A stretch of DNA of 64,000 nt from the NCBI RefSeq assembly GCF_008360935.1, contig NZ_SRXO01000001.1, positions 496,001 to 560,000 on the forward strand. The letters are read 5' to 3'. This stretch comes from Siccirubricoccus phaeus. Lineage in GTDB: Bacteria > Pseudomonadota > Alphaproteobacteria > Acetobacterales > Acetobacteraceae. A program made the translations under genes and the position numbers. The notes beneath the pieces are model-generated. The model searched no databases, was not told the origin of the DNA, and saw nothing but the letters and a program-made list of their open reading frames with translations. This document shows positions 1 through 64,000 of this stretch, piece after piece (within the stretch, counting starts at the first letter, position 1; the number at the start of each line of letters is the position of its first letter).

Positions 1-1
1 G

Positions 2-115
2 CCCTGCGGCATCAGCCAGCATGGGGTGACGTCCCTGCACCGCCTGGGCATTCCGGCGACGATGGAGGAGGCGGATGCGGCGCTGATGGCGGCCTGGAGC
101 GAGGTGTTTGGTTGA
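2..115 (+). CDS. C-terminal end of an unidentified protein (partial)
   Basis: Only the last 37 codons are present, in an open frame that runs in from the window edge and ends at TGA 113-115. The peptide ends [10 protein letters not shown] and contains [11 protein letters not shown] do not recognise the family. Codon use is GC-rich and normal for the window, so it is probably the real end of a gene. It converges on the asnC-type gene across repeats A1 and B0. Confidence 0.5.
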
Positions 116-130
116 GGAAGGGCCGAGCCG

Positions 131-236
131 CTGGAGCGGGATGGGTTGAGCTTCGTTCACCCACCCCGCTCCAGCCACTCGTTTTGTCGCGTGATTCACG
201 CTTTTCGGTGAGTCCACCTCAGGCGATCGCGCTCTA
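131..236 (-). repeat. Family A palindromic repeat, copy A1
   Basis: This element is made of two stem-loops. One is an imperfect hairpin bounded by CTGGAGCGGG and CCCGCTCCAG; the other carries the arms GCGTGATTCACGC and GCGATCGCGCTCTAG. It is the reverse orientation of copies A3 and A4, and is more diverged. It lies between convergent genes. Confidence 0.75.
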
Positions 237-246
237 GTCTCCCGCT

Positions 247-282
247 TCCGAAGTCCTGCGGACTGCGAAATCGGGACACTAG
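247..282. repeat. Family B half-element, copy B0
   Basis: This corresponds to one terminal half of the 120-bp family B repeat: the GAAGTCCTGCGGACT hairpin followed by GGGACACTAG. The terminal CTAG provides, on the minus strand, the TAG stop codon of the AsnC-type gene at 279-281. Confidence 0.7.
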
Positions 283-725
283 CCGCGGATGACGCTGCGG
301 ATCGCGAAGCTGGACTGGATGCGCGCCACCCCCGGCATGCGGGAGAGCGCCTCCTTGTGGATGCGCTCGTAATCCGCGGCGTCGCGCGCCTCGACCCGCA
401 GCAGGTAATCGGCGATGCCGGTCATCAGGTAGCATTCCCGTACCTCCGGACACCGGCGCACCGCCAGCTCGAAGCGCTTCAGATGCTCATCCGTCTGGCG
501 TTCCAGGGTGATCTGCACGATCACCACCACGCCCTCCCGCGCCGGCGCCTCCTCCAGCACCACGGTATAGCCGCGGATCACCCCCCGGTGCTCCAGCAAC
601 CGCAGCCGGCGCAGGCAGGCGGAGGCGGAGAGGCCGACCGCCTCGGCCAGCTTCGCATTGCTCATCCGCGCATCCGCCCGCAGCAGGCGGATCAGGGCGC
701 GGTCGGTGTCGTCCAGGGCGTGCAC
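279..725 (-). CDS. Lrp/AsnC family transcriptional regulator
   Basis: A winged-helix DNA-binding domain at the N-terminus (LDDTDRALIRLLRADARMSN, then a helix-turn-helix around LAEAVGLSASACLRRL) is followed by the AsnC ligand-binding domain, recognisable from LMTGIADYLLRVEARD. About 148 residues is the usual Lrp length. I chose the GTG at 725, because family members begin right before LDDTD; the frame stays open upstream to 794. It is divergent from the D-amino-acid dehydrogenase gene, a common arrangement in which the regulator senses an amino acid and controls its catabolic gene. A 15-bp inverted repeat at 745-759 overlaps a possible promoter of this gene, which suggests autoregulation. Its stop codon lies in a family B repeat end. 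Confidence 0.9.
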   Translation of the reverse strand: MHALDDTDRALIRLLRADARMSNAKLAEAVGLSASACLRRLRLLEHRGVIRGYTVVLEEAPAREGVVVIVQITLERQTDEHLKRFELAVRRCPEVRECYLMTGIADYLLRVEARDAADYERIHKEALSRMPGVARIQSSFAIRSVIRG

Positions 726-744
726 GCAAGGTCCTGCGAAATCC

Positions 745-759
745 TCGCATAATATGCGA
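745..759. promoter_or_regulatory. Candidate Lrp/AsnC operator
   Basis: TCGCATAATATGCGA is an inverted repeat with 7-bp arms around one central base, 20 bp upstream of the regulator's GTG. On the minus strand it contains TATTAT, a plausible -10 element, so a bound regulator would block its own promoter. AsnC-family sites are typically about 15 bp and dyadic; the assignment to this regulator is inference from position. Confidence 0.5.
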
Positions 760-838
760 CGAAATCGCGGCTTATGGCAGGGGCTGCGACGCATCGGCGG
801 GAAATTCGCGCCGGGCGTTTGATAGGCTTGTCACCGTT

Positions 839-960
839 CTAGTGGCCCGATTCCGCAGTCCTGCGGCCTTCGTTCCCGGGCCACCAGCTTTTGGTTTCAA
901 TGGCCTGCCTGTCCGCTGCGTTCGCTGGAAATCCAGCGAATTTCGCGGGCAGGACACCAG
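839..960 (-). repeat. Family B palindromic repeat, copy B1
   Basis: This full-length copy of about 122 bp begins CTAGTGGCCCGA and ends CAGGACACCAG. It contains two internal hairpins: AGTCCTGCGGCCTTCG (imperfect) and TTCGCTGGAAATCCAGCGAA (perfect). It lies in the divergent regulatory region between the AsnC regulator and dadA, downstream of the candidate operator, and probably separates them. Confidence 0.85.
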
Positions 961-1016
961 GGTGGGAAGCGATCCGGCGCGCCCTCCCCCGGCGACCCCG
1001 GATCATGGAGGCGGCA

Positions 1017-2276
1017 ATGCGGGTGCTGGTGCTCGGCAGCGGCGTGGTCGGGGTGACCAGCGCCTGGTTCCTGGCCAAGGCGGGGCATGAGGTGACGGTG
1101 CTGGACCGCCAGCCGGCCGCCGGCATGGAAACCAGCTTCGCCAATGCCGGCCAGGTCTCGCCCGGCTATTCCGCCCCCTGGGCCGGTCCCGGCATCCCGG
1201 TCAAGGCGCTGAAATGGCTGATGATGCGCTACCGGCCGCTGGTCATCTGGCCGCAGCTCGAGCAGGGCCTCTATCGCTGGCTCGGCCAGATGCTGGCGAA
1301 TTGCACCGCCGCCGCCTATGGGCTGAACAAGGGCCGCATGGTGCGCCTGGCGGAATACAGCCGCGACGTGCTGAAGGATCTGCGGGCCGAGACCGGCATC
1401 GCCTATGACCAGCGCATGCAGGGCACGCTGCAGCTCTTCCGCACCCAGAAGCAGCTCGACGCGGTGGGCGAGGACACCGCGGTGCTCGACCAGTTCCAGG
1501 TGCCCTATGCGCTGCTGGACCCCGCGGGCTGCATCGGCGCCGAGCCGGCGCTGGCGCGCGTCCCCGGCAAATTCGTCGGCGGGCTGCGCCTGCCGGGGGA
1601 CGAGACGGGCGATGCGCATGTCTTCACCCAGCGCCTCGCCGCGCTGGCGGCGGCCGCTGGTGTGCAGTTCCATTACGGCGTGACGGTCAGCGGGCTGGAA
1701 ACCGAGGCGGGCGAGGTGGTGGGCGTCTCCACCGACCAGGGCCGCTTCGCCGCGGACCGCTATGTGGTGGCGATGGGCAGCTACTCGCCGGCGCTGCTGC
1801 GGCCGCTGGGCGTGCAGGTGCCGGTCTATCCGGTGAAGGGCTATTCCCTGACGCTGCCCATCACCAATGCCGAGGCGGCGCCGGTCTCCACCGTGATGGA
1901 CGAAACCTACAAGGTGGCCATCACCCGGCTGGGCGACCGCATCCGCGTCGGCGGCACGGCGGAGCTGGCCGGCTTCTCCCTGAAGCTGCGGCCGCCGCGG
2001 CGGGAAACCTTGGCGCATTCCGTCGGCGACCTCTTCCCCGAGGGCGGCGATCTGGCGAAGGCGAGCTTCTGGACCGGCCTCAGGCCGATGACGCCGGATG
2101 GCACGCCCGTGGTGGGGCAGACGCGGTACCGCAACCTGTACCTGAACACCGGTCATGGCACGCTGGGCTGGACCATGGCCTGCGGCAGCGGGCGGCTGCT
2201 GGCGGATCTGCTGACCGGTAGGGCGCCGGAGATCGCGCATGAGGATCTGGCGCTGACCCGCTACGCCGCCGCCTGA
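1017..2276 (+). CDS. dadA: D-amino acid dehydrogenase (FAD-dependent, DadA-like)
   Basis: The 419-residue protein opens with a dinucleotide-binding Rossmann motif ([17 protein letters not shown], residues 5-21) followed by VTVLDRQ, and has the DadA-type block [20 protein letters not shown]. The C-terminus [20 protein letters not shown] is the second FAD-binding block. Family members oxidatively deaminate D-amino acids at the inner membrane and pass electrons to the respiratory chain. I chose the ATG at 1017 because GGAGG sits 5 bp upstream; in-frame codons exist upstream to 891, but these run through repeat B1. The divergent AsnC-type gene is the likely regulator. The length is slightly below the 432 residues of E. 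coli DadA. Confidence 0.9.
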
Positions 2277-2887
2277 GCGGCAACCGGCGGGCCTCGCGGC
2301 GGGCCTCGCGGCGGCCCGCGGCACAGGTTGGCCCGGCAGGGGACGCCGCCCGGGTCGCGCGACCAGATCGGCCGCCCGCAGGAGCGGATCGGGGCAGGGT
2401 GGGGCTGCATGGGGCGGGGCGGCAGGCTCCGCCGGTGCAGGCCCCGGGGTGAGGGCGACTGCACCCGCCATGCCGTCATCCCCTTCCGGGCGATGGGAGA
2501 ACAAGGAGATGCGCCACAGCCGCTTCCTCCGCTGGAGCCGGACGGGCGTGTTCGACTGCATCGCCGCCGCCGCCGCCGCCGTTGCCACCTGCTTCGCATG
2601 ACGGGTCGCCTGCCCAGGTCGCTTGCCAGTCGCCTGGGGCAGCGCTGAGTATATTTCGTGGCCGGGGCCTATTTCATATCGCCATAGCTACTACATTCGG
2701 GCGATTTTAACTAAAACTCGTTGAACCCGATGCCGGCCCGAATATAAGCGCTGCCGATAATATTGACATTATGCACTGTATATTTTTAACGTATACTTAA
2801 GACGGCAGTCCTGGCGAATTCATGAACGGACGGTAACCAAGGCTCCAGGTTGGCACGCCGCCTACCGGTTACGGGAGCTTTTGCTGA
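2277..2887. other. Long leader region: GC repeats, then AT-rich DNA
   Basis: A 12-bp tandem motif, GGCGGGCCTCGC, occurs twice near 2287-2310, followed by a shortened third copy. A GCC trinucleotide run lies near 2560-2583. A 30-codon ORF (2509-2601) overlaps it but has weak support. From about 2640 to 2830 the composition becomes clearly AT-rich, unlike anything else in the window, ending at the alkaline phosphatase gene. I see no complete gene here. Confidence 0.6.
2763..2797 (+). promoter_or_regulatory. Possible promoter of the alkaline phosphatase gene
   Basis: TTGACA at 2763-2768 is a perfect -35 hexamer in AT-rich DNA. TATACT at 2792-2797 is a good -10, but the spacing of 23 bp is too long. 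TATATT at 2779-2784 is too close. One of these hexamers is probably used, possibly with an activator. I could not find a convincing Pho box. Confidence 0.35.
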
Positions 2888-4315
2888 ATGTCCGACACCG
2901 CCCCCACCGCGAAGAACGTCATCCTGCTGATCTCTGATGGCGCCGGACAGGGAACCTGGGACGCCGCCAGCTACTACCAGCACGGCAAGCTGGGCGAGCA
3001 GGCTTATGACGGCTTCTCCATGAAGGGGTATATGAGCACCTACCCGCTCACCACCTCTTCCACCCCGACGAACACCTCGGAAAGCGAGCTCGGCTACGAC
3101 TTCACCAAGGTCTGGAACGCCGCCCCCGCGGAAGGCATGTATGGCGACTATCCCGCCGCCTTCGAGGGCTACGAATATCTGCGCAGCGAGGTGACGGACA
3201 GCGCCGCCGCCGGCACGGCCTTGTCCACCGGCGTCAAGACCTACAACAACGCAATCAGCTACGACAATTTCGGCAACCCGCTGACGAATATCGGCGACTA
3301 TGCCGTGGAGAGCGGCCGCGCGCTCGGCGTCGTCACCAGCGTGCAGTGGTCGCACGCGACTCCGGCCGCCTTCGCCGCGCACAACCCCAGCCGCAATGAC
3401 TACGAAGGCATTTCCAAGGAGATGATCGAGAGCGGCAAGGCCTCGGTCATCATGGGCGCCGGCCACCCCTTCTATGACGAGAATGGCGAGTTCCGCATTC
3501 CGACCAGCCCGGACGATTACGACTATGTCGGCGGCGCCGAGACCTTCATGAACCTGCTCTCCGGCAACACCGACTACCGCTTCATCGACAGCGAGGCGCA
3601 ATTCGAGGCGCTGGCCGATGGCAGCTTCGACCTCGAGGCCGGCGACAAGATCCTCGGCACCTTCCGCAACGGCTCCACGCTGCAGCAGGCACGCGACGGC
3701 GAGGGCATGACGCCGCAGCTCGACAACGTGCCGGAGCTGTCGACCATGGCCGAGGGCGCCCTGAACGTCCTCAGCCAGGATGAGGACGGCTTCTTCCTGA
3801 TGGTCGAGGGCGGGGCGATCGACTGGGCCGCGCATGCGAACGACACCGGCCGTCTCATCGAGGAGCAGATCAGCTTCAACGAGACCGTCGACACGGTGGT
3901 GAATTGGGTCGAGACCAACAGCAGCTGGGAGGAGACCCTGGTCGTCGTCACCACCGATCACGGCAATGGCCTGCTGCTCGGCCCGGACGCGGATGTGGTG
4001 CCCTTCCAGCCGGTGCAGAACAATGGCGCGGGCGAGCTGCCCGGCGTCAGCTGGCACACCGACAACCACACGAATGAATTGGTGCCGATCTGGGCGCAGG
4101 GCGCCGGCGCCGAGCTGCTGGCCGAGGCGGCGAACAAGGTGGATCCGGGCCTGGCGAACTACGCCTATGCCGGCCTCGGCCAGAACTACCTCGACAACAC
4201 CGCTGTGTTCGACGCGATGTTCGGGGCGATGGGCCTTGGCAGCGAGGGCGGCGAAGCCACCCCGGCCCCGGAGAGCTGCACCTCGTCCTGCTCGGACCTG
4301 CTCTGGGCGGCCTGA
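2888..4315 (+). CDS. Alkaline phosphatase (PhoA superfamily)
   Basis: A 475-residue phosphomonoesterase. The metal-binding start NVILLISDGAG (Asp17), the nucleophile signature VTDSAAAGTA (Ser105), the second metal cluster VEGGAIDWAAHAND, VVTTDHGNG and HTDNHTNELVPIWAQG are all present in the usual order. Family members hydrolyse phosphate esters outside the cytoplasm. Here the protein begins directly with the catalytic fold (MSDTAPTAKNV), and no signal peptide is visible at this start. The upstream DNA holds no in-frame hydrophobic segment that I can see. The C-terminus carries two cysteines in CTSSCSDLLWAA. Export without a cleaved signal, perhaps by type I secretion, or a cytoplasmic role is possible. 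There is no recognisable RTX repeat in this protein. Confidence 0.9.
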   Translation: MSDTAPTAKNVILLISDGAGQGTWDAASYYQHGKLGEQAYDGFSMKGYMSTYPLTTSSTPTNTSESELGYDFTKVWNAAPAEGMYGDYPAAFEGYEYLRSEVTDSAAAGTALSTGVKTYNNAISYDNFGNPLTNIGDYAVESGRALGVVTSVQWSHATPAAFAAHNPSRNDYEGISKEMIESGKASVIMGAGHPFYDENGEFRIPTSPDDYDYVGGAETFMNLLSGNTDYRFIDSEAQFEALADGSFDLEAGDKILGTFRNGSTLQQARDGEGMTPQLDNVPELSTMAEGALNVLSQDEDGFFLMVEGGAIDWAAHANDTGRLIEEQISFNETVDTVVNWVETNSSWEETLVVVTTDHGNGLLLGPDADVVPFQPVQNNGAGELPGVSWHTDNHTNELVPIWAQGAGAELLAEAANKVDPGLANYAYAGLGQNYLDNTAVFDAMFGAMGLGSEGGEATPAPESCTSSCSDLLWAA

Positions 4316-4602
4316 CAGGCAGGGGCGGGGCATCCTGACGGGCGCCTCGCCCCTCCCCCCTTTCGGCCGCATCCGCAAGGCGGGAGCAGGAACGGGATGG
4401 CACTCTTCCGTTCCTCGCGGCATTGCGCCCGCAGGCGGCCTCACGGGCAGTTCGCGGCCGCCACCGGGCAGCCGCATGCAGGCCCGATGTCGCAATCGCG
4501 GCGCGGCGAATTCGGCCGCGCCCGCACCAGGCAGCCTGCCGCCGCATCGCCGGCACCGCTTGACGCCCACCCCCGCCCGCACCCACCCTTCGCATCCGCA
4601 GC

Positions 4603-5260
4603 ATGAAGAGGCTGGCAATGCGGCGAAGGATCGGGGCCGCCGGGCTGGCGCTCGGCGCCATGCTCTCCCGGGCGGCGGGCGCCGCGGCGCAGACCCTGAC
4701 GATGGGCATGCAGACCGGTTTCGGCATCGACCCGCATGTGCTCTTCCTCGGCCCCAACATGGCCGCCGCCCGGCATGTGTTCGACACGCTGGTGAACCGC
4801 GACGCGGACAGCCGCTGGACCCCGGGCCTGACCGAAAGCTGGACCGCCATTGCGGACCGGGTCTGGGAGCTGAAGCTCCGCCAGGGGGTCACCTTCCAGG
4901 ATGGCAGCCCCTTCACCGCGGAGGATGTCGCCTTCTCCCTGCAGCGCATTCCGAACATCCCGAACAATACCGGCTCCTACGCCACCAATCTCCGCGGCAT
5001 CACGCGGGTGGAGGTGGTGGACCCGCACGGCATCCGGCTGCACACCGCCGCGCCCAACCCGGTGCTGCCCGGCCAGCTCACCAATGTCTTCATCGTCTCG
5101 GCCAAGGCTGCCGCCGGCGCCGGCACCGCGGATTTCTCCCGCGGCCGCGCCGCCGCTCTACACCCAGGTGATCATCACGGCGGCGCGACGCGGCATCCAC
5201 TACGTGCCGCGGCTTGACGAGCAGCTCGTGGCGATCCACGCCACGCCCGCACCACTATAG
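4603..5260 (+). pseudogene. Peptide/nickel ABC transporter substrate-binding protein, internally deleted
   Basis: The first part (from 4603, or the better-spaced ATG at 4618) has a signal peptide ending near AAGAAAQ and the family block HVFDTLVNRDADSRWTPGL followed by FQDGSPFTAEDVAFSLQRIP. After about residue 178 (TADFS) the frame loses family similarity. In the +1 frame, from about 5150, the sequence PLYTQVIITAARRGI and YVPRLDEQLVAIHA resembles the last 30 residues of the same family. Intact members are about 500 residues, so roughly 300 codons are missing and the ends are joined out of frame. No permease or ATPase genes lie nearby. A sequencing or assembly deletion is the alternative. Confidence 0.8.
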
Positions 5261-5333
5261 GCGCCGGAACGGCCTTCGCTTCGCGCGCTCGCTACAGCCG
5301 CTCCAGCTCTTCGCTTGTCGCCGGTTCCGCACC

Positions 5334-5353
5334 GTCAGGCGCTTCCGCCTGAC
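5334..5353 (+). repeat. Family G hairpin, copy G1
   Basis: GTCAGGCG and CGCCTGAC form a perfect 8-bp stem with a CTTC loop, 25 bp before the aldo/keto reductase start. It is followed by CTGAAAATGC. The same hairpin with its flanks recurs at 51451 and 52397. Confidence 0.6.
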
Positions 5354-5378
5354 CTGAAAATGCCTGAGGGAGAACGCC

Positions 5379-6374
5379 ATGGAATACCGCATGCTCGGCC
5401 GCAGCGGCGTCAAGGTCAGCCGCTACTGCCTCGGCACCATGATGTTCGGTGGCCCGACCGACGCCGCGGACAGCGCCCGGCTGATCGCCCGCGCGGCGGA
5501 GGCCGGGATCAACTTCCTCGACACCGCCGATGGCTACAATGGCGGGAGATCCGAGGAGGTGGTCGGCGCCGCCATCGCCGGCAACCGCCAGGCCTGGGTG
5601 CTGGCGACCAAGATCGCCAACCGCGTCGGCAAGGGGCCGAATGAGGGTGGCCTCTCCCGCAAATGGGTGATCCAGGGGGCGGAGGCCTGCCTGAAGCGCC
5701 TCGGCACCGATTTCGTCGACGTGCTCTACCTGCACAAGGAAGACCCTGCGACGCCGCTGGAGACCACGGTGCGGGCGCTGGGCGATCTGGTCAGGGCGGG
5801 GAAGATCCGGCATTTCGGCGTTTCCAACTACCGGTCCTGGCGCATCGCGGAGATCTGCCGGCTCTGCGACGAGATGGGCATCGACCGGCCGGTGGTCTCC
5901 CAGCCCTATTACAACCTGATGAACCGGCAGCCGGAGGTGGAGCAGCTCCCCGCCGCCGCCTATTACGGGCTGGCGGTGTTCCCCTACTCGCCGCTGGCGC
6001 GCGGCGTGCTGACGGCGAAATACCGGCCGGGCGAGACGCCTGAGGCCGGCAGCCGCGCGGCGCGGCAGGACAGGCGCATGCTGGAGACGGAGCTGCGGGC
6101 GGAATCGCTGGAAATCGCCCAGAAGCTGCGGGCGCATGCGGAGGTGCGGGGGACCAGCGCGGCGCATTTCGCCATCCAATGGGTGCTGGCCAACCGCCAC
6201 GTCACCGGCGCGGTGCTGGGGCCGCGGACCATGGCGCATCTGGAGGATTATCTGGCGGCGCTGAGCTTCCGCCTCTCGGCGGAAGACGAGGCGCTGGTGG
6301 ATGGGCTGGTGGCGCCGGGGCACCCGAGCACGCCGGGGTACAATGATCCGCAATACCCGATCGAGGGGCGGTGA
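5379..6374 (+). CDS. Aldo/keto reductase
   Basis: A 331-residue NADPH-dependent oxidoreductase of the (beta/alpha)8-barrel AKR family. The catalytic tetrad can be read as Asp48 and Tyr53 in LDTADGYNGGRSEE, Lys78 in LATKIAN and His119 in LYLHKED. The cofactor segment near the C-terminus reads GAVLGPRTMAHLEDYL. FGVSNYRSWRI and FPYSPLARGVLT are typical blocks. The start follows GAGGGAGAACGCC. The physiological substrate cannot be predicted. It stands alone and converges on the alpha/beta hydrolase gene across repeat C1. Confidence 0.92.
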   Translation: MEYRMLGRSGVKVSRYCLGTMMFGGPTDAADSARLIARAAEAGINFLDTADGYNGGRSEEVVGAAIAGNRQAWVLATKIANRVGKGPNEGGLSRKWVIQGAEACLKRLGTDFVDVLYLHKEDPATPLETTVRALGDLVRAGKIRHFGVSNYRSWRIAEICRLCDEMGIDRPVVSQPYYNLMNRQPEVEQLPAAAYYGLAVFPYSPLARGVLTAKYRPGETPEAGSRAARQDRRMLETELRAESLEIAQKLRAHAEVRGTSAAHFAIQWVLANRHVTGAVLGPRTMAHLEDYLAALSFRLSAEDEALVDGLVAPGHPSTPGYNDPQYPIEGR

Positions 6375-6578
6375 TCGGGGGCTTCGCCCCCAAACCCCGG
6401 GGCTCTGCCCCCGTACCCCCGCCGGGGACCGGACCGGTCCCCGGACCCCGGCGAGAGTTTCGGCCTCGACAGGTTCAACCTGCCGACTCACACCGGGGTC
6501 CGGGGAGGAGTATCCTCCCCGGCGGAGGTGCAGGAGGCAGAGCCTCCTGCCGGGGTTCGGGGGCGGAGCCCCCGATCT
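6373..6578. repeat. Family C palindromic array, copy C1
   Basis: About 200 bp of nested GC palindromes. The outer arms are GGGGGCTTCGCCCCC on the left and GGGGGCGGAGCCCCC on the right. In the centre is a core with GGTTCAACCTGCCGACTCAC flanked by GGACCCCGG and CCGGGGTCCGG. It lies between convergent genes and abuts both stop codons. Confidence 0.8.
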
Positions 6579-7421
6579 TCACCCCAGCCTCCACCGCCCC
6601 TTCTCCACCGTGGCGAAGAACGAAGCCACCTCCCGGTTGAAGGCCGCCGGCTCCTCCAGGTTGATCGCATGGCCGGTGCGCGGCTGCATCCACAGCCCGG
6701 CATTGGGCAGCACCGTCTTGAGCCAGACATTGGTCTCGATGCAGGGCCAGTCCTCGTCGCCCACCACCAGCAGGGTCGGCACCTGCATCTTCCGCAGCTC
6801 CGCCTCCCAGTCGAAGATCGAGTCGCGCTCGCCCTGGTAGTGCTTCATCGTCAGCCCGGTGCCGAGGCCGGAATGCTGCGCCAGCCGCTCCATATAGGCG
6901 GCCCAGCCGCGCGGGTCCTTCTTCTTGAGCTGAATGCGGGTGGGGGCGTGGCCGGTCTCCTCCGCCAGCTCGCCCGGCCAGCCCTGGGCGATCAGCTTCT
7001 CCCCCCGCTCCTGGCAGGCGGCGCGGAAGGCTGCCTGCTCCTGCTTCGGGGAGCCGCTGCCGGCGCCGGCCGGCACCAGCGAAGTCGCCATCCCGGGGTG
7101 GCGGATGCCGAAGAGCAGCGTGGCGAAGCCGCCCATGGAAAGGCCGACGATATGCGCCTTGGCGATGCCGAGATGCTGCAGCACCGCCACCGCATCCGCC
7201 ACCGCGAATTCCTGGCCGTAGAGCTTCGGGTCGGACGGCACCTCGGAAGGCGGATAGCCGCGGGCCGAGTAGGCGATGCAGCGGTATTCGCGGGAGAAGA
7301 ACCGCATCTGGTCCTCCCATTCCCGGTGATCGGCGCCGAATTCGTGGATGAACAGGATGGGATGGCCGGTGCCGGCCTCCTCGTAATACAGGCGCGCGCC
7401 TTCTGCGGGGGCGTAGGGCAT
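6579..7421 (-). CDS. Alpha/beta hydrolase
   Basis: A 280-residue hydrolase. The oxyanion segment HEFGADHREWEDQM comes first, then the nucleophile elbow GLSMGG (Ser95), the acid region LLVVGDEDWP and the catalytic His in RTGHAINLEEP near the C-terminus. The insertion between the elbow and the acid region is the cap domain. The start at 7421 is preceded by AGGAGGAT. The substrate (ester, lactone or C-C bond) cannot be told. It is divergent from the MFS transporter gene, so the two may share a regulatory region of about 215 bp. Confidence 0.9.
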   Translation of the reverse strand: MPYAPAEGARLYYEEAGTGHPILFIHEFGADHREWEDQMRFFSREYRCIAYSARGYPPSEVPSDPKLYGQEFAVADAVAVLQHLGIAKAHIVGLSMGGFATLLFGIRHPGMATSLVPAGAGSGSPKQEQAAFRAACQERGEKLIAQGWPGELAEETGHAPTRIQLKKKDPRGWAAYMERLAQHSGLGTGLTMKHYQGERDSIFDWEAELRKMQVPTLLVVGDEDWPCIETNVWLKTVLPNAGLWMQPRTGHAINLEEPAAFNREVASFFATVEKGRWRLG

Positions 7422-7637
7422 GGCGATCCTCCTCCGTTCCGGTGGCCGTCTCCGAAGCGTGGGCCACCAGCCTTCGATGCCGGCGACCCGTCTCCGGCCG
7501 CCCTCGGGCCAGGCCGGGGCTCTGCGGCGGCGGGCACCGTTGCCCGATCCTGCCCCGTTTTGCGCTGCGGGACAGCCCCCTCCCATTGCCCCTCGACAGC
7601 CGGCCCTGCGCGGGCGAGGCTGCGCCCCAAGCCAGCC

Positions 7638-8861
7638 ATGCCACGCGACGCGGCCGAAGCGCACCGCCACCCCCTTCTTCGCCTCATCGGCAACCCGGAT
7701 GTCCGCCGCCTCTGGGCGGTGGGGGCGCTGGCGAATGCCATGCGCTGGGTGGAGATCCTGGTCGCCTCCGTCTTCACCTTCGAGGTCACGGGCTCCGCCT
7801 TCGCCACCTCGCTGGTGGTCATGGCGCGGTCCCTGCCCATGCTGCTGGCCGGCGCCTTCACCGGCGCCATCGCCGAGGTGCTGGACCGCCGCCGCCTGCT
7901 GATGTGCGGCCAGGCGGCGACCGCGTTCAGCACCGCGGCGATCGCCGCCCTGGCCTTCGCCGGCGCGCTGGAGGTGTGGCACCTGGCGCTGGCGGCGCTG
8001 CTGGCCGGGCTGGTCTGGACCGGCGAGATGGCCTCCCGCCGCCGCATGCTGACCGAGGCGGCGGGAGAGGCGGATCTGGTCCAGGCCATGGCGCTGGACA
8101 CCACCACGGCGCACACCACCCGCATGGCGGGGCCGCTGCTGGGCGGCGTGCTGTATCAATGGCTCGGCATCGGGCCGGCCTTTGCCCTGGCGTCCGGCTG
8201 CTACGTGCTGACCTTCCTGATGCTGTCCGGCGTGCGTCTGCCCCAGGCGCGGCGGGTGCTGCGGCCGCGCCAGGTGCTGCTGGACGTGGCGGAGGGGGTG
8301 GCGCTGGTCCGCCGCCTGCCGGTGCTGCGGGCGGTGGTGGTGGCGACGGTGGCGATGAACGTCTTCGCCTTCAGCTTCGCCAGCGTGCTGCCGGCGCTGG
8401 GCACGCTGGCCTATGCGGCGACGCCGGCGCAGATCGGGCTGCTGAGCGCTGGGGAGCCGGCGGGCGCGCTGCTGGGCGGGCTGTTCCTGGCGACGCGGCG
8501 CGGAGCCTGGCTTTCGCCGCTGGTGCTGCTGGGGGGCTGCGGCTTCTTCCTGGCGGTGCTGCTGGCGCTGCCGCTGATGCCGGTGCTGGGGCTGGCGGTG
8601 GGGCTGCTGATGCTGGGGGGCCTCGGCACGGCGGTGTTCGGCGCATTGCAGACGGCGCTGGCGGTGACGGCGGCGCCGCCCGAGGCGCGATCCCGGGTGC
8701 TGGGGCTGGTAACGACCTGCATCGGCACCGGGCCCTTCGGCGTGCTGCTGACGGGGGCGCTGGCGGATGCGCTGGGGCCGCAGGCGGGGATCCCCATCAT
8801 GGCGGCGCTGGGCCTGGCGCTGGTGCTGGGGGGTGGCGCGGTGGCGCTACGCCGGGGTTGA
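7638..8861 (+). CDS. MFS transporter (MFS_3-like efflux protein)
   Basis: A 407-residue integral membrane protein with about 12 hydrophobic segments. The loop between helices 2 and 3 reads GAIAEVLDRRRLL, the conserved MFS signature position. The family layout (LVVMARSLPMLLAGAFTG, then QAMALDTTTAHTTRMAGPLLGG) matches MFS_3-type exporters related to EntS. It has a short soluble N-terminus and almost no C-terminal tail. Substrates cannot be inferred. The ATG at 7638 is the first one after the divergent promoter region; I see no strong ribosome-binding site. Confidence 0.85.
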   Translation: MPRDAAEAHRHPLLRLIGNPDVRRLWAVGALANAMRWVEILVASVFTFEVTGSAFATSLVVMARSLPMLLAGAFTGAIAEVLDRRRLLMCGQAATAFSTAAIAALAFAGALEVWHLALAALLAGLVWTGEMASRRRMLTEAAGEADLVQAMALDTTTAHTTRMAGPLLGGVLYQWLGIGPAFALASGCYVLTFLMLSGVRLPQARRVLRPRQVLLDVAEGVALVRRLPVLRAVVVATVAMNVFAFSFASVLPALGTLAYAATPAQIGLLSAGEPAGALLGGLFLATRRGAWLSPLVLLGGCGFFLAVLLALPLMPVLGLAVGLLMLGGLGTAVFGALQTALAVTAAPPEARSRVLGLVTTCIGTGPFGVLLTGALADALGPQAGIPIMAALGLALVLGGGAVALRRG

Positions 8862-8871
8862 GAGGGGCGTC

Positions 8872-9078
8872 GCAGCAGCGCCACGCCCCCCCCCCGCTCA
8901 CGCTCTCCGCGCCGGGGCCGGGATCTGGCCCGGGCCCCGGTCTGAGTTTCAGACCCGAGGTTTGAACCTGCCGACTCACACTGGGGTCCGGGGAGGGGTT
9001 GCCGGCACTGCCGGCAACCACCGGCGGGGGTGCAGGGGGCGGCGCCCTCTGCCGGGTTCGGGGCGGAGCCCCGACGCC
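8872..9078. repeat. Family C palindromic array, copy C2
   Basis: The core is TGAACCTGCCGACTCACACT between GGCCCCGG and GGGGTCCGGGG. A TTGCCGGCACTGCCGGCAA hairpin and a GGGCGGCGCCCTCT hairpin follow, then GGTTCGGGGCGGAGCCCC. It fills the convergent junction of the MFS and ssb genes. Confidence 0.8.
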
Positions 9079-9079
9079 A

Positions 9080-9595
9080 TCAGAAGGGAATATCGTCGTC
9101 CAGATCGCTGCCGCCGCCTTTCGGCTTGCTGTCCCAGCCACCGCCGCCGCCGGAGCGACCGCCGCCGCCATAGCCGCCGCCGGAGGACCGCCCCCCGCCG
9201 CCATAGCCGCCACCGCCCTCGCCCATGTCGCCGCCGCCACCGCCGCGGCCATCCAGCAGGGTCAGCTCCCCGCGGAAGCGGCCGAGCACCACCTCCGTGG
9301 TCTCCCGCTCATTGCCGTCCTTGTCGGTGTATTTCCGGCTTTCGAGCTGGCCTTCCAGATACACCTTGCTGCCCTTGCGCAGGTATTTCTCGGCGATCTC
9401 CCCGAGCTTCTGGTTGAAGATCGCCACCCGGTGCCACTGGGTCTTCTCCTTGCGCTCGCCGCTGGCGCGATCGTTCCAGCTTTCGCTGGTGGCGACGGAA
9501 AAGGTGACGACCCGGTCGCCGGACTGCATGTTGCGGGCCTCGGGGTCACGCCCCAGATTGCCCACCAGGATCACCTTGTTCACGCTGCCGGCCAT
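9080..9595 (-). CDS. ssb: Single-stranded DNA-binding protein
   Basis: The OB-fold domain covers roughly residues 1-112 and begins MAGSVNKVILVGNLGRDPE; it includes QWHRVAIFNQKLGEIA and GSKVYLEGQLESRKY. A Gly-rich linker with repeated GGYGGGGRSSGGG-like motifs follows. The acidic tip DDDIPF is the docking peptide for SSB partner proteins. The 171 residues are normal. The protein coats single-stranded DNA in replication, recombination and repair. It is divergent from uvrA, a common arrangement that can place both under SOS control. Confidence 0.98.
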   Translation of the reverse strand: MAGSVNKVILVGNLGRDPEARNMQSGDRVVTFSVATSESWNDRASGERKEKTQWHRVAIFNQKLGEIAEKYLRKGSKVYLEGQLESRKYTDKDGNERETTEVVLGRFRGELTLLDGRGGGGGDMGEGGGGYGGGGRSSGGGYGGGGRSGGGGGWDSKPKGGGSDLDDDIPF

Positions 9596-9744
9596 GCCGT
9601 AGATCTCCGAATTGCCGTCCGCCAGGCGGGCGGGTGTGCCGCCTCCCTGCCGGGTGGGCCGCCTTTACGGCGAGTCTGCCTGCCAGCCTAGCGGTGCGGC
9701 CCCTGCCCCGCCACAGCATTGCGGCGCGCGCCCGGCCCGGCGCA

Positions 9745-9774
9745 TGACGACCCTTCCCTCGCCGCTGATATAGT
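9745..9774 (+). promoter_or_regulatory. Putative sigma-70 promoter of uvrA
   Basis: TGACGA (9745-9750) and TATAGT (9769-9774), separated by 18 bp, fit a -35/-10 pair. The predicted start point falls near 9781, just before the LexA box at 9788. Confidence 0.5.
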
Positions 9775-9787
9775 GGCATCAACCCAA

Positions 9788-9802
9788 GAACACAATGCGA
9801 AC
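9788..9802 (+). promoter_or_regulatory. LexA-binding site (SOS box)
   Basis: GAAC-N7-GAAC, read as GAACACAATGCGAAC, is exactly the direct-repeat LexA box known from Alphaproteobacteria. It lies 31 bp before the uvrA start and just downstream of the putative promoter, where LexA would block transcription. Confidence 0.85.
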
Positions 9803-9832
9803 ACGGGCGCCGCCCGTTGGAGCCACAGATCG

Positions 9833-12742
<2,910 letters not shown>

Positions 12743-12937
12743 AGCGCCGTGCCTGAACCGGCAGGCGAGAGCGGGCCGGCGCCCTTCGCGCGGCGCGGCA
12801 GGAAACGCGCCGCCGGCGCCGGCCTCAGCGATTCGTGATCCACCGCTTCATTCGTCGCAGGTCCGGCCACGCGCATCCGCGTTACCTCGCCGCAGCGGCG
12901 CGCGGCGCCGATGCGATGGCAGCGGAGGTGATGCTTC

Positions 12938-13741
12938 ATGGCCCAGATCGAATCCGGCAGGCTCGGCGCCGACAGGCTGAGCGCCGGTGCCGAGGCCGCA
13001 ATCCTGTTCGGCTTCAACGGTGACGACACGCTGAGCGGCGGCGAGTCCAACGACCTGCTGGTGGGCGATGCGGGGGATGACAGCCTCTCCGGCGGCGGCG
13101 GCGATGATCTGCTGTATGGCGGCACCGGCAATGACACCATCGAGGCCGGCGCCGGCCAGGACCTGGTGCGCGGCGCCGCAGGGGATGACGTCATCCTCGG
13201 CCTCGAGGATGCCGACACGGTCGATGCCGGCGCGGGCGACGACTTCATCACCTGGAACGACAGCGTGGGCGACCTCGTCGCCGGCGGCGCAGGGAATGAC
13301 ACGGTGCTCGGCGGCGACCTGGCGGCGGACACCATCCTCGGCGGGGCGGGCGACGATTTCCTCGCCGCCTTCGCGACGGCGCCGGAAGCGGCGCTGGCGG
13401 GGGACAGCATCTCCGGCGGGGCGGGGAACGACCTGATCCTCGGCGGCGCCGGCGCGGACAGCATCGGCGGCGGCATCGGCGACGACACGCTGGGGGGCGG
13501 GCTGGGCGCGGATCTCTTCCTCTTCGACCTCAGCGTGCCGAGCGGGGCGGATCTGGTACTCGATTTCGACGCGACGGAGGATGTGCTGCAGCTTCTGGGC
13601 GCGGCGCCGGATTTCGACCCGCTGCTGGCGCTGACGGACACCGCCGGCGGGGTGGTGCTGGAGCTGGGGCCGGACAGCAGCATCACCTTCTTCGGCATCA
13701 CCGCGGCGGAATTCCGCGAGGAGAATTTTCTGCTGCTGTGA
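12938..13741 (+). CDS. RTX (hemolysin-type calcium-binding) protein
   Basis: The 267-residue protein consists almost entirely of glycine-aspartate nonapeptide repeats, for example GDDTLSGGES, GNDTIEAGAG and GAGDDFLA, about a dozen in total at residues 26-195. The final 75 residues (DLVLDFDATEDVLQLL to REENFLLL) match the usual uncleaved C-terminal type I secretion segment. It should fold on binding calcium outside the cell. No enzymatic domain is visible. No type I exporter genes lie in the window. GGAGG precedes the ATG by 9 bp. Possible roles are a matrix or surface-layer component, or a carrier domain that has lost its enzyme. Confidence 0.88.
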   Translation: MAQIESGRLGADRLSAGAEAAILFGFNGDDTLSGGESNDLLVGDAGDDSLSGGGGDDLLYGGTGNDTIEAGAGQDLVRGAAGDDVILGLEDADTVDAGAGDDFITWNDSVGDLVAGGAGNDTVLGGDLAADTILGGAGDDFLAAFATAPEAALAGDSISGGAGNDLILGGAGADSIGGGIGDDTLGGGLGADLFLFDLSVPSGADLVLDFDATEDVLQLLGAAPDFDPLLALTDTAGGVVLELGPDSSITFFGITAAEFREENFLLL

Positions 13742-13945
13742 TGGGGGCTCCGCCCCCAACCCCCGGCAGGGGGCGCTGTCCCCGTTGGCGGCAATGCTGC
13801 CAACCCCCGCCGGGGCCAGGATCTGGCCCTGGACCCCGGTGCGAGGTTGCAGGTTGAACCTGCCAGGTCAGGGCCGGGCCCGAGGGAAAGCCTTCCCCAG
13901 CGGGTGCAGCGGCAGCGCTCCGGCTGGGGGCATACGGAGCCCCCG
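13742..13945. repeat. Family C palindromic array, copy C3
   Basis: It starts GGGGGCTCCGCCCCC immediately after the RTX stop codon, and includes TTGGCGGCAATGCTGCCAA and the core GGTTGAACCTGCCAGGTCA. It ends GGGGGCATACGGAGCCCCC beside the phytoene-synthase-like gene. It fills a convergent junction. Confidence 0.78.
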
Positions 13946-13946
13946 T

Positions 13947-14768
13947 TCACACCGCGCCGCGCATCCCCGCCCAGGCCACCGCCACCCGGTCCCCGAACCC
14001 CCGCCCCGCCAGCCCCGGCCGCCCCGCCGCCAGCCGCCGCAGATCCCGCCTGGCCAGCACCAGCGGCAGCGCCGCCGCCACCGCGCCCTGCGGCAGCGCC
14101 CGCAGCTCTGCCGCCACCGCCGGCAGCCTGGCCAGCCCGGCCGCCGCCAGCCGTGCCACTGCCCCCCGCACCGCCGCCGAGTCGGGGGCCGCCCGCACCG
14201 CCGCCGCATCCAGCCCGGCTTCCGCCAGCGCTTCCTGCGGCAGCAGGCAGCGCCCCTGCCCGGCCAGCAGCGCCGTGCTGCGCAGCACCCCGGCCAGCCC
14301 ATAGGCCGCACCGGCCGTCTGCAGCGCCGGCAGCAGCGCCGCCGGCGTGCCCAGGCACCGCCCCGCCGCCACCGCCACGCCCCCCGCCGTGCCGCGCAGA
14401 TAGGCGGCGAAGCCGGCCTCGTCCGGCGGCGCCTCCTCCGCTTCCACCTCGCGTGCCTCCACCATCGCCAGCAATTCCTCGGCGGCGAAGGCGCCCTCGG
14501 CGATGGCGGCGTGCAGCGGCCCCGCCACCTCGTGCCGGCGGGGCGGGCGGCCTTCCGCCGCCTGCTCCACCGCCTCCCGCCACCATTGCAGCCGCATCAG
14601 CGCGATCAGCGGCGTCCGCGCCGCCTCCCGCGCCCGCGCCAGCTCATGGTTGAAGGCGATCAGCGCGAACAGCGCCTCCCGCCGTGCCGGCGGGGCGAAG
14701 AGGGTGCAGAGGAAACGATCGGGATCGTGCCGCCGGGCGAATTCGGCGATCGGCGAAAGCGCGGCCAT
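13947..14768 (-). CDS. Squalene/phytoene synthase family protein, NDUFAF6-like
   Basis: A 273-residue all-alpha prenyltransferase-fold protein. The blocks RFLCTLFAPPARREALFAL, LIALMRLQWWREAVEQ and AYGLAGVLRST resemble the bacterial relatives of NDUFAF6, the complex I assembly factor. I do not see the two Asp-rich DxxxD motifs needed for prenyl-diphosphate condensation, so an enzymatic squalene or phytoene synthase role is unlikely. No carotenoid or hopanoid genes surround it. The C-terminal third is very Ala/Leu-rich. The start at 14768 leaves a divergent 173-bp region shared with sodB. Confidence 0.8.
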   Translation of the reverse strand: MAALSPIAEFARRHDPDRFLCTLFAPPARREALFALIAFNHELARAREAARTPLIALMRLQWWREAVEQAAEGRPPRRHEVAGPLHAAIAEGAFAAEELLAMVEAREVEAEEAPPDEAGFAAYLRGTAGGVAVAAGRCLGTPAALLPALQTAGAAYGLAGVLRSTALLAGQGRCLLPQEALAEAGLDAAAVRAAPDSAAVRGAVARLAAAGLARLPAVAAELRALPQGAVAAALPLVLARRDLRRLAAGRPGLAGRGFGDRVAVAWAGMRGAV

Positions 14769-14833
14769 GGCGCCTTACAGCACCGATCGCCCCTGCCCGC
14801 CACGGGGCGGGAACTCCGCCGCCCGTGCCTTGC

Positions 14834-14862
14834 TTGACGTGCCGCGGCACCCCGCCTAGCTC
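14834..14862 (+). promoter_or_regulatory. Putative sigma-70 promoter of sodB
   Basis: TTGACG (14834-14839), then exactly 17 bp, then TAGCTC (14857-14862). It lies 79 bp before the sodB start, in the region shared with the divergent gene. Confidence 0.55.
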
Positions 14863-14941
14863 TTGAACCGGCTCCCGGGCCCTGCGGTGCCGGGCATGTC
14901 CGCATCCAACCGACGCGTTCCAAATCGAGGAGAGACAGCCC

Positions 14942-15580
14942 ATGGCCTTCAGCCTGCCGCCGCTGCCCTATTCCACCAATGCCCTGGCCGGCCAGGGCAT
15001 GTGCCAGGAAACGCTCGAGCTGCACCATGGCAAGCACCACAACGCCTATGTCGTGGCGCTGAACGGGCTGATCGAGAGCAAGGGGCTCCAGGGCAAGAGC
15101 CTCGAGACCATCGTCGCCGAAGCCGGCAAGGCCGGCGCGGACGGGTTGCCGGTGCTGAACCAGGCCGGCCAGCACTGGAACCACATCCTGTTCTGGCAGG
15201 TGATGTCGCCGAAGGGCGGCGGGGACAAGCTGCCGGGCGGCCTCGCCGCGAAGATCGACCAGGATCTCGGCGGCCTGGCGCAGTTCAAGGAGGCCTTCAA
15301 GCAGGCCGGCGTGACGCAGTTTGGCTCCGGCTGGGCCTGGTTGATCATCGCCCCGGACGGCAAGCTGAAGGTGACCAAGACGCCGAACGGCGCCAACCCG
15401 ATCTCCACCGGCGAGGGCACCCCGATCCTCGGCGTGGATGTGTGGGAGCACGCCTATTATCTGGACTTCCGCAATGTGCGGCCGAACTACCTCGACAACT
15501 TCCTGAACAAGCTGGTGGATTGGGAAGTGGTCGAGACCCTGCTGAAGCAGGGCGGGCTGAAGTCCGAGCAGAGCGCCTAA
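14942..15580 (+). CDS. sodB: Superoxide dismutase (Fe type)
   Basis: A 212-residue Fe/Mn-family enzyme that dismutates superoxide. The metal ligands are His28 in ELHHGKHH, His81 in HWNHILFW, and Asp166 and His170 in VDVWEHAYY. GSGWAWL and the spacing favour the iron form; cambialism cannot be excluded. There is no signal peptide, so it is cytoplasmic. GAGGAGAGACAGCCC gives a clear ribosome-binding site. A promoter lies upstream, and a strong intrinsic terminator lies 195 bp downstream, beyond palindromic repeat E1. Confidence 0.97.
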   Translation: MAFSLPPLPYSTNALAGQGMCQETLELHHGKHHNAYVVALNGLIESKGLQGKSLETIVAEAGKAGADGLPVLNQAGQHWNHILFWQVMSPKGGGDKLPGGLAAKIDQDLGGLAQFKEAFKQAGVTQFGSGWAWLIIAPDGKLKVTKTPNGANPISTGEGTPILGVDVWEHAYYLDFRNVRPNYLDNFLNKLVDWEVVETLLKQGGLKSEQSA

Positions 15581-15587
15581 GCCATTT

Positions 15588-15760
15588 CCCCATGACGCCG
15601 CTGCGCGGCGCCACGGGGGCCCCGGTTTCATTCCCCATGAAGCTGCTGGCGCAGCTTCATGGGGGCCCCAGGGTCGCTCCGGGAAGAGCACCCGGCACAG
15701 CCTGAAGCGGCAAAGCCGCGCCAGGGCAACGGGCGGCGCAGGCGGCGAGGGACCGCGATG
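15588..15760. repeat. Family E palindromic array, copy E1
   Basis: It contains CGCCGCTGCGCGGCG, then a perfect CATGAAGCTGC/GCAGCTTCATG hairpin, then the family motif GCGGCAAAGCCGCGCC followed by GGGCAACGGGCGGCGCA. The last motif recurs nearly identically at 32583-32620. It lies between sodB and the converging hydrolase gene. Confidence 0.7.
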
Positions 15761-15774
15761 TGACTCACCGAATG

Positions 15775-15798
15775 GGCGCCCGACCGGGCGCCTTTTTT
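15775..15798 (+). terminator. Rho-independent terminator (sodB)
   Basis: A GGCGCCC/GGGCGCC stem with a GACC loop is followed by six T residues. It is oriented to stop transcription from sodB and ends on the stop codon of the converging gene. Confidence 0.9.
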
Positions 15799-16412
15799 CA
15801 TGCCCGCAGGCTGGCGGCGACGATGGCGCCGACCGGCGCGACGATGGCGAAGCGGTCCGCCAGCGCCGCCAGGGCGGCGCGGTGCAGGGCGGCGCCGGTG
15901 AAGGGCTCGCCGCCCAGCGGGTCCGGCAGGGCGCGGGTGGCGGCCGCATCCGCCGCCACCGTCACCCGCCAGCCCAGGTCGAGCGCCGCGCGGGCGGTGC
16001 TGCTGACGCACATATGGGTCTGGAAGCCGGCGAGGATCAGCTCGCGCCGGCCGGTCGCCGCCAGCGCCTCCTGCAGCCCGGTCTGGGCGAAGGCGTTGGG
16101 CAGGGGCTTTTCGATCACCGCCTCCCCGCCCAGCGGCGCGGCTTCGGGCAGGATGGCGCCGCCCGCGGCGTCGCGGTCGAACAGCCCGCCGGCGCGGCCC
16201 TTATGGGCGATGTGGATCACCGGGGTACCGGCGGCCCTTGCGGCGTCCAGCAGAGCGGCCAGGCGCGCCAGGGCGGGGCCGATGCCCTCCAGGGGCAGCC
16301 TGCCGTCCCGGTACTCGCCCTGGGCGTCGACGACGACCAGGGCCGCCGCTTCCAGCCGGGACGGCGCCAAGGGCGCCCCGGCCAGTTCCAGCAGGGTTTT
16401 GGGGGTGGTCAT
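15798..16412 (-). CDS. Isochorismatase-like cysteine hydrolase
   Basis: A 204-residue single-domain hydrolase. The catalytic triad can be read as Asp in LVVVDAQGEY, Lys in VIEKPLPNAF and Cys in GFQTHMCVSSTAR, the expected order for the isochorismatase/nicotinamidase superfamily. It is preceded by GGAGACGCCGGC at the chosen ATG 16412; the frame extends to 16484 without a better start. Likely reactions are hydrolysis of an amide or enol ether; the substrate is unknown. It stands alone, with no siderophore or NAD-salvage neighbours. Confidence 0.88.
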   Translation of the reverse strand: MTTPKTLLELAGAPLAPSRLEAAALVVVDAQGEYRDGRLPLEGIGPALARLAALLDAARAAGTPVIHIAHKGRAGGLFDRDAAGGAILPEAAPLGGEAVIEKPLPNAFAQTGLQEALAATGRRELILAGFQTHMCVSSTARAALDLGWRVTVAADAAATRALPDPLGGEPFTGAALHRAALAALADRFAIVAPVGAIVAASLRA

Positions 16413-16687
16413 GCCGGCGTCTCCTTCGGGGCGAGGCCGCATCATGCCAGCAATGCCCGCCGCCGCCTCGCGGTCGTTGCGCATGACGCGCCATGCGCCT
16501 GGCGCGGAACCGGCACCGTGCGGCGGTGCATGCCCTTGCCGGGATCGCCTTGGCGCTGACCCTACCAGAGCTAGAACGGATTCGCCGGCCGGCTTCAGCT
16601 ACAGCCCACCGACCTCCAGACCCGACGGCCGCACCGGACGCGAAACCCGGACCGCCACGAGAGGCGGCGCCAACCGGCCCGCCACGC
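16413..16687. other. Intergenic region, nothing recognised
   Basis: This stretch between the hydrolase start and the rpsD terminator holds no convincing ORF, RNA or repeat. A short GAGCTAGAACGG near 16568 resembles a family A end but is too short to call. Confidence 0.5.
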
Positions 16688-16714
16688 AAAAAAAGAGGGG
16701 CATCGCTGCCCCTC
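16688..16714 (-). terminator. Rho-independent terminator (rpsD)
   Basis: Read on the minus strand, GAGGGGCA and TGCCCCTC form an 8-bp stem with a four-base loop, followed by seven T residues. It begins 7 bp after the rpsD stop codon. Confidence 0.92.
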
Positions 16715-16720
16715 CTGCCC

Positions 16721-17338
16721 TTACCGCGAGTAGAACTCGACGACCAGGTTCGGCTCCATCTGCACCGGGTAGGGCACGTCGGAGAGCTTCGGCACCCGGA
16801 CCATCCGGCCGCGCATGGCGCGGTGGTCGATCTCGATATATTCCGGCACGTCCCGCTCGCCGCTCTGCGCGGCATCGAGCACGGAGGTGAGCTGCTTCGA
16901 CTTCTCCTTCACCTCGATCAGGTCGCCGTCCTTGACCTGGTAGGAGGGGATGTTGAGCCGCTTGCCGTTCACCAGCACATGGCCGTGATTGACGAATTGC
17001 CGCGCCGCGAAGGGGGTGACCGCCAGCTTCATCCGGTACACCACGGTGTCCAGCCGCCGCTCCAGCAGGCCGATCAGGTTCTCCGAGGTGTCGCCCTTCC
17101 GGCGGACCGCTTCCTCGTAGTACTTGCGGAACTGCTTCTCGCCGATATTGCCGTAATAGCCCTTCAGCTTCTGCTTCGCCATGAGCTGCACGCCGAAGTC
17201 GGTAGGCTTCTGCTTGCGGCGGGCGCCGTGCTGGCCGGGGATGGTTTCGCGCTTGTTGATCGGGCTCTTGGCCCGGCCCCAGAGATTCACCCCGAGGCGG
17301 CGATTGATCTTGTACTTGCTTTCAACGCGCTTGGTCAT
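16721..17338 (-). CDS. rpsD: 30S ribosomal protein S4
   Basis: The 205-residue primary 16S rRNA-binding protein of the small subunit. The N-terminal block [17 protein letters not shown] is followed by the S4 RNA-binding domain ([20 protein letters not shown], then [20 protein letters not shown]). It ends [18 protein letters not shown]. Standing outside the large ribosomal operon is usual in Alphaproteobacteria. A strong terminator follows directly, so it is probably a monocistronic unit. S4 often represses its own translation; no such structure is obvious here. Confidence 0.98.
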
Positions 17339-17527
17339 AGGCCCAGTCTTGCCGCCCGTCGCGCGGGCAGCCCTTCCTTCGCTGTTGTCCCGGTAGTCCC
17401 AGGCCCGGAACGGGCAAGGGCGGGCGCATGGCCCGAAGCCATGTCCGCATTCCCAGGAGGAGGCGCGGCCTATAGGGGTGCCCTCCCCCGCTTGTCAAAC
17501 CCCGGCCCGCCCCCGTAAGCCCCCGCC

Positions 17528-17743
17528 ATGGTGACGCGCGAAGAGATCCTGATCCTCGGCCTGACCGCGGGCGTGGTCGGCAGCCTGGTGGGCGGGCTGA
17601 TGCTCGGGGTCGGGCTCGGCCTCGCGGTGAATGGCGCGCATATCGGCTGGCTGCTGGTGCTGCCGGCGGCGCCGGTGGCGGGGCTGCTGGGCTATGTGCT
17701 GGCGCGGAAGCTGGCGCGGAAGCTGGACGACGGCCGCGCCTGA
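17528..17743 (+). CDS. Small membrane protein, unknown function
   Basis: The 71-residue protein has two hydrophobic segments, about residues 7-33 (LILGLTAGVVGSLVGGLMLG onward) and 38-60 (IGWLLVLPAAPVAGLLGYVL). A basic-acidic tail RKLARKLDDGRA follows. Glycine-rich helices suggest tight packing in the membrane. I do not recognise a family. It is divergent from rpsD and codon use is normal, so it is probably real. Confidence 0.6.
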   Translation: MVTREEILILGLTAGVVGSLVGGLMLGVGLGLAVNGAHIGWLLVLPAAPVAGLLGYVLARKLARKLDDGRA

Positions 17744-17998
17744 CCTCCCGCCGTCCCGACGCCGCCCTCCAATGTCCCGCCCGCAAAGTGCGCCGGATGT
17801 CCGGCGAAGGGGCGGACAAGCAGGCCACCGGCAGTAAGGGCTCGGCCGCCTGGTGCCCGGCTCCGCGGAATCGGGCCAGCAGAGCATTTCGGCGCACATG
17901 CCGCCCTCGCCGAAACTGCTCCGGGCCATGGTGCATGGAGCGGATGCGCGCCTTCGGCGATGTCGCCCCACGGCGATCTGCGCTGGCCGATCCGATGC
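17744..17998. other. Intergenic region with an imperfect palindrome
   Basis: No gene is visible. GAGCATTTCGGCG near 17886 and CGCCGAAACTGCTC near 17906 form an imperfect inverted repeat with one extra base. The stretch runs directly into repeat A2. Confidence 0.5.
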
Positions 17999-18102
17999 CA
18001 GAGCGTGATCGGCTGAGGTCGAATCGACCGCAACCGGGAACACGCGAGCGGACAATGAGCTGGAGCGGGGCGCGTGAGCGAAAGCGGACGCGTCATGCTC
18101 TG
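17999..18102 (+). repeat. Family A palindromic repeat, copy A2
   Basis: It starts CAGAGCGTGATCGGCTGAGG and ends near GTCATGCTCTG. It aligns with A3 and A4 but is diverged in the second stem-loop, with CAGAGC and GCTCTG ends instead of CTAG. It abuts the 150-bp inverted-repeat element that follows. Confidence 0.75.
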
Positions 18103-18252
18103 GCAGGCTGCTGAAAAAGTCCCTCGGCGTCGCAACGGAAGTCCGAAAAGAATCGAGGGAGGGTGCGTCCCGAATCAACCATGCGCATCGGCGGCGTGGC
18201 GCGCAGCAAGGTTGCGTCCGTGCCCTCCGATTTTCCCTTTTCGGCAGCCTGC
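18103..18252. mobile_element. MITE-like element with 15-bp terminal inverted repeats
   Basis: The left end GCAGGCTGCTGAAAA and the right end TTTTCGGCAGCCTGC are inverted copies with a single mismatch, enclosing 150 bp. No transposase is encoded. Similar GGCTGCTGAAAA ends occur in bacterial insertion sequences, so this is probably a non-autonomous derivative. I see no clear target duplication. Confidence 0.55.
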
Positions 18253-18343
18253 TCGCCGAAGCACGGTGCCAGGCAGCCGCACCTTGGCAGATGCCGGATT
18301 CGAAACGCATCATGCGCGCCAAACAAGATGCGGAGGAAATGCC

Positions 18344-19285
18344 ATGCGCGCATTCTGGCTCGCCTTCCTGCTGATGCTGGCCTGCGGCACCCAGGCGCAG
18401 GCGCAAGGGGTCCGGCTGGTCGTGCCCTTCGCCGCCGGCGGCGCCGCCGACAACGTCGTCCGGATGGCAGCGCCCGGCATCGCGGTGGAGCTGGGCCAGC
18501 CGGTCGTCGTGGATAATCGCGGCGGCGCCGGCGGGGTGATCGGCAGCGAGATCGTGGCGAAGGCGGCACCGGACGGGCAGACCCTGCTGGTGAGCAGCCT
18601 CGGCGTGCAGGTGCTGGGGGCCACCCTGCAGCCCCGGCTGCCTTACGACCCGGTCCGCGACTTCGTGCCGGTGGCGATGTTCGGCCGCATGCCCTCGCTG
18701 CTGGTGGTCCGGCCGGGCTTGGCGGAGACGCTGGCCGACCTACCGGCGGCGGCCAGGCGGCTTGGCCGGGCGCTGACCTATGGCTCGGCCGGGCCCGGGA
18801 CCACCATGCACATCGCCGGCGAGATGCTGCGGCTGGCGACGGGGCTGGAGCTCACCCACATCCCCTATCGCGGCGCCGGGCCGGCGGTGGCGGATCTGCT
18901 GGCCGGCAATATCGACCTGCTCATCGCCGACACGCCGGTGCTGGTGCCGCAGGTGCAGGCCGGGCGGATGACGGCGGTCGCCGTCCTCGGCACGGCGCGA
19001 ACGCCGCTGCTGCCGGGGGTTCCGACCTCGGCCGAGCAGGGGCAGCCGGGCCTGGTCATGGAGAATTGGTATGGCGTGCTGGCCCCGTCCGGCCTGCCGC
19101 CGGACCGCCTGCAGGCGCTGGAGCGGGCGATCGTCGCCGCCATGGCCAAGCCCGATCTGGCGGAGCGTTTCGTCGCGGCGGGGCTGCAGGGCGGGACCGG
19201 CGCCGAGGGATTCCGCGCCCAGCTCGCCAGCGATATCGCGCAGTGGCCGCCGCTGCTGCGCCGGCTGAACATCACGCTGGAATAG
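18344..19285 (+). CDS. Tripartite tricarboxylate transporter substrate-binding protein (Bug/TctC family)
   Basis: A 313-residue periplasmic receptor. A signal peptide (AFWLAFLLMLACGTQAQAQG) is followed by the Bug opening VRLVVPFAAGGAADNVVRM and the ligand-loop block VVVDNRGGAGGVIGSEIVA. ALTYGSAGPGTTMHIAGEML and HIPYRGAGPAVADLLAG are the usual second-lobe motifs. These proteins bind carboxylates and related metabolites. No TctA/TctB membrane genes are adjacent, so it is an orphan receptor, which is common where the family is expanded. GGAGG lies 7 bp before the ATG at 18344. Confidence 0.92.
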   Translation: MRAFWLAFLLMLACGTQAQAQGVRLVVPFAAGGAADNVVRMAAPGIAVELGQPVVVDNRGGAGGVIGSEIVAKAAPDGQTLLVSSLGVQVLGATLQPRLPYDPVRDFVPVAMFGRMPSLLVVRPGLAETLADLPAAARRLGRALTYGSAGPGTTMHIAGEMLRLATGLELTHIPYRGAGPAVADLLAGNIDLLIADTPVLVPQVQAGRMTAVAVLGTARTPLLPGVPTSAEQGQPGLVMENWYGVLAPSGLPPDRLQALERAIVAAMAKPDLAERFVAAGLQGGTGAEGFRAQLASDIAQWPPLLRRLNITLE

Positions 19286-19432
19286 GGCGCCAGCGGTAGG
19301 AATGGGGCTTCGCCCCCAAACCTCCGGCAGAGGGCGCCGCCCTCCGCACTCCCGCCGGGGAGTCGGCAGGTTCAGCCCTCGAGTCTGAACCTCCTACCGG
19401 AGTCCGGGCCTGGTCCGGTCTCCGGCGGGGTT
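19286..19432. repeat. Family C palindromic array, copy C4 left part
   Basis: GGGGCTTCGCCCCC, AGGGCGCCGCCCT and a diverged core (GGTTCAGCCCTCGAGTCTGAA) with flanking GTCCGGG. Repeat A3 appears to have split or been inserted beside this array, because a second array follows at 19560. Confidence 0.65.
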
Positions 19433-19538
19433 TAGAGCGTGATCGGTTGAGGTCGAATCGACCGAAACCGTCAATCACGCGACCGAACAATGAGCTAGAG
19501 CGGGGCGGGTGAGCGGAGCTCAGCCGATCCCGCTCTAG
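19433..19538 (+). repeat. Family A palindromic repeat, copy A3
   Basis: The first stem is GCGTGATcggttgagg ... ATCACGC, and the second runs from AGAGCGGGGCGGG to CCGATCCCGCTCT, with CTAG at the right end (19535-19538) and an internal GCTAG near 19493. It is nearly identical to A4. Confidence 0.88.
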
Positions 19539-19559
19539 GGGCAGCGCCCATAGGCGCGA

Positions 19560-19727
19560 ATCAAATGCCGTAGATTGGGGGCTCTGCCCCCCGCCGGGGC
19601 CGAGGCTTGGCCCCGGGCACCTCTCCTGTGTCGGCTGGTTCAACCTGTCGGGTCCAAAACCTACACCGGGGTCCGGGGAGGGGTCCCCTCCCCGGTGGGG
19701 GTTCGGGGGCAAAGCCCCCGATCTATT
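19560..19727. repeat. Family C palindromic array, copy C4 right part
   Basis: It contains GGGGGCTCTGCCCCC, the core GGTTCAACCTGTCGGGTC, CACCGGGGTCCGGGGAGGGG and the closing GGGGGCAAAGCCCCCGAT. Together with C4 left and A3 it fills the convergent junction of the Bug receptor and the TrmJ-like gene. Confidence 0.78.
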
Positions 19728-19790
19728 TCTTGGCTTTATTTGCCATGCCTGAGCTCGCGTCCATGGGGCAGCGCTCCTGCCCAGGGCGGC

Positions 19791-20903
19791 CTACTCCGGG
19801 TCCGGCCGGCCGCGCCGCATCCGGCCGCGGGACAGCTCCGTCACCACCCCGTGCAGGGTGCGCAGCTCCTGTTCCGTCACCTCGCCCCGCTCGAACCAGT
19901 GGCGCAGGTTCCGTACCATGCCGGGGCGCTTGTGCTCGGGTTCCAGGAAGCCGCTGGCATCCAGCTCGCTCATCAGCCTTTCGAGGAAGCCCTCGAGCTG
20001 GCCCTTGGTCGCCACCTTCGTCGCATGGGTCTGGAGCTGGCGCGGCGGGGTGGGCTCGGCGGCGGTCCACCACTCATAGGCCAGGATCATCACCGCCTGG
20101 GCCAGGTTCAGCGACATATGCGCCGGGTTCAGCGGGTAGCGCACCAGCGTGTCGGCGCAGGCGACATCGTCATTCTCCAGCCCCGCCCGCTCCGGCCCGA
20201 ACAGCACGGCGGCGCGCAGCGCGCGGCCGTTGATCTCCCGCAGATCCTCCGCCGCGGCGCGGGCGGTGCGCAGCGGCACGACGATGTGGCGCGGCCGCGG
20301 GCAGGTGGCGAAGACGCGGTGGCAATCGGCGACGGCGCTCGGCACGTCCGGAAACACCTGCGCCGCCTCCAGGATGGCATCGGCGCCGGAGGCGGTGCGC
20401 CACGCCCGGTCCTGCGGCCAGCCATCGCGCGGCGCCACCAGCCGCAGATGGAACAGCCCGCCATTCGCCATGGCCCTGGCGACCGTGCCGATATTCTCCG
20501 CGAGTTGCGGCCGGACGAGCACGATGATCGGGCTTTCCCCCGGTGGCGGCGCAAGGTCGGCGGCGGGCTTGCCGCCGCGGGTCCAGGCCTCGGGCAGGAT
20601 GCGGTGGGCGCCGAGGGCGAAGGCCAGCGCCGGGCGCAGCTTCCAGCCGCCTTCCACGGGCTCGGCCAGCAGCGCGAGCGGGTCTGTGGGCGCGTCGCGA
20701 TCCAGCGCCGCCGCCAGCTCCACTGCCAGCGCCCGGTAGGCGGCGATCCCCTGCCCCGCCGCTGCCGCCAGCGCCGCCTCCCCGGCCACGCAGCCCGGCG
20801 CGGCGAGATGCGCCTGGAACCAGGCCCGCTTGGCATCGGTCAGGGCGATGCGCTTGAGGGCATCGATCCAATCCTCGTTGGAGGGTAGCGGCGCACCGCT
20901 CAT
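19791..20903 (-). CDS. TrmJ/SpoU-type RNA methyltransferase with N-terminal extension
   Basis: Residues from about 123 to 370 form a SPOUT methyltransferase related to TrmJ. IIVLVRPQLAENIGTVARAM is the opening, AVLFGPERAGLENDDVACAD the AdoMet-knot motif, and YPLNPAHMSLNLAQAVMILAYE the closing motif. TrmJ 2'-O-methylates position 32 of tRNA. TrmJ is normally about 245 residues. This one carries an extra 120 residues (NEDWIDALKRIALTDAKRAWF onward), predicted helical and of unknown function. I chose the ATG at 20903; the family domain alone would start near 20540, but the frame, codon use and lack of a better start there support the long form. Confidence 0.85.
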   Translation of the reverse strand: MSGAPLPSNEDWIDALKRIALTDAKRAWFQAHLAAPGCVAGEAALAAAAGQGIAAYRALAVELAAALDRDAPTDPLALLAEPVEGGWKLRPALAFALGAHRILPEAWTRGGKPAADLAPPPGESPIIVLVRPQLAENIGTVARAMANGGLFHLRLVAPRDGWPQDRAWRTASGADAILEAAQVFPDVPSAVADCHRVFATCPRPRHIVVPLRTARAAAEDLREINGRALRAAVLFGPERAGLENDDVACADTLVRYPLNPAHMSLNLAQAVMILAYEWWTAAEPTPPRQLQTHATKVATKGQLEGFLERLMSELDASGFLEPEHKRPGMVRNLRHWFERGEVTEQELRTLHGVVTELSRGRMRRGRPDPE

Positions 20904-21078
20904 GCCGCGCCGCCCGACGCCCCGGACGAGGCGTCTCGTCCCGCCCCGTCTTGGCCGGGCTTCACCCGGCCATCGAACGCGGCGCGGCAGCGGCCCGCGG
21001 ATGCAGGGCCCAAGCCCGAACATGCCGCAGGAGAGGCGAAAGCAGGCAGCAAGCACCCCGGCCCGCACGAGGCCATGG

Positions 21079-22506
21079 CTAGGCCCGCCGCCAGGTCGTG
21101 CCCTGCGGCCCATCCTCCAGCAGGATGCCCTTGGCCTTCAGCTCGTCGCGAATGCGGTCGGCTTCAGCGAAGTTCCGCGCCTTGCGGGCGGCCAGCCGGT
21201 CGGCGATGGCCTGGTCCACCCAGGCGGTGTCCTCGCCACCCTTCAGCCAGGCCACCGGATCGGCGGCGCAGAGGCCGAGCACCCCCGCCGCCTCGCGGAA
21301 CGCCGCAGCCGCCAGCCCCGGCACCACCGGCCAGCCCCGCCCGATCCGCCCCAGCACCGCCGTCGCGCTGCCGCCGACGCTCGCCACGTTTTCCAGCGTG
21401 CGCAGGTCGCGCAGCCGCGTCAGCGCGAGCGGCGTGTTGATGTCGTCCAGCAGTGGCGCCAGTGCCCAGTCGGCCATCTCCGCCTGCAGCGCCGGCTGCT
21501 CCGGCGGCGGCACGGCGCGGGACAACATGCTGTAATGGTCGTCCAGCTCGGCCTTCGCCTCCTCCAGCCCGGCCCAGGTGAAGTCGAGATCGGCGCGGTA
21601 ATGGGTGCGCAGCATGGCGACGCGCAGCGCCTCCCCGGCCCAGGCGCCGCGCGAGAGCAGCTCCCGCAGCACGATGAAATTGCCGAGCGACTTCGACATC
21701 TTCTCGCCCTCGACCCGCAGCATGCCGTTATGCAGCCAGATGCTGGCCATGCGCGGGGTGCCGAAGGCGCAGCGGCTTTGCGCCAGCTCATTCTCGTGGT
21801 GCGGGAACATCAGGTCGTGCCCGCCGCCATGGATGTCGAAGACTTCCCCCAGCGCCTGCCAGGACATGGCGGAGCACTCGATATGCCAGCCGGGCCGGCC
21901 CTTGCCCCAGGGGCTGTCCCAGGCGGGCACGCCGGGGGGCGAGGGCTTCCACAGCACGAAATCCCCGGCATCCCGCTTGTAGGGCGCGACATCGATGCGG
22001 GCGCCGGCCAGCATCTCCTCCGGGCTGCGGCCGGACAGCGCGCCGTACTCGCCGAAGGAGGGGACGGAGAACAGCACATGCCCCTCCGCCACATAGGCAT
22101 GGCCGCGGGCGATCAGCTTCTCGATAAGGGCGATCATCGGCGCGATGGATTGCGTCGCGCGCGGCTCCGCATCCGGCGGCAGGGCGTTCAGCGCCGCCAT
22201 GTCGCGGTGGAAATCCGCCGTGGTGCGGGCGGTGATGGCGGCAATGGGCTCGCCGCTCTCGGCCGCCCGCGCATTGATCTTGTCATCCACATCCGTGATG
22301 TTCCGGACATAGGTGAGGCGCGGGTAGAGCCGCCGCAGCAGCCGGGCGAGCACGTCGAAGACGATGACCGGGCGGGCATTGCCGATATGCGCCAGGTCAT
22401 AGACGGTGGGGCCGCAGACATACATCCGCACATGGGCAGGGTCGATCGGCACGAAGCGTTCCTTCGTGCGGGTGAGGCTGTTGTGCAGGTGCAGGTCGGG
22501 CGTCAT
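21079..22506 (-). CDS. cysS: Cysteinyl-tRNA synthetase
   Basis: A 475-residue class I synthetase that charges tRNA-Cys. The N-terminal MYVCGPTVYDLAHIGNARP supplies zinc ligand Cys31 and the HIGH-like HIGN. The second signature is GEKMSKSLGNF. Zinc-binding CSAMSWQALG and HGGGHDLMFPHHENE lie between them. The DALR-like C-terminus ends with KAKGILLEDGPQGTTWRRA. Two in-frame starts exist, 22506 and 22518; the first gives the usual N-terminus. It is divergent from the 125-residue protein gene. Confidence 0.97.
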   Translation of the reverse strand: MTPDLHLHNSLTRTKERFVPIDPAHVRMYVCGPTVYDLAHIGNARPVIVFDVLARLLRRLYPRLTYVRNITDVDDKINARAAESGEPIAAITARTTADFHRDMAALNALPPDAEPRATQSIAPMIALIEKLIARGHAYVAEGHVLFSVPSFGEYGALSGRSPEEMLAGARIDVAPYKRDAGDFVLWKPSPPGVPAWDSPWGKGRPGWHIECSAMSWQALGEVFDIHGGGHDLMFPHHENELAQSRCAFGTPRMASIWLHNGMLRVEGEKMSKSLGNFIVLRELLSRGAWAGEALRVAMLRTHYRADLDFTWAGLEEAKAELDDHYSMLSRAVPPPEQPALQAEMADWALAPLLDDINTPLALTRLRDLRTLENVASVGGSATAVLGRIGRGWPVVPGLAAAAFREAAGVLGLCAADPVAWLKGGEDTAWVDQAIADRLAARKARNFAEADRIRDELKAKGILLEDGPQGTTWRRA

Positions 22507-22637
22507 GCGGGGATGCATGGGGCCAAGGCCGGCCGGAAAGCAAGGGCACAGGCACGGCCCGCCCGGGCCGCAGCCGCCCGGGCCACCCTCCGCGTGCTCC
22601 GGCGTTGGGCGGTGACGGGCCAGCAGGAGCAACCGGC

Positions 22638-23015
22638 ATGGGAAAATCCATCCTCATCATCGGCGAAGATCCAGCCGAGATCGACTTCGACGCACCGGAC
22701 GCGCCGAAGAACATGTCCGCGGCCAGGATCATGGACGGGTTGAACGGGTCCCTGGCGCGCCTCGAGGCCGCGGGCCATGCCGCAGCCCTGCTGCTGACCA
22801 AGGATGCCGAGACGGTCGAGGCGCAGGTTTCGGCAGCGCTCGCCGGGGCGAGCTACGACGTCATCGTGGTCGGGGCCGGCCTGCGCACCCTCCCGCCCAT
22901 GGCCCTGCAGTTCGAGCGGCTGATGAATGTCCTGCATGAGCGGGCCCCCCGAGCCAGGTTGGCCTTCAACAGCCAGCCCGGGGATTCCGACGTGGCGGCG
23001 ATGCGCTGGCTTTGA
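22638..23015 (+). CDS. Conserved protein of unknown function
   Basis: A 125-residue protein that starts MGKSILIIGEDPAEIDFDAPD and has alternating beta/alpha segments, including VIVVGAGLRTLPPMALQFE. The fold suggests a small Rossmann-like or flavodoxin-like domain. I believe similar unnamed proteins occur in other Alphaproteobacteria, but I cannot assign a role. There is no signal peptide, so it is cytoplasmic. CAGGAGC lies 9 bp before the ATG at 22638. It is divergent from cysS. Confidence 0.75.
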   Translation: MGKSILIIGEDPAEIDFDAPDAPKNMSAARIMDGLNGSLARLEAAGHAAALLLTKDAETVEAQVSAALAGASYDVIVVGAGLRTLPPMALQFERLMNVLHERAPRARLAFNSQPGDSDVAAMRWL

Positions 23016-23292
23016 GCCATCCTGGCTCCTGGCGGGCCTGGCCCTTGCCGCAGCCTTGCGCCTGGGCAAATGTTCCTATATGGTTCTCATTGTCGCCTGC
23101 GCTCGGACCGCCTGCCCGGCCCGCACCATTCCCCGCCGGGACGTCCAGGCCGGACGGAAGGCGTCACCCGCCCGAAGCCGGCAGGCCGGCCGCGGGCAGC
23201 GCAGCGGGGCTTTTGTCTGAAAGCCGCGGCGCCTTCCCTTCCCCCACCCGCCCCTTCGGCGCAGTCTGGCCGTCTGATCGCAAGGCGCCCTG

Positions 23293-24690
23293 ATGACCAT
23301 TCCGACCGACCCCGCCCTGATGTCCGCCGAGACCCTGCTCGGCCTCTATGCCCGCCGCGCCCTGTCCCCGGTGGAGGTGCTGCAGGCCGTGCTGCAGCGC
23401 GTCGCCCTCTACAACCCCTGGGTCAACGCCTTCGCCGCCATGAACCCGCACGCCCTGCGGGAGGCCGGGGAGAGCGAGGCGCGCTGGATGGCCGGCCGCC
23501 CCATGGGGCTGCTGGACGGCGTGCCGAGCACGGTGAAGGACCTGCTGAACCTGGCCGGCTTCCCGACGCGCCGCGGCAGCAAGACCACCCCCACCACCCC
23601 GGCCACCGAGGACGCGCCGGCGGTGATGGGGCTGAAACAGGCCGGCGCCGTCATCCTGGGCAAGACCACCACCACGGAATTCGGCTGGAAATCGCCGGGC
23701 GACTGCCCGCTGCACGGCATCACCCGCAACCCCTGGAACCGGCAGCGGACGGTGGGCGGCTCCTCCTCCGGCGCCGGCGCCGCGGGGGCGGCCTGCTTCG
23801 GGCCGCTGCATATCGGCACGGATGCCGGCGGCTCCGTCCGCATCCCGGCGGCCTTCTGCGGGCTGGTGGGGCTGAAGCCGAGCTTCGGCCGGATTCCGCA
23901 GTGGCCGCTCGGCGCCTTCGCCAATGTCGCCTGCGCCGGGCCGATGACGCGCACGGTGCGGGACGCGGCGCTGATGTTCTCCGCCATGGCCAGGCACGAC
24001 CTCCGCGACCCCTTCTGCCTGCCGGACGAGCCGCGGGACTGGCGCGCCGGCATCGAGGATGGCGTCGCCGGCATGCGGGTGGCGCTGGTCCGCCGCCTGG
24101 GCTTCGACCCACCACTGGACGCGGAGGGCGAGGCGGTGCTGCTGGGCGCCGCCAAGCTGCTGGAGGAACAGGGCGCCATCGTGGAGGAGGCGGATCCGGC
24201 GCTGCCGGATACCCGCGCCATTTTCGGCCGCGTCTGGGGCGTCGCCCTGGCCCGGCTGGTGGCGACCACGCCCGAGGACAAGCGCCCGCTGCTGGATGCC
24301 GGCCTCGCCGAGGTGGCAGCGCAGGAGGGCGGGATGAGCGCCATCGATTTCCTCGGCGCCGAGGCGCTGCGCATCGAGGCGGCGCACGCCATGGCCCGCT
24401 TCCACCAGCGCTACGATCTGGTGCTGACCGCCTGCACCCCGACGGCCGCCTTCGCCGCCGACCAGCCGACGATCCGCCCCACCGAGGCGCTGTGGCGCGA
24501 CTGGGCGCCCTGGACCTTCGCCTTCAACCTCACCCGCCAGCCTGCCATCAGCGTCCCCGTGGCACTGGACGAGCACGGCATGCCCCGCGCCGTGCAGGTC
24601 GCGGCGGCGCTGTATCGGGATGATCTGGTCTTCCGTGGCGCGCGAGCGCTGGAACGGGCGGCTGAAGTGCCTTTGGCGACCCCCGGCTAA
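23293..24690 (+). CDS. Amidase (amidase signature family)
   Basis: A 465-residue amide hydrolase. The Ser-cisSer-Lys triad can be placed at Lys82 (STVKDLLN), Ser157 (GGSSSGAGAA) and Ser181 (TDAGGSVRIPA); the 24-residue spacing of the serines matches the family. The conserved GLVGLKPSFGRIP follows. There is no signal peptide, and no GatB or GatC partner is nearby, so it is a stand-alone amidase rather than the tRNA-dependent amidotransferase subunit. The substrate is unknown. It converges on the secreted hypothetical gene across repeat D1. Confidence 0.93.
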   Translation: MTIPTDPALMSAETLLGLYARRALSPVEVLQAVLQRVALYNPWVNAFAAMNPHALREAGESEARWMAGRPMGLLDGVPSTVKDLLNLAGFPTRRGSKTTPTTPATEDAPAVMGLKQAGAVILGKTTTTEFGWKSPGDCPLHGITRNPWNRQRTVGGSSSGAGAAGAACFGPLHIGTDAGGSVRIPAAFCGLVGLKPSFGRIPQWPLGAFANVACAGPMTRTVRDAALMFSAMARHDLRDPFCLPDEPRDWRAGIEDGVAGMRVALVRRLGFDPPLDAEGEAVLLGAAKLLEEQGAIVEEADPALPDTRAIFGRVWGVALARLVATTPEDKRPLLDAGLAEVAAQEGGMSAIDFLGAEALRIEAAHAMARFHQRYDLVLTACTPTAAFAADQPTIRPTEALWRDWAPWTFAFNLTRQPAISVPVALDEHGMPRAVQVAAALYRDDLVFRGARALERAAEVPLATPG

Positions 24691-24696
24691 ATTCAA

Positions 24697-24775
24697 GGTT
24701 TCCAAAGGCCTATCGGCCCTTGGCGTGGGGGGTTGGACGCACGGCGTCCAAGGAGGGGAGCAGAGCTTCCCCTCA
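24697..24775. repeat. Family D palindromic repeat, copy D1
   Basis: GGTTTCCAAAGGCCTATCGG opens the element, and CCCTTGGCG completes its first hairpin. A TTGGACGCACGGCGTCCAA hairpin follows, then a GGGGAGCAGAGCTTCCCC hairpin. It fills the convergent junction between the amidase and the hypothetical gene. Confidence 0.7.
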
Positions 24776-25243
24776 ACGCGGCCGGGCGTGCCCGATCGTC
24801 TCCGGCAGCCCCGTCGCGTCGAACCGCATCTCGGATTTGGCCCAGCAGCTATCCAGCGTCTCGACCACCAGGCTGGCCCTTGCCGCCAGCACCGCCGCTT
24901 CCGCCCGCCGGTCCAATTGGAGGCTGCGCCCGCCCGGCAGCACCGCCGCCGCGCTCACGGTCAGCAGCGGCCCGTCATCCGCCTGCAGCTTCACCTGCAC
25001 CGGCCGCTTGGGGTCGGCGCAGATATGCCCGTCGCCATTGGCCAGCACCACCATGTCGGCCAGCACGCGGAGCTGCGCCCGCGCCTGGATCGTGTTGCCC
25101 TGTTCGGTGACGAAGGCCGTGGCGGCGGTGGCGATGAAACGCTGCGGCCGGCCGGCGGCATCCGGCTGCTCGCCGCGCTGCCACTGGGCGTGGGCGGCGA
25201 GTGCCGGCAGGCAAAGCGCGGCGGCGAGGATCGGCAGGCGCAT
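24773..25243 (-). CDS. Secreted hypothetical protein
   Basis: A 156-residue protein with an N-terminal signal peptide (MRLPILAAALCLPALAAHAQ, cleavage probably after HAQ). The mature part is about 136 residues with mixed beta strands, such as RFIATAATAFVTEQGNTI and PVQVKLQADDGPLLTVSA, and two cysteines (ICADP and SCWAK) that could form a disulfide. I do not recognise a family. Its stop codon lies in repeat D1. It is divergent from the racemase-like gene 99 bp away. Confidence 0.7.
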   Translation of the reverse strand: MRLPILAAALCLPALAAHAQWQRGEQPDAAGRPQRFIATAATAFVTEQGNTIQARAQLRVLADMVVLANGDGHICADPKRPVQVKLQADDGPLLTVSAAAVLPGGRSLQLDRRAEAAVLAARASLVVETLDSCWAKSEMRFDATGLPETIGHARPR

Positions 25244-25342
25244 GGCGAGAGTCCCTTTGCGACTCCGTTACGCCGGCGGGTCCGGTTCCGCAACGCCGCG
25301 CCGCATGGCAGGCTGACGCGGCGCAGGCAGGGGGAGGCCGGG

Positions 25343-26089
25343 ATGCCGGATGTGCTGGGCTGGCGGGCGGTGTTCGGCGTGATGGGCCCTTCCACCAACA
25401 CGGTGGTGCAGCCGGATTTCGAGATTCTGCGGCCGCCCGGAATCACCGCGCAGTACAGCCGGATCTTCACGCCCAACGCCAAGGCGATCAGCAATGAGAG
25501 CTTCCGCAGCGGCGTCGCGCTGATCGGCGACAACACGCTGGAGGCGGTGCGCAGCGTGATGACCTGCGAGCCGGACCACCTGATCATGGGCATGAGCGCC
25601 GTCACCTTCTTCGACGGCGCCGCCGGGGCGGACCGTTTCATCCGCCAGGTGGAGGAGGCGAGCGGCATCGGCGTCACCATCGGCTCCCATGCCTGCACCG
25701 CGGCGCTGCGCGCCTATGGCGGGGTGAAGCGGATCGCGTTCCTGTCGCCCTACTGGCCGGTGATGAATGCGGAGGTGGCGCGCTACTTCACCGATATGGG
25801 CTTCAGCGTGGTGCGGGAACGGGCGCTGCAATGCCGCTCCTGGACCGCTATCGCGCGGGTGACGCCGGCGGCGCTGGTGCCGGTGCTCAAGGCGCTGGAC
25901 GGGGACGATGTGGATGCCATCGTCCAGGTGGGGACGAACCTTTCCATGGTCCGGCTGGCGGCGGCGGCGGAGCTCTTCCTGGGCAAGCCGGTCATCGCCA
26001 TCAACGCCGCCACCTGGTGGCACGCGCTGCGCGGCCGGGGGATCGCGGACCGCATCTCCGGATTCGGGAAGCTGCTGGAAGAGCATTGA
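25343..26089 (+). CDS. Maleate isomerase / arylmalonate decarboxylase-like protein
   Basis: The 248-residue protein has the Asp/Glu racemase superfamily layout: an N-terminal GVMGPSTNTVVQPDFE, a central loop HLIMGMSAVTFFDG, and the second half VQVGTNLSMVRLAAAAELFL, then GKPVIAINAATWWHALR. In the best known members the loops carry catalytic cysteines; here those positions read Ser in MGMSAV and Gly in VGTNLS. The protein therefore belongs to a cysteine-less subgroup of unknown reaction. The ATG at 25343 follows GGGGAGGCCGG. The gene is monocistronic between a divergent and a convergent neighbour. Confidence 0.8.
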   Translation: MPDVLGWRAVFGVMGPSTNTVVQPDFEILRPPGITAQYSRIFTPNAKAISNESFRSGVALIGDNTLEAVRSVMTCEPDHLIMGMSAVTFFDGAAGADRFIRQVEEASGIGVTIGSHACTAALRAYGGVKRIAFLSPYWPVMNAEVARYFTDMGFSVVRERALQCRSWTAIARVTPAALVPVLKALDGDDVDAIVQVGTNLSMVRLAAAAELFLGKPVIAINAATWWHALRGRGIADRISGFGKLLEEH

Positions 26090-26119
26090 GGGAGGGCTCT
26101 GGTTGCGGCAGTGCCGCGT

Positions 26120-26195
26120 CCCCAAACCTCACCCGCCAGGGCCGAAAGGCCCTTGGAGAGCCCTTGGGGCTGGCGGCCGACCGTCCGACCCCAGT
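26120..26195. repeat. Family D palindromic repeat, copy D2
   Basis: CAGGGCCGAAAGGCCCTTGG is the characteristic hairpin, followed by a diverged second part, GCCCTTGGGGCTGGCGGCC and GACCGTCCGACC. The element fills the convergent junction ahead of nrdR. Confidence 0.65.
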
Positions 26196-26648
26196 TCACT
26201 CCGACTTCAGCGCCCCGAGGAATTCGCGGAAATCCCTCGCCTCGGCGAAATTGCGGTAGACGCTGGCGAAGCGGACATAGGCCACCTCATCCACCCCCTT
26301 CAGCGTGTCCATGACGATCTCGCCGATCTGGCGGGAGGTGACCTCGCTCTCCGCCTCGGTCTCCAGCTTGCGCTGGATGCCGTTGACGATGCGCTCGATG
26401 CGGTCCTCCTCCACCGGGCGCTTGCGCAGCGCCACGCGGATGGAACGGGCGAGCTTCTCCCGGTCGAAGGGCACCCGGCGGCCATCGGTCTTGACCACGG
26501 TGATCTCGCGAAGCTGCACCCGCTCGAAGGTGGTGAAGCGCGCGCCGCAGCCGGGGCAGGAACGGCGGCGGCGGATGGCCGCGCCTTCCTCGGCCGGGCG
26601 GCTGTCCTTCACCTGGGTATCGTCGCGGCCGCAGAACGGGCAACGCAT
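26196..26648 (-). CDS. nrdR: Transcriptional repressor NrdR
   Basis: The 150-residue Zn-ribbon/ATP-cone repressor of ribonucleotide reductase genes. The zinc ligands Cys3, Cys6, Cys31 and Cys34 (MRCPFCG and SCPGCG) are all present. The ATP-cone reads [20 protein letters not shown] onward, with the conserved [19 protein letters not shown]. Length and layout are standard. It follows glyA and rpiB on the same strand, an operon order widely seen in Alphaproteobacteria. Confidence 0.97.
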
Positions 26649-26792
26649 GGGGTCGGGTCTCCGTCTCTGCCACAATCTATGGCGGGACGGAGATTGGGGA
26701 AATACCAAGCCTTGAGGGGCCGACGGGCGAAATGCCCCCGCCGGCGAACGCACCCCTGTCGCAGCCCTCCCCCGCCAGGGGGAAGGCAGCGA

Positions 26793-28091
26793 TCAGTAGA
26801 CCGGGAAGCGCTGGCAGAGGGCGAGGACCTTGGCCTTCACCTTCGCCTCCACCGCGGTATTGCCCTCCGGCGCATTGGCCGCGGCCAGGCCGTCCAGCAC
26901 CTCGCCGATCAGCTTGCCGACCTCGCGGAACTCAGCCTCGCCGAAGCCGCGGGTGGTGGCGGCCGGGCTGCCCAGCCGGACGCCGGAGGTGACCATCGGC
27001 TTCTCCGGATCGAAGGGGATGGCGTTCTTGTTGCAGGTCAGGTGGGCGCGGTTCAGCGCGCCCTCCGCCGCCTTGCCGGTGAGCTTCTTCGGGCGGAGGT
27101 CCACCAGCAGCAGGTGGTTGTCCGTGCCGCCGGTGACGAGGTCGAGCCCTTGCGCCTTCAGCTCCGCCGCCAGCGCCGCGGCATTGGCGACGACGGCGCG
27201 GGAATAGGCGCGGAATTCCGGCTTCAGCGCCTCCCCGAAGGCGACCGCCTTGGCGGCAATCACATGCATCAGCGGCCCGCCCTGCAGGCCGGGGAAGACG
27301 GCGCTGTTGAGCTTTTTTGCGAGTGCCTCGTCATTGGTGAGGATCATGCCCCCGCGCGGGCCGCGCAGCGTCTTGTGCGTGGTGGTGGTGGCGATGTGCG
27401 CATGCGGGAAGGGGGACGGATGTGCCCCGCCGGCGACGAGGCCGGCGAAATGCGCCATGTCCACCATGAAGTAGGCGCCCACCTCGTCGGCGATGGCGCG
27501 AAACTCGGAAAAGTCCCAGTGGCGGGCATAGGCGCTGCCGCCGGCGATGATGAGCTTCGGCTTCGCTTCCAGCGCGATGCGGCGGACCTCCGCCATGTCG
27601 ATGCGCTGGTCCTCCCGCCGCACGGTATAGGGCACCGGCCTGAACCATTTGCCGGAGAGGTTGGCGAGCGAGCCATGGGTCAGGTGGCCGCCGGCGGCGA
27701 GGTCGAGGCCCATGAAGGCATCGCCCGGCTGGAGCAGCGCCAGGAACACCGCCTGGTTGGCCTGGGCGCCGCTATGCGGCTGGACATTGGCGAAGCCGCA
27801 GCCGAACAGCTTGCAGGCGCGCTGGATGGCGAGCGTCTCCGCCACGTCCACGAATTCGCAGCCGCCATAGTAGCGGCGGCCGGGATAGCCCTCGGCGTAT
27901 TTGTTGGTCAGGACCGAGCCCTGGGCCTCCAGCACGGCGCGGGAGACGATGTTCTCGCTGGCGATCAGCTCGATGCCGTCCTGCTGCCGGCCGAGTTCCT
28001 GGCCGATGGCGGCGGCGAGCTCCGGATCGGCCTCGGCGACGCCGGCCGTGAAGAAGCGCTCGGGGATGCGGTAGGCGGCGGTTTCGTTCAT
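26793..28091 (-). CDS. glyA: Serine hydroxymethyltransferase
   Basis: A 432-residue PLP enzyme that interconverts serine and glycine and loads tetrahydrofolate with a one-carbon unit. The blocks [35 protein letters not shown] and [12 protein letters not shown] are diagnostic. The PLP-lysine motif is [14 protein letters not shown], and [19 protein letters not shown] lies near the C-terminus. The ATG at 28091 gives the family N-terminus. rpiB lies upstream and nrdR downstream on the same strand, with gaps of 31 and 144 bp. Confidence 0.98.
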
Positions 28092-28122
28092 CTCGGGCGG
28101 TCCTGGCGGTCCCTGGGGCGTG

Positions 28123-28566
28123 TCAGGCGGGCGGCGTCAGCTTGGCGAGGCGGCGGGCATGGCGGCCGCCCTCGAATTCCGTGGCGAGGAAGGCGCGCAG
28201 CGCGTCCAGCGCCGGCTCCGTCCCCACCAGCCTTGCGCCGAAGCAGGCGATGTTGGCGTCGTTATGGGCGCGGGTCAGCCGGGCTTCCGTGGTGTTGTGC
28301 AGCACGGCGGCGCGGATGCCGGGATGGCGGTTGGCGGCGATGGAGATGCCGATGCCGGTGCCGCAGACCAGCACCCCGAAGCGGGCCGAGCCGGCCGCCA
28401 CCGCTTCCGCGACCTTGTGCGCGAAATCCGGGTAGTCCACGGAGTCCGGGCTGTTGGTGCCGAAATCCAGCAGGCTGTGCCCGGCCTCGGCCAGGGCGGC
28501 CTGGAGGATGGTCTTCAGCGGCAGGCCGGCATGGTCGCCACCGATGGCTATGGTGAGGGCGCTCAT
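28123..28566 (-). CDS. rpiB: Ribose-5-phosphate isomerase B
   Basis: The 147-residue RpiB/LacAB-type isomerase interconverts ribose 5-phosphate and ribulose 5-phosphate. [13 protein letters not shown] and DSVDYPDFA are the substrate blocks. The catalytic Cys lies in [20 protein letters not shown], followed by [16 protein letters not shown]. It is the first gene of the rpiB-glyA-nrdR run, with glyA starting 31 bp downstream. Confidence 0.95.
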
Positions 28567-28635
28567 GCCCGGGGCCTTAGCACTTCCGGGTGGGGGGCGC
28601 GATAGAGGGGGCCGACAGGCGGGGACGGCTCCGGA

Positions 28636-29217
28636 TCAGGCCTCGGCGTCAGCCTCGTCGGGCGAGGCCTCGAAGGGGACGTCCTCGTACAATTCGTCCA
28701 GCGGCAGGGAGAGGCCGAGCTCCGGCAGCTCCAGAGTCTCCCCGGCGACCAGGATGCTCACCACCCAGCGGTCGCCCTCCCTGGCATGGATGGTGGCGGC
28801 GGGCCGGTCCTGTTCCAGCATGACATAGCGCATGGCGGAGGGGGTATCGCGGTACTCCCGGGCCTTGACGATGCGGTCCATGGCCTGGGTGCTGGGGGAG
28901 AGGATCTCGAACAGCACCACCGGGTCATGGATCACCCGGTCATTGGCCGCGGCGGGGGAGCAGGCGACGAAGCCGTCCGGGTAGCGGATCGACCCCGCCA
29001 CCTGCACCTTCAGCTCCGGCCCGTAGAAGCGGCAGGGCGTGCCTCGCAGCCTGGTGTGCAGCGCCGTCGTCAGGTTCCGCCGGATGACGGCCTGCGCCAC
29101 CGTCACCCCGACCGTCGCCACCGGGGCGAAGCCGTCATATTCCCATTTCTGCTCCTGCCGTTCCTCCCAGGCGAGGAACTCGGCGAGCCCCATGGGCCGG
29201 CGCGGCGCTATGTTCAT
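28636..29217 (-). CDS. Uma2 family protein (putative PD-(D/E)XK nuclease fold)
   Basis: A 193-residue protein of the Uma2/DUF820 family. MGLAEFLAWEERQEQKWEYD is the N-terminal block (E/YDG). The core carries FYGPELKVQV, IRYPDGFVACS and PVVLFEILSPST, in which Asp (PDG) and Glu (FEI) are the conserved nuclease-fold residues. Biochemical function in this family is unsettled, although the fold suggests an endonuclease. Start 29217 was chosen for fit; a GTG lies six bases upstream. It is divergent from metY by 100 bp. Confidence 0.82.
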   Translation of the reverse strand: MNIAPRRPMGLAEFLAWEERQEQKWEYDGFAPVATVGVTVAQAVIRRNLTTALHTRLRGTPCRFYGPELKVQVAGSIRYPDGFVACSPAAANDRVIHDPVVLFEILSPSTQAMDRIVKAREYRDTPSAMRYVMLEQDRPAATIHAREGDRWVVSILVAGETLELPELGLSLPLDELYEDVPFEASPDEADAEA

Positions 29218-29317
29218 GGTCACATCCTGCCACGCGCTGCCCGACCCATCCCAGTACCATCGCGCTTCCGTCACAGCCCTGGACATGGCAGGGATAGCGC
29301 CGCAAAGGGAGGACCCC

Positions 29318-31671
<2,354 letters not shown>

Positions 31672-31723
31672 CCCTCCCTCCCCTCCGGGCCTCTCATCGG
31701 GGCCCCTGATGGGAGGAAGCACA

Positions 31724-32518
31724 ATGAACACCGATTGGCTCGGCCTCGGCGGCAAGGTGGCCGTGGTGACGGGCGCGGGCGGCGGCATCGGCCGCGCCTG
31801 CGCCAAATCCTTTGTCGAGGCGGGCGCCTCGGTGATGCTGCTGGACCTGGATGGGGAAAGGCTGGCGGCGGTCGAGCGCGAATTGCGCGGGGCCGGCGGG
31901 CAGGTGGCGGCGCAGGCGTGCGACACCACCTCCGAGGCGGCCGTCAAGGCCGCGGCGGAGGCGGCGCAGACGGCGCTGGGGCCAGCGGATATCCTGGTGA
32001 ACAATGCCGGCATCCTGCGCCCCGGGCCGCTGGCGTCGCTGACGCTGGCCGAATGGAATGCGCTGCTGGCGGTGAACCTCACCGGCTACCTGCTCTGCGC
32101 CCAGGCCTTCCGGCCGCAGCTGCTGGCGCGGCAGGGGGGCGCCATCGTCTCCGTCGCCTCCATCGCCGGCCGCAACCCGCAGCCGCGCTCCGGCGCCTAT
32201 TCGCCGAGCAAGGCCGGCGTGCTCATGCTGTCCAAGCAGCTTGCCCTGGAATGGGGGCCGGACGGCATCCGCAGCAATGTCGTCTCGCCCGGGCTGGTGC
32301 GCACGCCGCTGTCGGAGGCCTTCTACCAGGCCCCCGGCGTGGCGGAGAAGCGTGCCGCCATGGTGCCGCTGCGGCGGGTGGCGGGGCCGCAGGACATGGC
32401 GGATGCGGTGCTGTTCCTGGCCAGCCCGCGCGCCAGCTACGTGACCGGCGCCGAGATCCTGGTGGATGGCGGCCTCGACCAGATGGTGATGGAGCTGACG
32501 CCGCGGCCCGGCTTCTAG
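31724..32518 (+). CDS. Short-chain dehydrogenase/reductase
   Basis: A 264-residue classical SDR. The cofactor motif TGAGGGIG (residues 16-23) and DLDGERL favour NAD(H). The catalytic residues are Ser146, Tyr159 and Lys163 (VASIAGRNP ... AYSPSKAG), and LVNNAG is at 91-96. The C-terminus VTGAEILVDGGLDQMV is standard. GGGAGGA lies 6 bp before the ATG at 31724. It follows hemB by 52 bp and may be cotranscribed. Its alcohol substrate is unknown. Confidence 0.92.
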   Translation: MNTDWLGLGGKVAVVTGAGGGIGRACAKSFVEAGASVMLLDLDGERLAAVERELRGAGGQVAAQACDTTSEAAVKAAAEAAQTALGPADILVNNAGILRPGPLASLTLAEWNALLAVNLTGYLLCAQAFRPQLLARQGGAIVSVASIAGRNPQPRSGAYSPSKAGVLMLSKQLALEWGPDGIRSNVVSPGLVRTPLSEAFYQAPGVAEKRAAMVPLRRVAGPQDMADAVLFLASPRASYVTGAEILVDGGLDQMVMELTPRPGF

Positions 32519-32640
32519 CATTTCCCACGACGTCGCTGCGCGACGCCGCGGGAGCGCTGAGCGACCGGCGCCTCCCAGACCCGTCGCGGCAAAGCCGCGC
32601 CGGGGCAACGGGCGGCGCATGCGGCTGCGCTGCGCGCAAG
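32519..32640. repeat. Family E palindromic array, copy E2
   Basis: The first palindrome is GACGTCGCTGCGCGACGCCGC. The family motif CGCGGCAAAGCCGCGCCG then leads into GGGCAACGGGCGGCGCA, as in copy E1. It begins at the SDR stop codon, at a convergent junction. Confidence 0.7.
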
Positions 32641-32692
32641 CGAAGGCACGTTCAGTGCCTTCGACGGCGTCGAAGGCAACCATTGCCCTGGG

Positions 32693-32779
32693 CCATGGGG
32701 CCGGAACGCTGTCAAGGACTTCGCCGCGCGGAGCGCAGTGCCGCTGCGCGGCATCCTTGACAGCGTTCCGGCCCCATGG
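32693..32779. repeat. Long perfect inverted repeat (26-bp arms)
   Basis: The left arm 32693-32718 (CCATGGGGCCGGAACGCTGT, then CAAGGA) and the right arm 32754-32779 (TCCTTGACAG onward) are exact inverted copies. The 35-bp centre contains a second, smaller CCGCGC/GCGCGG stem. A transcript from either strand would fold into a very stable hairpin. No flanking duplication or ORF of note was found; the rest of the gap to 33140 holds nothing I recognise. Confidence 0.85.
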
Positions 32780-33140
32780 CTGTCGCGAGAGGTCGCCCGA
32801 TGGTGTCGAGCGCCCCATAAGGGACCTCGCTTAAGGAGAGCAGCGTCGGGCCGCATGAACACCGCCACGCCACCACGCCGCCGGCTGCGGCGCGCGCGCC
32901 GGAACGCCGGGTTGTCGATGCGGGTCGCGGCGCTGTCGGTGCGATGGTTGCTGCGGGAGGTGGCGCCGCTGGCGCGGGGCGACACCGGGGCGTGGCTTTT
33001 GCGGCGGCCTCCCCGCAGGGCGCGGCGGTGCTGAAGCTGGCGCGCCATCGACCCGCGCGGCGCGATCGGCCACCCTGTCCTCGCCCGCACCGCTCGGCGC
33101 CTCGATATCCTGGCGGAGGTCGCCGCTGGGCTGGCCGGGG

Positions 33141-34190
33141 CTAGGCCGCGTCGCTGCTGGTCGCCGCCTGGGTGGTGGAGGGTGCGGCGGCCCCCTCGCT
33201 CGCCGCCGCCAGCGCGCTCTCGCCCGAGGCGCCCTGCGCCAGCCCCTCACAGAAGGCCCCGAGGGCGCGGACGGACAGGCTTTCCCGGTGCCGGTCGTAG
33301 AAGCCGCAATGGCCGCCGCCCCGCACCACCAGCTTCAGCACCGCGGGACAGGCGCGCCAATCCACCCCGGCCAGGCTGTCCACCGGCACCAGCGGATCAT
33401 CCGCCGCCATCAGCAGCAGGGCCGGGCGGCGCAGCCGGGGCAGGGCTGAGGCGGGGCGATTCAGCTCGCAGAACACGGCATAGGAGGGGTAGCCGAAGCG
33501 CGGCGCCGTCACCTCCGCCTCGAACTCCGTCAGGCTGCGCGCGGCACGGGCGGCGTGGCGCAATTCCTCCGGCAGGTCCTTCGCCGGCACCGCCAGCACC
33601 TCCCGCCGGTACATGGCGAGCAAGGCGCGGCCCAGCAGCCAATTCGCATCGATGCCGGCATGCGCCAGGGCAGGCTCCAGCGGCGGGCAGATGGCGGCGA
33701 CGCCCAGCAGCGCCGGCATGCCCGGCTCCGCCAGGTGGCGGTCCAGCAGCAGCAGGCTCAGCGCGCCACCCAGCGACCAGCCGGCGACGATCACGCCATG
33801 CCGCACCATGGCCGGTGGCAGGGCGCGGAGCGCGGCGGCCAGATCCTCGCTGCGGCCGAGATGGTAATGGCTGGTGCTGCGCGGCTGGGAGAAGGCGCTG
33901 CCGCGCAGGTTCAGCCGCAGCACGGGGAAGCCGCGGCGCAGCAGGCCCTGGGCGGCCTCGCGCAGATAGGGGTCGTCCTCCGTGCCGGTCAGGCCGTGCA
34001 CCAGCACCGCGAGCGGCCGGTGGGCCGCGGCCTCCGGCGCGTGCAGCATGGCGGCCAGCGCGTCGCCGTCGCCGAGGGGCAGCCACAGGCGATGCCCTTC
34101 CGGGAGGGCGGCGGCGGTGAGGGTCCGCAGCGCGCGCAGCGTCTGCAGCGTGCCGCCGAGCCAGGGGGGACGGGCGCGAAAGGGGATCAT
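33141..34190 (-). CDS. YheT-like alpha/beta hydrolase
   Basis: The 349-residue protein matches the YheT/ABHD1-3 lineage. FRARPPWLGGTLQTLRAL resembles the family start. LAVLVHGLTGTEDDPYLR is the oxyanion block and VAGWSLGGALSLLLL the nucleophile elbow. The Asp region is LLMAADDPLVP and the catalytic His lies in GGGHCGFYDR. The last 35 residues are an Ala/Ser/Thr-rich tail. The physiological substrate is unknown. I chose ATG 34190, which gives the family start; the frame stays open to 34244. Confidence 0.88.
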   Translation of the reverse strand: MIPFRARPPWLGGTLQTLRALRTLTAAALPEGHRLWLPLGDGDALAAMLHAPEAAAHRPLAVLVHGLTGTEDDPYLREAAQGLLRRGFPVLRLNLRGSAFSQPRSTSHYHLGRSEDLAAALRALPPAMVRHGVIVAGWSLGGALSLLLLDRHLAEPGMPALLGVAAICPPLEPALAHAGIDANWLLGRALLAMYRREVLAVPAKDLPEELRHAARAARSLTEFEAEVTAPRFGYPSYAVFCELNRPASALPRLRRPALLLMAADDPLVPVDSLAGVDWRACPAVLKLVVRGGGHCGFYDRHRESLSVRALGAFCEGLAQGASGESALAAASEGAAAPSTTQAATSSDAA

Positions 34191-34232
34191 GCCGGGCCGA
34201 ACGCCGCGCGGCCCGTCAGCGTTGCCCCGACT

Positions 34233-34262
34233 CATGGTTTCCAAAGGCCTTTCGGCCTTTGG
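34233..34262. repeat. Family D palindromic repeat, copy D3
   Basis: GGTTTCCAAAGGCCTTTCGG followed by CCTTTGGCG forms an 11-bp hairpin. It lies 43 bp upstream of the hydrolase start and directly beside repeat F1. Confidence 0.65.
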
Positions 34263-34265
34263 CGG

Positions 34266-34325
34266 GTGGGGGTTCGGGGGAGGGTCGCGCCGTAAGGCGC
34301 GCGTTACGGCGCGACGCCCTTCCCC
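34266..34325. repeat. Family F palindromic repeat, copy F1
   Basis: GGAGGGTCGCGCCGTAAGGC and GCGCGTTACGGCGCGACGCCC form a large hairpin, opened by GGGTTCGGGG. The same structure, with compensating changes, occurs at 55490-55553. Confidence 0.65.
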
Positions 34326-34334
34326 GATGCCGGC

Positions 34335-35540
34335 TCAAAGGATGCCTTTTTCCTTCAGCCCGGCGATCTCCGCCTCGCTCATCCCCAGCACCTCGCCCAG
34401 CACCTCCTGCGTATGCTGCCCCAGCACCGGCGCGGCGCTGCGGTAGGAGGGCGGGGTGCGGGAGAGCTTCACCGGGTTGGCGATGACCTGCACCGTCTCG
34501 CCCGAGGCGTGCGGCATGTCCACCACCATGTTCCGCGCCTGCACATGCGGGTCGGCGAACACGTCCTTCAGCGTGTTGATCGGGCCGCAGCCGATCTTCT
34601 GCGCCTCCAGCGCGGTGATCCATTCGGCGGTGGTCTTGGACTTCATGACGGGCGTCAGCGTCTCGGTGACCAGGTCCCGGTTCTGCACCCGCACCGGGTT
34701 GGACGCGAAGCGCGGATCGCTCAGCAGGTGTTCCTGGCCGAAGGCCTTGCAGAAGCGCTCGAAGGTCGGGTCGTTGCCGACCGCCAGGATGATGTAGCCG
34801 TCTTTGGTCGGGAATTCCTGGTAGGGTGCGATGTTCGGGTGCTGGTTGCCGAGGCGGGGCGGGTTCTCGCCCGTGGCGAGGTAATTCATCCCCTGGTTGG
34901 CCAGCCAGGCGACATGGGTGTCCAGCATGCCGATATCGATCTGCTGCCCCTCCCCGGTCGCGTGGCGGTGATTCACCGCGGCGAGGATGCCGATGCAGCC
35001 ATAAAGGCCGGCGAAGAGGTCCGCCACCGGCACGCCCACCTTCTGCGGGGAGCCCTTGGGCTCGCCGGTCAGGGACATGACACCGCCCATGGCCTGGATC
35101 AGCGCATCGTAGCCCGGGCGCGGGGCGTAGGGGCCGGTCTGGCCGAAGCCGGTGATGGAGCAGTAGATCAGGCGGGGAAACTTCGCGGCGAGCTGCTCAT
35201 ACCCGAGGCCGTACTTGGCCAGCGCGCCGACCTTGAAGTTCTCCACCAGGATGTCGCAGCTCTCGAGCAGCTTCAGGATGACCGCCTGGCCCTCGGGCTT
35301 GGCGATGTCCAGCGTCACCGATTTCTTGTTGCGGTTCACGCCGACGAAATAGGCGCTTTCCTTGGTCTTCGGCACGAAGGGCGGGGCGAAGCCGCGAGTG
35401 TCGTCGCCGGCTTCCGGCCGCTCGATCTTGATCACCTCGGCGCCCAGGTCGCCCAGCATCTGGGTGCAGGTGGGGCCGGCGAGGACCCGGGTGAGGTCGA
35501 GGACGCGAAGGCCCGCGAGGGGGCCGGTGGGGTTGGGCAT
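34335..35540 (-). CDS. CoA-transferase family III (CaiB/BaiF)
   Basis: A 401-residue formyl-CoA-transferase-type enzyme. PLAGLRVLDLTRVLAGPTCT is the usual N-terminus and GAEVIKIERPEAGDDTRG includes the CoA contact. ESAYFVGVNRNKKSVTLD and GFGQTGPYAPRPGYD follow. The catalytic Asp is expected within GQQIDIGMLDT. It moves CoA between carboxylic acids. GGAGAAGAGC upstream favours ATG 35540 over 35552. Malonyl-CoA decarboxylase lies upstream on the same strand; a joint role in malonate or dicarboxylate turnover is possible inference. Confidence 0.93.
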   Translation of the reverse strand: MPNPTGPLAGLRVLDLTRVLAGPTCTQMLGDLGAEVIKIERPEAGDDTRGFAPPFVPKTKESAYFVGVNRNKKSVTLDIAKPEGQAVILKLLESCDILVENFKVGALAKYGLGYEQLAAKFPRLIYCSITGFGQTGPYAPRPGYDALIQAMGGVMSLTGEPKGSPQKVGVPVADLFAGLYGCIGILAAVNHRHATGEGQQIDIGMLDTHVAWLANQGMNYLATGENPPRLGNQHPNIAPYQEFPTKDGYIILAVGNDPTFERFCKAFGQEHLLSDPRFASNPVRVQNRDLVTETLTPVMKSKTTAEWITALEAQKIGCGPINTLKDVFADPHVQARNMVVDMPHASGETVQVIANPVKLSRTPPSYRSAAPVLGQHTQEVLGEVLGMSEAEIAGLKEKGIL

Positions 35541-35594
35541 GCTCTTCTCCATCCCGGGGGCGCGAGATGTGTGTCATGCCCCAGATGGGGCGCG

Positions 35595-35808
35595 GGGGGA
35601 AGGTTGGGGGGCGCTGCCCCCAAGCCTCCGCCGGGGCCAGGACCTGGCCCCGGACCCCGGTCTGAGTTTTGGGCCTCGCTGATTCAACCAGCCGACTCAC
35701 GGCAGGGTCCGGGGCCAAGCCTTGGCCCCGGCGGGGGGTTGGCGGCACTGCCGCCAACGGGCAGAGTCCCCTGCCCGGGGTTTGGGGGCGGAGCCCCCAA
35801 CCTACCCC
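35595..35808. repeat. Family C palindromic array, copy C5
   Basis: The core GATTCAACCAGCCGACTCAC lies between GGACCCCGGTCTGAG and CAGGGTCCGGGGCC. A TTGGCGGCACTGCCGCCAA hairpin and a closing GGGGGCGGAGCCCCC follow. This is the only family C copy between two genes on the same strand. Confidence 0.78.
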
Positions 35809-37271
35809 GCCCGCGCCGCCGCCTTTTCCTCGCCCCCCAGCAACCGTCCCAGCGCGAAGCGGCTGCTACCCGGCGCCCCGGCCGGCTTGGGCGGCGCCAG
35901 CAGCGCCTCCACCGCGGCGGAGCGCACCACCTGGCCGGAATGGATGAAGGCCTCGTGGTTCGCCTCGATCGCCTCGGGGTCATAGAGGTAGTTCACCATT
36001 ACCCCGTGGCTCTCGCGCAGCCCCCGCTCCGCCCTGTTGCCCAGCCAGTTCACCCGTTCCAGCCGCGCGCCATTGCCCAGATGGAAGCGCGCCACCGGGT
36101 CCATCCCGCCCATGCCGGAATTCGGCCGCGTCAGGTAGCTGGCGGCCAGGCGCAGCAGCGCCGGGCGCAGCGCCGCCTCCCGCGCCGCGTCCTCCGGCCA
36201 GCCCGGCGCCACCAGGGATTTGAAGGCGGCGACCACATCCTCCTCCCCGGCGGCGGCGACCAGGGCGGCGGCCTCCTCCGGCAGGAAGGGGCTCGCCTCC
36301 CCGCCCAGCCTGCGGTCCAGCCAGCGGCGGAAGCCGGGCACGGGGGAGAGCGTCGCGAAGCGGGAAAGCTGCGGCAGCTCCGCCTTCAGCTCCTCCACCA
36401 CCTGCTTGATGAGGAAATTGCCGAAGGAGATGCCGCGCAGCCCCTCCTGGCAGTTGGAGATGGAATAGAAGATGGCGGTATCCGCCTCCGCCGCCCGGCC
36501 GATCTCGCCATCGCGGGACAGCAGCGGCTGCACCGCCGCCGCCATGCCGCGCACCAGCGCGACCTCGACGAAGATCAGCGGCTCCCCGGGCAGCGCCGGG
36601 TGGAAGAAGGCGAAGCAGCGGCGATCCGCCTCCAGGCGCCGGCGGAGATCCTCCCAGCCCTGGATCTCATGCACCGCCTCATAGGCGATCAGCTTCTCCA
36701 GCACCGCCGCGGGCGTCTGCCAGTCGATCCGGCGCAGCTCCAGGAAGCCGCGGTTGAACCAGGAGGCGAAGAGGTGCCGCAGGTCGGAATCCAGCGGCCG
36801 CAGCGTGGGATGCGCCTTCAGCAGGCCGAGCAGCTCCTCCCGCATGCGCACCAGGGTCGCGGTGCCGCCGGGGCTGTGGTTCATGCGGCGGATCAGCTCC
36901 TGCCGCGGCGGCTCGGCGGCATCGGCCAGGCGGGCGGCGGCCTCGGCGCCGGGGGCGGCGAGCCAGGCCTCGGCGGCGGCGCGCAGCCTGGCCTCGTCCG
37001 GGGCGAAGCCTTCGGCAAGGAAGCGATAGAAGCCGAGGCGGTCTTCCGCCGAGAGGGTGGCGAAGGCATCGCAGAGCGCCCGGGCGACGGCGGCGCCGGA
37101 GGCCTCGCCGCGCTCGGACAGCAGGGTCTCGGCCAGGGAGCGGGCACGTTCCAGCGGCGGCAGGGAGGTACTGGGCACGTCGGCGAAGGCCCGGCCCCGC
37201 TCGGCGACGGTGGCCCAGAGCCGTTCCAGCCAGCCGCGCGATTCGGGAAGGATGGAGATAGTGGAGGCCAT
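35802..37271 (-). CDS. Malonyl-CoA decarboxylase
   Basis: The 489-residue enzyme converts malonyl-CoA to acetyl-CoA and CO2. The N-terminal helical region leads into HPALPGEPLIFVEVALVRG, AIFYSISNCQEGLRGISFGN and LSPVPGFRRWL, all typical of the family; the catalytic Ser and His are expected within FYSISN and ARFHLGNGARL. YLYDPEAIEANHEAF closes the fold. It ends in an Ala-rich tail. No eukaryotic-style SKL peroxisomal signal is present, as expected. The neighbouring CoA-transferase may activate malonate. Confidence 0.93.
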   Translation of the reverse strand: MASTISILPESRGWLERLWATVAERGRAFADVPSTSLPPLERARSLAETLLSERGEASGAAVARALCDAFATLSAEDRLGFYRFLAEGFAPDEARLRAAAEAWLAAPGAEAAARLADAAEPPRQELIRRMNHSPGGTATLVRMREELLGLLKAHPTLRPLDSDLRHLFASWFNRGFLELRRIDWQTPAAVLEKLIAYEAVHEIQGWEDLRRRLEADRRCFAFFHPALPGEPLIFVEVALVRGMAAAVQPLLSRDGEIGRAAEADTAIFYSISNCQEGLRGISFGNFLIKQVVEELKAELPQLSRFATLSPVPGFRRWLDRRLGGEASPFLPEEAAALVAAAGEEDVVAAFKSLVAPGWPEDAAREAALRPALLRLAASYLTRPNSGMGGMDPVARFHLGNGARLERVNWLGNRAERGLRESHGVMVNYLYDPEAIEANHEAFIHSGQVVRSAAVEALLAPPKPAGAPGSSRFALGRLLGGEEKAAARAG

Positions 37272-37503
37272 GCCGGCGGATGCTCCTGCGGGGTCGGGGG
37301 GAGCCTAGGATAGATGGTGGGGGGCCGGGAACCGGGCTTGGCCGCCGGCGCCGCCGTGGCGGCGCCCCTCACCCACGCTGCGGCGCGGGGCTGGGGGCGG
37401 CGTTGGCTGACGATATCTTTTCGATGCCCTGATCGCCCTCGCGGCGAGGCGTGTCGGGTGCGCCTATAACCCTCCCCGTGCCGCCCGAGGCGCGAGCCCT
37501 CCC
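37272..37503. other. Intergenic region, nothing recognised
   Basis: This is the divergent region between malonyl-CoA decarboxylase and the aldehyde dehydrogenase. It holds some short palindromes such as GCCGCCGGCGCCGCCGTGGC and a small AT-richer patch, GACGATATCTTTTCGATG, near 37409-37426. No ORF is convincing; repeat A4 follows. Confidence 0.5.
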
Positions 37504-37610
37504 CTAGAGCGTGATCGGTTGAGGTCGAATCGACCGAAACCGTGAATCACGCGACCGAACAATGAGCTAGAGCGGGGCGGGTGAGCGCAGCTCAATCGAT
37601 CCCGCTCTAG
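37504..37610 (+). repeat. Family A palindromic repeat, copy A4
   Basis: The best-preserved copy: CTAG at both ends (37504-37507 and 37607-37610). The first stem-loop is GCGTGATcggttgagg ... ATCACGC, an internal GCTAGAGCGGGGCGGG opens the second, and GATCCCGCTCTAG closes it. It lies upstream of the aldehyde dehydrogenase gene. Confidence 0.9.
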
Positions 37611-37754
37611 CTCCGCGAGGGAGGATTGGATGGGGCCTCGCGGCTCCGCTCCCACTGCGGGATGCAGCGGCACACCCGGACACCCGCCCCGCTTGCCCTC
37701 CGCCCCCTGCCGGCCCATGGTCGCCACCCCCAGAGATCCCCCGGGAGGACCCTC

Positions 37755-39266
37755 ATGCTCGACCGGCCCATGCCGACCCCCGCCGCCCCGCTGCTGGACC
37801 CCTTCGCGCTGGCCAAGGCGATGTCCGGCTATCACTTCATCGGGGGCGGCTATGTGCCGGGGCGGAACGGCAAGAATTTCGCCGTGGTGAATCCGGCGAC
37901 CGGCCAGCAGGTGGCCGAGGCGGCCGAGGGCGACGCGGCGGATGTCGAGGCCGCCGTCCAGAACGCCGCCCGCGCGCAGAAGGAATGGGCGAAGCTGCCG
38001 GCGCGGAAGCGCGGCGCGCTGGTCTATCAATGCGCCGCGCTGCTGAAGGAGCACCAGGAGGAACTCGCAAAGCTCATCGCGCTCGAGACCGGCAAGGCGC
38101 TGCGCACCGAAAGCCGGGTCGAGGCCGGCGTTGTCGCCGACATCTTCGAGTTCTTCGGCGGCCTCGGCTCCGAGCTGAAGGGCGAATCCGTGCCCTTCGC
38201 GCCCAATGTCCTGTCCGTGACGGTGCGGGAGCCGCTCGGCGTGGTCGGCGCCATCATCCCCTGGAACGTGCCGATGCTACTGATGGCGCTGAAGGTGGCG
38301 CCGGCGCTGGTGGCGGGCAATGCCGTGGTGGTGAAGAGCGCGGAGGAAGCGCCGCTCGCCGTGCTGCGCATCTGCGAGCTGATGAACCGCATCCTGCCGC
38401 CCGGCGTGTTCAACATGCTCTCGGGCTACGGGCCGGAATGCGGCGCGCCGCTGGTGGCGCATCCGCTGGTGAAGAAGCTGACCTTCACCGGCTCGGTGGA
38501 GACCGGCAAGATCGTCGCCCGCGCGGCGGCGGAGAAGCTGATCCCGGTGACGCTGGAGCTGGGCGGCAAGTCGCCGATGATCGTCTTCGCCGATTGCGAC
38601 TTCGAGAAGACGGTCTCCGGCGCGCTGACCTCCATGCGTTTCACCCGGCAGGGGCAGAGCTGCACCGCGGCCAGCCGCATCTATGTCGAGCGCCCGATCT
38701 TCGACCGCTTCGTCGCCGCCATGAAGGAGGCGGTGAACAAGATGGTCATGGGCGACCCGCTGGACGAGAAGACCGATATCGGCACCATCGTCTCCGAGGG
38801 CCAGCTCCAGAAGGTGAAGGGCTTCATCGAGGAGGGGACGCGGACGCCGGGCGCCACCGCCCATGTCTGCTCCGCCATGCCGAAGGACCCGGCGCTGAAG
38901 AAGGGGCTGTTTATCCAGCCGGTGATCTTCACCGGCCTGACGAAGGAAAGCCGGCTGGTGCGGGAGGAAATCTTCGGCCCGGTGACGGTGATCGCGCCCT
39001 TCGACGATCCGGAAAGCGTGCTGGCCGAGGCGAATGACAGCGAATACGGGCTGGCCGCCTCGCTCTGGACCAACAACCTCAAGGTCGGGCTGGATCTGGC
39101 GCACCGGCTGGAAGCGGGGCTGGTACAGATCAACCAGAACCTCGTCGTGCAGGCCAATCTTTCCTATGGCGGGGTGAAGAGCAGCGGCCTCGGCAAGGAG
39201 GCCTCGCTGGAGGCGATGCTGGAACACTTCACCCATAAGAAGACCATCATGGTGAATATGGACTGA
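37755..39266 (+). CDS. Aldehyde dehydrogenase family protein
   Basis: A 503-residue NAD(P)-dependent oxidoreductase. The cofactor region is GAIIPWNVPMLLMALKVAPA and FTGSVETGKIVARAA. The catalytic Glu is in VTLELGGKSPMIVF and the catalytic Cys in RFTRQGQSCTAASRIYVE. EEIFGPVTVIAPFDD and YGGVKSSGLGKEASLEAMLE close the protein. There is no signal peptide. GGGAGGA lies before the ATG at 37755; the frame is open back to 37626. The true aldehyde is unknown. It converges on ku across repeat C6. Confidence 0.95.
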   Translation: MLDRPMPTPAAPLLDPFALAKAMSGYHFIGGGYVPGRNGKNFAVVNPATGQQVAEAAEGDAADVEAAVQNAARAQKEWAKLPARKRGALVYQCAALLKEHQEELAKLIALETGKALRTESRVEAGVVADIFEFFGGLGSELKGESVPFAPNVLSVTVREPLGVVGAIIPWNVPMLLMALKVAPALVAGNAVVVKSAEEAPLAVLRICELMNRILPPGVFNMLSGYGPECGAPLVAHPLVKKLTFTGSVETGKIVARAAAEKLIPVTLELGGKSPMIVFADCDFEKTVSGALTSMRFTRQGQSCTAASRIYVERPIFDRFVAAMKEAVNKMVMGDPLDEKTDIGTIVSEGQLQKVKGFIEEGTRTPGATAHVCSAMPKDPALKKGLFIQPVIFTGLTKESRLVREEIFGPVTVIAPFDDPESVLAEANDSEYGLAASLWTNNLKVGLDLAHRLEAGLVQINQNLVVQANLSYGGVKSSGLGKEASLEAMLEHFTHKKTIMVNMD

Positions 39267-39274
39267 GGCAGGCG

Positions 39275-39455
39275 GGGTAGGTTGGGGGCTTCGCCCCCCC
39301 CACGCGCCACCAGGGGCTCCGCCCGTTGGCGGCAGTGCCGCCAACCCCCGCCGGGGGGTGGACCACCCCCCGGACCCCGGTCCTGGTTTGCAGGTTCAAT
39401 CCTCGGGTCTGGAACTCGGACCAGGGTCCGGGGCCATGCCGGCAACGGGCAAGGC
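39275..39455. repeat. Family C palindromic array, copy C6
   Basis: It opens GGGGGCTTCGCCCCCCC and includes TTGGCGGCAGTGCCGCCAA, GGGGGGTGGACCACCCCCC and a core with GGTTCAATCCTCGGGTCTGG. It closes with GGGTCCGGGGCC. It lies at the convergent junction of the aldehyde dehydrogenase and ku. Confidence 0.75.
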
Positions 39456-39460
39456 CCCGA

Positions 39461-40324
39461 TCAAGCCCGCCGCTTGCCCCCGGCCGCCCGCCGCGCCGGC
39501 TTGGCCGCCGGCGCCTTCTTCGCGGCCGGCTTCGCCCGCCTCTCCTCCTGCCCCAGGCTGCGCTTCAGCGCCGTCATCAGGTCGATGACATTGTCCTCCG
39601 GCGCCTCTTCCGCGGGCTCGCTGATCTCCTCGCCTTCCAGCTTCGCCCGGATCACCTCGCGCAGCCGCGCCTCATAGCGGTCCTCCATGTCCTCCAGCAT
39701 GAATTCGCCGGTCTGGCGGTCGATCAGCTCACGCGCCAGCTTCACCATGGCCGCATCGGGCTTCGCCTTGGGCAGATCGGCGAAGCTCTTCGCCGGGTCG
39801 TGCAGCTCCTTCGGGTCGTTCAGCGTGTGCAGCACCAGCCCGCGCCCCAGCGGCATGACCGCCACCGACCGCTCCCGCCGCGACAGCACCAGCCGCGCCA
39901 GCCCGATGCGCTTCGCCTCGGCGATCGCCGCCTGCAGCACGGTATAGACGTCCTGCCCCGCCTCCCCATCCGGCAGCAGGTAGTAGCTGGCATCCAGATG
40001 AATCGGGTCGATGGCGTCGGCGGTGACGAATTTGTCCAGCGTCAGCAGGGAGGAGCTTTCGATCCGCGCCCGCGCGAAATCCTCCTCGTCCAGCAGGACG
40101 AAGCGGTCCTTCTCGAATTCATAGCCCTTGGCCAGCTCGCTCCGCCGCAGCTCCTCGCCGGTCCCGGCATCGAGGGTCAGCATGCGGATGCGGTTGCCGG
40201 TGTCCGGGTTGATCATGTGGAAATGCAGCGCCGCCGCCGCATGCCGGGCGCTGTAGAGCGCGACCGGGCAGGAAACCAAGGCGAGGCGCAGATGGCCGCG
40301 CCAGATCGGGTGTCCCTCGGGCAT
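39461..40324 (-). CDS. ku: Ku protein (bacterial non-homologous end joining)
   Basis: The 287-residue protein is a bacterial Ku homodimer subunit that threads onto broken DNA ends and recruits LigD. The start MPEGHPIWRGHLRLALVSCP is typical, as are LHFHMINPDTGNRIRM and the bridge region YELLPDG-like SYYLLPDGEAGQDVYTVL. The minimal C-terminus contains EDNVIDLMTALKRSL, followed by a lysine/arginine/alanine tail rich in AKK and ARR that may bind DNA. Its start codon overlaps the ligD stop (TGATG), so the two are translationally coupled. Confidence 0.96.
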   Translation of the reverse strand: MPEGHPIWRGHLRLALVSCPVALYSARHAAAALHFHMINPDTGNRIRMLTLDAGTGEELRRSELAKGYEFEKDRFVLLDEEDFARARIESSSLLTLDKFVTADAIDPIHLDASYYLLPDGEAGQDVYTVLQAAIAEAKRIGLARLVLSRRERSVAVMPLGRGLVLHTLNDPKELHDPAKSFADLPKAKPDAAMVKLARELIDRQTGEFMLEDMEDRYEARLREVIRAKLEGEEISEPAEEAPEDNVIDLMTALKRSLGQEERRAKPAAKKAPAAKPARRAAGGKRRA

Positions 40325-43300
40325 CAGGGCAGCTCCTCCGGCAGGGTCTGATCCAGCTTCGCCATGCCCGCCCAGGGATCGGCCTTCTGCCGCGCGAGCC
40401 GCGCCGGGATGGTGGCGATGGTGAAGGCAGCGGGGTCGAGCTTCGTCGTCACCTCCCGCCAGGCGAGCGGCGTCGCCACGGTGGCGCCCGGCCGCGCCCG
40501 CGGGCAGTAGGAGCAGATGGCGGTCGCCCCCGCCCCGTTGCGCAGCCAGTCCACCAGGATGCGGCCGCGCCGCTTCGCCTTGGGCACGGTGGAGATGAAG
40601 CGGTCCGGCGCCTCCTTCTCCAGCGCCCGGGCGAGGCCGCGGGCGAAGCCGCGCACCGTTTCCCACCCCGCCTCCGGCCGCAGCGGCACCACCAGATGCA
40701 GCCCCTTGCCGCCGGTGGTGCGGCAGAAGCTTTCCAACCCCATCCCCTGCAGCCGCTGCCGCAGATCGAGCGCCGCCTGCACCACCTCGGCGAAATCCAC
40801 CCCCTCGCCGGGGTCGAGGTCGAACACCACCCGGTCGGGATGCGCCGGGTCGGCCAGGGTGGCGCCCCAGCCATGCAGCTCGATCGCGCCCATCTGGGCG
40901 CAGGCCAGCAGCCCCTCCCGGTCGCGGATCGCGAGGTAGGGCTGGCCCTCCGCCTCGCCCTCCGCGATCTCGCGCGGCATGCCGCGGCCGCCATGCTTCT
41001 GGAAGAAATGCTCGCCGGCGATCCCTTCCGGGCAGCGCACCAGGGCCAGCGGCCTGCCGGCGATCTCCGGCAGGGCGCGCGCCGCCACCGCCTCCCAATA
41101 GGCGGCAAGGTCCTGCTTGGTGATGCCGGGCCAGAGCTCGCGCTCCGGATGGGTGATCCGCATGCCGCCGACCTCCGCCGTGCCGCGCGCCGGCTTCGGC
41201 GCATGGACGATGACCCCGGCGCGCGGCCGCTTCGGCCGCAGCGCGGCCCGGGGCACCTCCGGGTTGGGTACCGGCCGGACCACCTCGGCGGGCTGCTTGT
41301 CCTCCCGCAGCCCGAGATAGGTGGAGTGGCGCAGCCGCCCCGCCCCGGTCCAGCCGATATACTGCACCTCCGCGACCAGCTCCGGCCGCACCCAGGCGAT
41401 GGTGGCGTCGGGCGGGTCGCCGGCCAGCAGCATCCCGGCGGGCGGCGGGGCGGCGAGCTGGCCGAGCCGGCGGCGCAGCGCCACCAGCTCCTCCCCGGTG
41501 AAGCCGCTGCCGACGCCGCCGGCGTAATGCAGCCGCCCCGCCTCGTCATGATAGCCGAGATGCAGCGCGCCCAGCCCCTGGCGGCTGCCGGCGGGGGGCG
41601 TCCAGCCGAGGACGATGAATTCCTCCCGCCCCTGGCACTTCACCTTCACCCAGTCGCGCCCGCGGATGCCGCGATAGGGCGACTCCGCCCGCTTGCAGAT
41701 GATGCCCTCCAGCCCCAGGGCACAGGCCTGCCGCCGCACCCGTGGCGTCTGGCCTTCCAGATGCTCGCTGTAGCGCAGCCCGCCGCGCCAGGGGCCGAGC
41801 CCTTCCAGCGCCGTCTTGCGGTCGATCAGGCGGCAGGGGCGGAGGTCCCAGCCATCCAGGTAGAGCAGGTCGAAGAGATAGAGGTAGAGCCCCTTGCGCC
41901 GCCCGCCCCGGCTGAGCGCCGCCTGCAATTCGGCGAAGGAGGAGAGGCCGTCGGGGCGGAGCGCCACCAGCTCCCCATCCAGCAGGGCGGTTTCGGCCGG
42001 CAGGGTGGCGGCGGCGCGGGCGAGGTCCGGCAGGCGGTCGGTCCAGTCCTGGCCGTTGCGGGTGATGAGGCGGATGGTCTTGCCGCGCTTCTCCACCAGC
42101 AGGCGGTAGCCGTCGAATTTCACCTCGCTGAGCCAGTCGGCGCCTTCGGGCGGTTCTTCCACGAGGGTGGCCAGGGCAGGCTTCTGATCCTCGGGCAGCT
42201 CGCCCGGGATAGCGCCGGGCAGAGGTGGCTCGGCCTTGGCCTGGCGCCTGCGCGGCGTGGTGCGGGCAGCCGGGGCGGGCGCAGGTTCTTCGGTCTCCGG
42301 CACCGGAGGGGTCGCCTCGCGGCGGGATGCCAGCCTTGCCACCTCCGAGGCCGGTTCCGGGCGCCCCGCCCGGGGCGCCGGCTGCGCCTCCTCCGCCGCT
42401 GCCGACCGGCGGGCTGCGCGCTTTGTCCGGGATGTAGCTTCCGTCTTCTCTGCCGCCGGCGAGGAAACAGCGCGCTTCGTCCGGGATGCAGCTTCCGTCT
42501 TCTCTGCCGCTGGCGAGGAAGCAGCGCGCTTCGTCCGGGACGCAGGTTCCGCCTTCCCTGCCGCCGGCGAGGGAGCAGCGCGCTTCGTCCGGGACGCAGG
42601 TTCCGCCTTCCCTGCCGCCGGCGAGGGAGCAGCGCGCTTCGTCCGGGATGCAGGTTCCGTCTTCCCTGCCGCCGGCGAGGAAGCAGCGCGCTTCGTCCAG
42701 GACGCAGGTTCCGCCCTCGCCGCCGCCGGCAAGGGAGCAGCGCGCTTCGTCCGCGATGCGGGTTCCTCCTTCCCCGCCCCCGGCGGAGGAGCGGCGCGTC
42801 CCGTCCGCGATGCGGGCTCCGCCCGCTCCACCGCCGGCGGCGGAGCGAGGCGCGCCGTCCGGGCCGCGGTCCCTGCCCTCCCCGGCGCCAGTCGCGGCGC
42901 GGCCGGCTCCGCCTGGCGAAGGGGCACGGGCTTCGCCCGCTGCGGCGCCGGGGGCGCAGCGGCGCGCTCCGCCTCGCGGACGGAGCCGGGCTTCGCCTTC
43001 TCCGGCACCGGGCGCGGGGCGGGGCCGGGTGCCGCCTCCAGCGCCGTGGCATCGGCGCCCTGCCGCTCTGCCCCGTCATGCTCCTTGATGAGCAGCCAAT
43101 TCTCCGCCTTCTCCCGCCCGCGCGGCTTCATCCGCACCAGCGCGAAGCCGCCCGAGAGGCGCTGGCCGGAGAGGCGGAATTTCAGCTCCCCCGCCGCCAG
43201 CCCGGCCGCCGGGTCGCCCACCGGCTCCCAGCTTCCCTCATCCCAGATCTCCACCTCCCCGGCGCCGTAATGGCCTTCCGGGATGCGGCCATGGAAATCG

Positions 43301-43578
43301 GCATAGGCCAGGGGATGGTCCTCCACCCGCACCGCCAGGCGCTTGTCGGCCGGGTCCAGGGAAGGCCCCTTCGGCACCGCCCAGCTCCACAGCACGCCGC
43401 CATGCTCCAGCCGGAAATCCCAGTGCAGCCGGCGGGCGGCATGTTTCTGCACGACGAAGCGGCGGCGCTTGCCGGTGGCGCGGCCGCCGGGGGGCGGCTC
43501 CGGCGTCGCGGCGAAGTCGCGCTTCGCCCGGTAGGTGGCGATGGAGGTGTCGCGGGGGGTGGCGGCGCGGGAGGCCAT
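40324..43578 (-). CDS. ligD: Multifunctional DNA ligase D
   Basis: The 1084-residue NHEJ enzyme has three domains in the order phosphoesterase, ligase, polymerase. Residues 40-165 are the 3'-phosphoesterase (RRLHWDFRLEHGGVLWSWAV, RIPEGHYGAGEV). Residues 170-460 form an unusually long Pro/Ala/Lys-rich linker with seven 18-residue tandem repeats. Residues 463-770 are the ATP-dependent ligase with adenylated Lys487 in EVKFDGYRLL and GLEGIICKR. Residues 790-1084 are the primase-polymerase, with HFFQKHGG, VVFDLDPGEG and TTGGKGLHLVVPL. Most LigD proteins have 800-900 residues, so the extra length is the linker. It is followed directly by ku. Confidence 0.97.
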   Translation of the reverse strand: MASRAATPRDTSIATYRAKRDFAATPEPPPGGRATGKRRRFVVQKHAARRLHWDFRLEHGGVLWSWAVPKGPSLDPADKRLAVRVEDHPLAYADFHGRIPEGHYGAGEVEIWDEGSWEPVGDPAAGLAAGELKFRLSGQRLSGGFALVRMKPRGREKAENWLLIKEHDGAERQGADATALEAAPGPAPRPVPEKAKPGSVREAERAAAPPAPQRAKPVPLRQAEPAAPRLAPGRAGTAARTARLAPPPAVERAEPASRTGRAAPPPGAGKEEPASRTKRAAPLPAAARAEPASWTKRAASSPAAGKTEPASRTKRAAPSPAAGKAEPASRTKRAAPSPAAGKAEPASRTKRAASSPAAEKTEAASRTKRAVSSPAAEKTEATSRTKRAARRSAAAEEAQPAPRAGRPEPASEVARLASRREATPPVPETEEPAPAPAARTTPRRRQAKAEPPLPGAIPGELPEDQKPALATLVEEPPEGADWLSEVKFDGYRLLVEKRGKTIRLITRNGQDWTDRLPDLARAAATLPAETALLDGELVALRPDGLSSFAELQAALSRGGRRKGLYLYLFDLLYLDGWDLRPCRLIDRKTALEGLGPWRGGLRYSEHLEGQTPRVRRQACALGLEGIICKRAESPYRGIRGRDWVKVKCQGREEFIVLGWTPPAGSRQGLGALHLGYHDEAGRLHYAGGVGSGFTGEELVALRRRLGQLAAPPPAGMLLAGDPPDATIAWVRPELVAEVQYIGWTGAGRLRHSTYLGLREDKQPAEVVRPVPNPEVPRAALRPKRPRAGVIVHAPKPARGTAEVGGMRITHPERELWPGITKQDLAAYWEAVAARALPEIAGRPLALVRCPEGIAGEHFFQKHGGRGMPREIAEGEAEGQPYLAIRDREGLLACAQMGAIELHGWGATLADPAHPDRVVFDLDPGEGVDFAEVVQAALDLRQRLQGMGLESFCRTTGGKGLHLVVPLRPEAGWETVRGFARGLARALEKEAPDRFISTVPKAKRRGRILVDWLRNGAGATAICSYCPRARPGATVATPLAWREVTTKLDPAAFTIATIPARLARQKADPWAGMAKLDQTLPEELP
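42391..42768 (-). repeat. 54-bp tandem repeats inside ligD
   Basis: Seven consecutive 54-bp units encode residues 271-396 of LigD, with the 18-residue consensus AEPASRTKRAAPSPAAGK. Adjacent units differ by few bases, notably the two central copies, which encode identical peptides. Degenerate related units extend toward residue 250. The array keeps the reading frame and is likely to vary in copy number between strains. Confidence 0.9.
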
Positions 43579-43818
43579 GATGTCCCGGCAACGTCACGCC
43601 GATGCCGTGGTTGCCGCGCGCCGGCCCGCGGGGTGGCGCGACGCATCGCCAGCCGGCGGTGGGCGGCATGAGCGCCGCCGGAACGAGACGCCGCCGAGGA
43701 TCGCGACGCCCCTCCCCCGTCCGGCGGCGGCCCTCCCCGGCGAGGAGACCGGTGCGGCCGAAGCCGCCCGGCTCCGGCCGGCCTTTCGGTTAGCGCCCCG
43801 CCACCCGGCACGGCCGGG

Positions 43819-45132
43819 TCAGGGGAGCTGCTCCTTCTCGAACACCTCCAGCTCCGCCCCCAGGACCTTGCCCCTGGTCTCGGGGCCCAGATAGACGCCG
43901 ATGATGAGGACGATGAGCGAGCCGATGGTCGCGTACATCATCGGCAGGGCGAAGCCCATATTCTGGTTCACCGCGTAGTAGGTGAGGATCGGCGCGACGA
44001 AGCCGCCCCAGATCGCCCCCTGGTGATAGACGAAGCCGGCGGCGGAGGCGCGGATCTCGGTCGGGAACCGCTCCGAGAGCCAGCACGGGTTCAGCGTGTC
44101 CTTGCCGCCGACGATCAGCGCCTGCAGCAGGAAGCCCAGGGTGAAGATCAGCGGGTCGATCGTCGTCAGGTAGATCGGCGTGATGAAGATCGCGATGGTG
44201 CAGGGGATGATGAGCGCCCAGCGCCGCCCGATCCGGTCCGACATGGCGCCCCAGAAGGCCGAGGAGACGAAGACCAGGATGTTGCCCCAGAACAGCGGCA
44301 CCGCCACCATCGCCGGCGTCCAGCCCAGCTCCTTCTGCAGATAGGTGCCGGGCAGCGCCCAGATGGCGTAGTAGACGCAGAAATTGGCGGCCATCCAGAG
44401 GCAGCCGGTCAGGGTGTTCCAGAGGTATTTCCGCTTGAAGATGGCGAAGAGCGGCAGCGTCACCGCCTGCCTCGTGGTCGCCTGGATCTTCTGGTTCTCG
44501 GCCCAGACCTCCGGCTCCTTCACATAGGCGCGGATCCAGAGGCAGACGAGGGCCGGCAGCACGCCGAGGATGAGCATGCCGCGCCAGCCATAGCCCTGCC
44601 CAAGCGATTCCATCGGCTCGTAGAGCAGGCCGTAGGCGGCCGCCGAGAGGGCGTAGCCGAGGCCCCAGGAGCCCTGCAGCACGCCTGACATCAGGCCGCG
44701 GGACCGCGCCGGCCAGGATTCCATGGCCAGCGCCGCGCCCGCCGGCCATTCGGCCCCCATGCCGATGCCGAGCAGCGCCCGGAAGAAGAACAGGAAGGCG
44801 AAGTCGGGCGAGAAGCCGGCGAAGAGGTTGCACAGCGAATACCACAGGATGGAGATCATCAGCGGCGCCTTGCGGCCCATCCGGTCGGCCAGCCAGCCCG
44901 CCGCCGTGGCGCCGACCAGGCGCAGCCACAGCGTGACGGCGAACACCGCCGTCACGGCGGTGAGCGGCACGTCGAATTCCTGCGCGATCGGCAGCATGAT
45001 GAGCAGGAAGATGGTGAAGTCGAACGCATCCAGCGTCCAACCGAGCCAGGCTGCCAGATAGGCGTACCACTGGTCCTTGGTGGGTTCCTTCCACCAGGGC
45101 ACGGCTTTCCCCGCCTTCGGCGCTGCGGACAT
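43819..45132 (-). CDS. MFS transporter, sialate/lactate symporter (SHS-like) family
   Basis: A 437-residue protein with 12 predicted membrane helices. The N-terminus QWYAYLAAWLGWTLDAFDFT contains the Asp-Phe-Asp motif of the SHS/MHS symporters. The helix 2-3 loop reads GWLADRMGRKAPL and the second half has GAMSDRIGRRWAL, the two MFS signature loops. FFFRALLGIGMGAEWPAGAA is also typical. Members take up lactate, pyruvate or sialic acid with protons. GGGAGGTCAAAC precedes ATG 45132. The protein may supply carboxylates to the acyl-CoA enzymes nearby. Confidence 0.9.
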   Translation of the reverse strand: MSAAPKAGKAVPWWKEPTKDQWYAYLAAWLGWTLDAFDFTIFLLIMLPIAQEFDVPLTAVTAVFAVTLWLRLVGATAAGWLADRMGRKAPLMISILWYSLCNLFAGFSPDFAFLFFFRALLGIGMGAEWPAGAALAMESWPARSRGLMSGVLQGSWGLGYALSAAAYGLLYEPMESLGQGYGWRGMLILGVLPALVCLWIRAYVKEPEVWAENQKIQATTRQAVTLPLFAIFKRKYLWNTLTGCLWMAANFCVYYAIWALPGTYLQKELGWTPAMVAVPLFWGNILVFVSSAFWGAMSDRIGRRWALIIPCTIAIFITPIYLTTIDPLIFTLGFLLQALIVGGKDTLNPCWLSERFPTEIRASAAGFVYHQGAIWGGFVAPILTYYAVNQNMGFALPMMYATIGSLIVLIIGVYLGPETRGKVLGAELEVFEKEQLP

Positions 45133-45679
45133 GTTTGACCTCCCTGTTCTGCCGTTATCGTTTGCTGCGCTTTGCACGCATGCCGCCATGCCTGGCGTTC
45201 GGGCGGCACTCATGGGCCGGGCCTGATGATCGGTCCGCCGATGCTGTTCCTGGCCTCAGGGGATGGCCGCGACTCCCGGCGGCCCGCCAGGCCGCAGCCG
45301 GCCGGCCATGCCCACCGGCGGGTCTCGGATGGCAGGCCGGTCATTCCGCGGCTGGCCCTGGCCCTGGCAGCAGGGCACCCTGTCCCGGCCCGCCGCGAGG
45401 GGCGGCGCCGGCAGGCCGATCCCGGCCCGGCGCGGGTCGCGGCTCAGCGGACGGGACCTTCGCCGGAATGCTCCCGGGAACGCCAACATGGCGGCGGCGC
45501 AGGCCATGCGCGGCAGGCCGGCCGTTTCCCGGCACGCCTTGCGATGCGTCTCGGCATCCGGTCCCCTCCCTGACAGGGCAGAGGCGAAGGCGGCATGGCG
45601 TCGGGGTATCGGTGGTTGTAGCAATCAGGCGGCCATGAGGACCCCGATCTGTCGCAACGGCTCTAACCCTGGCGCGAGG

Positions 45680-45801
45680 CTAGTGTCCTGATTCCGAAGT
45701 CCTGCGGACTTCGGTCTCGGGCCACCAGCTTTTGGTTTCAGTGGCCTGCTTGTCCGCTGCGTTCGCTGGAAATCCAACGAACTTCGCAGGCAGGACACTA
45801 G
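45680..45801 (-). repeat. Family B palindromic repeat, copy B2
   Basis: A full copy with CTAGTGTCCTG at the left and CAGGACACTAG at the right, so CTAG bounds both ends. Inside are the GAAGTCCTGCGGACTTCGG hairpin and TTCGCTGGAAATCCAACGAA, with GGGCCACCAGCTTTTGGTTT between them. It is the same orientation as B1, the reverse of B3 and B4. Confidence 0.9.
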
Positions 45802-45949
45802 AGCCCGGCGCGGCGACGGGGCAACAGGCTTCTGCCGCCCTCGCCGGCGGTTGCCGTTCCAGGCTTGTGCGCGGCGGGCGGCATGGGCTGCGGGGGGTGG
45901 AGCTGCGGCGCCCTCCTCCGCTCCGGCCGCGCTGCGGATCGCACGCCCG

Positions 45950-46005
45950 GGCTGGTGCCCCTCGGCTGGTGCCCCATGGCTGGTGCCCCATGGCTGGTGA
46001 CCGGG
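45950..46005. repeat. 14-bp tandem repeat
   Basis: GGCTGGTGCCCCAT occurs in three and a half head-to-tail copies, the first ending CTC instead of CAT and the last reading GGCTGGTGACCGGG. It contains the CCATGG palindrome at each junction. Confidence 0.75.
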
Positions 46006-46334
46006 CGCACAGCCGGGAAAGGGCGATCAGCGGCATTCGCCGCGGCAAGCCTGCCGCGGAGGAGTCATGGCCCCTTATCGTCCCGCCATCTGCCAGGCCG
46101 CCGGATGCACCGGCGCCGCAGGACCGCTTCGCCTCGCGCCGATGGCGACGGGCGCCGACGGGCTCTGGCTTGCCCTCGCCAGCACCTGGCTGCAATCCGC
46201 CCCCGCCATGGGCGAGGACCGCACGGCGCCCGGCGCGGCAGCCGCGGCGTCCCGTCCCGAGCCCGGGATGCCGCCGGGCGGCTGACCCTCGATCCGCCGC
46301 ACGCCCGGAGGGGCCAGGCCAAGGGCGACGACCG

Positions 46335-47384
46335 CTACATCAGGAACACGCCCTTCCCGGTATTCTGCTGGTCGAACAGCTTGTAGGCCTCCTCCGCCTG
46401 GTCGAGCTTCCACTGATCGGTGAAGAGGCTGTCCACGCTCAGCTTCCGGTCGATGATGAAGCGCGCGCATTCCGCCTGGCCGACATTGGAGAAGGTCCAG
46501 GAGGCGATGACCGTCGCCTGCCGCCGCAGCATGTCCGGCGAGACGTCGATGGTCACCTCGCCGCCCTCGCCGACGAAGCAGCAGGTGCCCCAGACCTTCA
46601 GCGCGCGGATCGCCTGGATGCGCGCCTGCGGCGAGGAGGAGGTGTCGAGCGTCAGATCGGCGCCGAGGCCGTGGGTGAGGTCGCGGATCGCCTCCACCGG
46701 GTCGGCGTTGGAGGGGTTGATCGTCTCCGCCGCGCCGAATTCCCGCGCCCGCTCCAGCCGCTGCGGCGAGATGTCGAGGGCGATCACCCGCGCGCCCATG
46801 GCGGTGGCGAGCTGCGTCGCGGAGAGCCCCACCGGCCCCTGGCCGAAGATGGCGATGGTGTCGTTGCCGGAGATGTTCATCCGGCGCAGCGCGCCATAGG
46901 CGGTGCCGGTGCCGCAGGAGATGGCGGCGCCGGCGGTGAAGCTCAGCGCCTCCGGCAGCGGCACCAGGGTATTGGCCGGCACGCACATGTAGTTGGCATG
47001 GCCGCCATGGGAGTTGTTGCCATAGACCTTCACGCTGGTCTGCTGGCAGAGCTGCTGCCAGCCGGTGCGGCAATGGTTGCAGGTGGTGCAGCCCTGGTAG
47101 TGATGCACCATCACCCGCTGCCCCACCTGCGCCTGGCGCGGATCGACGCCCGGGCCGATGGCGGCGACGACGCCGCAGGGCTCATGTCCGGCGATGGTCG
47201 GGCCCACCGGCGTGGCGAGGCCGTTGTTCTGCCGCACGCCCTTCGGCCGGCGATACTGCTTCAGGTCGCTGCCGCACATGCCGGAGGCCTTCATCTCCAG
47301 CACCACCTCGCCGAAGCCCGGGGTGGGGTCGGGGAAGGACATGATCTCGAGCTGCCGGTCGCCGGTGAACACCACGCCACGCAT
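46335..47384 (-). CDS. Zinc-dependent alcohol dehydrogenase family protein
   Basis: A 349-residue medium-chain dehydrogenase. Catalytic zinc ligands are in SGMCGSDLKQY and IAGHEPCGVVA. The structural zinc lobe is GCTTCNHCRTGWQQLC, slightly unusual in spacing but with the four cysteines. The Rossmann motif IFGQGPVGLSATQLA is followed by VIALDISPQRLERA. The protein ends KGVFLM. GAGGAGGAAGCGCG precedes ATG 47384. Alcohol or polyol substrates are possible. It is divergent from the penicillin acylase gene; about 400 bp of tandem-repeat DNA separate them. Confidence 0.93.
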   Translation of the reverse strand: MRGVVFTGDRQLEIMSFPDPTPGFGEVVLEMKASGMCGSDLKQYRRPKGVRQNNGLATPVGPTIAGHEPCGVVAAIGPGVDPRQAQVGQRVMVHHYQGCTTCNHCRTGWQQLCQQTSVKVYGNNSHGGHANYMCVPANTLVPLPEALSFTAGAAISCGTGTAYGALRRMNISGNDTIAIFGQGPVGLSATQLATAMGARVIALDISPQRLERAREFGAAETINPSNADPVEAIRDLTHGLGADLTLDTSSSPQARIQAIRALKVWGTCCFVGEGGEVTIDVSPDMLRRQATVIASWTFSNVGQAECARFIIDRKLSVDSLFTDQWKLDQAEEAYKLFDQQNTGKGVFLM

Positions 47385-47482
47385 CGCGCTTCCTCCTCGC
47401 TTGCTTGGGCGGGATGCTAGAGCAGCTTTGCGCCGAGTGGAAACCGCCGGCGTGATGCGGCGGCAGCGGCCGTCGCCGAGGG

Positions 47483-47725
47483 CCCGCCCAGGGCGGGAAC
47501 GTGCTGGCCAAGGCCGCCAAGGGGGGGTGCGCCGCCGCCGGCGGGCCCGACCAGGGCGAGAGCATACCGCCCGAGGCCGCCACCGGCCGGAAGCGCGGCG
47601 GCGACGGCGGACCCGACCAGGGCGGAGCATGCCGCCCCGGGGGCCGCCACAGGGCCGGAAGTGCGCCGCCGCCGGCGGACCCGACCAGGGCGGAACGGGC
47701 CGGCCGGGACCGCCACAGGGCCGGA
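47483..47725. repeat. 63-68-bp tandem repeats between divergent genes
   Basis: The motif CCCGACCAGGGCG recurs at 47546, 47612 and 47680, with a related CCCGCCCAGGGCG at 47483. Around each copy are GGCCGCCAC and CCGCCGCCGGCGG blocks. The unit is irregular (63, 66 and 68 bp), so it is an old array. It lies upstream of the penicillin acylase gene and of the divergent dehydrogenase gene. Confidence 0.8.
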
Positions 47726-47781
47726 TGCCCGCCCGCGCGACGCGCCCCGGGCGCGGTGGACGAGCGCCCGGCGCTTCGCGC

Positions 47782-50229
47782 ATGGTGCGCCGCATGGACT
47801 CCCGCCTGTCGAGCCCCGGTTCCGCCTCGCGCCGGCGGCGATCGCGGCATTACCGCCGGCCGCCCTCCGCCTGGCGCTGGGCATGGCGTGGCCTGGCCCT
47901 GGTGCTGCTGCTGCCCTTGCTGGCGCTGGCGGCCGGGGCCGGCGCGCTGTGGTGGAGCCTGCCGGCGCGGCAGGAGAGCCTCTCCCTCCCCGGCCTCTCC
48001 GCCCCGGTGGAGGTGCTGCTGGACAGCCATGGCATCCCCCGCCTGCGCGCGGCGAACGAGCTGGACGCCGCCATGGCGCTCGGCCTGCTGCATGCCCGGG
48101 ACCGGATGTTCCAGATGGAGCTGATGCGCCGCGGCGCCGCCGGCCGGCTGGCGGAGATCGCCGGCAGCGCCGTGCTGCGCAGCGACCGGCTGGTCCGCAC
48201 CCTGGGCCTCGCCCGCCGCGCCCGGGAGGATCTCGCCACCCTGCCGGCCGAGACGCGGGCGGTGCTCGAAGCCTATGCCGCCGGGGTGAATGCCTGGATC
48301 GCCGCCCGCGGCCGCTTCGCCGCGCCGGAATTCCTGCTGCTCGGCGCACCGGAGCCCTGGGTGCCGGAGCATTCCCTGCTCTGGGGCAAGGTCATGGGCC
48401 TCTGGCTCTCCGGCAATTACCGGGAGGAGCTGGACCGCGCCCGGCTGGCCACCATCCTGCCCGCCGCCCGGCTGGCCGAGCTCTGGCCGGAGGATACCAG
48501 CCCCGGCCGGCCGGACCGCGTCGTGCCGGACCGCGCCGCCGCCCTGGATGGCGGCCATCTCGCCCGCCTCGCCGCCGCCCTGCCCCGCTTCCCGGAGCCC
48601 TTCACCCTGCCCGGCTCGGCCAGCAATGCCTGGGCGGTGACCGGGGCGCACAGCGCCTCCGGCGCGCCGCTGCTGGCCAATGACCCGCATCTCGGCTTCC
48701 AGGCGCCCATCCTCTGGTACCTGGCGCGGGTGGAGCTGCCGGGGGGACGGTTCCTGGCGGGCGCCACCGCGCCCGGGGTGCCCTTCATGGTCATCGGCCG
48801 CAATGAGAGCCTGGCCTGGGGCTTCACCACCACCACCTCGGACACCCAGGACGTCTTCGTCGAGCGGCTGGCCGGGGAGGACCGCTACGAGGCCCCCGGC
48901 GGCCCGCTGCCCTTCGCCGAGCGGATGGAGACGATCCGGCTGCGCGGCGCCGCCCCGGTGCGGCTGCGGGTGCGGGAGACGCGGCACGGCCCGGTCATCT
49001 CCGACCTCGATGCCGAGCCGCCGCGCGACACGGTGCTGGCGGTCGCCATGGCCAACCTCGCCCCGGGCGACACCGCCGCCGCCGGCCTGCTGGCGCTGAA
49101 CCGGGCGCGGACGCTGGAGGAGGCGCAGGCGGCGGCTTCGCTCATCACCAGCCCCCCGCAGAACCTGACCGTCGCCGAGGCGCCCCGGGCCGGCGGCGCG
49201 GCGGGCGGGAGGGTCGGGATGTTCCTCACCGGCCGCACCCCGCTGCGCCGGGCGGGGGACGGCACCCTGCCTGCCCCGGGCTGGGATGGCAGCCATGACT
49301 GGCTGGGCTGGGTGCCCTTCGCCGAGCTGCCGCATGTGCCGGCGCCGGAAAGCGGGGTGGTGGCCAATGCCAATAACCGCGTGGCGCCGCCGGACCACCC
49401 GGTCTTCCTCGGCCAGCACTGGCCGGCGGATTGGCGCTTCCGCCGCATCGGGGAGTTGCTGGCGGCGGTGCCGAAGCAGGATGCGGCAGGCTTTGCCGCC
49501 ATGCAGCTGGACACCGTCTCGCTCTTCGCCCGGGCGGTGCTGGCGGAAGACGGGAAGCTGCACCGCCTGCCGCGGCCGGAGGGGCTGGCCGGGCGGGCGC
49601 TGGACCTGCTGCTCGCCTGGGATGGCGACATCGGCGCCGACCGGCCGGAGCCGCTGATCTTCAACGCCTTCACCCGCCAGCTCGGCCGGCTGGCGCTGGC
49701 GGCGGGCGGGGTGCCGCCCGGGCTGGCGGAGGCGCGGAGCGGCTTCCTCCGCCGCCTGCTCGGCCCGGGGGAAGAGGGGGCGGCCTGGTGCCTCGGGGAT
49801 TGCACCGTGCTGGCCGGGCGGGCGCTGACCGAGGCGGTGGCGGGGCTGGCGGCCCAGCTCGGGCCCAACCCCGGCGCCTGGCGCTGGGGCGCGCTGCACC
49901 AGGCGCGCTTCGAGCACCCGCTGCTGCGCGCCATCCCCTGGCTGCGCGACCGGGCGCGGCTGGAGGTGCCGACCGGCGGCGACGAGGCCACCCTCTCCCG
50001 CGGCGGGATGGGGCCGGCGAGCTTCGCCCATGTCCATGGGGCGGGGCTGCGGCTGGTGGCGGACCTCGCCTCCTCCGCCGGGGTGCAGGCGATCATCGCC
50101 ACCGGGCAGTCGGGCCATCCGCTTTCGCCGCATTGGGCGGACCTGCTGCCGCTGTGGCAGGCGGGGGAGACGCTGAGCCTGGGCCCGGCGGCGGTGGCGG
50201 AGGGCGGGCGGCTGAGCCTGCGGCCCTAG
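47782..50229 (+). CDS. Penicillin acylase family protein
   Basis: An 815-residue N-terminal nucleophile hydrolase. An Arg-rich start and one hydrophobic segment (GLALVLLLPLLALAAGAGAL) form a membrane anchor or signal. The alpha-chain has PVEVLLDSHGIPRLRAANEL and ALGLLHARDRMFQMELMRR. The autoproteolytic site is SASNAWAVTG with Ser281 as the expected new N-terminus. HLGFQAPILWYLARVELPGG and VANANNRVAPPDHPVFLG follow. Acyl-homoserine lactones or other amides are possible substrates. The stop codon TAG at 50227-50229 is the first part of repeat B3. ATGs at 47782 and 47794 are both possible. Confidence 0.9.
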   Translation: MVRRMDSRLSSPGSASRRRRSRHYRRPPSAWRWAWRGLALVLLLPLLALAAGAGALWWSLPARQESLSLPGLSAPVEVLLDSHGIPRLRAANELDAAMALGLLHARDRMFQMELMRRGAAGRLAEIAGSAVLRSDRLVRTLGLARRAREDLATLPAETRAVLEAYAAGVNAWIAARGRFAAPEFLLLGAPEPWVPEHSLLWGKVMGLWLSGNYREELDRARLATILPAARLAELWPEDTSPGRPDRVVPDRAAALDGGHLARLAAALPRFPEPFTLPGSASNAWAVTGAHSASGAPLLANDPHLGFQAPILWYLARVELPGGRFLAGATAPGVPFMVIGRNESLAWGFTTTTSDTQDVFVERLAGEDRYEAPGGPLPFAERMETIRLRGAAPVRLRVRETRHGPVISDLDAEPPRDTVLAVAMANLAPGDTAAAGLLALNRARTLEEAQAAASLITSPPQNLTVAEAPRAGGAAGGRVGMFLTGRTPLRRAGDGTLPAPGWDGSHDWLGWVPFAELPHVPAPESGVVANANNRVAPPDHPVFLGQHWPADWRFRRIGELLAAVPKQDAAGFAAMQLDTVSLFARAVLAEDGKLHRLPRPEGLAGRALDLLLAWDGDIGADRPEPLIFNAFTRQLGRLALAAGGVPPGLAEARSGFLRRLLGPGEEGAAWCLGDCTVLAGRALTEAVAGLAAQLGPNPGAWRWGALHQARFEHPLLRAIPWLRDRARLEVPTGGDEATLSRGGMGPASFAHVHGAGLRLVADLASSAGVQAIIATGQSGHPLSPHWADLLPLWQAGETLSLGPAAVAEGGRLSLRP

Positions 50230-50346
50230 TGTCCTGCCCGCGAAGTTCGCTGGATTTCCAGCGAACGCAGCGGACAAGCAGGCCACTGAAAACCAAGGCT
50301 AGTGGCCCGAGAACGAAGTCCGCAGGACTTCGGAATCGGGACACCG
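50226..50346 (+). repeat. Family B palindromic repeat, copy B3
   Basis: It begins CTAGTGTCCTGCCCGCGAAG, carries the perfect hairpin TTCGCTGG-ATTT-CCAGCGAA, an internal CTAG (50299-50302), the CGAAGTCCGCAGGACTTCG hairpin and the end TCGGGACACCGG. The TAG at its left end is the stop codon of the acylase gene. Confidence 0.9.
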
Positions 50347-50454
50347 GAGTCCGGGCCGGCCGGCGCAGGCCCCCCCGCCGAGCGCCGGAGGGCAAGCGTG
50401 AGGCCGGGCCTCGCCGGCCGGGCGCAGCGTCTCAACGGCGCAACACGCAAGCGA

Positions 50455-51270
50455 ATGGTTGATTTCCTGACCCGCCGCCCCGAGACTGTCCGGGAAATGC
50501 TGCAACGCCCACCCCGCCGGCCGCAATTCTTCTACACCACCGCGCCGTTGCCCTGCCCCTACCTGGCCGGACGCACGGAACGGAAAGTCGTCACCGAGCT
50601 GACCGGGCCGGAGGCGGAGATGCTGCATGACCGGCTCTCCCGCGCCGGCTTCCGCCGCAGCCACAACATCGCCTATTCGCCGGTCTGCCCCGGCTGCAAT
50701 GCCTGCATCCCCATCCGCATCCTGGCCCCGGAATTCGAGCCCAACCGGGCGCAGCGGAAGCTGGCGAAGATCAACGCCGATGTCGCCGGCTTCGAGATGC
50801 CGGCCCGCGCCACCGCCGAGCAATTCGCGCTCTTCCAGCGCTACCAGCGGGCCCGCCATGGCGAGGGCGACATGGCGGCCATGGGCTTCTACGACTACCG
50901 CGCCATGGTCGAGGACACGCCGATCACCACCGGCATGATCGAGTTCCGCGACGGCCATGACGCGCTGCTCGGCGCTTGCCTGACGGATTGGCTGAGCGAC
51001 GGGCTTTCCGCCGTCTATTCCTTCTACGCGCCAGAGGCGGAGCGGCGCTCGCTCGGCACCTGGGCGATTCTCTGGCTGGTGAAGCGGGCGCAGCAGCTTG
51101 GCCTGCCCTTCGTCTATCTGGGCTACTGGGTCCCGGAGAGCCGCAAGATGTCCTACAAGAGCCGCTTCCGCCCGAGCGAAGTGCTGATCGGCGGGAGCTG
51201 GCGGATGCTGCAGGAGGCCGAGGCGGCGCCGGAGCCGATCGACTGCCAGGTGAAGGAATCGATCGGCTAG
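50455..51270 (+). CDS. bpt: Arginyl-tRNA--protein transferase (Ate/Bpt family)
   Basis: The 271-residue protein transfers an amino acid from aminoacyl-tRNA to protein N-termini, marking them for ClpAP degradation (N-degron pathway). The N-terminal zinc/cluster domain reads LPCPYLAGRTERKVVTEL with CPGCNACIPIRI. The C-terminal GNAT-like domain has SDGLSAVYSFYAPEAERRSL and FVYLGYWVPESRKMSYKSRF. The start follows repeat B3; ATG 50455 has a weak ribosome-binding site. The stop codon TAG at 51268-51270 lies in repeat B4. Family B copies in direct orientation therefore flank the gene. Confidence 0.93.
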   Translation: MVDFLTRRPETVREMLQRPPRRPQFFYTTAPLPCPYLAGRTERKVVTELTGPEAEMLHDRLSRAGFRRSHNIAYSPVCPGCNACIPIRILAPEFEPNRAQRKLAKINADVAGFEMPARATAEQFALFQRYQRARHGEGDMAAMGFYDYRAMVEDTPITTGMIEFRDGHDALLGACLTDWLSDGLSAVYSFYAPEAERRSLGTWAILWLVKRAQQLGLPFVYLGYWVPESRKMSYKSRFRPSEVLIGGSWRMLQEAEAAPEPIDCQVKESIG

Positions 51271-51387
51271 TGTCCTGTCCGCGAAACTCGCTGGATTTCC
51301 GGCGAAGGCAGCGGACAAGCAGGCCACTGAAAACACAAGCCACTGGCCCGAGAACGAGGTCCGCAGGACTTCGGATAGGGACACTGG
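51267..51387 (+). repeat. Family B palindromic repeat, copy B4
   Basis: It begins CTAGTGTCCTGTCCGCGAAA and ends TAGGGACACTGG. The inner hairpins are CGCTGGATTTCCGGCGAAGG and GAGGTCCGCAGGACTTCGG. It provides the stop codon of the bpt gene. Confidence 0.88.
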
Positions 51388-51784
51388 ATCGGTTCACCTC
51401 GCCTGCGCTCGGCGAACTCGCCTCCAGCCCTTTGTTTGGTCGCATTTTCCGTCCGGCGATTCCGCCGGACTTGAAAGTGCTCCAGGCGGCTACCCCTCCC
51501 CCGCTGGCGGATCGGCGGCACTGCCGCCAACGGGTGGGATGCTCCGGCCCCGAGGCAGTACGGCGCTTACCCCCGCCTTGGCGACATCCCCCACCGCATT
51601 GCCGCCTCACCCGCGGCGGCGCTCCTCACCGGCCCCGTCACCCCAATCCGCGGCGGCGCCCCGCCACACCCCCACCCTGACCCTCCCCCGCCGAGCGGGG
51701 GAAGGGGCAGGCCCGGCGTCGCGCCTGGAAAACAATCCCGCCTTGCCAGTAGCCGGGGCCGGTGGGCGGCGCCACATTGGGGCG
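51388..51784. other. Intergenic region with a family G hairpin
   Basis: No gene is convincing here. The G2 hairpin is at 51451-51470. A TTGGCGGC-like palindrome, GCGGCACTGCCGCC, occurs near 51514. The next gene starts at 51785. A weak ORF upstream in the same frame (from 51539) has no ribosome-binding site and is probably not coding. Confidence 0.5.
51451..51470 (+). repeat. Family G hairpin, copy G2
   Basis: GTCCGGCG-ATTC-CGCCGGAC is a perfect 8-bp stem, preceded by TCGCATTTTCC and followed by TTGAAAGTGC. The same layout is found at 5334 and 52397. Confidence 0.65.
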
Positions 51785-52327
51785 ATGGCCCCGCAGATCC
51801 ACCTGGCCGAGGCGCCCGACGGCGCGCTGACCTATGACATCCCCCTGCCGCCCGAAGCCCTGCCCCCCGTCCGGCCGGAGGAGCTGCTGGAGGCCTGGCA
51901 CCTTGCCCGCCGCGCCGCCGCCCTGCGCCAATGGGGCCCGCGCCGCGTGCTGCTCTTTCCCCGCCCTGGCGGCGAGACCACGGAATTCGCCATCACCGAC
52001 CGCGATGCCGGCTGCTGGGCGGAGGCGATCGACCGGGCCGCCGGCCTCGAGACCATCGGCGGCCTCGCCCTCTGCCTCCGCCTGCTGGCCTTGGTGGAGC
52101 TGCTGACCCGGGCGCCGAGCCTCGCCGCCCTGTTCGAGGTGACGGCCGAGGGAATCGAGCTGCACCCGTCCCTGCTGGCCGCCGCCGCCGCCCTGCCGCT
52201 GGACGCCGCGGCCCGGTTCGACGAATCCAGGCTGCGGGGGCTATTGTCCCGTGCGCTGCCGGAGCGCGGCGCGCGGCGCCGCCTGGAGCGGCCTCACGCC
52301 GGCCGTGCCGGGGCGAGGCCGCTCTAG
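51785..52327 (+). CDS. Hypothetical protein
   Basis: The 180-residue protein is rich in Ala, Leu, Arg and Glu. An N-terminal MAPQIHLAEAPDGALTYDIP is followed by helices such as LLEAWHLARRAAALRQWG and a strand RVLLFPRPGGETTEFAI. The C-terminal 45 residues are basic (GARRRLERPHAGRAGARPL). I do not recognise a family. Codon use is typical. The stop codon TAG at 52325-52327 is inside repeat B5, so the natural C-terminus may have been shortened or extended. Confidence 0.6.
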   Translation: MAPQIHLAEAPDGALTYDIPLPPEALPPVRPEELLEAWHLARRAAALRQWGPRRVLLFPRPGGETTEFAITDRDAGCWAEAIDRAAGLETIGGLALCLRLLALVELLTRAPSLAALFEVTAEGIELHPSLLAAAAALPLDAAARFDESRLRGLLSRALPERGARRRLERPHAGRAGARPL

Positions 52328-52368
52328 TGTCCTGCCCAGGCCGCGGGCCTGCGGAATCAGGACACTGG
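52324..52368 (+). repeat. Family B short element, copy B5
   Basis: A 45-bp minimal version: CTAGTGTCCTG at the left, a CCCAGGCCGCGGGCCTG hairpin and CAGGACACTGG at the right. It provides the stop codon of the upstream hypothetical gene. Confidence 0.8.
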
Positions 52369-52396
52369 GCTATTATTCTCTCGCATCTTCCGAGTC

Positions 52397-52416
52397 GTCA
52401 GGCGATTCCGCCCGGC
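52397..52416 (+). repeat. Family G hairpin, copy G3
   Basis: GTCAGGCG-ATTC-CGCCCGGC is an imperfect stem, preceded by TCGCATCTTCC and followed by TTGGACATGC. It lies 32 bp before the lipoprotein start. Confidence 0.5.
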
Positions 52417-52447
52417 TTGGACATGCACCAGCCTGAAAGTTCCCCCG

Positions 52448-52801
52448 ATGATCCGCGACCGTTTCCTGCTCCCCTGCCTGCTGGCCACCGGGCTGCTCGC
52501 CGGCTGCGCCAGCGGCCCCGATCCGGCCGTGTCGCCCGTCGCCACCCCGCGCACCCCGCAGGGCAGCCAGGCCGAGCAGACCGCCATCGCCACCGCCTGC
52601 CGGCAGGAGGCGGACCGTATCGTCGCCACCCGCGACCGCGGCCAGTTGATGCGGGAGGATGAGCGGGACAGCCGGGTCGGCAGCCAGTCCTCCATCTTCT
52701 CCCAGCGCGCCGAGACCGACCGGCTGGGCCGGATCTTCGAGCGGGACCGCATCGCCAATGACTGCATCGCGCAGAACGCCCGCAGCGCCCCGCAGCGGTG
52801 A
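52448..52801 (+). CDS. Putative lipoprotein
   Basis: A 117-residue protein with a signal peptide and lipobox LLAGCASG (Cys20). The mature part contains an alpha-helical region with many charged residues (ACRQEADRIVATRDRGQLMR) and two further cysteines. An interaction role at the cell envelope is plausible but unproven. Its TGA overlaps the GTG start of the MFS gene (GTGA), so the two are probably translated together. Confidence 0.72.
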   Translation: MIRDRFLLPCLLATGLLAGCASGPDPAVSPVATPRTPQGSQAEQTAIATACRQEADRIVATRDRGQLMREDERDSRVGSQSSIFSQRAETDRLGRIFERDRIANDCIAQNARSAPQR

Positions 52802-54051
52802 AGCCCGGCGGATTCGGCGCCAGCCTCGGCCCGCTGGGCCGGGCGCTGGCGCAGCGTGACGCAAGGCTGTTCTTCACCGCCTCGGTGGTGTCCTGGACCG
52901 GGCTCTGGGTGCATCGCATCGCCGTTGCCTGGCTGGCCTGGGAGCTGACGCGGAGCGCCTTCTGGGTCGGCCTGGTCGCCTTCTGCGACCTGGCGCCGGC
53001 GGTGGTGTTCAGCCCCATCGCCGGGGCGATCGCCGACCGGGTGGACCGGGTGAAGCTGACCATGCTGTCCCAGGCCGTCATCGCGGTGGAGGCGGCGACG
53101 GTGGCCGCCACCCTCGCCACCGGCTCGCTCACCATCGGCCTGTTGCTGCTGCTGGAGATGACCTCCGGCACCGCCGCCTCCTTCGCCCAGCCGGCGCGGC
53201 AGAGCCTGATGCCGGCGCTGGTGCCGCGGGCCGAGCTGCCGGCGGCGGTCGCCTGCAATTCCCTGTGCTTCAGCGTGGCGCGGCTGGTCGGGCCGGCCAT
53301 TGCCGGGCCGCTGATCGCCTGGGGCGGGGTGGCGCCGGCGGTGGCGCTGAATGCCTGCGCCTATGTCTTCGCCAGCGTGACCATGCTGGGGCTGCGGGTG
53401 GACCCCGCCGAGCGCCGCGGCCATGCGCCGGAGGGCAGCATGCTGAACGAGGTGCTGGCCGGCTTCCGCTATGTGGCTCGCCACCCCGGCATCCGCCCGC
53501 TGCTGATCTTTGCCGCCACGGCCAGCGTGCTGATGCGCGGGGTGCAGGAGATCCTGCCGCCCTATGTGGAAAGGCTGTTCCATCGCGGGCCGGACGGGCT
53601 GGCGATGCTGACGGCGGCGATCGGCGTCGGCGCCCTGTTCGCCGGGCTGTGGGTGGCCAATCGCGGGCGGCTGGGCGGGGCGACGGCGCTTTCCGTGGGC
53701 GCGGTGGCGGTGCAGGCGGTGGCGACCATCGGCTTCGTCGCGACCGGCTTCTTCCCCTTCGCCCTGCTCTGCGCCGCGGTGCTGGGGGCGGCGGCCTCGG
53801 TGCATGGCATCTCCACCCAGACGCTGATGCAGAGCGCGGCGGACCACGCCATGCGCGGGCGGGTGCTGAGTCTCTGGGGGATGATCACAAGGGCCTGCCC
53901 GGCCAGCGGGGCGCTGGCGCTGGGCGCGGCGGGGGAGGTGTTCGGGCTGCGGGCGCCGACGATCGTCGCCATGCTGCTGGCGCTGGGGGTGGCCGCCTGG
54001 GGGGCGGGGCGGATGCCGGTGATGGTGCGGGAGCTGGAAAGCGCGGGCTGA
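52798..54051 (+). CDS. MFS transporter (MFS_3-like)
   Basis: A 417-residue exporter-type MFS protein with 12 likely helices. The loop IAGAIADRVDRVKLTM is the helix 2-3 signature, and the second half holds RGRVLSLWGMITRACPASGA. SLMPALVPRAELPAAVACNS is typical of MFS_3 proteins. The GTG start at 52798 overlaps the stop codon of the lipoprotein gene by 4 bp. The substrate is unknown. Confidence 0.87.
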   Translation: MKPGGFGASLGPLGRALAQRDARLFFTASVVSWTGLWVHRIAVAWLAWELTRSAFWVGLVAFCDLAPAVVFSPIAGAIADRVDRVKLTMLSQAVIAVEAATVAATLATGSLTIGLLLLLEMTSGTAASFAQPARQSLMPALVPRAELPAAVACNSLCFSVARLVGPAIAGPLIAWGGVAPAVALNACAYVFASVTMLGLRVDPAERRGHAPEGSMLNEVLAGFRYVARHPGIRPLLIFAATASVLMRGVQEILPPYVERLFHRGPDGLAMLTAAIGVGALFAGLWVANRGRLGGATALSVGAVAVQAVATIGFVATGFFPFALLCAAVLGAAASVHGISTQTLMQSAADHAMRGRVLSLWGMITRACPASGALALGAAGEVFGLRAPTIVAMLLALGVAAWGAGRMPVMVRELESAG

Positions 54052-54197
54052 AGATGGCGGCCTTGCCCTGACCGACCGGCACATGGTCCGCCGGGCACTC
54101 GTAGGGCGCGATCCGCTCCGGCCAGCGCCGTGCCGAGGGGGAGGCGACAGCCCCGCCGGCCCGCTCTAAGCTCCCCCTCGCCCGAGGAGGACGTCCG

Positions 54198-55415
54198 ATG
54201 CCTGAAAGCCCGATCGACCCGAAGCTGATGACGGAAACCCGGCTCCCGCTCGCCGGGCTGCGCGTGCTGGATCTCACTTTGGCCCGCGCCGGCCCCACCT
54301 GCGTCCGTCATCTGGCCGATTGGGGCGCCGACATCATCCGGGTGGAGCCGCCGGCGGCGGGCGATGGCCTTGGCGGCGCGCGCGACGGCTTCGATCAGGT
54401 GAACCTCCACCGCAACAAGCGCGGCCTCTCCCTCGACCTCAAGAACCCGGCCGGCCACGCCGCCTTTCTCCGCCTCGCCGCGACGGCCGACATCCTGGTC
54501 GAGAACATGCGGATGCAGGTGAAGCACCGGCTGAAGATCGCCTATGACGACCTGAAGGCGCTGAATCCCCGGCTGATCTACGCCTCCATCTCCGGCTTCG
54601 GCCAGACCGGCCCCTATTCCACCCGCGGCGGCGTGGACCAGATCGCCCAGGGCATGGGCGGCCTCATGACCATCACCGGCGAGCCCGGCCGCGGGCCGAT
54701 GCGGGTCGGCATCCCGATCAACGACCTCACCGCCGGCAATCTCCTGGCGATGGGCATCATGATGAAGCTCTATGACCGAGAGCGCACGGGCAAGGGCGGC
54801 TATGTCCATACCTCGCTGCTCGAAGCCCAGGTCTTCATGCTGGATTTCCAGGCCAGCCGCTTCCTGATGGATGGCGAGGTGGCCGGGCAGGCGGGCAATG
54901 ACCACCCTGTGAACATCCCGATGGGCGTCTTCCCCACCACCGACAAGCCGATCAACATCGCCGCCTCCTCCCCCAAGCTCTGGACCAGTTTCTGCAAGGC
55001 CGCCGGGCATGAGGAATGGCTGGAGGTGGCGGAATGGAAGACCAATGCCGGCCGCAGCAAGGACCGGCAGCGGATCAACGCCGTCATCGCCGAGGTGACG
55101 CAGCAGCATTCCTCCGACTACTGGATCGAGAAGCTGGAGGAGGCCGGCATCCCCTGCGGCCCGGTGAACAACATCCGCGAGGTGTTCGAGGACCCGCAGG
55201 TGCAGCACCTGGAGATGGCGATGCCGATGAAGCACCGCACCCGCGGCGACGTCCATGTCGTGGCGCAGCCGGTGAACATCGAGGGCGTGGAGACCGGCTT
55301 CTACCGGGACATCCCCAACCTCGGCGAGCACAATGAGGAGATCCTGCGCGAGGCCGGCCTGACCGCCGCCGAGATCCAGGACCTCAAGGACAAGGGCGCC
55401 CTGGGCGGCGGCTGA
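54198..55415 (+). CDS. CoA-transferase family III (CaiB/BaiF)
   Basis: A 405-residue class III CoA-transferase. LAGLRVLDLTLARAGPTCVR and GADIIRVEPPAAGDGLGG are the CoA-binding start. DQVNLHRNKRGLSLDLKNP, GFGQTGPYSTRGGVDQIAQG and IPCGPVNNIREVFEDPQVQH are the family blocks. RGxxxD-type specificity residues cannot be assigned. GAGGAGGACGTCCG precedes the ATG. An enoyl-CoA hydratase follows on the same strand, so transfer of CoA to an acid followed by hydration is plausible. It is about 35-40% similar by eye to the other CoA-transferase of the window, so the two are paralogues, not duplicates. Confidence 0.92.
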   Translation: MPESPIDPKLMTETRLPLAGLRVLDLTLARAGPTCVRHLADWGADIIRVEPPAAGDGLGGARDGFDQVNLHRNKRGLSLDLKNPAGHAAFLRLAATADILVENMRMQVKHRLKIAYDDLKALNPRLIYASISGFGQTGPYSTRGGVDQIAQGMGGLMTITGEPGRGPMRVGIPINDLTAGNLLAMGIMMKLYDRERTGKGGYVHTSLLEAQVFMLDFQASRFLMDGEVAGQAGNDHPVNIPMGVFPTTDKPINIAASSPKLWTSFCKAAGHEEWLEVAEWKTNAGRSKDRQRINAVIAEVTQQHSSDYWIEKLEEAGIPCGPVNNIREVFEDPQVQHLEMAMPMKHRTRGDVHVVAQPVNIEGVETGFYRDIPNLGEHNEEILREAGLTAAEIQDLKDKGALGGG

Positions 55416-55489
55416 CCCTCGGGTCAGCCTGGCGATTCAGGGGGTCCGGGGCCCTGCGGCCGCTGGCGGATCCCCTGGCGAATGGAGGT

Positions 55490-55553
55490 TCGAGGGAGGG
55501 GTCGCGCCGCAGGGCGCGCCTCGCGGCGCGATGCCCTCCCTTGCTGTTGGCGC
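55490..55553. repeat. Family F palindromic repeat, copy F2
   Basis: GGAGGGGTCGCGCCGCAGGG and GCGCCTCGCGGCGCGATGCCC form a large hairpin opened by AGGTTCGAGG, as in F1. It lies between the CoA-transferase and enoyl-CoA hydratase genes. Confidence 0.65.
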
Positions 55554-55586
55554 GGCATCGGCGCCGGTGACGAGGAGAGGCGAGGC

Positions 55587-56390
55587 ATGAGCAATTTCGA
55601 ATTCGCAGACGGAAAAATCCTCGCCAGCATCGAGGGCGGCGTCGGCAAGGTGGTCTTCAACCAGCCGGAAAAGCGCAACGCCATGTCGGTGAACATGTGG
55701 GAGGGGATGGGCGCCGCCCTCGACCTCTTCGCCGAGGACCCGAATGTCCGCTGCGTGGTCCTCACCGGCGCCGGCGACAAGGCTTTCGTGAGCGGCGCCG
55801 ACATCTCCCAATTCGAGAAGGTGCGCAACAACGCCGACGCGCAGAAGGAATATGACAGGCTGACCAGCGCCGGCCGCCTGAAGCTCGCGACTTACGAAAA
55901 GCCGGTCATCGCGCAGATCCGCGGCTTCTGCATGGGCGGCGGGCTCGGCATCGCGATGTCCACGGATATCCGCATCGCCTCCGATGACAGCCAGTTCGGC
56001 ATCCCGGCGGCGAAGCTCTCCATCGCCTATGGCTTCGACATGGTCCGCGCCCTGGTGGACCTCGTCGGCCCCGCCCACGCGCATATGATCCTGATGACCG
56101 GCGAGCGCTTCGACGCGAAGGAAGCCGAGCGCATCGGCCTGGTGAACAAGGTGGTGCCGGTCGGGGAGCTGGAGGCGACGGTGGCGAAGCTCACCGCGAC
56201 GCTCGCCAACAACGCCCCGCTCTCGCTGAAGACCAACAAGCAGACGGTGAAGGCGGTCTGCATGGACCGCGCCGACCGCGACATGGAGAAGATCAAGGCA
56301 GCCATGGCCGCCTGCTTCGACAGCGAGGACTACAAGGAAGGCCGCCGCGCCTTCATGGAAAAGCGCAAGCCGGTCTTCACCGGTCGCTGA
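55587..56390 (+). CDS. Enoyl-CoA hydratase/isomerase family protein
   Basis: A 267-residue crotonase. The oxyanion-hole blocks are AFVSGADISQF and GFCMGGGLGIAMSTDIRIA. The position usually held by the second catalytic Glu appears altered, reading FGIPAAKLSIAYGFDMV, so isomerase, hydrolase or hydratase activity cannot be separated. The start ATG 55587 follows GAGGAGAGGCGAGGC. It is the second gene of a pair with the CoA-transferase. Confidence 0.9.
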   Translation: MSNFEFADGKILASIEGGVGKVVFNQPEKRNAMSVNMWEGMGAALDLFAEDPNVRCVVLTGAGDKAFVSGADISQFEKVRNNADAQKEYDRLTSAGRLKLATYEKPVIAQIRGFCMGGGLGIAMSTDIRIASDDSQFGIPAAKLSIAYGFDMVRALVDLVGPAHAHMILMTGERFDAKEAERIGLVNKVVPVGELEATVAKLTATLANNAPLSLKTNKQTVKAVCMDRADRDMEKIKAAMAACFDSEDYKEGRRAFMEKRKPVFTGR

Positions 56391-56629
56391 TCCCCTATCG
56401 GTACGCAATTTTCCGGATGCGCCGGGCCCGGCCGCCCTTTAGGATGGCCGCGCCATGACGCGACCGGAAAGATCGCGCAGGCAGGCTTGGTTCGTCGCCG
56501 GTCAGCGCCATCTGGATACCCTCATCCGGTGGCCGCATCGCCGGGACGCCGGGCCGCAACAGGGGCGCGCGTACCATGGGCCGGGGGCAACCGGCCGCCA
56601 GGGATCGGGACGAAGGGCTAGGAGCAGGA

Positions 56630-57313
56630 ATGGACGGTAATATCGAGGCGCCCATCGCCATGGCGCGGCCGCAGGGCTGCGACATGGCCACGTCCCCCCA
56701 CCCTTCGGCGGAGGAGCATGCCGGCGCCCCGATCTCCCGCATCGTCGCGGAAGTGGTGGGACGCTTTCCCGGGGAACGCATCAGCCTCGGTGAGATGGCG
56801 GAGGCCTTCGGCGACCGCGCCTTCGGCCTGTTGATCCTGCTGCTGTTGCTGCCCTCGCTGCTGCCCGGCATGGCCTCGGTCTTCGGCACGCCGGTGCTGC
56901 TGCTCGGCATCCAGATGGGGCTCGGGCGGCAGGTGCCGAAGCTGCCGCGGATCCTCGCACGCCAGAGCGTGCGGCGGGAGGATCTGCTCCGCCTCACCAC
57001 TTCTTCCTCCAAATGGCTGGCGCGGGTCGAGCGCTATGTGAAGCCGCGGCCGGGCTTCTTCACCACGCCGCTCTCGGACCGCATCTTCGGCTGGCTGACC
57101 GCCTATGCGGCGCTGATGCTCATCCTGCCCGGCCCCGGCACCAATGGCCCGCCCGCCTTCGGCAACATCGTCATGGCGCTCGGCCTGGTCGAGCACGACA
57201 GCCGCGTCACCGGCTGGGGCATGGCGCTGACGGTCGCCGGCTGCGCCTTCGCCACCTTCGTCCTCGGCGCCATCTGCTGGATGGGCGTCGCCGCCCTGGG
57301 CTTCATCGTCTGA
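56630..57313 (+). CDS. Exopolysaccharide synthesis protein ExoD family
   Basis: A 227-residue membrane protein with four to five hydrophobic segments. FPGERISLGEMAEAFGDRAF is the family N-terminal block, followed by GLLILLLLLPSLLPG. GIQMGLGRQVPKLPRILARQ and RVERYVKPRPGFFTTPLSDR are the typical central motifs. ExoD affects exopolysaccharide production and alkali tolerance in rhizobia; the molecular activity is unknown. No other polysaccharide genes are nearby. ATG 56630 is preceded by GGAGCAGGA. Confidence 0.88.
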   Translation: MDGNIEAPIAMARPQGCDMATSPHPSAEEHAGAPISRIVAEVVGRFPGERISLGEMAEAFGDRAFGLLILLLLLPSLLPGMASVFGTPVLLLGIQMGLGRQVPKLPRILARQSVRREDLLRLTTSSSKWLARVERYVKPRPGFFTTPLSDRIFGWLTAYAALMLILPGPGTNGPPAFGNIVMALGLVEHDSRVTGWGMALTVAGCAFATFVLGAICWMGVAALGFIV

Positions 57314-57440
57314 TCCCCGGGAAGCCGCTGCGCGGCTTCCCGGGGCCCCGATGTCGCTGCCTCCGATGTCGCTGCCTTCGCCGGGGCCGCGCACAGGCTG
57401 CCGCAGCGAAGCGGCGGCAGCGGAACGGGCGGCGGGGTTT
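57314..57440. repeat. Family E palindromic array, copy E3
   Basis: It opens with the perfect GGGAAGCCGC/GCGGCTTCCC hairpin followed by GGGGCCCC, then GATGTCGCTGCC twice. It ends with GCTGCCGCAGCGAAGCGGCGGCAGC and GGAACGGGCGGCG. It follows the exoD stop codon directly. Confidence 0.62.
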
Positions 57441-57510
57441 GTAACGCGCGTCCGGCGCCCGGCCGGCGGGCCTTGCAAAGCCCTCGCACGCGAGTAAACC
57501 CGGGCTGCAT

Positions 57511-57732
57511 CAGAGCGGGTCCGGCTCGCTTTCGCTCACCGGCCCCGCTCTGGTTTCTGCTGGGTTGCGTGATTCACGCTTCCGGTCGTACCGACCTCGA
57601 GTGATCACGCTCAGTCTGTTGGGTCGCGTGATTCACGCTTTCGGTCGTACCGACCTCAAGCGATCACGCTCAGTCTGTTGGGTCGCGTGATTCACGCTTT
57701 CGGTCGTACCGACCTCAAGCGATCACGCTCAG
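57511..57732 (-). repeat. Family A element with three 59-bp tandem units, copy A5
   Basis: The first stem-loop, CAGAGCGGG ... CCCGCTCTG (57511-57553), is followed by the second stem-loop repeated at 57567, 57626 and 57685 with an exact 59-bp period. Each unit is GCGTGATTCACGC, then TTTCGGTCGTACCGACCTCA, then GCGATCACGC. The last unit ends 20 bp before the ABC ATPase start. Confidence 0.92.
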
Positions 57733-57751
57733 GGCAGCCAGGGGGGCAGTC

Positions 57752-58498
57752 TTGTCCGAGCTGATCGAGATCGAGCGCCTGACCAAGCGCTTCGGCGGCT
57801 TCACGGCCGTGGACGACATTTCCTTCACCGTGGCGCGGGGCGAGGTGCTGGGCTTCCTCGGCCCCAACGGCGCCGGCAAATCCACCACCATGCGCATGCT
57901 GGCCGGCTTCATGCCGCCCAGCTCCGGCACTGCCCGCATCTGCGGCGCGGATATCGTGGACCAGCCGGTGGCCGCCAAGCGCCATCTCGGCTTCCTGCCG
58001 GAAGGCGCGCCGACCTATCCGGAAATGACCGTCACCGGCTTCCTGGAATTCGCCGGCCGCATCCGCGGCTTCGCCGGCAGCGCGCTGGATGACCGGGTGG
58101 CGCATGCCATGCTGCTCACCCAGTTGGAAGGCGTTCGCCTGCAGCCGATCGAGACCCTCTCCAAGGGCTTCAAGCGCCGCGTCGGCCTGGCCCAGGCGCT
58201 GCTGCACGACCCGCCGGTGCTGGTGCTGGACGAGCCCACGGACGGCCTCGACCCCAACCAGAAGCACGAGGTGCGGGAGCTGATCCGCCGCATGGCGCCG
58301 GAGAAGGCGATCGTCATCTCCACCCATATCCTGGAGGAGGTGGGTGCCGTCTGCACCCGCGCCATCATCATCGCCCGCGGCCGGGTGGTGGTGGATGCGC
58401 CGCCGGCGGTGCTGGAGGAGGAAGGCAGCACGCTGGACGACGTCTTCCGCCGCCTGACCCTCAGCGAAGCCGCGACCGTCACCGAGGACGCCTCCTGA
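57752..58498 (+). CDS. ABC transporter ATP-binding protein (GldA-like)
   Basis: The 248-residue ATPase has Walker A GFLGPNGAGKSTT, signature-like LSKGFKRRVGLAQALLHDP, Walker B VLVLDEPTDGLDPNQ and a switch His in ISTHILEEV. The family is ABC-2 type, close to gliding motility GldA and NatA. The start is TTG at 57752, with GGGGGGCAGTC in front. It overlaps the permease start by 1 bp (TGATG). The four following genes are tightly spaced, so this is the first gene of an operon. Repeat A5 ends 20 bp upstream. Confidence 0.93.
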   Translation: MSELIEIERLTKRFGGFTAVDDISFTVARGEVLGFLGPNGAGKSTTMRMLAGFMPPSSGTARICGADIVDQPVAAKRHLGFLPEGAPTYPEMTVTGFLEFAGRIRGFAGSALDDRVAHAMLLTQLEGVRLQPIETLSKGFKRRVGLAQALLHDPPVLVLDEPTDGLDPNQKHEVRELIRRMAPEKAIVISTHILEEVGAVCTRAIIIARGRVVVDAPPAVLEEEGSTLDDVFRRLTLSEAATVTEDAS

Positions 58499-59229
58499 TG
58501 GCCCCGGCCCTCATCGTCGCGCGGCGGGAGCTGGCCGGCTACTTCGCCACCCCCGTCGCCTATGTGTTCATCGTCATCTTCCTGGTGCTGGCCGGCGCCC
58601 TGACCTTCACGCTGGGGAATTTCTTCGAGCGCGGCCAGGCGGATTTGCAGCCCTTCTTCGCCTTCGTCCCCTGGCTCTTCCTCTTCCTCGTCCCGGCGCT
58701 GACCATGCGGCTCTGGGCGGAGGAGCGCCGGCTCGGCACCATCGAGCTGCTGCTGACCCTGCCCTTGCCGCAATGGCAGGCGGTGCTGGGGAAATTCCTC
58801 GCCGCCTGGGCCTTCTGCGCCATCGCCCTGCTGCTGACCTTCCCGCTGGTGGTCACGGTCAACCTGCTGGGCCAGCCGGATAATGGCGTGATCCTCTCCG
58901 GCTATCTCGGCTGCCTGCTGGTGGCCGGCGCCTATCTGGCGGTCGGCGCCGCGGTTTCCGCCATGACGAAGAACCAGGTCATCGCCTTCGTCCTCGCCGT
59001 CGCGCTCTGCTTCGTCTTCGGCGCCGCGGGCAGCCCGGTGGTGACGGAATTCCTCTCCACCCGCCTGCCCGTCCTGGCCGACATCGCCCGCGGCATCTCC
59101 GTCGCGGAACGCTTCGGCGGCTTCACCCGCGGGCTGGTGGCGGCACGCGACCTGGTCTTCTTCGCCAGCTTCATCGGCTTCTTCCTGTTCCTGAACGCGG
59201 TGGTGCTGGACCACCGGAAGGCGGATTGA
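58498..59229 (+). CDS. ABC-2 type permease (GldF-like)
   Basis: The 243-residue membrane protein has six likely helices, starting LIVARRELAGYFATPVAYVF. The motif LTMRLWAEERRLGTIELLLT and PLPQWQAVLGKFLAAW is the signature of ABC-2 permeases of the Gld-type. The C-terminus ends DHRKAD. The ATP-binding partner overlaps it by 1 bp, and the GldG-like protein starts 5 bp downstream. Together these genes form a putative transporter complex. Confidence 0.9.
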   Translation: MAPALIVARRELAGYFATPVAYVFIVIFLVLAGALTFTLGNFFERGQADLQPFFAFVPWLFLFLVPALTMRLWAEERRLGTIELLLTLPLPQWQAVLGKFLAAWAFCAIALLLTFPLVVTVNLLGQPDNGVILSGYLGCLLVAGAYLAVGAAVSAMTKNQVIAFVLAVALCFVFGAAGSPVVTEFLSTRLPVLADIARGISVAERFGGFTRGLVAARDLVFFASFIGFFLFLNAVVLDHRKAD

Positions 59230-59233
59230 GGGC

Positions 59234-61231
59234 ATGAGCACGACCCTTCCGGCCTCCGCTTCCGGCACCCCGCAGAAGCCGCCGCGCACCGGCGCACCGG
59301 ATAAGCCCGCGCGCGCCGGGACGCGGCGGCTCTGGTCCTCCGCCCTCGGCCTGCTCGCCGCCGCGGTGCTGGCGGTCGGCCTCAACATGCTGGCGGAGCG
59401 GCTGCTGCCGCGCGCCCGGCTCGACCTGACGCAGCAGCGCCTCTACACCCTGGCGGATGGCACGCGGCAGATCCTCTCGGGGCTGCGCGACCCGATCACG
59501 CTGCGCCTCTTCTACTCCCGCCGGCTGGGCGCGGAGATCCCGGTCTATGGCGCCTATGCCGACCGGGTGCGGGCGATGCTGGACGAGTACGTCGCCCTCT
59601 CCAACGGCCGCCTGAAGCTGGAGGTCTACGACCCCGAGCCCTTCAGCGAGACCGAGGATCGTGCCATGGCGCTCGGCCTGCAGGGCGTGCCGGTCGATCA
59701 ATCGGGGGAGCAGGTGTATTTCGGCCTCTCCGGCAGCAATCTGGTGGATGAGGAGCGCAGCATCGCCTTCTTCCAGCCGGACCGGGAGCGCTTCCTGGAA
59801 TACGATCTGACGCGGCTGGTCTATGAGCTCTCCAACCCGACGCGGCCGGTCATCGGCGTGATGTCGCCGCTGCCGCTGAACGGCGATCCGCGGGCGATGA
59901 TGATGCGCAACCCGGCGCTGGCCCAGCCCGCCGTCGTCATGCAGCAGCTCCGGCAATTCTTCACCGTCCGCGACGTGCCGCTGGATGCGCAGGCGATCGA
60001 GCCTGACGTGCAGGTGCTGATGGTGGCGCATCCGCAGCACCTCTCGGATGCCGCGCAATACGCCGTCGACCAATTCGTGCTGCGCGGCGGCAAGCTGATC
60101 CTGCTGCTGGACCCGCACAGCGAGAGCCAGGCGACCCGCCCCGGCCCCACCGGCCAGCCGCCGAGCGACACCGCCTCCTCCCTCCCCCGCCTGCTGAACG
60201 CCTGGGGGCTGGAAGCGCCGTCCGACCAGGTGGTGTTGGACCTCCGCGGCGCCTGGCGGGTGCGGGCCAATCCGCAGGACCGGGTGCAGGCGGTGGATTA
60301 CGTCGCCTGGTACAACCTGACCGGCGACAGCCTGAACCGCGCCGAGGTCTCGCTGGCGCAGCTCGAGCAGATCACCCTCGCCTCGGCCGGCCAGGTGCGG
60401 AAAAAGGAGGGCGCGGCGATCGAGTTCACCCCGCTCCTCACCTCCTCGCCGCAATCCATGCTGGCGGATGCGCAGCGCGTGCGGCAGGACCCGAACCCGG
60501 TGCGGCTGCTGGGCGATTTCCGCCCCTCCGGCGACCGCTACGTGCTGGCTGCCCGCATCCGCGGCGAGCTGGCGACCGCCTTCCCGGACGGCCCGCCCCC
60601 GCCGCCCGAGGGCGCGGCGCGGCCGGAGAATTTCCCCGCCCATCGCGCCCGCAGCGAGGGGCCGGCGAACATCGTCCTGATCAATGACAGCGACGTGCTG
60701 GAGGACCGCTTCTGGGTCCGGGTGCAGGAATTCTTCGGCCAGTCCGTCGCCACCCCCTTCAGCGGCAATGGCAGCTTCATCGGCAACCTCGCCGATGCCC
60801 TCTCCGGCTCGGACGCGCTGATCTCGCTGCGCAGCCGCGGCGAGAGCCTGCGCCCCTTCGAGATGGTGGAGAACATTCGCCGCGAAGCGGATGCGCAGTA
60901 CCGCCAGACCGAGCGCCAGCTCACCGAGAAGCTGGAGCAGACGGAACGGCGGCTGCGCGAGCTGCGCCAGGGGAGCGGTGGCGGCCAGGGCAGCCAGGCC
61001 CAGGCCGTCATCACCCCGGAGCAGCGGGCGGAGATCGACGCGGCGCGGGCCGAGATCGTCGCCACCCGCCGCCAGCTCCGCGCCGTGCAGCTCGATCTGC
61101 GCCGCGACATCGAGGGGCTGGAGACAGTGCTGCGGCTGATCAACGTGGCGCTGGTGCCGGCGCTGCTGACGATCTTGGCCATCGCGCTGGCGGTGCTGCG
61201 GGCCCGCCGGCGCGCGGCGGCGAGGGGCTGA
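59234..61231 (+). CDS. GldG-like ABC auxiliary protein
   Basis: A 665-residue protein anchored by one N-terminal helix (LWSSALGLLAAAVLAVGLNM) and one C-terminal helix (LINVALVPALLTILAIALAV). The large extracytoplasmic part starts RLDLTQQRLYTLADGTRQIL, the hallmark of the GldG/ABC auxiliary domain. It contains RLFYSRRLGAEIPVYGAYAD and VGxLxPLPLNG-type VIGVMSPLPLNGDPRAMMM. A coiled-coil-like segment rich in Gln, Glu and Arg lies before the final helix. The function in nongliding bacteria is unknown, and association with the ABC-2 permease is expected. Confidence 0.88.
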   Translation: MSTTLPASASGTPQKPPRTGAPDKPARAGTRRLWSSALGLLAAAVLAVGLNMLAERLLPRARLDLTQQRLYTLADGTRQILSGLRDPITLRLFYSRRLGAEIPVYGAYADRVRAMLDEYVALSNGRLKLEVYDPEPFSETEDRAMALGLQGVPVDQSGEQVYFGLSGSNLVDEERSIAFFQPDRERFLEYDLTRLVYELSNPTRPVIGVMSPLPLNGDPRAMMMRNPALAQPAVVMQQLRQFFTVRDVPLDAQAIEPDVQVLMVAHPQHLSDAAQYAVDQFVLRGGKLILLLDPHSESQATRPGPTGQPPSDTASSLPRLLNAWGLEAPSDQVVLDLRGAWRVRANPQDRVQAVDYVAWYNLTGDSLNRAEVSLAQLEQITLASAGQVRKKEGAAIEFTPLLTSSPQSMLADAQRVRQDPNPVRLLGDFRPSGDRYVLAARIRGELATAFPDGPPPPPEGAARPENFPAHRARSEGPANIVLINDSDVLEDRFWVRVQEFFGQSVATPFSGNGSFIGNLADALSGSDALISLRSRGESLRPFEMVENIRREADAQYRQTERQLTEKLEQTERRLRELRQGSGGGQGSQAQAVITPEQRAEIDAARAEIVATRRQLRAVQLDLRRDIEGLETVLRLINVALVPALLTILAIALAVLRARRRAAARG

Positions 61232-61235
61232 GACC

Positions 61236-62372
61236 ATGCAGCGACGCCATCTCCTCCTGCTCGGCGGCGCGGCCGCCGCCAGCGTCGCCGCCGCCCTGCT
61301 GCTGACGCCGCAGAAGGTGGAGCACGCCACCCTGCCGAATGGCGGCCTCGCCTTCCCCGGCCTGGCCGACCGGCTGCAGGGCGCGGCGCGGATCGAGGTG
61401 CGGAAGCCCGACGCCACGCTGGTGCTGCAGCGCCAGGGGGAGGCCTGGGTGCTGCCGGAGAAATCCGGCTACCCGGCGCGGCCGGAGAAGGTGCGCGAGG
61501 CGCTGATGGGGCTGACCGAGCTGCGGCTGGTGGAGCCGCGCACCAGCGACCCGGCGCAGCTTGAGCGGCTGGGGCTGGACGATCCCGCGAAGCCCGGCAG
61601 CACCGCCCTGCTGCTGCGCGTGCTGGACGGCGCCGGGGCGCCGCTGGTGGAGCTGGTGGTCGGCCGCCGCCGCGTCCGCACCCAGGGCAATCTGCCGGAA
61701 AGCGTCTATGTCCGCCGGCCGAACGAGACCCAGTCCTGGCTGGCCGAGGGGCGGCTGGCGCTGGACGCCGATCCGCAGCTCTGGATCGACCGCGACATCG
61801 CCAATTTCCCCGCCGAGCGGGTGCGCAGCCTGGCCGTGACCCGCCCGGGCGAGGCGCCGCTGCGCCTGGCGCGGGAGGATGCGCCGGACGCCAAGCTCAG
61901 ATTGGCGGAACCGGCCGGCCAGGCCACGGACGAGGTGGCGGTGGAGGAGGTGGCGCGGGCCTTCGAATACCTCACCTTCCTCGATGTGATGAAGGCGGCG
62001 GAGATGCCCGGGGAGGCGCTGGGCGAAGGCCGCTTCGGGCTGAGCGAGGGGCTGGCCGTCACCGTCACCGCGGCGAAGCGGGGGGAGGATGTCTGGGTGC
62101 GGCTGGTGGCCGAGGGCGGCGAGGCGGCCGCCGGGCTGAATGCCCGCTGGCAGGGCTGGGCCTATCAGGTGGGAAGCTGGAAGGAGAAGGCCTTCGTCCC
62201 GCGCCTGGCCGATCTGCTGCCCCGCCCGGCCGAGCCGGCTGCCGGGGCCGCACCCGCTGCCGCCCCGCCGGCCGCCGGCGGCCCCACCGCGCCCGCGCCC
62301 GCCCCTGCGGCCCCCGGCGCCACGCCGCCTGCCGTCACGCCGCCCGCCACCCCAGCGGCGCCGCCGCAATGA
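61236..62372 (+). CDS. DUF4340 domain-containing protein
   Basis: The 378-residue protein begins with a hydrophobic anchor (RHLLLLGGAAAASVAAALLL). The core carries FPGLADRLQGAARIEVRKPD, LEKSGYPA-type LPEKSGYPARPEKVREALMG and LTELRLVEPRTSDPAQLERL, typical of DUF4340 proteins found beside GldG homologues. About 50 C-terminal residues are Pro/Ala-rich and probably disordered. It starts 4 bp after the GldG-like gene and overlaps the Nudix gene by 4 bp. Confidence 0.88.
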   Translation: MQRRHLLLLGGAAAASVAAALLLTPQKVEHATLPNGGLAFPGLADRLQGAARIEVRKPDATLVLQRQGEAWVLPEKSGYPARPEKVREALMGLTELRLVEPRTSDPAQLERLGLDDPAKPGSTALLLRVLDGAGAPLVELVVGRRRVRTQGNLPESVYVRRPNETQSWLAEGRLALDADPQLWIDRDIANFPAERVRSLAVTRPGEAPLRLAREDAPDAKLRLAEPAGQATDEVAVEEVARAFEYLTFLDVMKAAEMPGEALGEGRFGLSEGLAVTVTAAKRGEDVWVRLVAEGGEAAAGLNARWQGWAYQVGSWKEKAFVPRLADLLPRPAEPAAGAAPAAAPPAAGGPTAPAPAPAAPGATPPAVTPPATPAAPPQ

Positions 62373-62833
62373 GCGGGGGGCCGGAGCGGCGGGACTACCC
62401 CACCCGGCCCTGGGTCGGCATCGGCGCCATCATCTTCGAGGAGGGCCCCCCGGGGGAGGAACGCGTGCTGCTGGTCCGCCGCGGCAAGCCGCCGCGGGAG
62501 GGGAGCTGGTCCCTGCCCGGCGGCGCCCAGCACATCGGCGAACGCGCCGAGGCCTGCGCCCGGCGCGAGCTGTTCGAGGAAACCGGCATCGAGGCCGGCC
62601 CGTTGGAGTTGGCGGCGGTGGTGGACGGCATCAGCCGGGACCCGGACGGGGCGGTGCGCTACCACTACACCATCATCGATTTCTGCGGCCGCCGCAGTGG
62701 CGGGGAGGCCAGGCCGGGCGATGACGTTGCCGCCATTGCCTGGGCCCTGCCGGAGGAGCTGCCGGCCTATGACCTCACCCCCGAAGTGCTGCGGGTGATC
62801 GCCGAGGCCCGCGAGCGGCTGCGCCAGGGCTGA
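62369..62833 (+). CDS. Nudix hydrolase
   Basis: The 154-residue protein has a complete Nudix box: GAQHIGERAEACARRELFEE followed by TGIEAG. Before it, SLPGGAQ is the substrate-loop motif. Its start overlaps the DUF4340 stop by 4 bp. The family clears nucleoside diphosphate derivatives such as ADP-ribose or oxidised nucleotides. An N-terminal RPWVGIGAIIFEE resembles ADP-ribose pyrophosphatases, but the substrate cannot be read from the sequence. A functional link to the ABC genes is not evident. Confidence 0.9.
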   Translation: MSGGPERRDYPTRPWVGIGAIIFEEGPPGEERVLLVRRGKPPREGSWSLPGGAQHIGERAEACARRELFEETGIEAGPLELAAVVDGISRDPDGAVRYHYTIIDFCGRRSGGEARPGDDVAAIAWALPEELPAYDLTPEVLRVIAEARERLRQG

Positions 62834-63193
62834 ATGGCGGCCGGGTAGTTTGCAGCCCGACCCAGGGCCTGATGCCAACGGACCGGTTCGCCGACCGCCC
62901 GGGCCGTGCAGGCGGCATCGGAAGGCGCCCTGCCCGGATCACTGATCGGACCCCCCTGGTGTGCAACCCGGGCCGGGGTTGGGGGGGGGGCGGCCGGCGG
63001 CCCAAGGGCAAGAAGGCGGGGCTCTGCCGGGCAGTGGCCGCCGCCAGCGGGCCAAGCCCGATCCTTCTTTTCACTTTCCTTAAACCTGGCGCCGCCTGCG
63101 CCAGGCTCTCCACTCGCGGCGTGACCTTTGTCACAGCGCCAGGCGCCAAAGCGCTTATTGCAACCCGGGCCGTTTCATGTCTGAGGCCCTTCC
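62834..63193. other. Intergenic region, weak hairpin only
   Basis: No gene is visible. A G-run of about nine bases occurs near 62980. CCTGGCGC-CGCCT-GCGCCAGG (63086-63106) is a perfect 8-bp hairpin without a T-tract in either direction. Slightly AT-richer DNA (CTTCTTTTCACTTTCCTTAAA) lies just before it and TTTGTCACAG after it; the promoter of the DUF924 gene is probably here. Confidence 0.5.
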
Positions 63194-63763
63194 ATGCCGC
63201 ATGCCCCCTGCCCCCTCCGCGCCCCGAATTTGCCGCCAGAGGCCAGGGCCGTGCTGCGATGCTGGAAGGCGGCACGCCTCACCCCGGACCACCCGCCCCG
63301 CCCGGACCTGGCCACCCGCCTCGCCGCCCGCTTCCTCATCGTGCATGAGGCGGCGGCGTCCGGCGCCCGGGCCGGCTGGCAGGCGCTCGCCGCGGGCAGC
63401 CTCGCCCTGATCCTGCTGCTCGACCAATTCCCCCGCCTGGTCTTCGCCGGCGGGCCGCGCTGCTTCGCCACGGATGCGGCGGCCAGGCGCGTCGCGCGCG
63501 CCGCCCTTGCCCAAGGCCAGGACCTGGAGCTGCCGCGCGCCTGGCGGCCCTTCGCCTATCTGCCCCTTGGGCATTCCGAGGCGCTGGAGGACCAGGAGCT
63601 GAGCGTCGCCCTGTGCGGGCTGCTGCCCCATCCTGTTCCGGAGGAGACAAGGCGGCGGCGGGACATCATCCGCCGCTTCGGGCGCTTTCCGGGGCGGAAT
63701 GCGGTGCTGGGCCGGGAAAGCACGGCGGAGGAGCGGCGCTTTCTGGCGGGCGTGCCGCATTGA
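63194..63763 (+). CDS. DUF924 family protein
   Basis: A 189-residue all-helical protein. ALILLLDQFPRLVFAGGPRC is the diagnostic family block, followed by CFATDAAARRVARAALAQGQ and RPFAYLPLGHSEALEDQEL, a near-perfect match to the conserved core. The C-terminus RFPGRNAVLGRESTAEERRF is also typical. The biological role of the family is unknown; it resembles TPR-like folds. The first in-frame ATG was chosen, giving an N-terminus with four prolines and no signal peptide. Confidence 0.88.
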   Translation: MPHAPCPLRAPNLPPEARAVLRCWKAARLTPDHPPRPDLATRLAARFLIVHEAAASGARAGWQALAAGSLALILLLDQFPRLVFAGGPRCFATDAAARRVARAALAQGQDLELPRAWRPFAYLPLGHSEALEDQELSVALCGLLPHPVPEETRRRRDIIRRFGRFPGRNAVLGRESTAEERRFLAGVPH

Positions 63764-63920
63764 GGGGAGCTCTGCTCCCCTCAAACTCCCCTCGCCAAGG
63801 GCCGAAAGGCCCTTGGAACCCTTGAGTTTTGCAGCCGACGGTCGAGACGCCAAACGCATGGTTTCCAAGGGCCCTTCGGCCTTTGGTGGGGGATTTGAGG
63901 GGGGCAAAGCCCCCCTCAAA
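63761..63920. repeat. Family D palindromic array, copy D4
   Basis: GAGGGGAGC/GCTCCCCTC forms a hairpin on the DUF924 stop codon. It is followed by CCAAGGGCCGAAAGGCCCTTGG, GTTTTGCAGCCGACGGTCGA and GGTTTCCAAGGGCCCTTCGG, and finally by GAGGGGGGCAAAGCCCCCCTC. The two CCAAGG hairpins make it the most complete family D copy. Confidence 0.8.
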
Positions 63921-64000
63921 TCCCCAGCAGCTTCAACCGGAACGCCGCCTCGGCATTCACCGCATGCTCCGGCAGCCTGCCCTCCGCCAGCGCCGTCACC
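63916..64000 (-). CDS. C-terminal end of an unidentified protein (partial)
   Basis: The last 27 codons of a minus-strand gene that continues past the window edge. The peptide reads VTALAEGRLPEHAVNAEAAF and ends RLKLLGI before TGA. Codon use is normal. I cannot name the family from this fragment. The stop codon lies in the terminal hairpin of repeat D4. Confidence 0.45.
   Translation of the reverse strand, partial: VTALAEGRLPEHAVNAEAAFRLKLLGI

Follow-up and report, generated by a model that had tools for sequence, protein, structure and literature searches.

Four genes in the window, by which we mean the whole 64,000-nucleotide stretch of DNA that was analyzed, end in a TAG stop codon that lies within a terminal CTAG of a single repeat family, here called family B (Table 1). 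As an earlier note on this DNA had described, these are a penicillin acylase gene, bpt, a hypothetical gene and, on the minus strand (stop at 279-281), the gene for an AsnC regulator. Pfam names three of the four (AsnC/Lrp, penicillin amidase and ATE_N/ATE_C). The fourth has no Pfam match, and its DNA is conserved beside bpt in both congeners used for comparison (G001 and G002).

Table 1. Family B copies, associated stop codons and other CTAG-bounded features in the window
Feature	Coordinates	Strand	Remarks
Short B hairpin, 49 nt (unit 2 alone)	234..282		CTAG at 279-282 contains minus-strand AsnC stop
Full-length B copy	839..960	-	One end decayed to CCAG
Empty CTAG at TAG stop	32515..32518	+	G001 has a TAGAGC-type element exactly there, with CTAG on either side
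TAGAGC-type CTAG-bounded repeat	37504..37610		Other family, same layout
Full-length B copy, CTAG at both ends	45680..45801	-	Orthologous CTAG in G001 carries a different element
Full-length B copy	50226..50347	+	Left CTAG contains acylase stop; right end decayed to CCGG
TAG stop of penicillin-amidase gene	50227..50229	+	Within the CTAG of B; TGA in both congeners
Full-length B copy, 121 nt	51267..51387	+	Left CTAG contains bpt stop; right end CTGG
TAG stop of bpt (ATE_N/ATE_C)	51268..51270	+	G001 and G002 both read TAG here and lack family B at the site
Other CTAG-bounded hairpin (CTGGAGCGG...CCGCTCTAG)	52283..52327	+	Adds 14 C-terminal residues to hypothetical protein, up to new TAG; not in G001
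Short B hairpin, 45 nt	52324..52368	+	CTAG contains TAG stop 52325-52327
Third piece of 52283-52431 chain (CTGG...CCAG)	52365..52431		Whole chain is only ATAG in G001

Architecture and abundance of family B

Family B is a repeat of approximately 122 bp whose inverted ends start with CTAGTGTCC. The two ends of its 122-bp consensus are identical over the first 9 bases and agree at 17 of the first 24, and the element is short and non-coding, as a MITE with terminal inverted repeats should be. At least 69 full-length copies are present in the 277 kb of segments fetched from this genome, and exact CTAGTGTCCTG occurs 67 times in the genome versus once for the reversed control. Full-length copies have a median identity of 93% (range 68-98%) to a consensus that was typed by hand. 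Because the median copy is about 7% off this consensus, we do not infer recent activity.

The left ends of full copies read CTAG in 52 of 69 cases, on a side that the search pattern had partly fixed, and the right ends do so in 38 of 69; the other ends are mostly CCAG, CTGG or CCGG. Of 64 right ends of full copies, 62 have C as their outer base (74 of 76 when partial matches are included). When the six window copies were folded, five proved more stable than shuffled sequences, with z scores of -3.6 to -6.9, and the sixth gave -2.6. Rfam yielded nothing in the window at the gathering score, and the 122-bp element found no match in a plasmid collection at E 1e-5.

CTAG as the insertion target

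The earlier note reasoned that CTAG is rare in such GC-rich DNA and occurs mainly at TAG stops. Its rarity is evident, since the window (71.3% G+C) holds 24 CTAG sites versus 72.9 expected from shuffles. The second part does not hold: of the free CTAG sites across the 277 kb, 13 are at stops, 32 are intergenic and 7 lie within genes, labels that are approximate, coming from a simple codon-score gene caller trained on 28 window ORFs. Of 158 B ends tested, which include partial and opposite-strand matches of the palindromes, 20 coincide exactly with a well-coding gene's TAG stop, as do 16 of the 128 ends of the 69 full copies; 20 B copies sit directly 3′ of a stop. By this labeling, elements are placed at stops in 23 of 136 cases versus 13 of 52 for free CTAG, and relative to the latter stops are not over-targeted. 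The core of the earlier proposal, a MITE with a CTAG target that is able to sit harmlessly at gene ends, is nevertheless upheld.

Insertion is at TA within CTAG or, rarely, within another YTAR, and of the TAG we read only the G as belonging to the element. Pairs of empty and filled sites reveal the target on both sides of insertions. For example, G001 has CTAGAGCGGG where this genome has CTAG-B-CTAGAGCGGG, and the empty CTAG at 32515 in the window corresponds to CTAG-element-CTAG in G001, the element there being of the TAGAGC type. Judging from the outer bases of other IS630 elements and from one locus in this genome with CTAA on the right, the duplication probably comprises TA only rather than the whole of CTAG.

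Comparison with congeneric genomes

The earlier note had proposed comparing orthologous gene ends with those of relatives, and there the presence of B proves to vary between species. G001 has it at none of 25 orthologous gene ends (at 15 of which the element of this genome is direct and at 10 chained), a difference between relatives from which we conclude that B is mobile. Exact B ends number 67, 11 and 1 in the three congeneric genomes. None of nine B-bearing G001 loci matches a fetched B site of this genome on both flanks; one locus (L160) has a flank that matches two such sites, and we read this match as a neighboring repeat rather than a shared site.

The turnover of stop codons was also compared. 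At element-bearing TAG stops, G001 has TAG at 12 of 25 and TGA at 10 of 25 (scoring at site 17 relied on a TAG two codons upstream, and that at site 6 on a TGA one codon downstream). The control, comprising the best-scoring 24 of 32 element-free TAG stops and sharing gene C18_90500 with the element set, gave TAG at 12 of 21 and TGA at 7 of 21. Element-bearing TAG stops are conserved as TAG about as often as element-free ones, and CTAG is unproven as ancestral at 10 of the 25 because the congener reads TGA. At three of the control stops, G001 has a TAGAGC element. Furthermore, one CTAG is occupied by different families in different species at sites 1, 8 and 23, all orthologous gene ends, and at the intergenic CTAG at 45680.

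The claim that B supplies the stops of its neighbors survives only in part. The gene ending at 52325 did acquire a new stop through insertion of the chain, which swapped the final two residues for 14. The TAG of bpt predates B, whereas it is ambiguous whether B brought the stop of the acylase gene. As a rule, B is not the source of the stop.

Search for a partner transposase

Among the 2 IS630, 4 DDE_Tnp_1 and 3 of 8 PF13340 matches examined in this genome, no transposase had TAGTGTCC-type ends, and in the subset of loci searched for an autonomous copy, no inverted pair of CTAGTGTCC-type ends lay 400-3500 bp apart. The intact IS630 of this genome (L031) was rejected as a partner for B: it has TAGAGC-type ends and therefore fits the chained families instead.

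Among 70 IS630 loci, none has TAGTGTC-type ends on both sides, and 90 loci (these 70 plus 20 more) yielded no IS630 partner that matches B over its whole end. The best TIR pair starts with TAGAG in 26 of the 70, resembling the chained families. The outer bases of these 26 pairs are C in 40 cases, T in 12 and never a purine, with the pairing score giving an outer C a one-point advantage. CTAG bounds the ends of the IS630-type elements of the family, and related IS630s end C|TAGT.

Relaxed pairing among the 90 loci flagged L327, L234, L035, L058 and L067. L327 is a 1495-bp IS630 (NF033545) with CTAG at both ends, residing in a genome that also carries B. One of its ends begins with TAGTGTCCTG and the other with TAGTGTTCTG, and its match to B is confined to the first 10 bases of one end. 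The right partner first flagged, at 2423, is not the end of L327; an inverted-repeat search places the true right end at 1590. L234 is an IS630 fragment, with 907 bp between B-like ends and apparently short at its C-terminus. One end equals the right end of window copy 45680-45801 over 16 bases but the consensus over only 9, and we treat this locus as supporting evidence only. L035, L058 and L067 were set aside because no transposase was recognized by eye among the printed ORFs between their ends. Thus, the transposase with B-type ends that the earlier note suggested looking for did not appear among the loci examined in this genome, although a relative has an IS630 with one TAGTGTCCTG end, and an IS630 assignment is probable.

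Proposed mechanism and alternatives

We consider it likely that family B is a non-autonomous MITE moved by a transposase of the IS630/Tc1-mariner type. As such, it seems to add a new family to a known kind, the IS630-type MITE, and not to represent a new mechanism. The element, its ends, its target, its presence or absence between species and its empty sites are all observed directly, and we infer that only TA is duplicated, cut-and-paste by an IS630 transposase acting in trans, and the exact partner. The mobile body would start with GTGTCC and finish with GGACAC, and it would insert at TA, almost always within CTAG, such that the target then flanks both sides. On insertion at the TA of a stop codon, the gene should still end in TAG because the first base of the element is G. 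A TAG would be unchanged, and a TAA would come to read TAG (one case) because T and A belong to the target and G to the element. Insertions at stops would follow from the rarity of CTAG and its scarcity within genes rather than from any recognition of stops.

One might suppose instead that the entire TAG arrives with the element and takes the place of any earlier stop. The 10 of 25 element-bearing stops that are TGA in G001, the stop created by the chain at 52325 and the TGA of the acylase gene in both congeners would all agree with this. However, we find it improbable given that element-free TAG stops turn over similarly, that the bpt TAG pre-exists and that several sites without B hold CTAG. 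It is also unlikely that copies are kept at gene ends by selection, with the hairpin serving as a putative terminator or mRNA 3′ stabilizer. The folding of the window copies and the 20 copies directly after a stop would be consistent with such a role, but placement at stops is no higher than for free CTAG, and insertions differ between species.

Other transposases might be responsible. IS870 is a member of the IS5 family, and B could be a MITE of an IS5-family element of the IS427/IS870 group; the earlier note had also mentioned IS5-type transposases. IS870 is on record as needing a CTAG target (title cited in PMC6471742), MITEPsy1, with the entry 'IS5?', uses CTAG or YTAA as its insertion site (PMC3189936), and PF13340 matches occur in 11 of the 11 B-carrying genomes searched. 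Nevertheless, we give this origin little credence, because TAGTGTC-type ends on both sides were seen at none of the 30 PF13340 loci looked at (from 80 matches, some of the loci contig-cut), and the four DDE_Tnp_1 loci of this genome also lack B-type ends. Less plausible still is that B is a palindrome of the REP/BIME type, mobilized by a RAYT tyrosine transposase recognizing hairpins plus a tetranucleotide. B does share a hairpin architecture, many copies and a mostly extragenic location with such repeats. Yet this genome has no match to the Y1 transposase model PF01797, a family with matches in 5 of 14 control genomes. Moreover, B has inverted ends, a duplicated target and the tag CTAG at both ends, whereas REPs are described as having GTAG or CGTC at one end (PMC3733652).

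With an IS630-type MITE as the preferred reading, a plain CTAG preference in GC-rich DNA would give gene-adjacent insertions at a low price to the host gene and may help to account for the large numbers of MITEs in GC-rich genomes. It also predicts that one gene-terminal CTAG will be taken by different families in different species. A bolder idea, which we regard as doubtful, is that CTAG-type stops are shared, reusable landing pads at which several IS630-type MITE families insert repeatedly, so that chains build up, TAG becomes fixed over TAA and some C-termini are rewritten. If true, transposon target choice would shape stop-codon usage and protein ends across a GC-rich lineage. An IS630 with TAGTGTCCTG-type ends is a concrete search target, and one with both ends starting TAGTGTCCTGCCC or TAGTGTCCCGATTCC beside B copies would name the partner.

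Comparison with known systems

Among the matches listed in our literature search, which covered few subscription journals, none concerned CTAG-targeting MITEs at stop codons in Acetobacteraceae. Like B, the Correia/NEMIS elements of Neisseria are described as abundant small mobile repeats near genes with TA termini, and promoter functions are on record for them; they differ in their 24-bp TIR and their hosts (PMC2229807, PMC10969869). RUP of Streptococcus pneumoniae, a MITE attributed to IS630-Spn1 by end similarity, resembles B in its size (~107 bp), many copies, inverted ends and terminal TA (PMC2229807). Unlike RUP as described there, B prefers CTAG, inhabits GC-rich genomes of the Acetobacteraceae type, often adjoins stops and forms chains with other CTAG families, and no partner IS was found in its own genome. 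MITEPsy1 of Pseudomonas syringae also inserts at CTAG, or at YTAA, but it has other inverted repeats and is thought to derive from ISPsy2, listed in a table as 'IS5?' (PMC3189936).

Closer in target are the IS630 elements themselves. Tenzen and Ohtsubo reported that an IS630-associated transposon prefers TA in 5′-CTAG-3′ (title cited in PMC2170065), and IS630 and ISY100 share with B a TA target and its duplication (PMC2170065). In contrast to these, B encodes no transposase, and the likeness to IS630 itself drawn here concerns the target. For IS870, Fournier et al. (1993) reported that a 5′-CTAG-3′ target is needed to make the stop codon of ORF1 (title cited in PMC6471742). Judged by that title, IS870 and B share both a CTAG target and a stop codon at the junction, but the stop of IS870 ends the ORF of the insertion sequence itself, whereas that of B ends a host gene.

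Family B at gene ends

The four TAG stops named in the earlier note each fall precisely within a CTAG that ends a family B copy (see table). Pfam assigns names to three of the genes (AsnC/Lrp, penicillin amidase, and ATE_N/ATE_C for bpt); the hypothetical gene ending at 52325 gave no match in the Pfam search, and its DNA is kept beside bpt in both congeners, G001 and G002. When partial and opposite-strand matches are counted, 20 of 158 element ends fall on a TAG that terminates a well-coding gene, as do 16 of 128 ends for full copies alone. Fifty-eight well-coding 3′ ends face an element. Besides the 20 that stop directly in it, 11 stop in a CTAG farther upstream, which in 9 cases is followed by AGC, the start of a TAGAGC-type repeat (another CTAG-bounded family) between gene and element. 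The remaining 27 use TGA (21), TAA (2), or TAG without a preceding C (4).

The full element of ~122 bp has CTAG at both ends; between them lie, in order, hairpin 1, an A-rich linker, in many copies an inner CTAG, and hairpin 2. Single hairpins of 45-49 nt represent its short forms. Compared with shuffled sequence, folding is clearly better for five of the six copies in the window (z -3.6 to -6.9); the sixth has a z of -2.6. Several CTAG-bounded families share one layout of hairpin, A-rich linker, CTAG, hairpin, and CTAG (seen in own-genome chains such as C18_67800, C45_74500, and C12_308300), and AAG or GAG is frequent at the end of the linker in such chained families. The window also carries a 54-bp period repeat in nine registers (family D1, 42283-42970) and, at 57556-57732, three head-to-tail copies of a 59-bp hairpin resembling TAGAGC-type repeats, two of which are 92% identical to the reference copy.

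TAG stops ending in family B (window positions) and regulator-carrying IS630 elements related to locus L327 (locus positions)
Feature	Position	Strand	Basis
Acylase TAG stop in terminal CTAG of B copy	50227-50229	+	sequence
bpt TAG stop in terminal CTAG of B copy	51268-51270	+	sequence
52325-gene TAG stop in terminal CTAG of B copy	52325-52327	+	sequence
AsnC TAG stop in terminal CTAG of B copy	279-281	-	sequence
L345, IS630 with regulator gene	527-2020		
L346, IS630 with regulator gene	533-2017		
L347, IS630 with regulator gene	530-2011		
L348, IS630 with regulator gene	530-2011		
L349, IS630 with regulator gene	530-2011		

Origin of the stops

The proposal that family B supplies these stops is only partly supported. 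The comparison with congeners covers three of the four genes, AsnC lying outside the syntenic contig. At the 52325 locus, G001 reads GCCGC-ATAG-CCTGAAAG, whereas the window has GCCGC, three chained pieces with CTAG-like bounds, and then CCTGAAAG; the chain gives 14 new residues and a new TAG in place of the last two residues. In contrast, the bpt stop is TAG in both congeners without B. The acylase stop is TGA in both. More broadly, G001 counterparts were looked for at 31 gene tails ending in CTAG; the 25 with a usable orthologue there have TAG (12), TAA (2), TGA (10), or an unclear stop (1), scored at the same place or ≤2 codons away. Among 24 control TAG stops chosen without such an element, 21 have a G001 orthologue (TAG 12, TAA 2, TGA 7). 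The likeness of the two sets suggests that element-bearing TAG stops look like ordinary pre-existing TAG stops, in numbers small enough that a moderate difference would be missed. Family B occurs at none of the 25 orthologous ends in G001; a TAGAGC-type element occupies the same CTAG at 4, and in 3 of these its family differs from that in the own genome.

Window position 32515 is an empty CTAG stop where G001 has CTAG, a TAGAGC element, and CTAG between matching flanks. At C34_98600, CTAGAGCGGGATC in G001 corresponds to CTAG-B-CTAGAGCGGGATC in the own genome. The CTAG at window position 45680 is occupied in both species, by a different element in each. At C12_308300, G001 has GCGG-TAA-CGCC versus GCGC-TAG...GCTC-TAA-CGCT in the own genome. 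This single locus, with its chain of elements, most readily fits duplication of TA within a TAA stop; the element's first base is G, which would turn the left copy into TAG.

CTAG as the target

CTAG forms 52 of 69 left ends of full copies, where the search pattern constrained part of the sequence, and 38 of 69 right ends, where it did not. Other ends are mostly CCAG, CTGG, or CCGG, which decay of CTAG would be expected to produce, and the outer base is C in 62 of 64 right ends of full copies.

CTAG is indeed rare, with 24 observed versus 72.9 expected in the window (three-fold depletion), and only 1 of the 24 lies inside called genes even though these make up 80% of the window. That it occurs mainly at TAG stops is not borne out: in 277 kb of own-genome segments around B sites, free CTAG falls at 13 stops, 32 intergenic sites, and 7 coding sites. 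B-associated CTAG falls at 23 stops and 113 intergenic sites (Fisher p 0.22 versus free CTAG), a tally that takes in both ends and inner CTAGs and thereby lowers B's stop share. B is thus no more frequent at stops than CTAG itself. The ending of host genes by B is most likely a side effect of its preference for CTAG in a GC-rich genome.

Copy number and host range

Exact CTAGTGTCCTG ends number 67 in the window's genome (reversed control, 1), 11 in G001, and 1 in G002. The family B profile has 126 matches in the 277 kb, including 69 full copies with a median identity of 93% to a consensus set by hand; 69 is a lower bound because whole-genome BLAST scored only 40 of 213 candidates. A 24-base B probe matches 44 stretches in genome_contigs. 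Genera named in their titles include Neoroseomonas, Siccirubricoccus, Belnapia, Paracraurococcus, and Rhodovarius, all of the Acetobacteraceae; further titles are MAGs of Acetobacteraceae or Rhodospirillales and a single Alphaproteobacteria MAG. The window itself is probably of Acetobacteraceae origin. A looser end pattern matches 11 of 120 genomes of the window's family, counting the own genome, which is far ahead with 48 places. Because B copies and IS5-type genes sit at its contig ends (C3:124, C24:189, C33:225, C17:2-214, and C45:2-214), this assembly may be broken at repeats, with full IS copies possibly lost.

Candidate transposases

The suggestion of an IS630- or IS5-type mobiliser gained ground on its IS630 side, whereas none of the 30 IS5-type loci examined, from 80 matches, fits. 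A Y1 transposase found no match in the own genome, which has one IS630 fragment and one intact IS630-type transposase (L031; NF033545; 1055 bp between TAGAGC-type ends). The best inverted pair begins TAGAG in 26 of 70 IS630 loci of the window's family, with outer bases C (40), T (12), and no purine under a pairing score granting one extra point for outer C. Such YTAR targets argue that TA alone would be duplicated. These ends resemble the chained families, as in locus L248 (TAGAGCGCTTTCACGCTGACTGGA) versus the repeat adjoining the B copy of locus L004 (TAGAGCGGTTTCACGCTGACTGTGC).

The closest approach to family B is L327, a 1495-bp IS630 on contig 85 of G107, a genome that also has family B. 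Its ends are C followed by TAGTGTCCTGTCGCAGTGATTT and C followed by TAGTGTTCTGTCGCAGTGATTA. C followed by TAGT bounds both sides of L242 and of five of six plasmid relatives examined (from 149 records); an end pair was sought in the sixth and none was found. Family B has its first ten bases in common with one L327 end and little beyond, which would make L327 at best a cousin of B's partner. In related CTAG-bounded IS630s, a divergent regulator gene lies within the element or at its edge (see table), annotated as MarR family in four and as transcriptional regulator in one.

Comparison with known systems

Among the matches listed, with subscription literature mostly outside coverage, no paper concerns such elements at stop codons in Acetobacteraceae. 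IS630 prefers the TA in CTAG (work cited in PMC2170065), and the TAs flanking ISY100 belong to the target, not the element (PMC2170065); RUP is a known precedent for an IS630 MITE (PMC2229807); MITEPsy1 inserts at CTAG or YTAA (PMC3189936); and IS870 uses a CTAG target to generate the stop codon of its own reading frame (work cited in PMC6471742). Given these precedents, family B is most likely a new family of an already known kind, the IS630-type MITE. A fragmentary IS630 (L234, 1376-2282), whose transposase frame seems shortened and extends to the TAG in the element's terminal CTAG, recalls IS870.
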